Assembly (NCBI GenBank): GCA_903813345.2
Contig: CAIIXF020000002.1
Coordinates: forward strand, 31,304,926 to 31,368,925
DNA: 64,000 nt
DNA from: Owenia fusiformis
Taxonomy: Eukaryota; Annelida; Polychaeta; Sabellida; Oweniidae
Direction of reading: 5' to 3'
Shown one piece after another: positions 1 through 64,000 of this stretch. Under the pieces are notes generated by a model, which saw nothing but the letters and a program-made list of their open reading frames with translations, searched no databases and was not told where the DNA came from. How positions within the stretch are numbered: the stretch's first letter is position 1; the number at the start of each line of letters is the position of its first letter. A program made the translations under genes and the position numbers.

Positions 1-229
1 TCTCCCGACAGAAGTATGACAGAATATGAACTGGCCCCCGTTTGTGAACATTTGGTGTGCAAACTTATACCGAACTGATCGCAGAAAAGCAATTTGAATC
101 ATGGGAATGACGTACTTTTAAGTTATTTATGAAAGTATCGATAGTGAACCATGGGAGCCAATCCTTTTTGGAGTAAAAGAAAGTAGCGTGCCTGCAATAA
201 TCAAGGTCACAAATTTGTCAAATTCCTTT

Positions 230-600
230 TAAATACGGTAGATTTCGACAGCAAAAAAACGGAGATTTTACGGGAGTTATACCAAGAATACGGGAGATTT
301 TACGGGAGTTATACCAGAAAACGGGAGATTTTACGGGAGTTATACCAAGAATACGGGAGATTTTACGGGAGTTATACCAGAATACAGGAGATTTTACGGG
401 AGATTTCAGCAAAAATACGGGAGATTTTACGGCCATATTTTTAAAAAAATTACGGGAGATTTTAGTAGAAATACGGTACGGGAGTTTTTACGGGAGAAAA
501 CGGTACGGGAGTTTGGTATTTTTTACGGAAAAACAAAAAATTTACGGGAGATTCCCGTAAAAAAACGGGAGGTTGGCAAGTCTGAGACTAATACATGTAC
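230..600. repeat. Tandem ACGGGAG repeat, ~31-32 bp unit
   Basis: Several copies of a unit alternating acgggagatttt and acgggagttatacc, decaying to about 590. The far edge (gttggcaagtctgag) has a counterpart at 51104 (agacctgccaacct) next to a similar gggag-rich stretch, so both may be pieces of one dispersed element. The remainder of 1-841 holds only the 3' flank of the IQ gene, with a possible ATTAAA signal (minus) at 771-776. Confidence 0.6.
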
Positions 601-841
601 ACACCGCACTCACTTAAATGCAGTTAAAACATATACATGCACAGTGAATAATGATCTTTAGTAATAGTACTCATACTGTTTGTAAAGACTGATGTCATGG
701 CTTTAGTGTGTCATGGCTCATTGAATGGACACTATACTCTCTGAACTCTAATCCTCCATGAACTTATTACTTTAATCCATTGAAGACCATCCACTGTAAA
801 TTGTCACATAATTCTACAACACAGTTTAGTTCTTCAAGCTA

Positions 842-3800
842 TCACCTTTTGGAAACCATACTTTGTAAACTTTCACGTCGTTCTTTCTTCTCCACCCTTC
901 GTTTCTCCTCATTCTCTGCTTCCACCTTCTGTTTTTCCTTAAGTTGTTTTGCAGCATTTTGGTCTTTACGGTCTTTCATAGATGCCGCCACTAGATCAAA
1001 GCATGGTCCCAATGGGGCAGGTTCAACACTTTCATGACCTGCAAAATAAGCCCACATAGATGAGGCCTATGATTTAATTGTTTTGACTGGCGTAGAGACT
1101 TAATATGTGTGTGAATTATACAGTTAAAAGAATATCTCATACATTCTAAATTATTTCATTCTTCCATCAATTTTTTCATTTATAAAATTTCATTAAATTC
1201 ATTTTCAATTTATTCAATTATTATTCTATTCTTTACTAACCTCTGAGTTTGTTGCCCTCTTCGCCATCAATGAGTGGGTTCATCCATGTTGATTTACGGG
1301 TGTCTGTTAGTCCAGTGCCAGGAGGTACATAAATTGTGAACGTCAGCTCCAAGACTTCCTGGCGGATAAGTCCCTTGCCCTTTCTGTTCTTACCTAGAGA
1401 TGGTCATTAAATATTATAATATAAACATGCATTATGAATAACCAGCGATATGAAAAACAAGACACACAGTGATAAATATCGCACTTTGAAGAGCAAACTG
1501 GCCACCATGCAATTTACCCAGCATGGCCAAAACCTAATCAGACCTTGGCACTAGTCTGCTCTTGCATCTGTAAACATTTCAAGTTGACAAGGTTAGCGGT
1601 TTTCCTGCAATTTTGATGACAAGAATTTATTTGTAGTCTTGAACTTTGGAAAAATTTAGATAACATTGTTTGTGACCTAATTTGATGACCTTCGACCTTG
1701 AAAATTTCACTTTTTCAGACCTCAGTAGGTGTTTTGTAATTAAGCTGACCTAAATTTAAATCCCAAAAATATCAATTTAGAAAATCAAATTTTTGACCTT
1801 TTCAAAGTCACTGAAGGTCAACTAAAGGTCAAATCTGAAATCTAAGGTCAGATTTGAACTTCTGAGAACTTGTAGATGTTTTTAAAAAAAAATTTAGTCA
1901 ATTTGGAGCAAGTTGAAAAATTCAAAATGGCCGCCAAATTGAAAATTCAAAATGGCCACCATGTAATTCAGCCAGCATACCCAAAACCTAATCAGATCTT
2001 GGCAATAGTCTGCTCTTGCATCTGTAAAAATTTCAAGTTGAACGGATAAGTGGTTTTCCTGGAATTTTGATGACAAGAATTGATTTGTAGTCTCAAACTT
2101 TGAGAAACTTGGATAACATCATTTGTGACCTAGTTTAATGACCTTGACCTTCGACCTTGAAAATTTCACTTTTTCAGACCTCAGTAGGTGTTTTGTAATT
2201 TAGCTGACCTAAATTTAAATCCAAAATATCAATTTAGAAAATCAACTTTTTTGACCTTTTCAAGGTCACTGAAGGTCAACGAAAGGTCAAATCTGAAATC
2301 TAAGGTCATATTTGAACTTCTGAGAACTTGTAGATGTTTTTAAAAAAAAATTTGGTCAATTTGGAGCAAGTTGTAAAATCCAAAATGGCCGCCAAATTGA
2401 AAAATTCAAAATGGCCACCATGTAATTCAGCCAACATACCCAAAACCTAATCAGATCTTGGCAATAGTCTGCTATTGCATCTGTAAAAATTTCAAGTTGA
2501 ACGGATAAGTGGTTTTCCTGGAATTTTGATGACAAGATTTGTTGAAAAATTCAAAATGGCCGCCACGTAGTTTACCAAGCATGCCCTTAACCTAATCAGA
2601 TCTTGGTACTAGTCTGCTCTTGCATCTGTAAAAATTTCAAGTTGAACAGGTAAGCAGTTATCCTGGAAATTTGATGACAAGATTTGGTTTATGTCCCGCC
2701 CGCCCGCACGCCCGTACGCCCGCACGCCCGTACGCCCGCCCAACAGCACAAGACGACGACAATATAGCACTTTTTCAAAGTGCGATAAAAAACAGTTTGA
2801 GATATATTTATATGTCTTCATCTACAGGCAAACAGTCAATGAAAGATATTCATAAAAACACATATAAAACTAGCAGCACTTAAGTTCATATGTAATTGGC
2901 AATTGCATAGTACGAGGGGTGATCCAAAAGTCTTGGACGCCCCGCTCTAACTTTGCTATTCTCTAATATAATTACATGAAACTTTCAGATAATAAAGATC
3001 AACATCTTAACAACTTTGTGTATAAGTTTCAACAGAAAATGATATATTTTAACTACTTTTCTTAATAGTTTTTAATACCGGGTTGCGGCCACCCGGAACG
3101 GTATTTGAATATAGCAAATCACGTCACAACTGTTATAATATGGCAAATACTTTAGGTGCAGGTGCACAACCTAACACCAGTCATGATATGAGAGAATTTC
3201 CGATTTTCAATCTGAGTGTCATCTGCCATCATCATCTTCACATATTAAGACCTACTTTTCAACATATTTTCCACGAATTTGAACACATTTTTCATACCGC
3301 TTTACCAATGAATGGAAGACATTTATGAAACCGCCATTGCTTATGTGATACAATTGCTGCTGGAGTGCCACTCTAAACCTCATCCAATGAGTAAAAAACA
3401 TTTTCTTTCAACCCTTCTTTCAACTTGGAGAAAAGGAAGAAAATCACACAGAGCCATATCTAGACTGTATCGGCGTGCATATGACAGCTGCTCAAGGTCA
3501 ATAATAGTGAAAATATCTCGTAGTATACTTTATTCCACTTTGATTTCTTTCATGTTCTCCATTTCAGCAGCCATCTTGGAGCAAAAATGATACCAGAATG
3601 AGGGTTGCTTGTCTGATGTCATTTTCTTAGAATTAAACATATACAGCCATTGTCATAGATGACATGATAATTAAAACACAATTAATTGATTGCCTAATAA
3701 CAAAGGAAGTAAACTAACATGGTTTAACATTCAAAATTCAAAGAAAGATAGTGGTCAAGATTGCAAAACAAGTGAAATTGCGGGAACATTTAAGGCTGAA

Positions 3801-6800
3801 AGTAGTTGTCATGTGCGAATACCGTTCCGGGTGGCAGGGTCCCCATATTAAAAACTATCTAGAAAACTACATCAAATATATAATTTCTCCATGAAATTAA
3901 CACAACAAGTAGTTAGGTTGTTGGTCTTTATTATTGGAAAGTTTAAAGTAATTTTATCAAAAACCAACAAAATTAGAGCAGGGCGTCCAAGACTTTTGGA
4001 TCACCCCTCGTATGTACAAGAAACAAAGTGAACTCAGTAGCCTTAATAATACCTGTAAACATTTCACATATGTGTCAAAAACGATGTACAGTAAAACTTG
4101 GAAATGGAACTGTTCCATAAGTGGAACAACTTTTCAAGTTCAGTTATCCATGACTTAATATAAAACAAACCTCTGAAAGCAGAACACCACCAATTTGGAA
4201 CACTGCTTTATCTTGAGGTGCCAAATGTGGTCCACTTACACTTACTTTACTGTACATCAATGAGTGGATTCAAAAATTGAGTTTATACCTTTGAACATTT
4301 TGTCATAGGCTTCTTCTATCTCAGTGTTAGATGGGTAGAGATCACATTCCTTGAAGTAGCTTGGGAGATCATTCACCTCCAGTTGACCTCCGAATGCCTT
4401 CTTCTCAAAGACAGAGTCGTAACCTATAAATAAGATGAACCAATGGAAGAAGAGAACCAACTTATACACCATGGAAACGTACATGTACATTATAAAAATC
4501 ACATTTCTATCAAAAGTTTGATGAACTTGAATTGGAGAATATATCTTATTTAACAAAAATACATTCATTTATGTCTATATTAATTTTTGCCGTAAAAAAC
4601 GAATAGCTGGAATAACCAATTTGATCTCTCTCCAAATTATTATTTTAAGAAACAAAAATGTGTCATATATGATCCTTAGTTATATCTAAAGATATATATA
4701 GTTGTCACTGTTGTCTATCTAAAAGTCAAAAACATATGTACACTGTCATTGTCCATTTGAATTAAAACTTACTCCACAAAAAAGAAAGTAAAGCCATAAA
4801 CAGTTAAAAGTAACCAATGCACTATAGCAAAGCTGTTTTGAATGAACTTACGTTTCTTGAGGTCCATGAAGGTGTTGACTTGTTGATGGTTGAAAGGCGT
4901 CTTAATGTTAAGAGGGGAGACATAGTGGCGCTTCTGTATGCGTGTCAAGAGTCCTTTGTAGTCCTTAATGAACTCTGACCATGATGGGGCATGTTGTAGC
5001 GCCTAAAATATGATCAAAAGTTTTGTAGTCTTAACTGAATTAAACTTTGGGCTAAGTTGTAATTTGTTTAAACAATGATATGACTGTGCTTGAGAAACCG
5101 GTGTTTAGAAAACATTGACTTTGGATTGAGATGACCTCAGTTAAAGAAATCTTAGGTCCATTTATCATCGAATGGACTATTCCTTGATATGTGTTGTACA
5201 TGTACTGTGAATTAAACATTGTACCTTTCTTTTAGTTTTTTCAAACTTCTTCCTCGTAAGCATTCCTCTAACATGTCTCTGTATACAAATGGCAGCCTTC
5301 CTGAGGATATTCTTGTCAATCACTTCCTTCACAGGGTTAAAGTTCCTTAAATACATCAACATTTCATTTCAAACACAAGAAAAAAAAAATATATATAAAT
5401 ATTAACATGGCCAGAAACAGATCATCTCCATTTAAATTTTTGTTTGTATTTTTAAAATTTCATGTTTCTTTTACAATATAATTAATAAATTTAACTGAAT
5501 ATACATTAGGATTACATTATCAATTGAATTCTGATAATTATGTGGGCAGATGGGTGTAGCCTGGCATTTAAGCAGGCATTAGTTGACTCAAGAATGTAAC
5601 ATATATTTTTATCTTTATCTTTTTGACAAAACTGTGGAAATGATACACCATGATAGTATTTAATGGCATTTTACCTTAAAGATGCCTTACATTTAACTTA
5701 ATGCCAGACAATTTCTAGGTTTTGGTTTCGCCTTTGTAATATTGTATACATGAATCTGATTTGGATACATGAATATTGATTTCATGAATCTGAATAATTT
5801 CATATTGATTAATAATACCATTTACTCACTGGTATATATCAACATGGGGCCCAATGATGTTAATCTTACTGCGACTTATATGATGATTTTTCTGGTTTTC
5901 AAACTTGACTATTTCATTTTTCACATGACGCTCCAACTTCCGTTGTTTCTGAAACTTTTTAAAATCGCGAGCCCATTCTAATGTTTCCTGGCCTGGTTTC
6001 CGATTATAGATGGCACTTTTTCTTGATATGTGGCCACGTAAATGTCTGAAAATAAAGAATTTAATTTTGCATATGAAAAGTACTACAGCTAGTGTACTAC
6101 ACATACAGACTACAGACCAGTAGTCAGCTTTTCCCAAGGGGCTGCACTTTTCCCAAAAATCCAGGGTAGGGGTTCACATTTGACATATTTGGGCCAAGAT
6201 CACTTGACAAGAGCTCAGAAGTGTGAAAAATGCATGATTTTCGTCCCTTTTTTTAATCTGCCATAGACTTCCATGTTAAAAAAAACTTGAAATATGAACA
6301 CCTGCCAATCGGAACACTTGGCAGGTCAGAGTGGTATTTGAATTAAATGGTTTAACTGTATGTACAACCTATTTTACATTTGAATTAAACAGGTTTTACT
6401 GTACAACCTATTTTACATTTGAATTAAATAGGTTTTACTGTACAACCTATTTTACATTTGAATTAAACAGGTTTTACTGTACAACCTATTTTTGAACTGA
6501 CCTTTGTATTTGAACTGCTGCGACTCTCTCATCCTCCAACTTCATACGCTCTTCACTCTGTAGCTTTTTGTAGACGTTTCTAGCCACATAACCTCTAAAT
6601 ATCCTGCCATCAAGAGGGTGTCATTTATGGTAACACAACCAGATATTAAGTAACATGTATATTTACAATTAAAGCTAATTATGAGTATAACAATAAAGAA
6701 ACTATGAAAAATAAAAAATATTTCTTATAATTTTCTTCATACTTTACAGTGATGTGCTTTATGACTGGTGTCACCAATGTAAAAAGAAATATAATGTAAC

Positions 6801-9800
6801 AAGTTGGCTGTTATAGAACATACAATGTACATGTTGCACTGGACATTTAAATATTGTTTCTAAGAACTAAAATACAGAGTTGTAATTTAATTATTCTGAC
6901 ACCAAAAAATACCGGCTGTTGGTTTAAGTTACTTTTTTGGCCAACTCATTTAAAGATGAATAGAACCTGCCACTATTCCATTCATATTTAAATAAGTTGA
7001 CCATAAAATAATGGGTTAACCAGACAGCCCAGGGGCAGATCTGGGAACCAACAAGGGGAGCCAAATTTCAGGCCTGAGAAAAAACTTTGGGCCCCTAAAA
7101 CCAAACAGAGGGCCCAAATTTTGAGGCCCATTTTCTTCAAAATTTGGCCTAAAACTAAACATAAATAAGGCTTTAAAAGGTCTAGTAGACCAAAAGGCCC
7201 ACTTTTTGGGGCCTCGAGGCCCAATGGGTTTTTATGGGCCCACCCAAAGGGGGGGGGAGGGCCCCTGGATCCGCCAGTGCAGCCGACAGATGGTGGTTGT
7301 ATTTGTGAATGCTAGCTTAGACATGTTATCTATAGGTGCTGAAACTAATTACAAGAAATCCTAGTAAATGTCAATTACCTTTGAATATCTACTGCGGCCT
7401 TCGCTTCCTTCTGCCTCTTCACCTGCCCAAACTCCTCCACCTAGAATATAGTACCACCAATAAATTATTCCTATTCAAGTAGCATTTTTGGAGAATTGAT
7501 TTCAGAATTTACAGTGCAATAATCTAATGTTTAAACCTGTAAAATCAGCTGCATAATCTGTACTTGAAAACAATGTTTTTACTGATCTATATTCAGAGAT
7601 TATTAAAAAATATGAGAGCCTTAAAGACAGAATCAGATCTAGTGAGATAGGTAGGTTAATTGCACATGTTATTTACAAGTGCTTGCAATTTTGTCACTCC
7701 CTAGAGAGACGTTCCTATACAATTTAGAGTGTTAAATTATTCCTTGCATTTTAAAATACAGCATTAAGTTTACTTACAGGGTCTGGTATATGAGACACTT
7801 GTGCTATTGGTCTGCCAATACGTGCTAGATTACTCCCAGAGGCTTCAAACTCGTTGGGTTCACTCTTTATGGTATCTAAAGCTTCTAGGCTACTTGATGA
7901 GGATTGTGCTGTAGGTATACTGACAAATGATTCATCTGCTTGTGTTTCAGTAAAATTAACATGCGATTCAATGGGGCTATTTTCTTGAAAACTGGTGCTG
8001 CCTTTAGGGCTATTTTCCTGTGATTTAGGGCTATTTGCATGATGCTCAGTATCATCAGTTCTATCTGTATGAACAGTGTCTTGCTGAACATCTAGATCTA
8101 AACTAGTGTTATCTACTACTGGTGTCAGGTTAATACTAGCATTTACATCAGCTGTCTGATCTTCACAAGAATCAGCATCAGGAGTATTTTCAACTCTACG
8201 AGTATTTTCTACTCTGGAAGTATTTTCATCATCACCAGTGGTATTGTTTTTCACCTGTTTTTCATCCTCATTTGATATGGCACCAGAATAATTATGACCC
8301 AGCTTAGCTGTGTTATCATTGTTCTCAGGCACCCCATCATCATTGTTATTTGGCACATGGTCACCAATTGGCACATGTTCACTGTTTGGCACATTTTCAC
8401 TGTCACTTGGGTGTTTATCATATGTTTCATCCATGTTCATGAAATCATTTTCACCACCCTCGAAGTTATCCTCATCCTCATTCTTAAATGTCACTCTTCT
8501 GGACTTTTCATCAGATTCCCAGACGTATGATGTGAATGCAGGGTTTTCTATAACATTGTTTATATGTGCTGGGGAACGTTGCTTCATCTTATAGAATTTC
8601 CTCACAGTGATCGAGTCAGTGAGGTCCCCTGGTGGGTCATCCTGTTCTTCTGAATGAGGGTGGTACACTTCCCCAAACTTTCTACGAAGATCAACAACTG
8701 AAAATGAAGGAATGATATTTCAAGTTTAAATACGAACTAACTGTTACTAATTAGGTGGGTGGGTCAACTTTTAAAAGTACATTATTTGAAAGTTTAATAG
8801 CAAAACTAAACATGCATCATTTTTATCTGGAATATGTTAGTATTTTTCTTATAAAATATAATGTTGGATTTATAGCAATTTACTTAGATGTAATGGTGAA
8901 TCATGGTTCAGATTAAACAAATACAAATTAATTTATTAAAAAAGGATTAATAATGCTATCCTCAGTAGCTTAGAAAAAATTGTATTTTCGAACTTTTTGT
9001 ACTTTTTGAACCTTGTAAATGACCTTCATGTATTATAGTGAATGGACACCCACCTTTCTCCATATAATGTCTTGGACTTTTAATTGTCCTAGCATGGTGC
9101 TCTAGCTCAGGGGCAAATGCACTACCATGTCTTGGGGACCTGCCTCCGTATGGATTACTTGGACTAGGGATTGAGGGGCGAGTTCTTACAGGGGCAGATA
9201 GGACACGGGTTGGATGGTGTTGTTTACGATGTAACATCCTTTGCTGTTGTTGTATCGCCTTGTGATGTGCTTGAATGTGCTTATGATGTGACTCATCTCG
9301 AATATGATGTGCCGTTTTGGTTGGTGTCCCGCTGTAGGGTCTGGACCTGGCACTCCTGGGGGTAGGGGATATGGAAGGTGGGACACAACCATCGCAATAG
9401 TTCTCAGGAATTTGGACTGCTTTACTCCAATGCTCTCCTCTGATTCTCTTGGCAATGAGAAGCGATTGGTTAGGGTGCAGACCGAGCATTTTATCCTTCG
9501 AGATTTTATGAGCTTGAAAGTCAGGTGCAAAATTCCACAAAGGAGATTGCGATAATGTCTGCGAAGATTTTCCTTTTTTGGATCTAACAGGAAACATATC
9601 CTTGAAGTTAACACTATTCTTATTATCGCCCCCTGCCTCTTTTTCATTATCAACATTGTCATCACCTGTAGGATCATTTATATCAAAGTCAGCCACATTA
9701 TCATTTCCAGTTGATGGAAGTTCAAATGTTACTTCTTTCATTGATTTTTCTTCAGTGTTAGTGGTTTCTTTGCCATCATAAGAGAGTTCAGTGTTTGGAG

Positions 9801-12800
9801 GAGTTTCTACCCTCTGAGGGACATCAGCATCTTCATTATAAACATCAGCAGAGATATTGTCACCAGTGGTTGGATTATCAGCTTCCTTGAAAAGAAAATA
9901 ATTATACAAATATTATATTTCAGAAATAGAGTACCTCATCATGTAACAATTAAATTACCAGCATTGCCAACCATAAAATGTACATGAATCAGATAAATCT
10001 TAGTCTTCACACATCTGAAGATAATTATAAAAGACTAATTGGAAATGAAGCCATATTTTGAACTTAATATAATATTATATATTTATCAGCCATGCAGAAT
10101 TAGAAAATGACGATGAGCAAAAATCATGGATCCAGAACTTAACAAGGGGGAGGGGCAAATTCTGACTCAGCCCAAAAATCCCTAAAACCAAAAACTGGCC
10201 CCAAATTTTGAAAATTTAAGGGCCATTTTTGATAATTTTTGAGGCCCTACAAAATTTTGGGGTCCATTTTTGGATCTATTTCTCAAGTTCATGATCGGCA
10301 CGTTACAACTTACTGTGCGGTCAGTGTCAAGGTCATCTAGGTCACCGAGGTCAGCAACATCAAGATCAACACTTGAGTCAGAATTCAAGGTCATACCCTA
10401 AAATGGAAAATAAAAATAAATACAAAATTCACAAATTGCTTGAATATGAAGTCAGAATAAGCTGTTCATATAGAAGCAAGTGAGCTAAAATTATCTATAG
10501 AATATCATGACAAGAATGGAATTCAATTAGTACAATTTTTAGCTGATGAAAAAAAGTTCAGTCAGGAAGCTCCAAACATGACTATCTTTGCTCTTAAAAG
10601 TAAAGAATTAAAAGTAGTGTCATGAAAAGTAATAATGAAACTCCTGTTTTTTTCAACAAATAAACCAACACACAAGTAAGGAATCAATTGAATAAGCAAA
10701 CAAGGCGTTAACATGCAAAATGCTACCAAAATGTTGCCATTTGTTACAGATGCCGAACACCAACTGCCAAACTGTGAACACCAACTGCCGCCAACAATAA
10801 GTTTGAGACCTAACAATATGTGGTGACATCTGGTGGTGACATAATAAATGAACAAGCAAACAAACTTACATTGGGCAGGTTAAGATGAGGGATAGAGCCT
10901 TCAGTACTTGCACCATCATAAGGCACTGGTGTTTGGTACGGTACTCTGGGCTGCTGTAGACTGCTGACTTCACTATAAAACAGTACATGTTCATTAAATT
11001 CTCTAGATCTCTAGAGGTGAGGATATATGGGAGAAATGTCTCCATTTTTGTGAAACTTGCTCCAAACTCATCTTTATCCCTTCTACCTACATACTCTATT
11101 ACATTAAAATTATTCTTATAACACCATGATTGGTCTTTAACATAAATAACCATATTGATAACCTCACCTGTCTGGTCTTGGACCTGTCATTCTTGAAGCT
11201 GGTCTGCTACCTGAATAAATAATAATTTAAATTATGATTGATTTCTACTGATTCATTACGAGAGTCCATATTTCACCTTATTTTCAAAAATGTGTTGTAC
11301 TGTGAACATTATGATTTGCATTGCCAAAATCTTGATTCCTATTGGGGGTTTTCAGAAATTAAGAGTTCTTAAAGATGTTGTTGTTTCACAAGGATGGAGT
11401 TAAGGTTCAAGTTGATTAAATTACAAATTAAGTGAAAAGATGTTTTACAAATAAACTGAAAAGATGATCTACCTTGCACCGAGGCAGGAGCACAAAATGT
11501 CAGAAACTGCATAGGATTTGGTGTGCTCTCCTGCGCTGCTATGTATTTCCACATTTCTGCTTCTAGCCTAGATGGCACCTGTAAAGGAAATAATCAAAAT
11601 ATACAGTGAAACCTGTAAAGTTGAACACATCTTGAAGTGGAACACCTCTGTAAGCAGAACACAAGTGGAACACCTCACAAGTGGAACACCTTTCAGATGT
11701 ACAAATGATGTTTCTTTTAGACAGGTTTAACCATATATCTATTTATGTATGTATGTATGAGAGTTTCATTAGAAATATACCGATAAATCAGGACATTTTG
11801 AATCAGGATAATTTGAAGTCGACGGAGTTATCTATTTAGTCCAATCATGCACAGACATTCATCATTTACTAAAACATATCATACAGTCAAAGGTAAAGAT
11901 CTGCTGTATCAAGAATATCTATTAAAGCCATAGCTTGATTTACATAGTGAAGAAATAATATCAACACGCTGGTTGCTGGAAAACACGAAATTCAAGAAAT
12001 ATTAAGATTTGATCTACCAAATGAGACTAGTATATACTAAAGTATATGGAAATATGTTACATACCATGAACTGCATCCTTTTTTGAAGACGTTTATTCTT
12101 CCCACGGCCAAGTTTCTGAACCATGAAGTCACCATTGACTGTGTCAGGGTCGATTTCAGTTGTTTGATGGCTGGCAGCTTGATGTATTGGCTGGTTGTCA
12201 TCATTAGGCTTAAAAACAACATTTACGATCATTATAATACATTTCAGAGTTCTCCATGAGATTTTTTCATTTCAAATAATGGTATGTCATTAAGTGGAAA
12301 AATAACGAGTTTTAATTTTAATGGATGAATAATTCTTGCTTTTACAATTCTAACCAAATTTGGGTTTTTGAGAGGAAGCAAGCCCATGTTGAAATGTCAA
12401 ATTAAAGTGCATTTACCACTTGGGTCATTATGCAAACGTTTACCTTCTCTGTCTTCCACTTGTCCCTGACTGACACTGGCGCTGTCTTCGGACGTTTTCC
12501 AGCATGTGTAGCTCCAGCTGTTCTAAGAGTTGATGGCTGCTTTTTCATTTCTTTCACATAGGTATGATGGCCAAATGATGTTTCCTTCCATCTGAAGGTA
12601 AACCATTGGGTATTAAAGTTAGAGAGGGAAAATAATGTGTACAACAAAATTGTCCAGTTCTAATAAGCAATCCTCTTATAGCTTAGTATGTGTTCCAAGT
12701 ATAGTGCATGGACACAATATTTTATTAAAAATATATTTCATATTGATATGTCTTAATTGCAAGCTCCAATGTGGACTGTTAGACCTGTCTTAAGTGAAAG

Positions 12801-15800
12801 ATTGAATACCTATCAATCAATTGTAAATAGTAGGGTGATGAAAAGTACATTCATTTTGCAAAAATACTGAAATATATGCACAGAGTCACTTTAAATTCTT
12901 AAAAATAAACTTTCATAAATTTTCAAGACATAATTAAAGCTTTACTTACTTATATCTTGTACTCTCAGGTGCAATTCGTCCTCTCCAATCAATGGCCTGA
13001 ACCACTGGTGATGTCATAGTGGGGGCATCTCGAGGTGTGCGTGCATCATGGGTTGAGTTTTGGGGTGGAGTAATGTTGATTTGTCTGGAGGCTAGAATAT
13101 CTCTGTCAGTAAGCTGCATTCTGTCTTCATCTTCATCACTGTATAAAATAATATGGAAAAGTTACGGAAAATATATCCAATGCTAAATTCCATGCATTGT
13201 CTACTCTCATTCATTTTAATTTTTAAAGATTAAGTTTTTATTATATGTTTTGGGCCAATTTAAAGATGGCAGCAGTGATTGAATCCTATTAAGCTTTCTC
13301 TCTTGATTAAGGTAGGCTAGATGGATTAAATTATTGCAGAATTTTTTTTATTGATGCAATGTACAAACCATCAATCACACAGTGAAAATATTGTGTCAAA
13401 CAATCAAAAATTTGATTGCTTCAGAATTTACCAAGCTACCAAGCTTGCCAAGGTATTCATACCATGCTTCCTTTCAATGTCTGGAGAAAATTAACAAATA
13501 AGCACAAATGAATAACCAGGATATCAAACTGACACCTGACACTAACCTAGATGCAGGAGAAGTACATACTCTTGGGGGTGCAGTGCGAGGCCGGGTTGTG
13601 ACATCAAACTTCACCATAGGACTGCGGAACCCTGGGGCAGGCTCTGGGGCCACCTATAAGTCGGATGTAAAAAACATGTCATCGGGAACACACAAAATAC
13701 AAACGTATTTGCTCTGTTTTCTAATGTCTAATTATTTCTCATAAAAGAGAAAATATCTAAATGTGGATTTTACCATTAAACTAGGATTAAAGATTTATTG
13801 CTGGTATATGATCTTTGAAGAGACTAAACTCTTGGGTCATATACATTATAACATATATGATATTCATCTTAATTCCTTAAAACAATGTGCCATTTCATAG
13901 TACATATCTTCATTGTGAATTGTGAAGCTGATTGAAAGTGACCAAGAACGGATTGATTTAAAATGACTACCTTTTCTTTTGCTCCAACCATGTCCCCAGT
14001 GACAGAGTCTAGAATTGTGACAACTGTGTCAAGCCCAACCTCCTTCTCATCAGCATTTCCATCATACACCTTCTGGGCAGGAAGTCTGGAAACAATAATG
14101 ATCATGATTTTTTGAGAAAAGTTAGTATTGAAAAGAGAGGAATAGCAAGTGGGAAGTGAATAAAAAAGAACATAGTCAACAATCAACATTGTATACCCTA
14201 AGAAATTCAAAGTAAATGCAAGTATAATATGGTTATGGTTCTTATCCACTTAAACCAGTATTAACACAATCAAAATGTACTACTGGCACCCATCTGCCTT
14301 ACTGTATTCCATGGTGCCAATATATACACAATACTGATTAATTTTAATTATCTGAAAAACTTGGCTGGAATGAAAAATTAATTTGGTGAACACGATGAAT
14401 ATGCTTTCATTTATCAAATACATACAATAGTGGTAAATTATTCTTACTTTTTTCGGTACACAGCACTTTGACTCCTTGTTTGCTCTGGAGAGAATGACAC
14501 ACTTCTTCCACCTTTAGATGGCGCTGTATTAGGTCGTGTGTGGCCCTGGAATTGTGGCAAATTAGGTGGGTAGTAGTTCTCCGCCATTTCGTAAAACTCT
14601 TCTAGATTTTGCTTTACCAGCATTTTAGGATCGATGTAGTTTTTCACTGAAACAGTATGAATATCACAAACATATGATGAATATCATATACATATGAATA
14701 CCACATACATATGATGAATATCATATACGAGATATATATAGTACTATATATCATATCGTACATATGATGAACATAACATATGATGAATATTACATTTATA
14801 CACTAGGGCAGAGCATTTGTACTGAAAGGAGCGTTTTCAGTACAAATATGTACTGAAAAATGTACCAGTTTTGTTTCAGTACAAATTTAAGTATATTTTT
14901 GTACTGAAAAATGCACTGAATTTTTTTCAGTATATTTTTCAGTACAAATTCATGTACTGAAAAATATACTGAATTTTAAGTACAAATTTAAGTATAAATA
15001 TGTACTGAAAAATGTACTGAATTTTAAGGACAAATTTAAGTGCAAAAATATACTGAAAAATGCACTGAAAATTTAAGGATAAATTTAAGTACAAATATAT
15101 ACTGAAAAATGTACTGAAATTTAAGTGCAAAAGTCAGTATAAAAATGTACTGAAAAATATACTGAAATTTAAGGATAATTTTAAGTATAAATATATGCAA
15201 TGAGAAATATTTGTGCCCAATAATGGAAATAAGAGAAAACGTAAATGTAAGGCATACTTTATAAACTCTAAATCACTCAAAAAGTTCTTAGAATGGTGAA
15301 AAAGTGCATGATTTTAAAATAATTTTTGGCCGGGGGGGGGGGGGGGGGTTCGCTTGGACCCCTGAACCCCCTCCCCCAGGAATGCTATTACATTATGTAA
15401 TTATTTTGGATGCTTCCTTTACAGCAGCCTTTAACCAAACTTAAAAGAGTCTCTCTGTAATCAGGTTTGTTTTGCCTTGTCAAAATATTTTGTTTTGTTA
15501 GTGGATTAATAAAGTTTCTTTAAACACATCCTTTAAAGCAGACTCTAATCAAACTGGAGAGGCTAGGTTTACTGTAATTAAGTGATTTCCTTTTTAGAAG
15601 TTATGTTTATGGATTTATTAAAAACGGCCTCAATCACTCAAAAAGTTCTTAGAATGGTGAAAAAGTGCATGACTTTAAAAGAATTTTTGGCCAGGGGGGG
15701 GGGGGTTCGCTTGGACCCCTGAACCCCCCCAGCAGACTTTAACCAAACTTAAAGGAGTCTCTCTGTAATCAGGTTTGTTTTGCCTTGTCAAAATATTTTG

Positions 15801-18800
15801 TTTTGTTAATGGATTAATAAAGTTTCTTTAGACACTGTAATCAAGTGTTTCCCTTTTAATAAGTTATGTTTTTGGACTTAATTATTTAAGACGCATCCTG
15901 TAATAATATCTGATTGCATTTTCTCCATCAATAAATTTCTTTTTAGCCCGATCAAACCTATCAAATATAATGCATATATAAGGGTTATGTACTGGGAGGT
16001 TTTGGATACCCATATTTCCTGAGGGATAAACCCTTTATTTAAAACTGATCGTACATAACATGTGTATTCCATACCTTTTGAGGTTTCTAGATACATTCTA
16101 CCTTATTAAGTTCTAAAATCCAAAAACATTAAAGGTACACATTTTCTCAGTCTTAAAAATAAGTTTTTCATGAGATTTTCACTCATATTGCTTGAGCAAA
16201 TTAATTAATTGATATCAAAATTAAAATATATAACATGAACATAGAACCTCATAGAACCTCATTTGTTCGAGTATAGCAAAATCCATGGTATAGATGTCAA
16301 AGTCAGGAAGATGTTGTAATTCAAAATCTAAGTATATTTTTCAGTATAAATTTACACTTAAATATGCCCTTAAATTTCAGTATATTTTTCAGTACATATT
16401 TGCACTTAAAATCATACTTAAATTTCAGTATATTTTTAAGTACATATTTGCACTTAAAATCACACTTAAAATTCAGTATATTTTTCAGTATAAATATATA
16501 CTGAAAAATGTACTTAAAATTTCAGTCCATTTTTCAGTACATATTTATACCGAAATTTGCACTGAAATTTTAAGTATATTTTTCAGTACATATTTATACT
16601 GAAAAATATACTTAAAAATTCAGTACATTTTTCAGTACATATTTGTACTGAAAACGCTCCTTTCAGTACAAATGCTCTGCCCTAGTGATACAAATGCTAT
16701 TTTGGTCTAACAATCCACTGATTATCTGCAAAAATTATTTAGATTGAAACTTACATTTTTGAGTTTTTTCGTCCCATTGAGCATAATCGGAGAGGACTTC
16801 AAATGTGTAATGCTCTGGCCTAGTGGCATGGTCATGGGCAACATATCGTATACTATGTGGAGTTCCGCTCCTCCCAGCATGCTGCAGTTTAGCTATAACA
16901 CAGTTTATATAATGTATAGTCCTGGGTCTATCTAAATGCAGAACTCAACGAGGAAAATATGTTTTGAATTTAACATTTATTTTTATGACCTTTGTCTTCA
17001 GGGTAATGCAAACGAATAAATGCAATAGTTACATAATACCTAAAGATTAAATAAACTGCCTATAATTCACATATTTATTTGATAAATGAATACCCACCCA
17101 AAACCTCTTGTCCATGTGTCTATTTATTTACAGTAAATTAAAGACTTTTATCTTCCTAAAACCTCTTGTCCATGTGTCTATTATTTTCATTAAATTAAAG
17201 ACTTTTATCTACCTAAAACCTCTTGTCCATGTGTCTATTATTTACATTAAATCAAATACTTTTATCTACCTAAAACCTCTTGTCCATGTGTGGAGTAGCC
17301 CTTAAATGTTTCCCATTGTTGAAGTTTGCCATTCTTTACCTCAGCCGCAGATAAAGGTCGACTCCTTCCGCCCTCAGGGAGAGTTTCTTCAGGATCTTTA
17401 AATACAAGAATGACACATTCACATTGATAATTTTTTTTAATTTTTTTTTATTATACATAAATTTATTCCTTTAGTAAACGATAACAGACAATCAGACATG
17501 CAGTTGATTGCCAAAGTTTTTTATAAAAACATTAGCGGCAATTTTAGACAATATGAATAGGAATACAATAAAAAAATGTAATCTTATCACATTGATAATG
17601 AACGCCCAATTCTGGGAAAGGTTAACAAATTCAAAATGTATTGATAAGCAATAACATTAATTAATATTCAAAGGTTTGAACTTACAATTTGAATTTGAAA
17701 TATGTCAGTAAATGACCAAAGGGGAAAAACATTTTCTCAGTATACATGAATAGCAACCAAAAAGGTCAAACAACTCATATCATAAATATATCTTAAGTAA
17801 ATATAAAAAGTATGTAATTTCAAACTCAGAAATCAAGGTAGTATTGTTGACACATACTTACTTTCTGTCATCAATTTGTCATTCAATAAATGAACCACTG
17901 AATGATTGCATTAACAAAAATAAAAAATCAATCAATTAAATTCAGATACACCATAAACATGGACTTGAGAAAATGCCTAATAATATTGATATGTCAAGAT
18001 GGTTAAATTTAGGCATGAATTAATTATACGATTAAAATAGTTTGGGCAAAAACATTAGTGAAAACTCTATACTATAATGTCTCCTTATGTGCTGAAATGA
18101 CAATATAAGATACAATGCCTTACCTGGAGTAGAGCTTGGTATCTTTATGCTCATGGGAGTTGATCTTCCATCAGTTGACCTTCCATCAGTAGACCTTACA
18201 TCAGTTGAACCCCCTCCCTCCTGTTCTCCCATTTCCAGGGCTTCAGGGTTAGTATGAGGATTGATCAGGTGAGTTAATGGATATACAGTTTGTTTCATCT
18301 TTTGTATGGTCAAATCTTCAGGGTTAGGGGGGATGTCCGCTTCCTGGGGTAGCTGTAAAACAGTGGGCCATAAAGATGCTTCAGTCGCCATATTTATTTG
18401 TTCAGAAAACAAAGCAAGACAATCATTTAAGGTGAAGATGACAACTGAATACCAAAATAAATATAATAAAAATATCATAAAAAATATCATAAAAAATGAA
18501 GAGACTGTTTTCAAAATTCTTTGCTCATGATCATGCAGGGTTAAATTTGACTTTGTTGAAATGTCAACTCTCCTTCTATTCTGTATTCTACTTCATTCAA
18601 TCGTACTTGGGCATAATTTGAAATGACAATGACGACTCTGGAAATAATGTAATAGAAATAATGTATGAATATTTTACTTACCACTCCCATGTCTCCAAGT
18701 CTTCTAAGGCTACTACCAGGCCTTATGACACCACTACCAGGCCGTGATGCTATACCACCAGGCCTAGCACTAGTAGGCCTTGATGCTGCACTACTGGGCC

Positions 18801-21800
18801 TTGAAGTCTCAGTGGCTGGTGTGATATTCTGCTTGGCATCTGTGCACATTAAAAAATGAAATAATCAGATGATACAATAAACAATGGCAATTATCAAATG
18901 AAATATTGGATTTGAACATAGGAAATGTCATAAAAGTGCAGGAGCTGATAATAGTACTACATATCTAATCTCTAAATATACAGGCTCCTGTTTAACTTAA
19001 GATTACCCACCTTGTTTCATTGCTGATTTTCTGGTTGAGCTCCCAGGTCTACTTGAGCTTGGGGTATTGTTCTCACTGTTAAAAGGTGTCTGAAATTAGC
19101 ATAAGATATAAGCCTTCATTAATACTACATTAATGATATATCACACTTGGTACCATATAACTTGGTCTTGGCTGTAGAGGGGGGACGGGACTTATTTCAC
19201 ACCCTGTATATGATATGCAGTATAGTGAGTGTCAATTAGTAATAATCTAATCATTACATTGTACTGAATCATATTGCATTGAATAGAATTGTACCTTATT
19301 TTATTGTATTGTATCCTTTATTATAAAGGACGATTCTCGGTTTGGAGAACAGTCTCCTGGGCTAATAATTTTTTTCATGAAAAATATAGAAATATTACCC
19401 AAATTAAACTATGAATATTCAAAAGAGGACATTTAAATCTACAAGATGTAAAGATAACAAATTGGTCTGAAGCAGGGATAATGCTCAAATAGACCGATTC
19501 AATATAAATACAAGTCTCGATTCGGGGAAAGAAGTCCATCAGTGTACTGAGCTAATATTTTTTTGCGAAAAATCTAGAAATATTACCCAAATTAAATTAT
19601 GACTATTCAAAAGAAGACATTCAAATCTTTATTATGTAAAAAATCAAATTTGTCCGAAGCAGGGATAATGCTCATTTAGATTGATGAACTTCGTTCTCCA
19701 AACCGAGAATCGTCCTTTACTACATTTTAGTTTTTATTTCCATTTTACTTTACTTCTACACATAATTCTGTTGCAGATTTCATGAATCAAATTTACCAAA
19801 TAGTTTAAAGAGGGTGAATTAACTAAACATTTATACATTGATCTATTCATGTTACAGTTCTAAACAAAGAGCTGTTTTACATTTATGTACTTTCTAAGCC
19901 ATAAGTGAGTTGGCATCCAGTTGTGTGGATTTTTTAAATTAAAGTGTATTAAAGAGTACTTGCGGGGAGTTTTATTAATATTATTGCTGTACAAGAGACG
20001 AATGTTTGCTCGTTTATAGTCTAAACATCTGTGTTATATGTGCAAGTTATAAATTAGACAACAATTTCATCTATACAGGGTAGTCAGAAAGTATAGGAGA
20101 ATGAATAAGGCGTATTAAGTTGGAATACAATGACTTAGCTGAGATCTCCAGATGATACATGCGCATGTAAGAAGATTGCTCGCTTATGCAGTTTTACATA
20201 TGCGAAATATCATTTGCTGATTCCACTATATATTCTGTCTCCATGACAGCATTTTTTCTCTAGAGTGAGATTAAGATCAAAAAGATATATCAAGTGTTAG
20301 AAATGCAAATACACATGCACATAAGATTACAAGAATGAAACAGGACAAGTACATGTACATACACAAACCACAATTCTATTCTACCTTCTTTTTTGAAGAG
20401 TTAGCTGTTGAAGGGCGACTCCCTCTAGTTTTTCCATCCTTCCCGAGAAATTTGATAGACTCCACCTGTGATCATTTTTTCAGAATGTAGAGACATGTTT
20501 AATGTTTAGAGATGTTTTTTAATGTTGCCCTTTGTGTTTTCTAGCTGGTCTTACAATATGGACCCATTACTTCCTTTATTTTGAAGAAAATGTTTGAATT
20601 CAAAAATTTAAAAACTCTTATTGAGCAGTTCAGTCTTACCTCATAGCCCTCATTATTCACATGTGGCTTCTTCTTAGAACTCATTGGTCTGTTTTCTTTC
20701 TTGAACTTGAACGTTGGAGGTTTCTTAGCATCTTCTATGATGTGTTTACGCTTCTCCAGTTGGTGCTCTTTCCCAAAATGCTGAAAAATATTTGGTTTCA
20801 CTTTAAAAAGGCACATTTGTAGATGTGTTTGGCATCCTATTATTTATCTGGTACATTTCTGTACAGCATGTATAGTAAAATCTGTAAAGTGGAACGAGCA
20901 TGAGCTACCCCCCCCCCTCCCCCATTAATCCCTTTATCCTATCATACCTAAATCAGAATAAATTCCTGGTTGTATACTACACATGTATTGAAAAGTGCAA
21001 GTATAGAAACTGAACGCAGACATTGATATTTAACTGGGAAAAACTGTACCAGAAAATGTACTTGACACTTAGATAGTCTTAGGATCAGATCCACCCCGTG
21101 TAAAATTAATCTGAGCAGGGGGATAATCATATTGAGATTAATTCTATACTAGAATTCATCAAGTTCTATTCATCATAGCCATGATTAAAGATAATACAGA
21201 CTTGGACAAGGCTAGATTATGGTTCACATACATATTTATTTATGATCATGGATCAAGTTGTTCTATGGTGCAGAGAATCTCAAGGATTTTAAGAATAAAT
21301 GAGATTCTTAAAGACATATCAAGTCAATGATCAATCATAACATTAAGGATGAATTTATGTTTTACTAGTGATCATCCCAGCATTTAAGCATTTAAGCAAG
21401 TAGGCGCTGCACCCACTTCAGATTTTAAAAATAGTCTTGCAACCACCTGAGAATCCATTTGCAATTTTGCACCCACTTGAAAATGAGAAAAATGATGAAA
21501 AATAGGCATATTTTGACCAAATTTGGCCCAGAATTTTGCAGCCTCTTGAGAAAAAATCCTGGGGAGAACATTGTGTTTTATTCAGATTGCACATAGGCAA
21601 AGTAACCCTTCCATGGATCACATATATGGTTACATTAATCTCTTATATCTGAATAAAGCTTCAGTAATTTCTTTCTAACATTATTTTTTCATGCCAAATT
21701 TGACATAGCATCCACTCTCATGATAATCAATTACTATTCTTCACTTTTCTCCTAAAAGTGTAAAATCTTAAACTTACTGGCTGACAATGGAGGATGTGTT

Positions 21801-24800
21801 TATTCGCCATATACCATTTATTGACCTTCTGCAAGTTCTGTTTCTGTTGGACTGGAGACCAATCACTGCAACAAACAACAAAATTCAAGTTGAAACATTA
21901 GGCATTTATAATGAAAAAGAAGAAACTACCTTGTTACATTTACAAATGTGTTGTTTGATACCATGGGCTTCCAAGATAATGCAAACTCTCTATACACCTA
22001 GCCCCAATTATATAAAACAATAGCTATAACCATAAATGTATGTTAACACCTTTATCTTGGTGGTGACATAAAAATACATCAATTTTCCATTATAAGCCAA
22101 TACAATGTTTAATTGACCTTGAACTGATCTGATCCACAAAATGACTGGTTGTTTTTCAAAAGGGTATTCTCATCAACGGTAACCATGGTGATTAGAGAAT
22201 AGGTCTCCATTATAACATGATGAAGGCATTAAGTTTTCTAAATTTAAAACTACTTACTCAGAAACTTCTCCCAACATCTTCATGAGGATGAAAAAGAACT
22301 GTGTGTCTTCATAAGCTTGTTCCCTGAAAAAAGGCACGACACAATATAGAAATATTTCTTATAACATTACCAATAAACATTTGTTTCATGAGACAGAAAA
22401 AGTGGGTACACATAGAGATGGAGCACATACAGTTGACAAATGAAGATTGACTGCATATACCAAGTATAGCAAATTAAGTTTAAAATCATGAGAAGGAAGA
22501 GATCTAGCGATGCTAAAAATGTTCTGATTTGAAAAAAATAAGAGATGGATACAGAACACAGCAAGAAAAGGAAAACATCTAAGAGTATACAATTCATAAG
22601 GAAAACCAACCCCAACTATCCCAGATCATAATCCAACATGAAAAGAACCAGTGTCTCATATCGCCCTTCCCAAACCATTCAGAAATGTACATAACACATG
22701 CTAAATTATATACTTACATAAGGTCCTTTGATTTTCCTGTCAGATGGGCCAACTTTATATCTTTATGGTGAATTTCAATCATCCCAAACATACTCTTGAA
22801 ATCAGCAAAGTTCATCATCTGTAAAAAGCATCATACAAATGTACAATGTGCTGAACACATATGCGCATATGCACATACACAGTATGCTATGACAAGGCTA
22901 CTGTCCCATACTCCATACATAAAACTCCAGATTCCCTGGACTTTTCAATTTTGTGCAGTATAAAGAATTACAGTGCTGGTATATATTAATTGATTAGTCG
23001 TTTTATTGCCATACTTTCTTGAATTTTAACATTTAATGTCCCAAACTCACACAAAATGCAGAAAAGTATACACCATAAATCATATATACCAAAATGAGTG
23101 TCTCCAAGGCTTCACACCAGCGTATGCATAGTTCATTTGTCACAAGTTTGAGCTGAAATTTCGCCAAAATGAAGTAGGCTCAGGGTAGTCTCTGCCAGGT
23201 TTGTTTATTGTGGTAAGCTTGTAAGTGCTCAGAAGCAAATAATTCATGAGCGCAAAATAATCAAATAATCTGATTGGTTAAAACTTTGCTGCACATGCGC
23301 ACAATGTATGCCATGTTTTTTCTAGTGATTTCGTTTCGTTTCATGGAGTTTGCGTTTCAGTGTAACTTCCGCAAAAATGGCGGACCATGAACAGAATTAA
23401 CAGGTAAAATCACTTCGTAATTTCAAGAGAACTTTTTACCTATAATAGCAAAACTTTTGTTTTATTTGTGCATTCTATCTATCAGATAAGAGTCTCAGGG
23501 GTATGTAGGCAAATTTATTTTGGTAGGAGCACTCTGTTTAGTTTGAAAACGCACCCTTAATTATTATATATCAGCACTGTACCTGTCAATCAGTCTAATA
23601 TGAGTCTCTAGCCCCTAATTCAACTTGCCTCAAAATGAAAACATTTGAATTAGCTACCCACATTTAGAGTACACGCAAAAATTGAAGTGTGATCCACAGT
23701 CAGAGAGAATGTTTCTGGCGAAAGGAGATTCTGGGATTTCAAATACAACTATTGATATCATTCCCGTTCGAAGAACGTACTAGTATTAGATGTCCGTGGT
23801 GTGATCTCAATCTTTCCAGCAGATTGGTGACAAACATTTCATTCTTTGTTACCCGTCAAATCAGTTTTGTGTCCATCAGGTCAGTTTTTTGTACCCTCAA
23901 GTTGACGGACAAATAGTATCACCCATTTTGTAAAGCTGACCTTTGATATTTATGATTCAACTGATATTTATGTTAAATTGAACACAGCAAAGACTGTGTT
24001 GATAATGTCCCAAGACAGGGTTCGTACACCTTTTTCAAAATGAATTTCCCTGACATTTCCCTGACATTTCCAGGCAAAAAAAGGAAATTTCCAGATCTAG
24101 TTTTCCTTGCACGGCCTCTAAAAAGTCTTTAACAACTGTACAGGGTGTTCCAAAAGTAACAGGACTGGTGCTGGCATTTTGTTAAATATGCACCAATCCT
24201 CTTCAAAATTTTACATAACGTACTTTCATGTATCGTTACGAAGACTGCAAAGTTTCGACAAAATATATGAAACTCGGGTAGAGTTATGGTTGCTATAGTA
24301 ACATGACATTGCAATACCCGGGGCAACATTCCACGCAAAAAACATTAAGCATTTTGTACATCCCATATCATTTTGTACATGCCTCATCAAAGTTGAAATG
24401 CAACAACTGGTAGGAATTACATTTGTTTTACATCATTTGAGATTCCTATGTATCCTCTACTTTGAAAAATAGGCTCCTCTTTGGTCAGTACAAGAGTAGT
24501 ACTCTGTGTCCATGACCCAAACACATGAGTGAACCCATTTGAGGACATGTCACGCAGGGTCGATTGGACAATTTGGAGAAGGTCATTCTCATCTTTAAAG
24601 GTCATACAGCACTGATTAGCATTCCGTTCTCAATATAAGTAAAAAAATTAGATATTGCATGATCAGAAGAGTATGGTACATGGTTTTAGACCTCAAGACC
24701 TAGCTCCTCTATGCTGCATGGTCTTTAATGGTGACCTGCAGGCAGGCGCGCTATCAAGGTGGATGACTGGCTTCAAATTGGGTCTTTTCAAAAACTCAAC

Positions 24801-26972
24801 CGTGAATTGTTCAGACTGTTATACGTAGTGATATTCCAGGAAATTGAATAAATACTATTATCATTATGAAATTATACTTGAATCTGAGTTGTATAGCAAC
24901 ATCTTTACAACAAAGTAACTAATAAAATAAACAAGAAATGTTGTATTATAATAGGTGAATTAGATACTTTCTTCAGTAATACAAAAATGTAAGATATCAC
25001 ATTTTCAGGAAAAAAGTTGCCCCGGGTATTGGGATGTCATGTTACTATAGTAACCATAACTCCAACCGCATTTCATCATTTTTTCTGAAACTTTACAATT
25101 TAAAGTTGCAATACTTCACAGTACACTTTGTGAAGATTTGAAGACACTCAGTGCAAAATTGACAAAATGCCAGCACCAGTCCTGTTACTTTTGGAACACC
25201 CTGTATTATTTAAAAGACAAGACTTATTATGAAACATTTTGGGTTTGTCCTTTAGCATCATCTCTCATGACTTAACTCTACTTCTACAGGCCGTCTTATT
25301 CACCTTATTCCTGATACATTATATTCTCAATTCATATTTACATTGCATAAGGCCAAAGGTTAACATTCATGTGCAGGGGCATAGCCAACAAGTTTCAAGG
25401 AGGTGCATCTTTTGGGGTTTGCATCACTGCGAGAGAAGGAAAACCAAAAAGGGGGTACGGGGGTGAATTTGGTTTTGATCAAAAGAAAAATAGCAACTCC
25501 CTTGAGGGGCAATTCCCACCTAATGAAACATATTTTATTGAATACTATCATTGTGAGCATTATATGAAAAATGGCAAGTGTGTTCTTGGGCAGAGGCTCT
25601 ATATACAGTAACAAAAGCATTGGTATATAAAATTTCAACCAAATCTGTCAACTGATATTTGAGTTATCATCCTGATAGATAAATAGACTGAATACGACAG
25701 GACTGTCGAACAGACAGCTCCTTAATATAAATACAATTTTAAACTGTAAAGAGTTCCAAGACTTTTTTTTTGTTTTTCACATCCCGCCCTCCTAAAATTA
25801 ACCCCTCAACAAACCATGAAACATACCAGTTATTAACTTTGAATGGCCTAAGACTAACTTACTACATGGAAAAGCATAATTGTATTGAACCATCTACACA
25901 TACTCTTTATTCAGTTTCAGTATAATGTTCCCACTGTTCTTACAAATAGACAAAACTAGACAACAGCAACGCCAAAGCGTAGCAAATCCCATTGAACAGC
26001 CATGGCTGACATTTTTATAACGTGTATAGCAAAAATGGCAGCCATTTTTCAAAATGGCCACCTACCAAAAGTGTCATTAGAAAGTGTGCCATGCTTATAG
26101 TATTCACATACCAAATATGAACAAAATCGCTCAACTACTTTGAGAGTTACAGCAAAAATCGTACAATAACGAGTAAAGGCCACCATTTTTCAAGATGGCT
26201 GCCATGTGCTTCTTTAATATCTACATTTCTAGCTTATTAATGTCCTATATAATTTTTTTACATTTAAAACATATTGCTATTAGAGTTTTACATATCGCAC
26301 CTAAATTACTGTAAAATCGGCACTAAAATGGCCGCCATTTTTAAATGAGCGGCCATTTTTAAAAATCGGCTTTTGAGCAGAACTTCTACTCCCATAGGGT
26401 ATATGTGTACAAAATATGAACAAAATCGGGCCAACAGCCCTAATGAAAAGATTTACTATTAGTGTTAACAACTAAACATTTGATTTTGGATTTCATTGAT
26501 ATCCTGTCATAGCCTTAAAATGTATTTTGCTGGAACATTATTTTTTCAACATTCATACAAAATTCCCTGACATTTCCCTGACTGTTTCAAAATTCCCTGA
26601 CATTTTTGGCCCTTTTTGACCCAAATTTAAAATTCCCTGACATTTCCAGCACCTGGAAAAATAAATCAATTTCCCTGACATTTCCAGGTGTGTACGAACC
26701 CTGCAAGAGCATAAATTAGATTTATAATGAGTTTCTTTTATAAAAAATACAATCTAGATCTAATACACTAGCTATTAGCCTAAAAATTAAAAGAAAATAT
26801 ACAACATTCTACAGCGATGTATAAAACATAAAAAATCGTGGCAACTACTCCTCCAATAACTTTGATATATCGACAACCAGTCTGAATAGTTTACCTTCGA
26901 TTTCTTCATTACGTTGAGACTCTTTTCCATCTCTGAAAGTTGATCTCGCCATGCAAAACTTATGGTCGCCAT
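842..26972 (-). CDS. 31-exon IQ-motif protein with EF-hand-like C-terminal region (~1,797 aa), probably ciliary
   Basis: I assembled this from 31 exons on the minus strand: 26972-26895, 22818-22718, 22323-22258, 21865-21778, 20780-20640, 20465-20385, 19089-19011, 18839-18682, 18352-18124, 17395-17277, 16881-16755, 14646-14448, 14085-13971, 13653-13547, 13138-12950, 12591-12444, 12208-12065, 11578-11473, 11210-11168, 10972-10870, 10397-10314, 9885-9054, 8697-7778, 7440-7379, 6603-6502, 6045-5830, 5345-5225, 5002-4852, 4423-4289, 1393-1241, 1038-842. Lengths sum to 5,394 nt (1,798 codons). The N-terminal ~300 residues look folded (MATISFAWRDQL start; WSPVQQKQNLQKV). The middle is low-complexity and rich in Ser/Pro/Asp with 'RPxTAP'-like peptides, then come three IQ motifs (about residues 1434-1580) and a possible EF-hand-like stretch (YFKECDLYPSNTEIEEAYDKM). 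IQ motifs bind calmodulin; RPxTAP-rich linkers are common in axonemal proteins, so a ciliary role is inference. I do not recognise the orthologue. The exon 10 donor (GAG|gttttag) is weak. Confidence 0.82.
1477..2787. mobile_element. Helentron-like non-autonomous element with internal ~470-bp repeats
   Basis: The left end carries atcgcactttgaa and the right end a hairpin with the same arm inverted (gcactttttcaaagtgc). Between them are two and a part copies of a roughly 470-bp unit holding AAGGTCA-rich and AATGGCCGCCA motifs, then a GCCC(G/T)-type microsatellite at 2697-2740 just before the hairpin. A shared short arm plus a 3' hairpin and internal satellites resembles non-autonomous Helentrons (HINEs). 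No coding sequence. It sits in an intron of the IQ gene. Confidence 0.55.
2913..4010. mobile_element. Mariner-like element with ~200-bp terminal inverted repeats (1,098 bp)
   Basis: Ends CGAGGGGTGATCCAAAAGTC and its inverse, flanked by TA on both sides (2911-2912, 4011-4012). Similarity between the arms runs about 200 bp inward, through a CCACCCGGAACGGTATT motif. TA target site and CGAGGGGTG ends fit the Tc1/mariner superfamily. The centre holds no recognisable transposase. Confidence 0.75.
4089..4252. mobile_element. Pogo/Tigger-like MITE (164 bp)
   Basis: TA-flanked, ending CAGTAAAACTTGG and CTTTACTG, with the GGAACA motif repeated inside. Same terminal class as 27812-28362 and the degraded copy at 11604-11732. 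Confidence 0.6.
5225..7440 (-). CDS. Four exons encoding three IQ motifs of the IQ-motif gene
   Basis: Exons 7440-7379, 6603-6502, 6045-5830 and 5345-5225. IQ1 (AAVDIQRIFRGYVARNVYKK) is split after the Ile-Gln by an intron, and IQ2 (AAVQIQRHLRGHISRKSAIY) is split at the same place. IQ3 (KAAICIQRHVRGMLTRKKFE) lies whole within the last exon. All fit the IQxxxRGxxxR calmodulin-binding pattern. The identical intron position in IQ1 and IQ2 suggests the motif-plus-intron unit was duplicated. Confidence 0.85.
6355..6495. repeat. 39-bp tandem repeat, about 3.5 copies, derived from a pogo-like end
   Basis: Unit tgtacaacctattttacatt followed by tgaattaaacaggttttac, near-identical copies. The unit contains CAGGTTTTACTGTA, the terminus of the pogo-like family plus its TA, so the array probably arose from duplicated element ends. 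It lies beside the donor of the exon at 6502. Confidence 0.7.
7778..8697 (-). CDS. Large acidic exon 23 of the IQ-motif gene
   Basis: A 920-nt exon entered in phase 1 after ag at 8698-8699 and left at a consensus donor (CCT|gtaagt). It begins VVDLRRKFGEVYHPHSEE and becomes strongly acidic and Asn/Ser/Thr-rich (many DNVPNSEH-type peptides), ending RIGRPIAQVSHIPDP just before the IQ block. The acidic part is likely disordered; the basic opening may be a short docking helix. No known domain is visible. Confidence 0.75.
9054..9885 (-). CDS. Large low-complexity exon 22 of the IQ-motif gene
   Basis: This 832-nt exon joins in frame to 10314-10397 upstream (phase 0) and to 7778-8697 downstream (phase 1). 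Its first half is acidic and Asn/Asp/Thr-rich. The second half is basic and His/Pro/Ser-rich, with a His-Gln run around HHKAIQQQQRMLHRKQHH and peptides such as TPRSARSRPYSGTPTKTAHH. The open frame runs past the donor at 9053 (gtgggt) to a stop in the intron, so the 315-codon ORF is longer than the true exon. It has no recognisable domain and is probably disordered linker. Confidence 0.75.
10701..10843. mobile_element. Short hairpin-ended repeat (GGTGGTGACATAA family)
   Basis: Begins CAAGGCGTTAACATGCAAAA and ends in the GGTGGTGACATAA hairpin arm. The middle has GCCATTTGTTACAGATGCCG and ACACCAACTGCC. Other copies: 27906-28010, 31213-31348, about 38860-38979 and, enlarged by minisatellites, 42151-43273. 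No TIR beyond the shared arm. Helentron-like by structure. Confidence 0.55.
11604..11732. mobile_element. Degraded pogo-like MITE
   Basis: Starts CAGTGAAACCTGTAAAG after TA and ends near gacaggtttaacca, with several aagtggaacacct pieces. An old copy of the family at 27812-28362. Confidence 0.5.
14655..14800. repeat. Degenerate ATATGATGAATATCA tandem tract
   Basis: Imperfect copies of catatgatgaatatca, lying directly between IQ-gene exon 12 and the CACTA-type element. Confidence 0.5.
14801..16687. mobile_element. CACTA/EnSpm-type non-autonomous element (1,887 bp)
   Basis: Ends CACTAGGGCAGAGCATTTG and its exact inverse, flanked by ATA on both sides (14798-14800, 16688-16690), fitting the CACTA terminus and 3-bp target duplication of the CMC superfamily. 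Each end has several hundred bp of subterminal repeats built from AGTACA and TACTGAAAAAT motifs in both orientations, also a CACTA trait. The core has a direct duplication: about 15273-15540 against 15630-15840, each with a poly-G run then TTCGCTTGGACCCCTGAACC. No transposase. It sits in an intron of the IQ gene. Confidence 0.75.
17090..17290. repeat. ~60-bp tandem repeat copying an exon end and its splice donor
   Basis: Four units of about 60 bp, each containing (minus strand) CACATGGACAAGAGGTTTTA followed by ggtagat or a variant. The copy nearest 17277 is the real 3' end of IQ-gene exon 10 with its donor; the other three lie in the intron downstream. Confidence 0.75.
19326..19717. mobile_element. 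TA-flanked MITE (392 bp) with internal duplication
   Basis: Perfect ~24-bp terminal inverted repeats beginning AAGGACGATTCTCGGTTTGG, with TA on both sides. The inside is two similar halves (ctgggctaat / ctgagctaat, each followed by gcagggataatgctca about 100 bp on), so an ancestral half was duplicated. Confidence 0.75.
24141..25203 (-). mobile_element. Mariner-like transposon (1,063 bp) with transposase C-terminal remnant
   Basis: TA-flanked; termini CAGGGTGTTCCAAAAGTAAC and inverse, with about 190 bp of arm similarity reaching an AATACCCGGGGCAAC motif. On the minus strand 24605-24417 encodes a stretch with LRDMSSNGFTHVFGSW and SRGYIGI, resembling the last helices and the G-Y-hydrophobic end of mariner transposases. 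Upstream frames are broken by stops, so it is inactive. Confidence 0.65.
25961..26440. mobile_element. Dispersed repeat (CAACGCCAAAGCGTAGC family), copy 1
   Basis: Opens CAACAGCAACGCCAAAGCG and carries many AAAATGGCCGCCATTTTT blocks and ACAAAATCG(C/G) motifs. It matches 39311-40140 closely over its length but lacks that copy's GGACGGAC tail. Non-coding. Confidence 0.6.
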
Positions 26973-27438
26973 CTTGGATCCCTAATGTGGAGTTAAAATT
27001 ATTGTAATCGGTCTTAAGCAATTAACTCCGGGATATAATCGAATTATCCTCAGCCCATGGATTCACCGATATATCATGCTCAGTTTGCCAATCGGTCCAT
27101 TATGTAAAATTCTCCAAAAATGAGTTTTTAGTAACTTTTTCGGATGACCTCGTATCCTGAACGACAGAAACGTTTGATCACGTGACCGATAAAGTAAACA
27201 AACTTCGTAAATTGATATTTGTTTTTTTCCAAGCGCATACTAAGGCTAATACAAATCAACAATAATTAAGCATATTTCGACATTTGATTTACGGTATCCA
27301 TATGTGAACTATACTGACAAGAAACATCGTGATTTTATTCGAAAGCGCTCAATCAATATTAGAAACTCTTCAAACTAGAGGCATAAAAGTTATTAAAATG
27401 AAACCGAAAGTAAACATGAGACGCATTGAAATAAACTT

Positions 27439-27570
27439 ACACAGGTGCTCCACCTGGGTAATAAGAGTATGGGGTTTCCCTGCAAGTGAGGAAATCAAAT
27501 CAAATTTGCTTACTTGCAGGGAAGCCCCACACTCTTATTACCCAGGGGGCACCCAGGGAGCACCCGTGTA
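27439..27570. repeat. Near-perfect 130-bp palindrome
   Basis: Arms carry CCTGGGTAATAAGAGTATGG and CCACACTCTTATTACCCAGG and meet around 27495. Probably a foldback MITE or recent inverted duplication between the IQ and SLX4 genes. Confidence 0.7.
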
Positions 27571-27811
27571 AATTTTTTGGAACAACATTATGAAACATGT
27601 ACTAACTATATGTTCTTTGAATCTCATGTAAATCACATAAAATGTATATAAACTGTTTTTGTTGATTGTTAAATTATTCATATACATCAAGGAATATAAT
27701 CAGCTAATAGTAGGACTTCCCAGAATCAGTGATACATGTATGATGATTTGGATGATGAAATTAACAAACTTAAATAGATGAAAAAACTAAAAGGATGGAA
27801 AATTGAGTCTA

Positions 27812-28362
27812 CAGTAAAACCTGTATATCCGAACACCTGGCTAATCCAAACACTTTTTATGGTATCATTTTTTTCCTCCAATTCAATCCTACATGTATGT
27901 TAAAACAAGGCATTAACGTGCAAAATGGCACCATCCGCCATTTGTTACAGATGCCGTTCCCCAACCACCCTCACAATATCAATATGTCACCACTTTTGGT
28001 GGTGACATAAACACCTTGAAATTTAAACACTTCCTCATTCGAACTGTGAACACATCACATCAGAAAAATTAACTGGTCTATCTCAACACTTTTCACAAAA
28101 TATCACATAAATTATTTCTTACAAAATTGCTGAATTATTTTCAAATTAACACTGATTTGTTATAATATCAAAACTTTTTAAAAATACATCATAATGGGTC
28201 TCTCTAGCATGATTAAATTCATTTGAATCAAATTTGGAATGCCATCAAGCATGTCAAGCTATTTGTTCAAAACAAATATTAATCTTCATTGAGAATGCAT
28301 TTATATTTCTTAATCCAAATGCTTTTAGTCCAAATGGTGTTCGGTTTGGACAGGTTTTACTG
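27812..28362. mobile_element. Pogo/Tigger-like element (551 bp) carrying a nested repeat
   Basis: TA-flanked, ends CAGTAAAACCTGTATATCC and its near-inverse at GGACAGGTTTTACTG. The hairpin-ended repeat 27906-28010 is inserted within it. No coding sequence. Confidence 0.7.
27906..28010. mobile_element. Short hairpin-ended repeat nested in the pogo-like element
   Basis: Begins CAAGGCATTAACGTGCAAAA and ends with the GTCACCACTTTTGGTGGTGAC hairpin followed by ATAA. The shortest clear copy of the family. Confidence 0.6.
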
Positions 28363-28458
28363 TATGTCTGATTAAACTTTTAATTTGCAAAAAGTGATTG
28401 CATTTCTGTATGTTTTCAGCTTAAGACCATGATACATGTAAAACATTATAATTATATA

Positions 28459-29078
28459 CAGGGTGTCAAAAAACAACGGCACCCCCTCTACAGCAAAAAG
28501 TACTTAATGTTACATGGTGTGTCATATCTCATTTTAAAGACAATTTAATTCTGGAGTAACCCGAGATATTTCAGCTTTATATTCTATAATTTTACAGATT
28601 TACGGCTGATTCTAAGTAGTTGGTATGACCACCAGTTGCTGCTCAAACTGCTGCTTATCTGGACGGATATGATTTCAATAAAAATTCAGATAAAGGTGTA
28701 GCGTGGCATAATCCTCTTCGCACTTTCCTCACATTCTTCAGAAATACATCCTTACTGTGTCTTTTTTGAAGAGGCTCTTTGTCCATTAGTTTCTATACAC
28801 TGTTTTTCAGAAATGAACCCAGTGCAGTTGAAATCTGGGGTAATTCTTTCATATTTCACTTTCTGAAGATTTGACTTTTAACCAGTAACAGAGCAGCAAA
28901 CAAAGTGCTGAAGTAGCAAACTTTGAAACAATGTAGCTTTTTTAATGCTAAGTTTTATTAAATGAAATTTGATGAGTAACTCCAGAATTAAATTATCTTT
29001 CAAAAGAGGTATGACACGATATGGAACATAAAGGACTTTTTGCTGTAGAGGGGGGTTCCATTGTTTTTTGACACTGTG
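28459..29078. mobile_element. TA-flanked mariner-like MITE (620 bp)
   Basis: Ends CAGGGTGTCAAAAAACAACG and CGTTGTTTTTTGACAC-like inverse with about 60 bp of arm match including CCCCCTCTACAGCAAAAAGT. TA on both sides. Lies between the IQ and SLX4 genes. The rest of 26973-29771 shows no further gene. Confidence 0.7.
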
Positions 29079-29700
29079 TATATTCACCTTTAAAGATCAT
29101 GAATAAATTAAGTTAATGAGCTCATTTACTTATTAATTGTGAATTTTATTTTATACTTCTTGAGAGCACAATTGAATAAAGTAATGATATAAATATTTGT
29201 CTATCATATCTGTTACTTTCTAATCCAATTGAGTTGTACATGTAATGTTATCTACCAAAATGTTGAGAATTGAATAATCTTTAATATGATACATAATCTT
29301 ATATTTTAATTCTAGTTTGGGTGTAATGTTTTGGCCCACCCTGCATATATGTACTCAAGAACTCATTTTTAACATAACAATCCATTTTGACTTCTTTAAC
29401 TGATAAATATAATACATAAGTAGGAGACTACCTCTCGGTAAAACATAATTATGCCCTTTTGAAATTGATGAAATCCAAGGTTTTATCAAAAATTTTGAAT
29501 GGTTCAAGTTAATACTGAGGAGCATAGAGCCCATTTATTTTGAACAATCCAAACACTTATCAATTTGCCTGATCACTTGGCTGCTATTGTTTTTTCATTT
29601 CAAACAGCCACATATAGCTGTTTTATGTAACAGTCACAGAAAAAGTAATTTATGGCGACTATTCCTCAACACATTGCCTAAAATGCCAACGTGTATCCTT

Positions 29701-29706
29701 TTTATT
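29701..29706 (-). terminator. SLX4: AATAAA polyadenylation signal of SLX4
   Basis: On the minus strand AATAAA lies about 66 nt past the SLX4 stop codon. Confidence 0.5.
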
Positions 29707-29771
29707 TCATATTCAAGGAAATTCAGGAAGCTGAGTCCCTTTGTTCACTTTCTGTCTAGTGTATTGACAGT

Positions 29772-30992
29772 TCATTTTTTAGCTGCAGATTTTTGTGGCG
29801 ACTTTTTCGAAGGTGAGGATCTGGGTTTCTTCCTTTTTCTTGGGGAGCCAGTTTTCTTACGCTGCTGCTTTTTCTCCCTTTTGGCCTTTGATGAGGATCT
29901 ACAGGTGAATGTGATGCACTGGAAAATAATTTGAATATTAAGTTATAATGGTAATGTTCTGAAATGCAAGAAACTTTGTTTATATGACTGTTACCATGGT
30001 AACTCTAACTGTACTATAAACGATATCTAACTGTATCTGAAGAAACATTTGAATTGATGAACTGCCATGAAAAAATGAATTTTATACTCTTTACATTCTT
30101 AAGGCATTTATTTTTTTATTTTACACTACTTATTTTATCATGTATGCCATCATGCAATTTGGTTAACTCTGATTGGTTGACAGTCAGCTCTCATTTCTAT
30201 AAATTATTCAATACCACGTGACTCTGCATACAGACTCACAGATGGATAGACAAAAAGAAAAGTGATCAATACATAGGCTTACCGGATTTTCTCGCATATA
30301 AGCCCTGGGCGTATAACTGAAAGAAAGGGTAATTTCGTCTGTTATTTTGCCTCTTATTTTTCGCCCATTGGCGTATAAGTGTACTACTTTCGATTTTTGG
30401 CCCAGTGGGTGTAAAGGTGAGAAGAGCTGATGAATACAATGGACTACCGTACCTACTGTTGTAGTCCTACCGCATGTTTTGTAAGAATTATAAAGGAAAT
30501 GTCACCTATAACCTTGGACTGTTGAAACAAAGTAACAACAGAACGATCCACCACTGCCACTAACGGCACAGCGTTGAACTTAATGTTGAAACAAAGTAAT
30601 GACAGAACGATCTGCCAGTGACAAAATACTCTTGAATTTATTGAAAAAATCAATAAATGGTCATTTTTTATAGGCCCATGGGCGTATAAGCGTACTACAT
30701 TCGATTTTTGGCCCATGGGCCTAAATTTAGGGGGGCGTATATGCGAGAAAATCCGGTAACATGGGAGACAAAAAGAAATAGTTACACTTCTCTCATTCGT
30801 ACATTGACAATAACTCACCTTTTCATCTAGAATTTCCATTAGTTTTTGTTTCCCACAGCGGATCCCAGCTGTAAGTAGTTCTGCTTGGAAGTCATCAAAA
30901 TCTATCGGCTCATAGTATAAAACTTTAAGATGTATACTCTCAGTTGATGTTATGTAATCATATATCTTCTGTTTTACGCCTGGAGTGGACAC
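29772..30992 (-). CDS. SLX4: Last two SLX4 exons: SLX1-binding C-terminal domain
   Basis: Exon 30992-30819 encodes VSTPGVKQKIYDYITSTESI onward to GIRCGKQKLMEILDEK, the helical conserved C-terminal domain through which SLX4 binds the nuclease SLX1. Exon 29918-29772 completes it with CITFTCRSSSKAKREKKQQR and a very basic tail ending KKSPQKSAAKK and a TGA stop. Vertebrate SLX4 likewise ends in a CITFT motif and a basic tail. The intron between them carries a 475-bp TA-flanked transposon (30282-30756). Confidence 0.93.
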
Positions 30993-33900
30993 CTGGAAGA
31001 TAAAACACCTATCATTCGATTGAAACTGTAATATTGGCAATATCATTCAAAGTCACATTTAAGAGAGTTACACTTATTTCCTATAACATTCATTTTAAAT
31101 GAGTGTTCATTTATTTAGTTGCTGACTGTTTCAAAGCAGGTATGGCATACTAGGCTAGCCTCAAAGTAACCATTTTTCAAAATGACTATTACATTTTAAA
31201 ACATGTGAGCTAACAAAGCATTAACAAGCGAAATTTCACTACCTGCCATTTATTAAAGACACCAAACTTTGAACACCAACTGCAAAACACCATCAACAAA
31301 AAAGTTGGAGACTATAACAATATGTCACCACTTAGGATGGTGACATAATTGAACTACACTGTTTACCTGTTGTGAAGCTGTCATTGGTTCCTCAACAATA
31401 GTTTCTTCTTGCATTGCATCATCACTGTCTGAGTTGGGATCATCATTGTCTCTTATATCATCATCATTGTCTGATGTGTCACTATCTGAGATGTCAAGAA
31501 GCCTCTTATTATTTACCCGAGCAACCAAAGGCTTGGCAGATGATGTCTTGGTGACCAAAGATTTGGTAGATGATGTCTTAGCGACCAAAGACTGGGCAGA
31601 TGATGTCTTGGCGACCAAAGATTTGGTAGATGATGTCTTAGCAACCAAAGAAGGCTTGGCAGAAGACGTCTTAGCAGCCAATGATTTAGCAATCAATGGC
31701 TTGGTAGATGATGTCTTAGCAACCAATGGCTTGGCAGATGATGTCTTAGCAACCAATGGCTTGGTAGATGATGTCTTAGCAAACGATGGCTTAGCAGATG
31801 ATGTCTTAGTAACTAAAGGTTTCACTTTTAAGGAAGATGTTATATCTGAACTTGATTTGGGTCCTTGAGGTTTTAAAGATTCTTTCACCGAAAGCTTCGC
31901 AGACACTGATTTTGACTTAGCTCCAGTTTCTTTATTTGAAGTTGATTCATTAGTCAAGCCTGGTGCATTAGTTCCTGTAAAGCTAGCATCACATTCAGAA
32001 TCAGTTTCATATTGATGAGTCTCCTGATAGATGTTTTTCAGTACCATTATCATCTTCTTTTTGGGCAGCATTCTTACACCATGTTTGGCTATCTCTCTCT
32101 AGAAAAAAAACAGTACAACGGTTAATTTAGTTGAACATTTGTGACTGGATTTAACTCAGATTAACAATTATGCACTAAATAGTTGTTACACATTGTTATA
32201 TTCTTTATCTTCTTTAAAATACCTGTATTTGATATCTGAAACAATTTGTTACACTATTGTAGCATTATGCAATGATTTAACAAGTAGTCTTACATTGATT
32301 TCAAACTCTTACTGTCAACACAATAGATACGTGGATGTTGAGTTTTGACAATTTTTGGGCAAATTCTGTTTTCAGCTACAAAATGGAGGGGTTGAGCATA
32401 GGAATACAAAATTCAATAAATAATTTAAAAAACTAAGGGTAGATTGACTTGGAATTCTAAAACATGCAATAGACACCTTCATATATTGGGCAATATTGGT
32501 TACCATGGCAACAAATGTATGATGTACATTCATTGTATTTACTACAAAATTAAGTTACCTTAACAGCTGGAGTTGCCATGGCGTCATAGTCAGGCATGGG
32601 AGTAAATGGGGAAGGAGGGACCCATGATTTACTTGCTCTGGGCTTAGGAACATTGGGTGTCTTTAGTGGCTCAGTAGAACTTCCATCCTGTTCAGGGAAA
32701 GTGTCATCTGGAACAATATTATTATCACATATAACATCAATATTATTTGGTGAAAATATTAGCCATGTGATTGTATCAATTGTATATTTATATATTGACT
32801 GCTTTATCATGTTTTTATGTAAGTCTTACATTGCATATAACATCTGGCTCAGTTGATCTGGCCCCTCCATCACTACATATTACCTTGCCTAGAACAGGGA
32901 ACATGATCTTATGAAAATACTAGGTGAGTTTATTTTCAAAGGCCTGCTCTTAAGGTACACTTAATTTGGCTCTCATTTTAAAAATGGCAGATTTGGTGGA
33001 TTAAAATTAGAGATCTGCCAATTCTCAGATCTATTTTGGAAAATCCCTAAATCACTGAAACTGAATTTCACTTGTGTAAGTATTTCGATGACAGAATTTA
33101 CTGTTATTAGTAGTACATACAAATCTCATTTCAAGATCAATGATAAAATGATAAAACTAAGCTTTAGTCCTGAATCCGCCAAATTAGATAGCCACCAATA
33201 TTTGAAATTAAGCAATTCTGCCAAATTAAGTAGCTTCAAATCAAGTAGATCTACGGTAATTAAATGTGTTCCTTTTAAATGAGTCTAGGTAATTAAAAGA
33301 TTTTAATCACTTTGTTCAGATGGAACAGCATTAACAGCAGTATTTGTCTCATCCTGAGTGTTTCTAAATGATGGTTCATTTTCATCCCTCCAGAGTGCGC
33401 TGTCATTGACCAAATAGTCAAGGTCATCTGGTGAGACTTCTTTGTCATCGTTGTGTGGAATCTGCTCATCATTGTTTATCAATTGCTCATCATTGTCTAA
33501 ATCCTCAGGGATAATTGACTTAGGTGAGTTATTCCCATGATCTTTGTCAACCCCTGCAACTCCAGCGTGCTCATTATATTTAGCTTCATTTCTCTTATTG
33601 AATGTTTGTGAAGTCATAATGTCATTACTGTTGTTCATGTCAATGTATCCACCACCATCATCAAAATCATCCCAGACATCCATTTCATCAGCTTGATCAT
33701 CAGTAACTGATCCAACAGGACTATTATTTAAGTCTCCCGTACCATCATTTGGTGTAGATTCATTAGGACCATCATTTGGGGTAGATTCATTTGGGTCTTC
33801 ATTTGGGATATATTCATCTGGGTCCTTATTATTGGTAGATTCATTTGGAATATCGTTTGAGGTAGATTCACTTGGGCCATCATTTGGGGTTGATTCATCT

Positions 33901-36900
33901 GGGTTGTCGTTAATGGTAGATTCATTTGGACCATCATTTGAGTTGGATTGACTTGGACAATCATTTGTATTAGATTTATCTGGACCATCATTTGGGTTCG
34001 ACTGACTTGGGCCATCAATTGGGGAAGATTCATTTGAGGTAGATACATTTGGAACATCATTTTTGTTATACTGATTTGGGCCATTATTTGATGTAGATTC
34101 ATCTGGAGTAGGATCATAAATAGCTGTTGCAGGATTTGTGTCATTACCACGTGAAGAACCACTTAAATTATTTGATTCTAATACATTAGGAAGGTCACTT
34201 TCATCAAACTCATTAGGGTTTTCACAAATGATCATATCAATGCAATCATTGTCTGTATTCTTGATGGGTGAGGTTATTACTTCTCCACTGATAGAAACAC
34301 TAGTTTTGGATTTCTTTTCTTGCGACAGAGCCTCTGGTTCTATATCAGAGATATCAAGCTCAATTCTCTTCCTTTTATTGCTTTTAGCTCTTGTTAATCC
34401 AGATTTCTCAATTTCTTCATGACCTCTAAAATGACTCTGTGAAATTCCCAAGTTATCAACCATTGGATGTTCAAAACATGCGGCTATTTTCGAGGATGGT
34501 ACATTACCAGATACATCACCTGATTTAGTCTTTATGTCAATATCAGGAAGGTCAAGAACATCATTATTAGAAGGGTCAACGTCATTTGAACCTATTGATT
34601 TGTCAGAAACTTCTGAAATGTCATGAGCTATTTTAGCAATATGCTTGTCAGCATATTTAACATTCTCATCCTGAGAGTCATACACTATGCAAATATCTTC
34701 TGTTGATTCCTCTTGCTGATGATTAACTGAATATGTCTTTCTCTCCTCTGAAGTTTCATTTTGTACATGTTGTTCACAATTGACTAGGGTTTCTTGGGAG
34801 CTTTTTGAACCTGAGATGGTTTCAACTTCCAAGGGCTTTGTTAGGAATTCATTATATTCTTTAGAGTGTTCAGTACAATCTTTTGGGGATACTGGCTCAT
34901 TGTGTTCAGAATCAGAACCAAACATGTCTTCATCAGATTTGTATATCACATCAGGATCATCACTCTGATGTTCATCAACAATCTCCAAGAGTTCTTGTTC
35001 CTTATCAGAGATGTCTATAATGCTGTCTTTAGAGAATGGTTCTTGAACACTTAAAGTCCTATTGTTGTTTTGTGATTCTTTATCACCTTCATCTATCTCT
35101 ACAATTTCCAGAATCTCAACAGTGGCCTCATGTTCAGTGTTATCAAGGTCACCAGATTCACTACTATCATTGTTTGGTCTTGCATTTCCAGCAGTCCATT
35201 CATTCAATGTGTTATCATTTATAGATCCAGACTTAATTCTTTTCTTAGTTTTGATGTAAGGAGTCGGGGCAAATAAATCAGGAGTTTCTAATCCAATGAT
35301 TGGATATGTATTAGTGTTCCTTGGTGTTTTGAATTGAACTTTATTCCTAGCAGTCTGGTCGATCGGAGTGCTCGTAGCACACACCTTCCAATTACTTGAA
35401 TTATCTCCATGCCTTGTTTTAGCGAGAGGGGTTTTAAAGGATGGTGGTGTATTATTCGTAAGCTGTATTTCTTGAGAGGTTGAAAATTTCAATGGGGACT
35501 TCACTTTCTTAATTTTGCTTTTCTGGGTTGCCATGAAACTATACAGATCATCCATCTCTTCATCAATATCACTGTTGCTATGGTTACTAGAAGTTTCTCT
35601 GTTTCCATGACAACCTGCTTGATTTCTATCATCTTCATCTTCCCAGATGCTTTTCAAAAGTGTTTCTAGATTCCCATCATTGTTAGTTTCTAGATCCTCA
35701 TTGCTGTCATTTAGATTTTGTTCTACACTGTGATTGGGTAAATTAGCTATATCAGGGTCAACATCAGGAGTTTGAACACTAAATGGTATACAATCTGGAC
35801 TTTGTTGATAAACTGAACTTTGTTTATATTCTGGACTTTGATGATAATCTGAACCTTGTTTATATTCTGGACTTTGTTGACTAAAACTTGTTAAATTCTG
35901 GCCAGGCCGACTTATTGAAACTCTAAATGGATTCCTCCATTTATTGCTTTGAGTCACAGGAGTTCCTAGGCCAGGATGTAACATCTGTGAGTCTGAAGTG
36001 GCATCCCTGCTGAGGCTACAGTCTGTCATAGGGGGGTCCAGACTCTGCTTCAAGGAACGGTTAGACTGAGAGGTATCTCTTGCACAGATTGACACCTCAG
36101 AGCCTATATGCTGACTTGAGGTGGAGTGTCTTGTGCTTTCAAGATGTGAATTCTGGGTAATGTTTTCTGCTGCTAACTCAGCTAGGACCAAGGCAGTCTG
36201 GGATTGAGAACCTCCAGTGGGTGTATTTACATGAGAAGGCTCCTGAAAATAGAATATGTAATCAAACTAAAGATTTATCAACATTTTCATTTTGTATTAG
36301 GTCATTTGAGTCTATGGCTTGCATCTGTATTGACAATATCCAGTAATTTGAACAAGTTCCAGTCCAGTTGATGGATTGAACATTTTAATTGTAAACATGG
36401 TGGTAAATCAAAATTATATTATTACAGACAAATACAAGGAATTCATTACAAAAGTGGTGCATACGATTTTGGACGGAGGAAATCATGAATTTTTTTGCAG
36501 GATCCATAAAATATTTAAAAAACATCTTTTACCAGTCGTACAAAGTTCTAAATCTGTGTTTGATGAGAAAAAACGATTTTATACTTCTGATTTTCAGGGG
36601 TGTAAAATCTCAAAAATTACAAAAAAACATTTCTCCTTAATTTGGTGAATTTTTTACTGCTACAAACTAAATGAGCTATATTTCAAGTTCATGAGTTATT
36701 TTGATGAGATCTGCCCAAAGGAAATATGGATTTAACCCTTTTATGTCCAAACATGTACATTCTAATCATATATCTGAAATGGATTCTCCAAACTTTGTAA
36801 CCATGTTTTATTCTGAAATAATTATGGAATATTAGATTGATTAGATCTCCCTCCATTTACTTAATATGTACATGATAAGCAAGAGCCGCTGACAAACATT

Positions 36901-39900
36901 CAGTTTAATTGTGGGGAGACCACAAGTAGACCAGAGAGAATAGACATCACACTTACACAATCAGAGTTGCCTTGCACAGAAGAGATTCGTCGACCAGGTA
37001 TCTGAGAAAGGTGTTTCATCTTGGATCCGGTGGTTATGTCACATGGTTCTATGACATCACAAAGAGATGCAACATAGAAGTCCTCCTTTGCCTTATCTGC
37101 TTCAGTAAATTTAGACATTTGCCACAGCGTAGACTCCTGAAGGAAAAACAGTTAACTGTTCATTAGTCCTTAATTTTCCTTGAATCTTGTAGACAAGCAG
37201 ATTCGAATAATTGGAAGATGCACTCAAGATTCTATAGTAGCCAAGACCAGTTCATAAGTTTGTGCAAGGATACTCTAAAAATTTTGTTTCTGAGTCTGGC
37301 TGAAATTTTGACTCAGTATACCTCCACTATTCATACATTGGAATCCTAAATTACAAGGAATGGATTCATAAAGAAAAAAGTTACACCTCTTTTTTCACGA
37401 TAAGTTTTCCAATTCTCAATAATTATTTCATGAAATTTTCACCTGATAAACTTTGAAGCATTTCTAACATACAAACTCCTTTTCACTAAATTACCATAAA
37501 TTTTACCTTATCAAACTGAGCTGTAAGGTCCCTTGGCTCAGCATTATCAGGTCTGTAGAACAGACTCTCTGGTAGTCTTGGCGTCAATTCATTTACTTCC
37601 ACATCGAGCTGAAATATGCATATATGTGTGTTTAATTTGAGAATGAGCAGTCTGTTTTGACTTTGATGCTTCTCAAAATATTGAAAATACAGAGACTAAA
37701 TGTTTATGATGTCAGATGATGGTATGAAGTATGGCCAGAATTGATAAAGGTAAATCAGTAGACAAAATGAACTGAGGTGACATCTATAAATCAGACTACA
37801 TAACATTTTTACATTTGCCTGCATACATTTGCAACTGCTGAGAACTTATTCTTTGAACGCAGTGGCCTTCATTCCACTCTAGTAATACAAACTTAAGTCT
37901 TATTCATAATTCTAAATCATAATCAGTTCTTTCTATTTACTGTTTGGTTGGTGACTATGGCAGCTCTACTGGCAACTATTTCTTCATTTTCCTCCCTTGT
38001 ACGCTTCAAGAGTTCGGGGATAACTTCAGTTTTCCTGCAATGAACAGAACTTACATGTTTCTTAATTCAATAGATCAAAGACACAAGTTCATGAGTTTGC
38101 AAAACTTGAGGCTTTATTTTATTATCGAGTTGATAGCGAATTAGCTTAGTTCATAATTTTCATAAAGTACAATTGTGAACAATGAACACATCAACATTGT
38201 CAGAGTGAAATATATGGCCCTTAAAAAATATTCAAATAGTCATATGAAAAAATGGATTAGACATTTTCAGACCATCAAGAACTTACTTTTTTCGTTTGCC
38301 TTTCTTTACAGGACTCTGGTCCTTGGCATTCTTCATCAGCACATCAAACACTGAAGTGTTAGCATTTTCCATATTAGGAGTGGAAAATTCCATTGGAGTG
38401 GAAAATTCCGATGCAGATACTGACAAGGCAATGGCTAGTTGTGTTTGTTCTTCAAGAACACTGGAAAATAGATTGAACAATAGTAATGATGGGCGTATTC
38501 CAGGGACTACTATACATGATAATGAACTCACATTAAATAATAGAGTTTTTAGTAAATATATCTATCACAAAGAAAGTTTCAACATCATCTCTAGACATCC
38601 AATTTTTTATTGCAGACTATCTTGAACTCTTAAGATAAGCAGGGATTAAGGTCAATTCTGTACCTTTTTGGTTCAGCCTTTTTGTGTTTTGAAGCTGCAG
38701 TCTTTGGCTTTGTAGTCTTTAGCAGTTTCTGGACATCTTTTTCACTAAAATAATACTCAACATAAAGTATGTCCTAATGTAGAAATTCAGCCTAAGTACA
38801 ACAGATTTAAAGGATTTGCTCATATGCTGTTGGTTAAGGGTTGGTTTGTTAAAAATCCAATAGAAAAATGTCACCACCTGCCATTTGTTGCAGACAACGG
38901 AAACCAGGTACCAACTGCCAAACACCATCCCCAAAAGTTGGAAATCATAACAACATGCCACCACTTTTGGTGGTGACCAAACAAGTCTGCAAAGGTGTTG
39001 ATTCCATTTAGAAAAATAAAGCAGCATTATAGAGGAGAATGTGTCACATCCAAGATGGTTTGATATCCTGGATGGTCACATGATCAAAACTGTCCAATCA
39101 GATACGGATATATGGAAAACTTACTCAATAATTAATTGTCCCTGGTCGAGCTTCACCTTGTGCTCCTCTTCCTGCTCTCTGGCAAGCTTCAGGGCACGAT
39201 CGACGGGAACATCATACTGCAGCGCACATTTCTTCAAGTGTAACTTCCTAGCCTAGATACATACATACAAAACATATCAACATCAGCGCCTGTCTAATAT
39301 GATCTAACCAGAACAACGGCAAAGCCAAAGCGTAGCGAATCCCATCGAACAGAAATGGCTGGCATTTTTACAAACGAAATATATAGCAAATATCATAAAA
39401 TAACACACATAAGAAAGGCCACCATTTTCAAAATGGTTGCTCACTAGCCAAGTTGTCATCAGAAGAAGTAATATGCTTTTAAGTAGCCACATATGAAATT
39501 TTCAAAAATCGCACACACGTACATGTAAATGGTGGCCATTTTTTTAAAATGGCCGCCTTCTACCCAAAATATCATAAGACAGTATGCAATCCTTACGAGT
39601 ATTCACATTTCAAATATAAACAAAATCGCTCTATAACTTCTTGAGTTATCATAAAAATGTAAATTAACACACATAAAAATGGTGGCCAAAATGGCCGCAT
39701 ACTATCCAAATTTTATTAGACATTGTGCCATGCTTAAAGTATTCACATACCAAATATTAACAAAATCGCTCCACTACTTTTCCAGTTACAGCAAAAATCG
39801 TTAAATGACGTGCGAAGGCAGCCATTTTTCAAGATGGCTGCCATGTATTTCTTCTATATTTACATTTCTAGCTTAAACAATGTTCTATATAACTTGTTAC

Positions 39901-42900
39901 ATTTAAAACATATTGCTATTACAGTTTTATATGCACCTAAATTACTGTAAAATCGGCACTAAAATGGCCGCCATTTTTAAATGAGTGGCCATTTTGAAAA
40001 TTGGCTTTCGAGCAGAACTTCTATCCCCATAGGGTATATGTGTACAAAATATGAACAAAATCGGGCCAACGGTATTTGAGTTATTGCCCGGACGGACAGA
40101 CGGACGGACGGACGTCATTTGTTGTTGCTGCATTGGTTTCTTCATTCATTTTCTTCTTTCTTTGTCTTGATTTGATTGCGATGTTACTTATCTTTCTTCA
40201 GGGTCCACAGACTTGAGACTGCGCATAGGTGGGTTAAACGTTTTGATCCGGCCGGAAAACTCTCCCCTTCCCCTTAATGTTGGTCTTATGCTGATTTGTC
40301 ATCTTAGTTTACCCTCTTTGCGGAGAAGATACTGTTTCATATTCATTTGTTAATGTTCTCTTCTCTCATTAATTTTCCAGTCCTTCATGATGATATTCTC
40401 CTGCATATTGTATTTAGTACATATCCATTTATTTCTTGTTATAGCTTTCTTAGTATACGAATTTAGTATGTTGCTCCTGTAGCCTTGACATTGTAGTTTA
40501 TTTCCCAGGCTGGTAACTCTGTTTGTTGCATCTTCCAGTTGACTGCAGATTCTTGAAATCCTTATTATTTGTGATATAAATATTCCATAAGATTGGTTTC
40601 TAGGAATATTTCCAGATAGATCAGGATATGAGACTATTTGGAAATTGAAGTTTTCCCTTTTGTCGTATAGTTTTGTAGTGATTTGTTTATTTACTATTTT
40701 CATTTGTATGTCCAGAAAAGTTGTTTCTGTATCCTTCTCATTTTCCTTGTTTAACACTAGTTCTTCAGGATAGATGTTCTTCATATCAGTCTCCATTTCT
40801 CCGTCGTTGTTTATAGTACATAAATCATCGATGAATCTTGTAGTTTTAGCATATTTTAGTACTTTGGAGTAGTCTTCCCTATACATTTTCTCAATGGCTT
40901 GAAATTCATAACTGTATAAGTATAGGTTTGCCATATATGGCGCCGGATCGATTCCCATCGGTATTCCAATTTTCTGTCTTAGAATTGATTTCCCTGCTTT
41001 AAAGTAGGCTGTATCCACGATGAAATCCACTAGATCATTGCACTCTCCTTTGGTATATGCCTTTTTATTATCCGCCTTTCCACCCCATTTGGCTTCATCT
41101 CCACCTACTGTTATCTTTTGGTTAGTTCCTCCTCTGAAGGCTTTATCTATCACCCATTTCAGTTTTTCCTTTATGTCAGTTAGATTAATCTTTGTGTACA
41201 GACGGAGGCGTTCCCTATATCCCTCCGAACTTCGTTCGATGGGATAATTACTGAAGTGTAGCATTTTTTTTATACTATTTATCATAGCATGGTATTTCTA
41301 TATATTTTAGAGTGACAATATGTTCACTTTTCTGCTTGGTAACCTGACACTGTAACTGAAACTAATACGAACTCACATTATATACTTTACCCAACTTTTA
41401 AGCTGCCCCCCCCTCCCGTAATAGGTATAAACCTGTAATACACATACCCTATCTGTCTTGTGTGGCTGGCCACATATTGGGCAAGGCAATACAGATGTCC
41501 GCATTTTATTCACCACCTTTTCCTTAGCCTCTTTGTATCTCTCCCCTTCTTCTATCTGCAAATACAACACAGATTTGTTTTATATGCCCAGCAAATACAT
41601 TGTACAGAACCATACAAACTTCCAAAAAGTGCAAAGATCCAAAAATATTACAAAAAATGGAATGCAACACAAACCATTAAGAGCATAACGAGCCATACAC
41701 CACTAAAGCAGGGACTTTTGAAGTCATTACAATGCATATAGAGGACAAGGCAAATTCTGCTGACATCAAAATTGTTGTAGATCATAATTAAAACTCAGTA
41801 TTTATGACAATCATCTACATTTATCTCAAACATAGTAGACAAGAGAAAAAATCTACGTATAAGGCCACACACAATTAGTAGGACAGTTCTGATATTAGCA
41901 TTTACTAGGCTATAAGTTAATAATCCAAAGAAACGCTTAGATCTGTCAATACCTGATCCAAACAGCGATTAAGATGTTGTTGGCGTCTCCTTGAATTCCA
42001 ACTTGTGAGATCTTTGTTACAAAACTGGCAGAGAAACAACTGGTTTTCCTCTTTTCTTGGACCTGCAAATCATTTTTGGGAGTTTTTAAAATATATTTGT
42101 GCTCACTAAGTCAGCATGTAATGAAGATAGTTTGCTCAATAATATCATCACAAGGCATTAACATGACAAAATGTCACCACCTAAAACAATTTGGTCAATT
42201 TAAAGCAAGTTGGAAAATACTTTTTGACCTTAAGAAGAACTTCTGAGAACATGTAGATGATTTTGAAAAAAAAATTAGTCAATTTGAAGCAAGTTGAAAA
42301 AAGACCTTTTTGACCTTGAGAAGGTCATTGAAGGTCAAAGGTCAAATCTAAAGTCAGATTTGAACTTCTGAGAACTTGTAAAGTCAAATTTGAACTTCTG
42401 AAAAGATGTAGATGATTTTGAAAAAAAAAATTGGTCAATTTGAAGCAAGTTGAAAACAGACCTTTTTGACCTTTTTTGACCTTGAGAAGGTCATTAAAGG
42501 TCAAATGTCAAATTTAAAGTCAGATATGAATTTCTGAGAACATGTAGATGATTTTGAAAAAAAAATTAGTCAATTTGAAGCAAGTTGAAAAAAGACCTTT
42601 TTGACCTTTTTTGACCTTTTTTGACCTTTAGAAGGTCATTGAAGGTCAAATGTCAAATCTAAAGTCAGAATTTCTGAGAACATGTAGATGATTTTGAAAA
42701 AAAATTCAGTCAATTTGAAGCAAGTTGAAAAAGACCTTTTTGACCTTTTTTGACTTTGAGAAGGTCATTGAAGGTCAAATGTCAAATCTTAAGTCAAATC
42801 TACAGTCAGATTTGAATTTCTGAGAACACGTAGATGATTTTGAAATTTTTTTTTAGTCAATTTGAAGCAAGTTGAAAACAGACCTTTTTGACCTTTTTTG

Positions 42901-44421
42901 ACCTTGAGAAGGTCATTGAAGGTCAAATGTCAAATCTTAAGTCAGATTTGAATTTCTGAGAACACATAGATGATTTTGAAAAACAAATTTAGTCAATTTG
43001 AAGCAAGTTGAAAACAGACCTTTTTGACCTTTTTTGACCTTGAGAAGGTCATTGAAGGTCAAATGTCAAATCTAAAGTCAGATTTGAACTTCTGAGAACA
43101 TGTAGATGATTTAGAAAAAAATTGAAGTCAGTCTAAACAGTATTTGTTAAGTTATATGAAGTTGTAAGAAATTGTTACAGACGCCGGACGCCGGACGCCA
43201 ACCTCCAACCACCAACCGCCGTCGCAAAAAACGGAGACCATAACAATATGTCACCACTTTTGGTGGTGACATAATTAAAATCAAGCCCAAACTCAACGTT
43301 AAAGAAAAACTAATGTGATAGCATAAAACAGTTTGTTTAAATAAGAATTCAAAAATAGGACTGAGGATTGGTTTATTAATATTATGTCAAACGCTTAAAC
43401 AATCCGTTTCCATCTTTAGAGATTAAAGGGGCCAGTGGCTGCAATTATTACAAGACTTGGACTTACTTGTCTTTGTTTCATGTTTAGTATCAAGCTGCAT
43501 GTCCAATTTTGTTCTTCTGAAGTTATCTTGCAGACACTTCAGAATATGATCGCCATGTTCTATGGTGTTGATGTTTTTACCACAAGTAGTACACTGTTTA
43601 GTTACTTCAACTCCCTCAGTTACTTCTTCATGTTTGTCAGAATCATCTTGGGCACCAGCGCCACTTGAAGTCGTGTTGTCATCAAAAGCTTTCATATCAT
43701 CCTCAGCTTCAGTATTGTCAATATCAAGTGTTTCCTTCTTTGACTTATCATCTTTTGATTGCTTGTTTTTCCTTACCTCTGTAGCTCTTTTGTTCGATTT
43801 CCTAATTTTGGGTTTTGAACTGTTCTCTTTTGTTTTGATGTCATTTGACCTAGTTTTATGATCATCCTCCTCCGCTTTACGGTCATTCCCATTCCCATTT
43901 GTTATACTCTTTTTTCCTTTACAATCATTCTCCTTTGTTTTACAATCATTCTCCTTTGTTTTAAAATCAGTCTCCCTTGTTTTACAACCAGTCGCCCTTG
44001 TTTTACAATCAGTCTCCCTTGTTTTAAAATCAGTCTCTCTTGTTTTACAATCAGTCTCCCTTGTTTTACAATCAGTCTCATTTGCTTTACCATCATTAAC
44101 CTTATCATTTGGGCAAATTTCCTGAGATTGAGAAATATCACTCTCATTTTGACAACTTGTATTGGTTGTTCTATTCGTGCCACGTCCTTTTCTCAACCTG
44201 AGTTTGCTTTTTCGAGGAATTTGCTTAAAATCCACGCTGTCATTATGTTCAGTGGTTTGATCACTGAATATACCTTGAAAAAGCTCAAGATGTGAAATTT
44301 TAGCAGATTTTTTCTTATTTAACGTCAACTTTGCATTTTGTACAGCTTTCTTAGCTTTTATTTCTTGTGGACTTTGTCCCGGTTTCACTTTGGGTGATTT
44401 CATCTTTTTATTCAAAATCAT
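29772..44421 (-). CDS. SLX4: SLX4 structure-specific endonuclease scaffold (14 exons, ~2,021 aa)
   Basis: SLX4 is the nuclear scaffold that binds SLX1, XPF-ERCC1 and MUS81-EME1 in crosslink repair and Holliday-junction resolution. Exons: 44421-43467, 42062-41953, 41555-41448, 39252-39125, 38744-38664, 38460-38287, 38034-37941, 37608-37507, 37136-36957, 36242-33311, 32707-32559, 32098-31367, 30992-30819, 29918-29772; total 6,066 nt with every phase agreeing. Evidence: UBZ4-type finger CQFCNKDLTSWNSRRRQQHLNRCLD; a second finger CPICGQPHKTDR/ARKLHLKKC; a UIM-like EEQTQLAIALSVS; the conserved PPSPFTPMPDYDAMATPAVK then REIAKHGVRMLPKKKMIMVL (SAP-like); and the SLX1-binding domain ending EILDEKCITFT with a Lys/Arg-rich tail. 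Unusual: no BTB domain seen, and three in-frame minisatellites. The donor ending the 2.9-kb exon (AAA|gtgatt) is weak and inferred from phase. AATAAA lies at 29701-29706, downstream of the stop. Confidence 0.93.
30282..30756. mobile_element. TA-flanked DNA element (475 bp) in the last SLX4 intron
   Basis: Ends CCGGATTTTCTCGCATATAA and inverse TATATGCGAGAAAATCCGG, flanked by TA. Inside are two copies of a block with GGGCGTATAAG and TGGCCCA and a duplicated aacaaagtaa-gacagaacgatc segment. Tc1/mariner/pogo-like by ends. Confidence 0.7.
31213..31348. mobile_element. Short hairpin-ended repeat in SLX4 intron
   Basis: CAAAGCATTAACAAGCG start, CTGCCATTTATTAAAGACAC middle, GTCACCACTTAGGATGGTGAC hairpin end. 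The hairpin loop differs from other copies while both arms are kept. Confidence 0.55.
31367..32707 (-). CDS. SLX4: SLX4 exons with SAP-like region and a 10-residue repeat
   Basis: Exon 32707-32559 ends TPMPDYDAMATPAVK and exon 32098-31367 begins REIAKHGVRMLPKKKMIMVL followed by KNIYQETHQY. Together they form the conserved block just upstream of the SLX1-binding domain in SLX4 proteins. After it come about 11 copies of a 10-residue repeat of the type KTSSAKPLVA (about 31510-31815), then an acidic Asp/Ser run. The repeat is Lys/Ser/Thr-rich and probably disordered. Confidence 0.9.
33311..36242 (-). CDS. SLX4: 2.9-kb SLX4 exon, mostly disordered, with a 9-residue repeat
   Basis: A single open frame of 977 codons starting EPSHVNTPTGG and highly acidic, rich in Ser/Asn/Asp. 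Around 33735-34060 there are about 12 copies of a 9-residue repeat of the type NESTPNDGP. Near the end is MDVWDDFDDGGGYIDMN, a Trp/Asp motif like the WDD-type segment of SLX4 proteins. No BTB domain is seen here, although vertebrate SLX4 has one between the zinc fingers and the C-terminal part. The open frame reaches a stop at 33303, so the true exon end must lie at or before the gtgatt at 33305-33310. Confidence 0.85.
38860..38979. mobile_element. Short hairpin-ended repeat in SLX4 intron
   Basis: Carries ATGTCACCACCTGCCATTTG near its left edge and the CCACCACTTTTGGTGGTG hairpin at the right. The left boundary is uncertain. Confidence 0.5.
39311..40140. mobile_element. Dispersed repeat (CGCCAAAGCGTAGC family), copy 2, with GGAC microsatellite tail
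   Basis: Opens CAACGGCAAAGCCAAAGCG and shares most of its length with 25961-26440, plus extra AATGGTGGCCATTTT blocks. It ends in a GGACGGAC tract (40088-40115) and GTTGTTGCTGCATTGG. A microsatellite just inside the right end is the same layout seen at 1477-2787 and 42151-43273. Confidence 0.6.
40350..41285 (-). mobile_element. Reverse transcriptase ORF of a Penelope-like retroelement (5'-truncated)
   Basis: A 311-codon open frame with RT palm motifs: IGIPMGIDPAPYMANLYLY (GxPMG), then RFIDDLCTIN, the catalytic D-D pair in an F-I-D-D setting, then TTFLDIQM and TKLYDKRENFNFQIVSYP. The FLDI motif and overall pattern resemble Penelope-like RTs found across animal genomes. The N-terminal part of the RT and any GIY-YIG endonuclease are not visible. 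It lies sense to SLX4, within the intron that splits a zinc finger. Confidence 0.7.
42151..43273. mobile_element. Helentron-like element with internal ~115-130-bp minisatellite
   Basis: Begins CAAGGCATTAACATGACAAA then ATGTCACCACC and ends with the GTCACCACTTTTGGTGGTGAC hairpin and ATAA. About eight tandem units fill it, each with TTGACC runs, GAAGGTCAAATGTCAAATC and TTCTGAGAACATGTAGATGA. A GACGCCGGACGCC microsatellite (about 43170) precedes the hairpin. Its ends match the short copies, so the minisatellite probably expanded inside such an element. It lies in SLX4 intron 1. Confidence 0.6.
43467..44421 (-). CDS. SLX4: SLX4 first coding exon with a 7-residue repeat and a first C2HC finger
   Basis: Starts MILNKKMKSPKVKPG and is Lys-rich. 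About nine copies of a 7-residue repeat (TDCKTRE, with TDFKTRE and NDCKTKE variants) lie at roughly 43910-44085. Near the 3' end CTTCGKNINTIEHGDHILKC makes a C2HC pattern like a UBZ4 finger. It ends at ACAA|gtaagt. The start is the first ATG of the frame; I cannot exclude a further upstream exon. Confidence 0.8.
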
Positions 44422-45069
44422 AAATTAAGCTTGCATTTGTGTTTCAGTACAATACCAATTCATCAAAATTGTAATTATAGTGCAGTAGGTTACATCCATC
44501 TACATAGACCTAAAGAAGTCCAAATTAAAACTGCAGAAGACCAGGAAAAGCTTTAGCAAATAATGAATGTTCTAGCTTTTCTCTATATACGTGAAGAAAT
44601 AACAAAAATAATTCTTGCTGACTCATTGAAAGAATCAATGTTGTCTCTGTATCCATTCACAGTTCATTCAGTTTCAAGATGAATTTTTTTTATTTCAAAT
44701 AAAAATGGCTTCCTGACTCTAGGCCATCATACAATTCTGGTTTTCTATACTAATATTGTTCCTATCATTTCCTTAGTAAGAACACAGAAAATGAGAGTCT
44801 TTAATGGCTATGTCCATCATATCATATATACAACAGTTTCAATAGTAATACTGCAAATTCTATCCAAACTTCTTCATATATAATTTAAATTATAAAAGCA
44901 TGTTATCTTTAAGCAAGTTTTAGGTTTTGTTACGGTATACTGTACTCCTCCCTTCAATTCTTTGAGGTATAAGCCTCTCACTTTACGGCTTCAATATAGT
45001 TGTCTTTTTACAGTTCATTAAATCGTTTCTCAGTTCAATTAAATTTTGGCAATCTTATTCCTATCTGAG
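44422..45069. other. Short intergenic interval between SLX4 and the small membrane-protein gene
   Basis: AT-rich; presumably holds the SLX4 promoter and the 3' UTR of the upstream gene. I recognise no element. Confidence 0.4.
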
Positions 45070-47410
45070 TTACTTCCTCTCAGGTACTGCAGCCATTTCT
45101 GTAGCTTTCATTCTCTTTATTTTCTCGATTTCATGTAAAGCTTCTTGAGAAAGTTTATATCTCTCCATGCTTTCTTCGTGTTTCTTGTTTTGCTCATTTA
45201 TCCATATTAACGTTTTGTTTTCACTAGTATCTTCTATGAATCTGAAAACAAAAAAAACTTTTTCAGAAATTTTAAAATTATAAATCATGCTAAAGTGAGG
45301 TTTCTAAATTCTATTTTCACCTAATGTCTAGCGCCAAAAGTTGAAGAGTGACGAGGACCAAATTGTTCCCTTTCCTGTCCATATATTTGGCATCAAATTG
45401 ATTAAATTCAGTGGAAAATTGAGGAAGTTTATATGGTATAACTGCTTATAGGTTAGCCTGTAATGCCCAACCCGGCGATTGGCAAGCTGTTTTGTACAAT
45501 AATTACTGGTTGAAAAATAAATATTGACTATTAATAAAAAAAAAAGTATAACTGCTCAAAGTCAGGGATGTTTTTGTCAACTTTATCAAAAACTAAGATA
45601 ACCTCTCCCTGGCATGGTGCATTCCAGAAAATGCCATGGAGTTCTACATATGATTAAATAGGCATTGCATTTGATCATATTTGCATCAAGGTAGAATCTG
45701 AGACTAACATTACTTTTATGTTAGTCTCAGGTAGAATTTATGTCACTCTGCGTGACAAACTCGCTGAGACTGACAGATTTATACAACAAAGCTGACGGGG
45801 TGACATGGCGATGGCATCAAGAACAAACATAGGTACACAAAAAGATGAGACAAAATTTGTTTTACATCTATTGAATGTTAATGTAACATTATAGAACAGG
45901 CGCTCTTTCCATCAACAATTAATTGAATATTGATATAGTCTAAGAGAAAGCTTTACAAAAACATGATGTATGATACTGAGTAATATTACAGAACTGTGGG
46001 CGATAAGCTAAAACACACATGCAAAGGAAGAGACCTCAATATAGTACAAACAAGAGATAAGTGCAGTATCTAAGAACATACAAGCAAAGAGCTTAATTTT
46101 GGGATTCAAAAGCAACTGTCCAAAAATTTAGGAAATGGCAAGGAGTTATCAGACTTCAGTTTATAATTCTAGTTTAAATTACAAGTGTAGGATAGAGTGC
46201 TGCTCACTCGATAAAAGGACAGCCGTGGCTAAATGTACTTATGGTTCTAGCAAGGATAAAGATACCAGTTTCTGTCAGATACTGTATATACAGGGAACTG
46301 TTTTCTACCTTTATAAATATCAGGTTACAAGTTAAAAATAGTGAAATTCAACCCCTAAAAAGAATAAGATGGAGAAATTTAACCCCTAAAATACATAATA
46401 AATAGAGCAGATGGAAGAGCATTACAGGCTAGATTTCAGACTCTCCTAGACTTGATGATGATCAGATGATGCTTGCTAAATGTACTTCTTTTGCATGTGG
46501 GTGATAATAGACATAAAGTTGGGGGCATAAAGAATTACAAAACCTATGGAAATTACATGTTGTCGCATATGTAATAAATTCTTACCTCAGTGTATTCAGT
46601 GCTCTATTTTCTCCGTCATAGTAAGTCCAGATATAGTGGAATTTGTGTCCATAATGACAAATAAGAACTTAAAAAATTGATGTGGAATTCACGTGTTAAT
46701 GCCGACTCTTCAAATGTTGAGGTGATTTTGGAGCCAGATTACGCCGCAATGTGGGTTGGCTCCCAGAATGCAACATGACACGTGTCAGCTTTCAAAATGC
46801 CATTCCGCCGTTTTGAAATACGTCACGAATAAATAAGGTTACTTGATGTTGCATTCTGGGAGTCAATCCTCCTTGGATCACAAACATGGCGATTCATGAA
46901 AACATTAGTCCGATTTGGTAGGGATTTATCCATCATTTGCAGGTATGAGGCTTTGGATTCATTTATTGTGCTACTTAAAGTGGATGGGAATTATTTTTCT
47001 ACCACTTGGGAGAGTTTGATACATGAAACTTAGAATTTAGCTCATTGTGACAACTTTTGAGGGTTGAGATTTATTTTTGTCCCCTACTTTACATGTGTTT
47101 TTCAAGGTCATTTCTGGTGTGGGGAAATTGAAATCAAATAAGACCAAAGATGACACAAAAACAACATCAAGGGAACAATGCATGAAGATGATCCCGACGA
47201 AATCAAATGACGCTGATTTCTATAATTATGTCAATAAAAGAATCCTATGGCAAAATTATTTCTAAAAATTAAAATTGAAAAAAATCACTTACATTTTGTA
47301 GTAAAGAGAACCGATGAAATAGCCTATTCCTGCACAAATCATTAGTCTACGAATTTTGTAGTACTTTGTACCTCTAGTAACAATCTTTTTAGGATCAAAT
47401 TCACGGCCCA
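45070..47410 (-). CDS. Small single-pass membrane protein, 96 aa, two exons
   Basis: Exon 1 (47410-47292) starts MGREFDPKKIVTRGTKYYKI and holds a hydrophobic segment RLMICAGIGYFIGSLYY (about residues 22-38). Exon 2 (45241-45070) joins in phase 2 (AT|A) through gtaagt and ttttcag and encodes a charged, probably helical tail ending KRMKATEMAAVPERK and a TAA stop. Total 291 nt. A short basic N-terminus, one membrane helix and a long charged helix suit a small organelle membrane protein, for example in mitochondria, but this is inference and I do not recognise the family. It lies upstream of SLX4 on the same strand with about 650 bp between them; the intron is about 2 kb. Confidence 0.72.
45698..45733. 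repeat. Short perfect hairpin
   Basis: CTGAGACTAACAT and its inverse around a short loop, in the intron of the small membrane-protein gene. The rest of that intron (45242-47291) holds no recognised exon. Confidence 0.6.
46754..46869. repeat. Inverted repeat, probable small foldback MITE
   Basis: GGCTCCCAGAATGCAACATG on the left and GATGTTGCATTCTGGGAGTC on the right, about 65 bp apart. Confidence 0.6.
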
Positions 47411-48269
47411 TAGTGTTGTTTTGACCAAAACGAACAAGCTAAGAAATTTTCTCCATTTATGAAATTTACCGGAAATAAATTTTGATTGGCTCAAAAGTAG
47501 GCGCGAATCTTGAAAATTACAAGGGTAGTAAACGTTGAACTTCGCACACAGGGAAAGCGATGAGCTGATGATGATCCAAGTTACATTTTATGACACTCAT
47601 TCACTTGTTCATCTTAACAGTAGAAACGCCAACGTGCATTGTGAAATTATCATGTCAGATCATTATAATAGCTCACTTGGAGTCGCTTCAAGCATATTTC
47701 GATGAAATCCCGGCTGTTGACTCCCAAAGTCCGATTGAGTAGGCCTAGGTTACGTTTTGAAACTGAGACCCGGCGGAAGCGAGCAGTCCCATTCTTTCAC
47801 CGGTCTTCATCGGACTTTGATGATCCAATCACCATATATCTTCATGGTAACAGCAGGGGGTAGAAACGCGTCCTGAGTATTTTCGTCTCGTACGAACTAC
47901 GAACCGAGATACTGGACGCAGACCTCCATTTTTGATCCAGAGAGAGGTAATGATGTAAGTGTGATTTTACTCGGTAGCCTGTGATCGTTTTACAGTGTTT
48001 CCTTATCTAGATGACAGTCGTTCATCTAGATTATTTGTAATGTGGGGTAAAAGCACGGAAATACTTTGATTTTTTCCCCAGGACACGAATCGAATCAGAT
48101 TTCTTTTTATTTACCATTTTTCATTGACGAGATTTGTAATTTTCTTGTGTATAGAATAAGAATACAGCTTCCAGTCGGCACATTTTAGCTTTGGAATGAT
48201 CGAAAAGAGAAAAAATACGAAATTTAAGAAATACCGGACGAAATGAAAATGTACTGGACGCAAAAAGTT

Positions 48270-49066
48270 AAAAATTGTTTTTAACGCCGTCAAAAAACGA
48301 TTTCATACGCGGTAAAAATTACTTTAACGCCGCCAAAAATTATTTTATACGCCGTCAAAAATATGTTTTATGCGTCAAAAACGATTTTATACGTCCTTAT
48401 TTTTAACCACAGGTAAAAAAGCATTTTGAACGGCGTCAAAAATGATTTTGAACGCGTCAAGAATTGTAATGTGACACGTAAATTATGAACAAACGAACGT
48501 GTATGTTCGAACATGGGCTTCAAGTTGGAAGCCCATGGTTCGACTTACCCGGACTGATTGATATAAATCCAAAACCCTATTTTTCTCTGTTAATGTATGT
48601 CACATTTATCATTTATATTGCCAGACGCATTTGGTTGTATGGAAGACTACAACTGTCCCGGGAATTTGATATACATCAAGTTTTCATTGTTCGTTTTTTC
48701 GCAAATGATTAACAATGTACGTTAGAAGGGATAAAATGAAAAATGGCTGATAGTGAAATTACTAAAATCGGGCAACGGTAAACAACGTACTTGGTGTCAT
48801 CCAGTTGGGTATACAGGGAATAGTTCAAAATATTTTTAACGGCGTTTTGATGGCGTTTTGATGGCGTACAAAGTTGTTTTAACGGCGTTAAAATTATTCT
48901 TTACGGCGTATACAATCGTTTTTGACGCCGTTCAAAATGAATTTTAGCGCCCTACATAATTATTTCTGACGCCGTAAAAATCAATTTTGGCGGCGTACAA
49001 AATCGTTTTTAACGGCGTTAAAAGTAATTCTTTACGGCGTATACAATCGTTTTTACGGCGTTAAAA
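48270..49066. repeat. Two opposed arrays of an ACGGCGT motif
   Basis: 48270-48450 repeats AACGCCGTCAAAAA with spacers of ~20 bp; 48830-49066 repeats the inverse, TTTTAACGGCGTT. Between them (48480-48790) is unrelated sequence. Such opposed subterminal arrays resemble the ends of CACTA-type elements, but I find no terminal CACTA or target duplication. Confidence 0.55.
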
Positions 49067-49770
49067 GTATGACGATACATTGGTCCAAATGGCCAGTCAT
49101 ACTGAACAGAGACCTTCATGCATAGAGCAACAGGACACTATAGGACCCGACAGGACGCCATCGGACCCGCCCGCAGGACTCCATTGGACTCAAGGGAACC
49201 TGTCAGTATAAATGGGTCTTTACGTGTAATTTTAAAATTTTCTCAAGTGTCATTGTGAGCTTGAAGTGATTCATCAATTTCAACATTATCCATTGAGACA
49301 TCAATATTAATCTACATTTTGATCAAGATGCATTTATTAAACTTAATGAGATTGATCTTTTAATAAAGAAAATCACTGCACACCAATGCTATGTTTTGAC
49401 ATTATATCATATTTGTTATAAGAAGCCTGTTTTCAAAAAATGAATCGTCCTTTAGTGTGTGTGTGTGTGTGTAAGCTGAGACCATCATAAACGTGTAGGA
49501 CCTAAGCCATATATGATCAGTACTGTTTTTGACCAAACAGGAAAGGTGATGACGTGCAGTCAGTCATAAAAGTTACACTGTATGTCAACACAAACTACCA
49601 GACATGCATACTGTTTTACTATTTACTTGTATATTTAAAATGTTATTTAAATGGAGTCAAGTTGAGGTTCTTGAAAACAAACATGATCAATCAATGTTCT
49701 TTAAAGTCCATTTGTACTTTTGATCAATCAAATTCATTACAAACTTAATTTGTACTTAGAGTTTATATTA

Positions 49771-49900
49771 TTTACTGGTCGGGATTTAATATGGGTTTTA
49801 TTACGAGGGACAATATGATGTTTACCGAGGGCCCGGAGAGCCAGAGGGAAATATCATATTGTCACGAGGCATAAAGCCATATTTAATTCCGACCAGTAAG
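49771..49900. repeat. 130-bp palindrome
   Basis: TTTACTGGTCGGGATTTAAT on the left and ATTTAATTCCGACCAGTAAG on the right, with inner arms around ATATGAT. A foldback element or its end in the region between the small gene and the GH16 gene (47411-50750), where I otherwise see only a (TG)n tract near 49456 and no coding exon. Confidence 0.65.
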
Positions 49901-50750
49901 CTTTTTTACCCCATGATATTCATGACATAAAATCCTTAGTTCAATTTTTGTGTGAAACAAAACTAGGCTATATCTTTAGTCTACAAAATATGACTTAACT
50001 TTATGAAATTTTGAAATACAAGAATTTTGTTTTATGACATAAACACATCAACATAAAAAAGTAACAATATGTTCATCGCAGGGCATTCACTTATTGTATT
50101 TTCAATTTTGATTGGAAAATATGACTTAAGAACATTATTATAGCACGCTATATCGATCCAACCTGAACGTAATAGGTAGCCTTTTTGGCAAACTTTATTC
50201 CCGGGAGGTGAATATCATTTTCCTGTTCGGGATTGGGAGGTGAATACGATTTTCACGAGCGGGATTGGGCGGTACAATACGTATATTGACTGGTTTAATG
50301 AACCTACGTTGACAGTGTTAACAAACAATGGTGAGCATATTTCAAATAATGATTTTTCTATAGATTACAAACCATCGCGATATACCCAACCATCATTTCA
50401 TCAAAGTGTTATTACCTCGTTGCTGTATCTCATTCATCTCATAAGAAATCTTTTCTTTTGCTTTTTAGAGAACTTAAAGAACATCGTAACCTACGTGTCT
50501 ACTAGCTCGCAACTATGACTTGCATTTTCACCAGCTCTTTCGATCGACGGAGACAACCTCCATTAAATAATATATAGCACTTAGGATGACAGATTCAATC
50601 TTAAAATTTAGCCTTGATATCAAATAAAAATATTTGATTGGAGTTTGATTTAAAGTGATCCAGGGGTGCGCGTGCCTTCAAAGTAGGCGTAGGCCTAACA
50701 CATCGTTGGATCGATTATACTATACACACCTCTGTAGGATCAGCATCAAC

Positions 50751-53700
50751 ATGGATGCCCTGAACGGATTAAGACTTTTGTTATGTTTTACTTTAGCAAA
50801 GACTACATACTCACAAAGTACAACTGACGATAACTATAAGTTAATTTGGGAGGAGAACTTTGATAGTCCTACAAAGACGGGTGCCGTGGATCGAACCAAA
50901 TGGGAACACGAAACGACAGCCTGGGGTGGAGGGGTAAGCCACTTGTTATGAAAATTGTACTTTTGGTCTCGTTATATAGCATGAAAATTCTTACACTCCA
51001 TTCCATAAGTTTGGTAACCAAAAGTTTTCATTTTGATATCGTGTACTGTTTAAGCCTTATATTGTTTGGATCTTTATATTGTTCCTTTTTAATACTCTAG
51101 TAGACCTGCCAACCTAAAATGAAAAAAATTGCGGGAGAATTTTCAAAAGTTGCGGTACTTTTACTGGAGGGCTCTGGAGATTTTTCCAAATCTAGTAGTT
51201 TTGAAAAAACGGGAGTTTTTACAGTAGAATTTGTTTTTGTAACTCAAGGGCTTATCTAATACCCGGGGCTTTGTGTGTATTTTGAGTGTAATTTGTGTAG
51301 ACCTTAACGTATGTGTACCTTTTTCTGTAGAACTGTGAGTTCCAAGTTTACACTCCTGATACAACAAATACCTACGTGAAAGATGGCACCTTGTTCATCA
51401 AACCCGTGAGTAATATATACTATTAATATTATTACATCATTGCTAGAAGTCGTGTGATTTGATTGGCTGATTCAATACCATGTGATCATGAATACCATAG
51501 CGTATTTAACAGCTCCCACAATTGTTGGATTATACAAGACGTATATTGCCCCGCGTATTGCCCACCCGGGAATTCTGACTGAGAACTGCACTGGACTAAA
51601 ATAGAAGTATACTATACTATACGACTATACTTTTAAGTAATCGTGTTAACAGGATATATGTATTGATTAAAATAAGTGTTCACAGGTTAAAAAAAATTCT
51701 ATATCTTTGAAATGTGATCGTAGAGAATGTCTAGCAATAATATAATAAAACAAATATTTCATTCTATGTTCGGACAATACCCGTTTGCAACATGAATTTC
51801 CCTGGCCAAAAATTGTTTCAAAATTATGCAGGTTTAAATTCACCATTCTGAGTACTCTTAAGTGATTTTGGGCCAAAATGATCAAATGCGAACACCCCTT
51901 GAAATTTTTTAACACATGAGACCCCCCCCCCAATTGGCCAAAGTACGGGCAGGCAATTACTTGCACATGAGTCAATTTCGCCCCTTTAAAAGTCAATTAC
52001 ATACTTCCTGGAGGAGTCCGTTGCAATATACCTATACGCGCTAACTTTTGATGTGCGAAATATTCTTATCTCCGCGTTGGAGAGTTCAGTTTCGTGGTAC
52101 AACTTTCTCAACATCCGGGCACTTTCCCATTGGAATAACATTGGCTGTGTTTTTCAATGACGCATTGTGACTTTATTAGAGGTTTATCATGAATTATATT
52201 TGCACATACGATAGATATGATCATTATAAAGACATTTGACAAGTTTTAAAAAAATATATTCACCAGAATCGTCAAAATCCTAAGTTTAAAATTCAAGTGA
52301 CGTCACAGATTTCCCAGAAGTTGCTCAGTTCCCGGAACTTGCTCAGACGCCATAGAAAAAATAATCGAAGCAAAATGAATTTCCATCTTCTTTTCTAATT
52401 ATTGTCTGGATTATAGAATATTATTATACATATGTACTAATGTTGGATCGGGATAATGCCCATGACGTTGTGTTTTGCGAACCAATAGAAAATTGTCCAT
52501 GTTATCGTGTTGCATTGCGGGAAATATTTATGTTAATGACCAGTAATTTCCTAACGCGAATAGGACTATTAATCTCTCATTTCTTTGAGAAAGTCGAACG
52601 AATGCAAAGGGTAATCAAATTAAGTATCTATTTCCCCTAACGAGAGCCTACTAATGTCCAGTGTACTAGATTCTGACACTTTTTGAAGAAACCCTCTACA
52701 ATATTTCAAATGGATTTCGTACTTCTAGAATGTGTCTTGATGAAGTCTTATCTTGGTCCATAAGTTCTGCCTCAAAGAGTTGCATTGTTTCAAAGGCAAT
52801 AATATCTCGTTAAGAGGAAAGGTATCGATATGGTGAACTGAATTCAACAATGTTTTTCTCTTAAACCAATTATTGAAATCATTCTGTAAAAAACATGGTC
52901 CTTTTTGTAATGTTGACTGATTCGCAACAATTTAACGCAAAAATAATTTATATATATTTTATATAACTGTTTTTGTCAACATTTTTTGTTTTTAGTGCAA
53001 TTGTTTTTTGTTCCTTTCTACCAATTTTTGAGAATGAAACAAAATGTCTTTCCGAACCTCGTTGGAACAAAGCATATACAACATTTTCTTAGACTTCTCA
53101 ATGTTTCAGTTATACAAAGGAAATTTTGGTTGATTTTAGAAAAAGTATGCAAAATCTTAAAACAAAACCCCCAAAATAGATAAAAATTAAGATAAACCTT
53201 TTATTTCATTAACAAGATACTTTTTTTAAAATCAACCAAAACTTTCCTTTGTACAATTACAATATTGAGTGACCTTAACACATTGTGTTCATGTCGTTTT
53301 GTTCCAATGAGGTTCGGATAGATGTTTCATTTTAATCCGAATATATTATACCAAGAACAAAAGAAGTGTCTGGTGTGTTTTCTAAAACGATATAGAGAAA
53401 AGGATATATCTATATTTCAAATTATAGCGTTACCATCAAAAAATGACCAATAAATTGACGATGTGTAAAATTTTTAGAATGTTTTGATGGCTGGTTTAAG
53501 AGAAACGCGTGTTCAAAAAGTTCACCATATCGATACCACTCCTTTAATATGGTCACCGCATTAAGTCGAAATATCATTTTCTTTCAGAGTAAGTCTAAAA
53601 TTATTGCATCTATTTGGTTCATATTTTTTGTTGGTAAGCTAACAATAATTTCTAGATGGATGATAAAGGAATCAATTTGATGCATTATTCAGTATACTTT

Positions 53701-56700
53701 GAGACACCATGAGTTTGTACCATTCAAATAATGCAACATGAGCTCGTCTCATTAACATACCAACAATAAGTCAAATAGCGCTTCATTTATTACTTCATTT
53801 CCAGTCAGATCCGTTCATTTTGTTGGAGTACTAGGTGTGTTGAAGAACCCTGTATAATTGATAATACACTCCCCTCCATAAGTTTGGCAACCTTTTTTCC
53901 CCCATTGAACTACGTGTTAAAGTCTCTTTACCTTTGAATTTTTATTTACTTGACCTGCGATGAAAATACTTATACTATTGATGGAAACGTAACTTGACTC
54001 TAATTCCAATACCTCAAAATTTTCTTAATTTTTTTCCTCAATTACAATAGGTCGAAAATTGATGATAAAGGAGCACGTAGGTTATCGCAAACAATTTCAA
54101 ACGATTCTAACTTGAATTATGAATATTTTCTGATCATGAACATGGGTGTATCTTTTAGATCCATTCATTATCTTCAAGAAAAGTATATCTAATGATAATT
54201 TAGTTAATCAGACCTAAGTGATATTGAAGGGGCAATGGACCAATCAACATACTTTTTCAAAAATGTTGACCTAATTTTCACCAAAAATGCAACCTATTAT
54301 TATATTGTTGAATGCATGATTAGAATGTGCTTTGAGACATGTTCGATTTCCTCAAAGGAAAATTTGATTGCTCCAGGGACTTAAAAGATATTCAATTTGG
54401 ATGACCAAAATGAACTGAAACCAATGGATAGCATGAGATTTTTCAATGGAGAAATAACATGGGGAACACTTATCTTAATGCAATTAAGTTTTTCTTTCAA
54501 GGACTATTTGGTACATCAAAATAAAGAATAGTAATGCATTAAACATTGTAAAAAATGATTGCGTTTTTGGTGAAAATGGGGTCAACATCTTTGAAAAAGT
54601 GTGTTGATGGGTTAATTGCTAGTTAAATATCTCCGAGTTTGTTTGAATTTATTATTACTGTGCATAATTTTCTTTGAGATAATGAATTGATCTAAAAGTT
54701 AAACTTGTCTTCATTGTCAGAAAATAGTCATAATCCAAGATATAGCCTTCTGAAATTGCTTGCGATAACCCACGTGCTCCTTTGATGAATTTTTGAAAAT
54801 CGACATTCCCATGTTAACCAATGACAAAATGGTAGGTTTGCCGCAAGTCATATGACAGAATATCCATCCATCCGAGTCCTTGCAAAAAATACGAGTTAGG
54901 CAGGCAATTGAATCTGCTAACTTTATTTAACAAAAAATTGATATGTTTCTTCAGGTTCAACAAAGTTATATATAGGGCTTTAAAGTCAAAATTGTTTTTC
55001 AAAAAACCTCTCCCATTGAAATAACACAGGAGGCGAAAAATTATTTTCAAAAATGACTTTGAAGCGCTGTAACTTTAATATTCATCAAATAAACTAAACA
55101 CTAAAGTGTTCAAAAATGTAAGACAATTCAATTTTCTATATAAAAATATTTTTTGCTGAATCTTTTACTGAAAAGATATCCTGATTTCTGATTTGCCCCG
55201 AACCCTCCATTTCCCATTGGATTACATGGGAATGACGATTTTCAAAAATTCATCAAATTTATCATCAATTTTCGACCTATTGTAATTGAGGAAAAAAATT
55301 TAGAAAATTTGGAGGTATTGGAAATAAAGTCAAGTTACGTTTCCATCAATAGTTTAAGATATTCAATCGCCGGTTAAGTAAATAAAAATTCAAACGTAAG
55401 GAGGCTTTAACACGTAGTTCAATGGGGAAAAAAGGTTGCCAAACTTATGGGGGGAGTGTATGTATAAAATTGTAATGAACCTTGATAGCAAGTCGCTACT
55501 ACAGTCTCAGCTGTAGAGAAGATTCCTGAGTTCGACTCCCCAACGGGGCATTGAATTTAGCACACTTCCTTTCATGTCCAGTATCTAGCTCATAGATCCC
55601 CGGACGGACGTGCCCCCAGGTCGTTACAAAATGACCCAGAAGTCAGAATACTGAATCTATATATTCATGTAGTCATACGACTGGACCACGTATTAAACCC
55701 CGTTTTAGACTAAACATCAAAAGGATTCCATCATAACTAAATAGAGAGTCTTCTAAAACTAAAGGGCGGGGCATTTTTAAGTCTGCATAATTTTGAACTC
55801 TTGCTCAGGGTTTTGCCCTAACCCCCCCCCCCCCCAATGAACCCCTGGTTACGTGCCTGGGTGTAATTTATATGGTGATTTATTGCAGACACTCACGGTG
55901 AATAACACCAACCCGCTGACCAACCAACCTTTTGGGAAGGATTTCTTAACAACTGGAGACCTTGACCTTAATGGTGAATATTTTTGGCTCTTTCAATCTA
56001 CTTCTTTGGTGCTTCAAATATCTGTCCCCCCGGATCGGATCCCCCAGTGCTGTAAGCCCCCAAAGGCGTGCTATACTGATAAATACAACACCCCCACGTC
56101 TTTTTACCCAAACCATTTTTGAGCACCCTGTAGACCTCCATCTTGATGTGTTCATACCTTGGAATATCAGGCTGATATTTCTGCCCAAAACCCTATTAAT
56201 TTGTCATAGATTGAGGATTCTGATGAATGAGATATTGAACAAATATTTCACTCTATTGAGGTGAATACCTGTACATCTTTCACAAGTGATATTCCACGAA
56301 GCCCGAAGGGCAAGTGGAATATCACCTTGTGAAAGTGCTACAGGTATTCACCGAAAATAGAGTGAAATGTTTGTTTTATTATATCACTGTCTAGCTAAAC
56401 ATCCCTAATATTATTAAGTCATAGGTTAACATTGAAATACATTGAATCTACTCGGTTCGTCTGCCATTTTGACTTACACTGAACTAAATCATTTACACTG
56501 AACGAAAACAAATTCTTTGAAAATTCCCGGGAGCGTGGGATATCGCTAGATATCTCACGGTTGTCTTATCTGATTAGCATTGCCATTGAATATCGCCAGA
56601 TATCCCACGACATGTGACCCGGTTTTGACCAATCATACTGTCGCTAGCTAGATAGTGATATAATAACATCTTATATCTAACCTACATTATGCCAATTCTT

Positions 56701-59700
56701 TTGTATTAGGTAAATAGAAGCTGATCACTCAACCTCATTAGTAGTCAATCGAGGGCAGTTAAATATGGTTTAAAAGGAGTCTGACCAATGAGATCCTAGA
56801 GTAAAACAAACAAATCATCTGATTGTGCACTGGTTTTAACGTGCACCAATCAGATGGTTTGTTTGTTTTACGGATAAAAAAGTTGTCCAGTGATACCAGT
56901 TTGATTGAAAATCAAACAACGAGCATGGTAGACCTCACGCCCAACGCATTTTTACCCAAAGCCGATATGTGATGCCTTTTTTAAAATTACCAGATTGTTT
57001 TGATCAAGCTCCCCATTTTTAAACTTTCAGACGAAGTTAAACGTGTAGGTTTTTTAATGGTCCATGTACCGAATGTCGAAATAATTCTTCCCTCCCTTTG
57101 TGGACACAAACTGAATAAGAGATCTGAAGGGTCTGACAAATTACTAAACTTTAGATGTTTCCAGCCATGTATGGAGCCTGCACGATGTCTGATAATTGGG
57201 GCTGCCGTAGAGAAGGCAAATACGGCCTCATTCCCCCTATTATGTCCGGTAGGATACGAACGAAGGGAAGATTTGCTTTCAAATATGGACGCCTGGAGGT
57301 TGTGGCCAAAATGCCCGTTGGTGATTGGATGTGGCCAGGTTTGTGAAGAACTATCAATGGCATCCTATAGAATCATTACACGCTATGCATGGTGTAATCT
57401 AAACAAACACTAGAGCTGAACGGCTATTTATGTGAGAAAGCTACATGTATTTGTATATGCATCACGTCTTTATAACAATATGGATGAACTTCCGTCGGAA
57501 GAAATTCTTTTTTTCATCATTTTCACCATGAACGAGATCGATTTGTATCCAAATATTTTACCCGTATGTTGATAGTAACATCCGGTTACTGAAAGGCGAA
57601 TCAGGCACGAATATCCAAGGGCCCCGATAATCGGGTGATTTCTCCCTTCAGCAACAAGGACATCTATACGTAACCGAGCAATTATGCAATTCACCAGATA
57701 ATGTCCTGGTACCCAGCGTGCAGAGTCTAGTTAAACTACAGTTAAACTGAAGACGAAGCTCTCTTTTAAGAAGTGAAGTCAAACGAATGCAAAGGGTAAT
57801 GTCCTGGTCACTGAAGTGAGGAATATTCTCATTTGATTATTAGAGCTGCTGGATATATTTGCTAGGGTCTAAATAACCAACCTTTCAGTGACGGCGGGAT
57901 GTTACGATTAACATACGGGTAAAAGATACAAATTGACCTCTTACCTGGTGAAAATGAAAATTTTCTCCTACGGAAGTTCATCCATTTTGTTAACAGGTTG
58001 GGAACAGTGATATGGGCGATTGAAACGTATACGTTGTCGTTTCGTTTTTATATACAAGCTTAAACTCTCTATTACTTAACTCTAATTTGACCATCAAACT
58101 TTGTTTTTATTGTTTTAGTCAATGTTGTTTGATAATTCCAGCAATTTGGTTATTACCCGAAGGTAACATTTACGGCGGGTGGCCAAGATCTGGGGAAATA
58201 GACCTCGTAGAAACAAGAGGTAATGTAACAGAAAATATTTCCATCGAGCTTCTTTTGTTTATCCCAGAATGAATTAACTTAGGCTACATTTACATTCTAA
58301 AATCTTACTCCTCCTATGTACTAGGTGAATACGATTAGGCTAGAGACTTAAAAATGTTAAAACCAATCTTGAAAAAAAATCATGCTAAATGTTTTCTAGT
58401 ATATAATCCTTATTTTATTTTCTCAAAAGATATTTGAGATATATGCTCAAATAAAAAATTATCGAAGAGTTGAGACGCTCAAACGTCAAAATTCAATTGC
58501 AATTTGGGATGATCTATAAAGGAACAAAATTAAAGAATCTTGAAATAAAGTCGAATTTATGAGACTTTCCGAAACAATGCAAGACATTGAAGGATGAGCG
58601 CAAAAAGTTTGTAAAAATGTGTCAACTTTTCTTTATCCCTGCCCTAGAGATCGAATCGCATATTTGTAGGCCTCATTTGCTCCCATTTTACCAACAGGCA
58701 ATCGTGACCTTAAGTACACTGAAAGCGGAAATTACGCTGGTATACAAGACATTGGGTCAACGTTACACTGGGGGCCTGTCTGGAATGTCAATCACTACCA
58801 CCTCACTACTGGACACCAGTAAGTATACGATCAAAGTGCTTCTAGTGAGTTAAAAATCAATGTACTCTTGAACGAGCGTAGTTAAAAATGAGTGTAAAAT
58901 CAAAGCATATTCTACGTATGTTTTATCATATGAGTAAGGTATAGGCCTAGTCTAGTAAGTATACGATCAAAGTGCATTCTAGTGATTCAAAAATCAAAGT
59001 GTATTCTCATGAGTGTCGAATCAAAGTGTATTCTTGCGAGTGTAAGATCAAATTGCATTCTAGTGAGTGTAAATCAAAGTATATCCTAGGGGATGTAAGA
59101 TCAAATTGCATTCTAGTGAGTGTAAAATCAAAGTGTATTTTAGGGAATGTAAGTTCAAATTGCATTCTACTGAGTGTAAATCAGAGTGTATTTTAGGGGA
59201 TGTAAGATCAAATTGCATTCTAGTGAGTGTAAAATCAAAGTGTATTTTAGGGAATGTAAGATCAAATTGCATTCTAGTGAGTGTAAAATCAAAGTGTATT
59301 TTAGGGAATGTAAGATCAAATTGCATTCTAGTGAGTGTAAAATCAAAGTGTATTTTAGGGAATGTAAGATCAAATTGCATTCTAGTGAGTGTAAATCAAA
59401 GTGTATTTTAGGGAATGTACAATCAAATTGCATTCTAATGAGTGTAAGATGAAAGTGCTTTTTAGTAAGTGCATGTTAGTATTAGGTCAACGTTTATTCT
59501 ACAAGAGTAGTGAGAGTAAAACCAAAGTCTCTAGTAAAAATCAGAGTGTATTCCACTGAGTGTAAAATCAGAGTGTATTCTTCAAAGTATAAAATCATAG
59601 TGTATATGAGATCAAATATTATCATAAGATCAAATTGTATTATCGTGAGTATAATCGTGTAAGTGTAACACTATAATTTGTTTATTAGAATTTCGATGAA

Positions 59701-61692
59701 CGACGTTTTCATTGAAAAATCGGCCAACAATACTTCTAATCATTTTGGGTATTTCCCCTCTCTGGCCTAAAGTAATGGACGATTTGATTAAAACAGACGT
59801 ACCAGTAACATGATTGTGATGATAGTATTGTACTTGAACATGATATCATTTTTGGTTTCTTGCAGCGAGAATGTGACGTCAAATTACGGTGATCACTTCC
59901 ACACATACTTGCTGGACTGGGATGAATTTGGACTCAGGTAATATACTCAAATAAAGTGTACTTACTGAACTGTGCTAAAAGCCTCAGGTCCTTTACTTTG
60001 CTCTCTGGATTGTGGATAGAGGTTTCCGAGGTGTACTTTACTCACTTAATGCACTTAATTAGCCGTTTTGGAGAGGATTTGATCCGAGGAAAAAATATAC
60101 AGAGTGGTACAATATTTTTCCAATATTTTTTATTTGTCGACAACTTTTTCAAAAAGTATGCAAAAATGTACAAGGAGCAGAAATCAATTCTGTTAATCCA
60201 AAAAATGGGCCTTCAACACACACTAGGGGTCTATTAAAAAATATACCGATTTCAGGACAATTTCACACAGATATTGGTCATAGCTCACATAATGACATCT
60301 TATTCAGTGAGTCAAAGAGACACGTTATGCATATTTCTGATATAAATTGAAACACTGAGAATGTATTGAGGCCAGGGCGGAAGATTAAATAGACTGTTTC
60401 CACATCAATAAAGACGGAACTAGTAGGTCAAATTCTGGGTGAAAATGACGTTCTCTTTTTTATCAGAGAGAATGGGTACTTTTTAATCTGGGGCTTGTTC
60501 GAACTTACGATTCGAATTCTGAGGAAACAATTGTCTGATTTTTGACGGAGCGATGACTTGCGACCAAAACGGTTCCGAAAACGCACCCATGAGTCTTAGG
60601 CCTTTCACGACGATAGGTTCTTTTTGGAACCATTACTTTTATTCATATGTATCAATAAAAGGATGATATCTCTAGAATTCTATTCCATATTTCTACACAA
60701 AGTATAGGTCCCAGGGTATAGGTAGTTTTCCTTAAAAACGCTCTTACTACTCCGTCACCAGGCCAACATTTTCCTCTATATTCATTTCGGGAAAGGGTTA
60801 AAGGAAAAAAAACATTATACTGATCTTAATTATCACAAATAAGATCTTGGAATATCAATTTCCTTGTACAAGTGATTTTCCCAAATCACCCTTTTTCTTG
60901 ATGTTAAATCAGTTTATTGTCGTTCATTTTATTAATTTGTCTTACTTCTAACATTCTACTTTTCGTCTTTATGGCCTACCCTGTTCTTATACCAACACAT
61001 GACCTTACCAAAATTAACAATATAAAGAATATAATGACTAAACATTAGTTTGATTTAAGGTCATGCATTTCCCGGAATGTTGTTTAGAATGATTGAATTG
61101 ATGTGTTTTACTAGATTCTACATCGACGGACACGAGATAGCCAAATATCCAGATCCATTAATCAACGATGATCCCGATTGGACAGGCTGGTGGGATTTTG
61201 GTGCTCCCTGGGAAAATAATGAAACAAACCCGTGGGCTGATGAGTCCAAAATGACTCCTTTTGACCAAAAGGTAAGATGATATTTCCAATTTATTTCTTA
61301 AAAGGCGTGCCCCTTTTGAGAAAAAATGTGCGTCTAGTATTTGAATGAAATGAATCCGTCTGACTCTAGTGATATCCTGTACTTTTCAGTTCCACATTGT
61401 GATGAACGTTGCAGTAGGTAGTACCAACGGTTTCATGCCAGACGCTTCAGCAGCAACAAATGGTGGAGCTGCCAAACCCTACAATAACTCAGATCCAGAC
61501 GCCATTGTTAAATTCTGGAACGCCAGAGATGAATGGTATCCAACATGGACAGCGGAGGGCGACAATGCAGCAATGCAGGTCAAATCTCTCAAGGTGTACC
61601 AGCACCAAATACAAACCTGTAATGTGTCTGTTGGGACTAGCGTTAGAATAACAGTCATGCTTTGGGCTGTATTATTATTGAATTTTGTTTGA
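50751..61692 (+). CDS. Secreted GH16 beta-1,3-glucan-binding protein / laminarinase (~415 aa, 9 exons)
   Basis: Exons 50751-50933, 51331-51405, 55889-55973, 57165-57338, 58142-58219, 58698-58818, 59866-59937, 61115-61271, 61390-61692 sum to 1,248 nt with consistent phases. The protein starts with a signal peptide (MDALNGLRLLLCFTLAKTTY). The GH16 fold follows: NCEFQVYTPDTTNTYVKDG, GRIRTKGRFAFKYGRLEV, WPAIWLLPEGNIYGGWPRSG, then the catalytic box GEIDLVE with Glu191, Asp193 and Glu196 of the ExDxxE motif all present. STLHWGP and DFHTYLLDW-type strands follow. Unlike insect GNBPs that lost catalysis, this copy looks able to cleave beta-1,3-glucan, so it may serve digestion or microbial recognition. 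No N-terminal CBM39 is seen. The tail VRITVMLWAVLLLNFV suggests a GPI signal. AATAAA lies at 61910-61915. Exon 6 is read in frame NRDLKYTESGNYAGIQDIGS, not the longest ORF there. Confidence 0.93.
52814..53545. mobile_element. Foldback / long-TIR element (~730 bp)
   Basis: GGTATCGATATGGTGAACT near the left end and its inverse near the right, TTTCTCTTAAACCA further in on both sides, and CGAACCTCGTTGGAACAAA against TTTGTTCCAATGAGGTTCG near the centre. Almost the whole element is one divergent inverted repeat. TA is present near both edges. In GH16 intron 2. Confidence 0.6.
53867..55458. mobile_element. Long-TIR TA-flanked element (1,592 bp) with an inner foldback insertion
   Basis: Ends CACTCCCCTCCATAAGTTTG and its near-inverse, TA on both sides, arms of about 220 bp. 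From 54070 to 54781 lies a second, nearly complete inverted repeat with ends GGAGCACGTAGGTTATCGCA and its inverse. After it, TTGATGAATTTTTGAAAATC (54783) pairs with its inverse near 55262. No coding sequence. Confidence 0.7.
56236..56664. mobile_element. Palindrome next to a TATATCACT-ended MITE
   Basis: 56236-56377 is a hairpin with arms TTTCACTCTATTG... and AAAATAGAGTGAAA, centred on GAAGCCCGAAGGGC. Next to it, TATATCACTGTCTAGCTA (56381) pairs with TAGCTAGATAGTGATATA (56646), a ~280-bp inverted-repeat element. In GH16 intron 3. Confidence 0.55.
56801..56872. repeat. 72-bp palindrome
   Basis: GTAAAACAAACAAATCATCT and its inverse, loop near CTGGTTTTAAC. Confidence 0.65.
58142..58219 (+). CDS. 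Catalytic exon of the GH16 gene
   Basis: Encodes AIWLLPEGNIYGGWPRSGEI then DLVETRG. The GH16 nucleophile and acid/base glutamates and the intervening aspartate of ExDxxE all fall here. Acceptor attccag and donor gtaatg are good. The Trp-rich loop before it is typical of laminarinase-type GH16 proteins. Confidence 0.92.
58955..59640 (+). repeat. 27-bp tandem array with 54-bp higher-order unit
   Basis: Monomers A (GTAAGATCAAATTGCATTCT + AGTGAGT) and B (GTAAAATCAAAGTGTATTTT + AGGGAAT) alternate, giving a 54-bp unit; 59090-59440 is most regular and the edges decay. The period is a multiple of three, so frames stay open on both strands without being genes. In GH16 intron 6. Confidence 0.85.
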
Positions 61693-61909
61693 ACTAGTTA
61701 TTGATCTAGTTTGAAATACTAAACGATCCAATGAGAGATTCGAATTCGGACAGGAAACTGATACCTTCTTTTTCTAAGGAGGGCAAATCCTGAAACAAAT
61801 TATATGTCACTTTTCCGCTCAGCTGTTACACATTTAGTACACTAACATGTATCCGATTTTCGGGGTGTCTTTTCATGTCAATGTAAAACACTGTATTTGA
61901 AACATTTGA

Positions 61910-61915
61910 AATAAA
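61910..61915 (+). terminator. AATAAA polyadenylation signal of the GH16 gene
   Basis: The first good AATAAA downstream of the stop at 61692, giving a 3' UTR of about 230 nt. Confidence 0.6.
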
Positions 61916-62620
61916 GTGAATTGAATTGAAAAATAATTGCTATTTTCATTATATTTTTGGCTGGTGCGTGAATTAAGTTCTCAAATTATCTAGTACATTT
62001 TAAACTATTTTCGATCATTACTACAGCAGTAGTTAATCCACTGGAGAAACATACTTGATATTTGCAATTTTGGATAAGATATGATCATATACTACTATAT
62101 ACTATAGTCTTTAAGACCTGTTACGTTTTATTTCTTACTGTTTTACTAAGTTAATATAATTCATCTTAACAATTGAATGCGTGTATTTAATGGCTATTAT
62201 TTGTGAAAGTAGTTTTTAACCTTTATTTATTACCCCACTCTGGTTAAAAGTGGTTTTGAAATATATGTGGAATCTTATTTTACAATATAATCAATGTCAA
62301 TAGCTCTTCGCTGTTAAAATGCGATGCTTTAGAAAAGATGACCTCCAATTGATTGATTGGAGAGTTTTTTAAATACTATTTGCAAACGTTTCAATTAGTA
62401 TTTTGCAGACCGAGTGTTCATTTTTTGGTCAATGCCCTATAACAGAGTGTCATAAAAGTGCAATTCTCGATTTGAAATTGAATATTCTCCTTAACAAAAC
62501 AAGTCAATCCATCATGATTTACTGTGTTATTCTTAAAATAGGGTAGTTTGGATTCACAAGTTGCCTTTAAAGTTCCTGTTCATATTTTCGCAGCATGTTC
62601 AAATCAGTTTTACTAAAAAA

Positions 62621-62692
62621 TGCGTCGGCCGGGAATCGAACCCGGATCTAATGCTTGGAAGGCATCAATGCTAACCTTTACACCACCGACGC
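62621..62692 (-). tRNA. tRNA-Gly (UCC anticodon)
   Basis: A 72-nt cloverleaf on the minus strand. The acceptor stem GCGTCGG/CCGACGC pairs fully, the anticodon loop is CTTCCAA (anticodon TCC) on an ATGC/GCAT stem, and the T arm is CCGGGTTCGATTCCCGG; the discriminator base is A. A run of six T follows at once, a Pol III terminator. No intron and no CCA encoded. It looks functional rather than SINE-derived. Confidence 0.95.
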
Positions 62693-62934
62693 CACTGATA
62701 GTTAAATGTAGCATAATTATTTTATCTAACATTCAAGCAGGGCTCCGTTAATTATTTTCAAACTTTACATTTTTAGTCCAGACACATGGGGAGAAATCAT
62801 CGAATAATTAGTGCAAAACTGACAAAATGTAATTACTTGAGCAAAATAGAGCCACTAGATAGAGCCAGCCAGGCCCGTAAGACACTTTTCTCCAAGGGGG
62901 TGCGGTTTTTATTAAAGAGAATATAAAAAATTTT

Positions 62935-64000
62935 GCCGCGTAAATCAAATCGCGTAAGTCAGAGGGGGGGGGGGTGTCGGTTACTCCTTATATTGGTGAT
63001 TTCTGGCACTTTTAAAGTGTTTAGAATTAACAAATGCAACTTCCAAACGTTCCTATTGATTTGTGGGGAATGTGAGGAGTGGTCCACTCCCCCTAGAAAA
63101 TTTTACAGTTTTGAGATGCTATTTGGTGCTTTCTGGTTGTCCCCCAGAAACATTGACCGTATCAGGGTGCTATTTGATGATGTCTGGGCACTTAAAAAAT
63201 GTCTGGGACAACACATGAAATTCAGAATATTTTCTTTTATTTAGCGGGGGATGTGAGGGGTGGCTAACTCTCCTAGAAAATTTTACAATTTAAAGATGAT
63301 ATTTGGTGCTTCTGGGCACTTTTAAAGGGTATTAGTCAATAGAAACATTGAAAAACAATCACAATTTTTTTCAAATTTTGGGGGTGTCAAAGGAGGCAGA
63401 GGGAGGGGTGCCAGAGGGGGAGGTGGGGTTCGGGTGCCAGAGGGGGAGCAAGTGTTTTTCCCCCATATCTGTCCCCCAGAAACATTTACAATATCAAGGT
63501 GCTATTTGATGAAGTCTGGGTACTTTAAAAGTGGCTGTTCCTAAAGGGGCTATTTTCCAAGAAAATTTTACAATTTTAAGATGGTATTTGGTGCTTTCTG
63601 GGCACTTTCAAAGTGTATGAGTCAATAAAAAATTTGAAAAATCTTAATTTCTTTTTCAATTTGTTTTTTTTTTGGGGGGGGGGTGTCAAGGGGGGGGGGG
63701 CTGCCAGAAGGGGAGGTGGAGTGGGGATGCCAGAGGGCGAGTAAGTGTTAGTCTCACAGAATCATTAACTATATCAAGGCTATCAAGGAGCTATTTGATG
63801 ATGTCTTGGCAATTCAAAAGTCACATAAAACAAATTCAGAACTTTTCCATTGTTTTGTTTGGGGTGTGAGGGGTGGCCCACTCCCCCTAGAAAATTTTAC
63901 AATTTTACGACGCTATTTGGTGCTTTCTGGCCATTTTAAAAGTGTATGAGTCAATTAAAGAATTTGAGAAAATCATAATTTTTATCCGATTCTTTTTTTT
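62935..64000. repeat. ~300-bp tandem repeat running off the window
   Basis: Three to four units, each with GTGAGGGGTGG, then TAGAAAATTTTACA, then GCTATTTGGTGCTTTCTGG, GGGCACTT and TGTATGAGTCAAT. Poly-G runs (62966, 63675, 63690) interrupt them. Units start near 63066, 63246, 63540 and 63858. No gene seen here or in 61916-62620. Confidence 0.65.

Follow-up and report, generated by a model that had tools for sequence, protein, structure and literature searches.

Several minisatellites lie in frame within one gene of a 64,000-nucleotide stretch of Owenia fusiformis DNA (hereafter the window), and the gene encodes the DNA-repair scaffold SLX4. Does such an accumulation reflect selection on the repeats, or is it what a repeat-rich genome yields in a protein that tolerates them? 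Summarizing, the observation itself is confirmed and extended, its significance is much reduced, and one structural lead is left.

The SLX4 gene model

Joining exons, we obtained a gene model on the minus strand (44403-29772) with 14 coding exons and 2,015 residues (Table 1). All introns are GT-AG with consistent phases, start and stop codons are present and internal stops are absent. A second in-frame ATG lies 18 bases upstream of the start ATG at 44403. By eye, the weakest donor is that of exon 10 (GTGATT), yet it is in phase with exon 11. Two introns hold features of their own: intron 1 a tandem array of 4.7 copies of 136 bp (42466-43119; period indivisible by three), and intron 3 a 315-residue open reading frame (ORF) on the same strand (40350-41297), which resembles a reverse transcriptase (PF00078, E 0.005, below the cut-off).

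Table 1 Coding exons, zinc-finger patterns and tandem arrays of the SLX4 model (positions of the window)
Feature	Positions	Strand	Details
Exon 1	44403-43467	-	Includes A1 and zinc-finger pattern 1 (C-x2-C...H-x3-C)
Exon 2	42062-41953	-	
Exon 3	41555-41448	-	
Exon 4	39252-39125	-	
Exon 5	38744-38664	-	
Exon 6	38460-38287	-	
Exon 7	38034-37941	-	
Exon 8	37608-37507	-	
Exon 9	37136-36957	-	
Exon 10	36242-33311	-	2,932 bp; arrays A4 and A2, majority of SIM-like motifs
Exon 11	32707-32559	-	
Exon 12	32098-31367	-	SAP domain part, then array A3, then acidic stretch with SIM-like motif (residue 1865)
Exon 13	30992-30819	-	Exons 13-14 (29772-30992): CCD and basic tail
Exon 14	29918-29772	-	Exons 13-14: CCD (PF09494) and basic tail
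Zinc-finger pattern 1	43534-43593	-	Residues 271-290
Zinc-finger pattern 2	41962-42030	-	Residues 324-346
Zinc-finger pattern 3	41448-41483 and 39226-39252	-	Residues 374-394, across exon junction
Array A1	43918-44095	-	TRF period 21, 8.5 copies, 89% matches
Array A2	33723-34115	-	27-bp / 9-residue unit NDGPNESTP, 13 units, residues 1349-1478
Array A3	31517-31825	-	30-bp / 10-residue unit KTSSAKPLVA, 9 units, residues 1757-1859
Array A4	about 35793-35885	-	18/36-bp unit (6/12 residues, QSPEYK type), residues 758-788, best TRF score 154

The identification of the gene as SLX4 in the original prediction is borne out by matches to the conserved C-terminal domain (CCD), the SAP domain and the third zinc-finger pattern. 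The CCD, through which known SLX4 proteins bind SLX1, is recognised by Pfam (PF09494, E 1.7e-14, above the cut-off); a phmmer query with the CCD alone matched none of the PDB chains at E up to 1. With SAP and CCD joined in one query, the SAP stretch matches the SLX4-named PDB chains 7tuj (E 3.9e-14) and 7bu5 (E 1.2e-13), and the Pfam SAP models gave no match in the protein. Three C-x2-C...H-x3-C zinc-finger patterns are found in the model, the third of which aligns with the SLX4-named chain 9qed (E 0.0002); no zinc-finger Pfam model exceeds its own cut-off in the protein. A stretch like the XPF-binding MLR of human SLX4, F598-Y599-x3-L603, is spaced like the human residues F545, Y546 and L550 (named in parts of PMC8599992), with a leucine at -16 against -15 in human (L530). 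This stretch has no Pfam match, and a PDB search with it gave no SLX4 chain. The BTB domain, which is described for human SLX4 and lies outside the minimal SAP plus CCD architecture, was not found by Pfam in residues 1-1140, 1141-1625 and 1627-2015, nor at the SLX4 locus in a genome scan, among the 150 of 196 candidates scored.

Four unrelated in-frame arrays

Three arrays with units of 7, 9 and 10 residues had been predicted in the gene, and Tandem Repeats Finder (TRF) recovers all of them at most about 25 bases from their predicted positions. In addition, it reveals a fourth in-frame array (A4) absent from that prediction; all arrays follow the reading frame of the SLX4 model. The A1 consensus is RETDCKT, a 7-residue unit with eight clear copies at residues 108-163, within a region (residues 106-199) that carries diverged units up to about residue 199. 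A2 is reported by TRF at 33741-34036 (period 27, also 81; 11 copies, 71% matches) and has a net charge of -24 over its residues 1349-1478. A3 appears as two TRF stretches (31520-31675 and 31686-31813, period 30), the first with a 60-bp higher order; position 5 of the unit alternates strictly between Ala and Thr over the nine units, consistent with the 60-bp higher unit. Its 103 residues (1757-1859) have a net charge of +20 and include no acidic residue.

The arrays are not due to chance, since the real coding sequence (12 TRF rows, top score 281) lies far above 100 shuffles of its codon order (mean of 0.03 rows, top score 57). They are also unrelated to each other, as had been proposed: none of the six array pairs is clearly above codon-shuffled controls, and even the similarity of the closest pair (A1-A4) is matched by 14 of 200 shuffles. 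A common origin of the four arrays is not supported. An origin of A1, A2 and A3 from a dispersed element is rejected, as each matches only its own place in the 498-Mb genome of 525 contigs (in a search that skips very common words).

These single matches also bear on the reading that the arrays are an artefact of assembly or splicing. Assembly errors have been reported to result from tandem repeats (PMC6868369). Nonetheless, the locus lies within a 35.75-Mb contig of the 525-contig assembly, the window contains no N, units within each array differ among themselves, and the arrays are situated inside open exons of the model. Together these points make an artefact hardly credible.

The arrays lie between the recognised modules, which agrees with the prediction for the SLX4 domains that we found. 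This is weak evidence for a preference for linkers, because most of the protein lies outside any recognised module. Within open-licence PMC, no paper on SLX4 repeats was found by title.

Genome background and reading frame

To put the arrays in perspective, we used as baseline 25 random 10-kb loci (250 kb) from contigs C1-C5, within the first 30 Mb. These loci hold 89 arrays, which cover on average 10.9% of the bases (median 8.1%). Coverage is 9.0% for the window, 8.5% for the window outside the SLX4 coding sequence and 14.3% for the SLX4 coding sequence itself. Among the 14 non-overlapping ORFs of at least 250 residues in the random loci (19.2 kb), three hold five arrays with a period divisible by three, and one further array, of period 16, lies inside a satellite-like ORF. 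At this rate 1.6 arrays are predicted for SLX4 against four observed (five when counted as TRF clusters), with P 0.076 (0.022 for clusters). After dropping three random ORFs (two satellite-like and one reverse transcriptase-like, as judged by eye) P becomes 0.16 (0.06), and a comparison to the overall array density gives P 0.17 (0.07); all of these values flatter SLX4, which was picked for having arrays.

The SLX4 array count is thus not clearly above background. Given the small baseline (250 kb, 14 ORFs), a real but modest enrichment is possible, as the four arrays (five clusters) exceed the expected 1.6-2.2 by a factor of 2-3. Several of the random ORFs look by eye like membrane proteins, which may tolerate repeats poorly, and with a baseline from disordered exons alone the excess might be lower still. 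The idea of several expansions within a single gene holds as far as their independence in sequence is concerned, but is far less striking given the repeat load of the genome.

Counting arrays with a best period of at least 6, the period is divisible by three in 12 of 13 arrays within ORFs of at least 250 residues, against 45 of 108 elsewhere (Fisher P 0.0005). The tendency persists without SLX4 (7 of 8 arrays, P 0.015).

Other repeats were seen in the window and the random loci. The window ORF at 7754-8719, which has a low-complexity look and which no Pfam model matches at E up to 10, includes in-frame 18-bp arrays at 8182-8228 (RVENT type) and 8349-8403 (SEHVPN type), and the ORF at 18035-18592 an in-frame 15-bp array at 18158-18208. 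A long tandem array of 27/54/107 bp, with about 19 units of 27 bp, occupies 58951-59471. One random locus (L025, 794-3070) contains two ORFs of 438 and 320 residues that by eye are largely short tandem repeat. These frames are a warning that a long ORF in this genome need not be a gene.

Constraint on the unit sequence

Changes between units were counted on minimum spanning trees, for which the neutral synonymous fraction is about 0.18-0.33. The ratios of synonymous to nonsynonymous changes are 1:8 for A1, 10:26 for A2, 7:7 for A3 and 0:9 for A4. In no full array is the synonymous excess significant (the smallest P, 0.08-0.14, is for A3); the nine-unit core of A2 gives 11:17, with P 0.02-0.12 depending on the transition rate. 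Pairwise pN/pS values (bootstrap medians, from unit pairs that are not independent) are 2.0 for A1, 0.66 for A2, 0.43 for A3 and 4.3 for A4; the A3 value, a hint of constraint, has a column bootstrap range of 0.21-0.70 and comes from a count in which one A3 unit is misaligned. Strong purifying selection on the A3 units, considered as a candidate, is not upheld by the event counts on the corrected alignment. Overall, the reading frame is protected, whereas constraint on the unit sequence is at most weak.

Regulatory motifs and possible structured segments

The arrays might matter for what their units contain. It had been suggested that Ser/Thr-rich repeats could multiply SUMO, ubiquitin or kinase sites, and more broadly the arrays could multiply regulatory motifs: A1 would contribute KEN boxes, A2 polo-box-type S[ST]P, A3 basic Ser/Thr sites and A4 Ser-Pro. 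For the patterns tested (SIM, SUMO, kinase and KEN), multiplication of SUMO or SIM sites is rejected, as none of the 13 SIM-core matches and neither of the two SUMO-acceptor motifs falls in an array. Nine of the SIM-core matches precede A2 (residues 1013-1200), and another, at 1865, lies just past A3. As to the other motifs, A2 does hold four of the nine Ser-[Ser/Thr]-Pro motifs of the protein, A4 has three Ser-Pro, all three KEN motifs are in the A1 region, and an interaction with PLK1 is described for human SLX4 (in passages of PMC8599992). However, the proline of the A2 motif is present in just 5 of 13 units, which is amplification without visible upkeep. KEN occurs in two of the eight clear A1 units (the third is in the diverged tail), the arrays are without SIM, SUMO-acceptor or full CDK motif, and any repeated unit multiplies the motifs that it contains. 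We therefore regard motif multiplication as very unlikely to account for the arrays.

Another possibility is that A3 forms a basic segment resembling the tail of histone H1, which would hold DNA or acidic neighbours beside the SAP domain and be selected for its charge, not for its exact sequence. The strong positive charge described above suits such a role, as do KTSS (identical in all nine units), the pairwise pN/pS of 0.43 and a weak Pfam hit of H1-like type (E 0.0036); moreover, the SAP domain of S. cerevisiae Slx4 binds DNA (according to parts of PMC8599992). Against it, the event counts (7:7) are not significant and the H1-like match, at 17.9 bits, is far under the cut-off of 40. An extensin-like model, also far under its cut-off, fits this stretch better (E 0.00022), so that both hits are to be taken as matches to low complexity. 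On balance, a basic tail of this kind seems unlikely, if somewhat less so than motif multiplication. The AF2 model of exon 12 has low confidence (mean pLDDT 50.9); its SAP part contains two helices, and the strands that it places in A3 look spurious. A beta-solenoid in A3 is rejected: repeating strands at block pLDDT of about 42-58 are a known false pattern of AF2 for repeats (described in a portion of PMC11795689).

The most interesting lead of the analysis is a helix in A1. Run without an alignment, AF2 predicts a single 57-residue helix at residues 107-163, coinciding with the eight clear units. Within exon 1, pLDDT peaks at 83-92 in the blocks for residues 111-160; the model of this exon is otherwise poor (mean pLDDT 57.5; further helices at 12-47 and 283-310). 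A1 may thus form a helix instead of a loose linker. It could act as a rod in which each 7-residue unit would add about 1 nm, or some two helical turns, and would leave the face nearly unchanged; copy number would then determine stepwise how far the ubiquitin-binding zinc fingers are from the N-terminus. The charge pattern is favourable: there are 13 acidic-to-basic pairs at i+4 (3.4 in residue shuffles), 12 basic-to-acidic pairs at i+3 and no like-charge pair at i+4, and none of 2000 residue shuffles reaches the i+4 or the i+3 count. When the seven columns of the unit are permuted in every way, the acidic-to-basic i+4 count is reached by 144 of 5,040 orders, the two favourable counts together by 192 and the i+4 count without an adverse i+4 pair by 72, though 1,176 orders equal or exceed A1 when opposite-charge pairs of any kind are counted.

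Other properties argue against the rod. Only 29 of the 57 residues are charged (32 with Asn), whereas in predicted single alpha-helices charged residues or Asn/Gln occupy about 80% of the heptad positions (from part of PMC5812594); the composition of A1 is poor for such a helix. Mean helix propensity is moderate (0.51 against 0.63 for the whole protein, where lower is better), and the units have no synonymous excess (1:8). A1 has no basic-to-acidic i+4 pair, which is top-ranked for Glu-Lys in PMC5347031; PMC5347031 and PMC5812594 disagree on which orientation stabilises most. Finally, AF2 can give confident false structures for repeats, sometimes swapping solenoid and helix (as reported in sections of PMC11795689). 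A rod that sets spacing in this way would be decidedly unlikely, slightly more so than the basic tail. Still more improbable than any of these three readings, we consider, is a broader version, in which A1 would be a length-adjustable helical ruler, slippage would shift the reach of the zinc fingers, and A2 and A3 would change linker charge and reach elsewhere. If true, replication slippage would alter zinc-finger reach in 1-nm steps with the face of the rod unturned.

Interpretation

Taken together, the gene is probably an ordinary animal SLX4 scaffold within a minisatellite-rich genome, and a high rate of repeat birth, a frame filter and tolerant linkers probably explain the arrays. Short tandem repeats would be born frequently here, and coding DNA would retain mostly the ones whose unit length is divisible by three. 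They would persist where there is no fold to break, in the long linkers that separate zinc fingers, MLR, SAP and CCD. All four arrays would then have separate histories of local duplication. Their main effect would be an altered length and charge of the linkers that tether the SLX4 binding modules (mixed and possibly helical for A1, acidic for A2 and basic for A3), and such tuning would be a by-product of frequent minisatellite birth meeting tolerant linkers.

We infer that retention of the arrays is neutral or nearly neutral, as well as their effect on linker length. That linker length is free to change, one of the options put forward in the original prediction, is in keeping with the frame filter, with units that show no clear constraint and with published variability: SLX4 is predominantly disordered and its SAP-CCD linker, where A3 is located, varies in length between organisms (according to excerpts of PMC8599992). 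Free turnover as a general rule is argued against by human proteins, in which most tandem repeats are old and conserved and none shows strong recent duplication or deletion (as stated in part of PMC3995336). The analysis offers a useful correction, in that minisatellites in a repair scaffold look selected until the repeat load of the genome is measured. In addition, a single protein here combines four arrays of differing charge, and perhaps of differing structure, which makes it a clear test case for the importance of linker length.

Comparison with known systems

Like other in-frame coding minisatellites of disordered regions, the arrays have periods divisible by three, short polar units, an open frame and an origin by local duplication; the one difference seen is that four of them occur in a single DNA-repair scaffold.

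With human SLX4 the gene shares SAP and CCD (by sequence or profile match), C2HC patterns ahead of an MLR-like stretch, SIM-like motifs ahead of SAP and long stretches without Pfam match. It differs by its four tandem arrays in linkers and by three C2HC patterns, where human SLX4 is described with two UBZ4 (in parts of PMC8599992); BTB is part of the human protein and has no match here.

Compared to single alpha-helix domains, including designed 7-residue repeats (as presented in part of PMC5347031), A1 has in common the heptad unit and opposite charges at i+3/i+4, and it is predicted as a lone helix. In contrast to these domains, A1 is far poorer in charged residues and holds many Thr and Cys.
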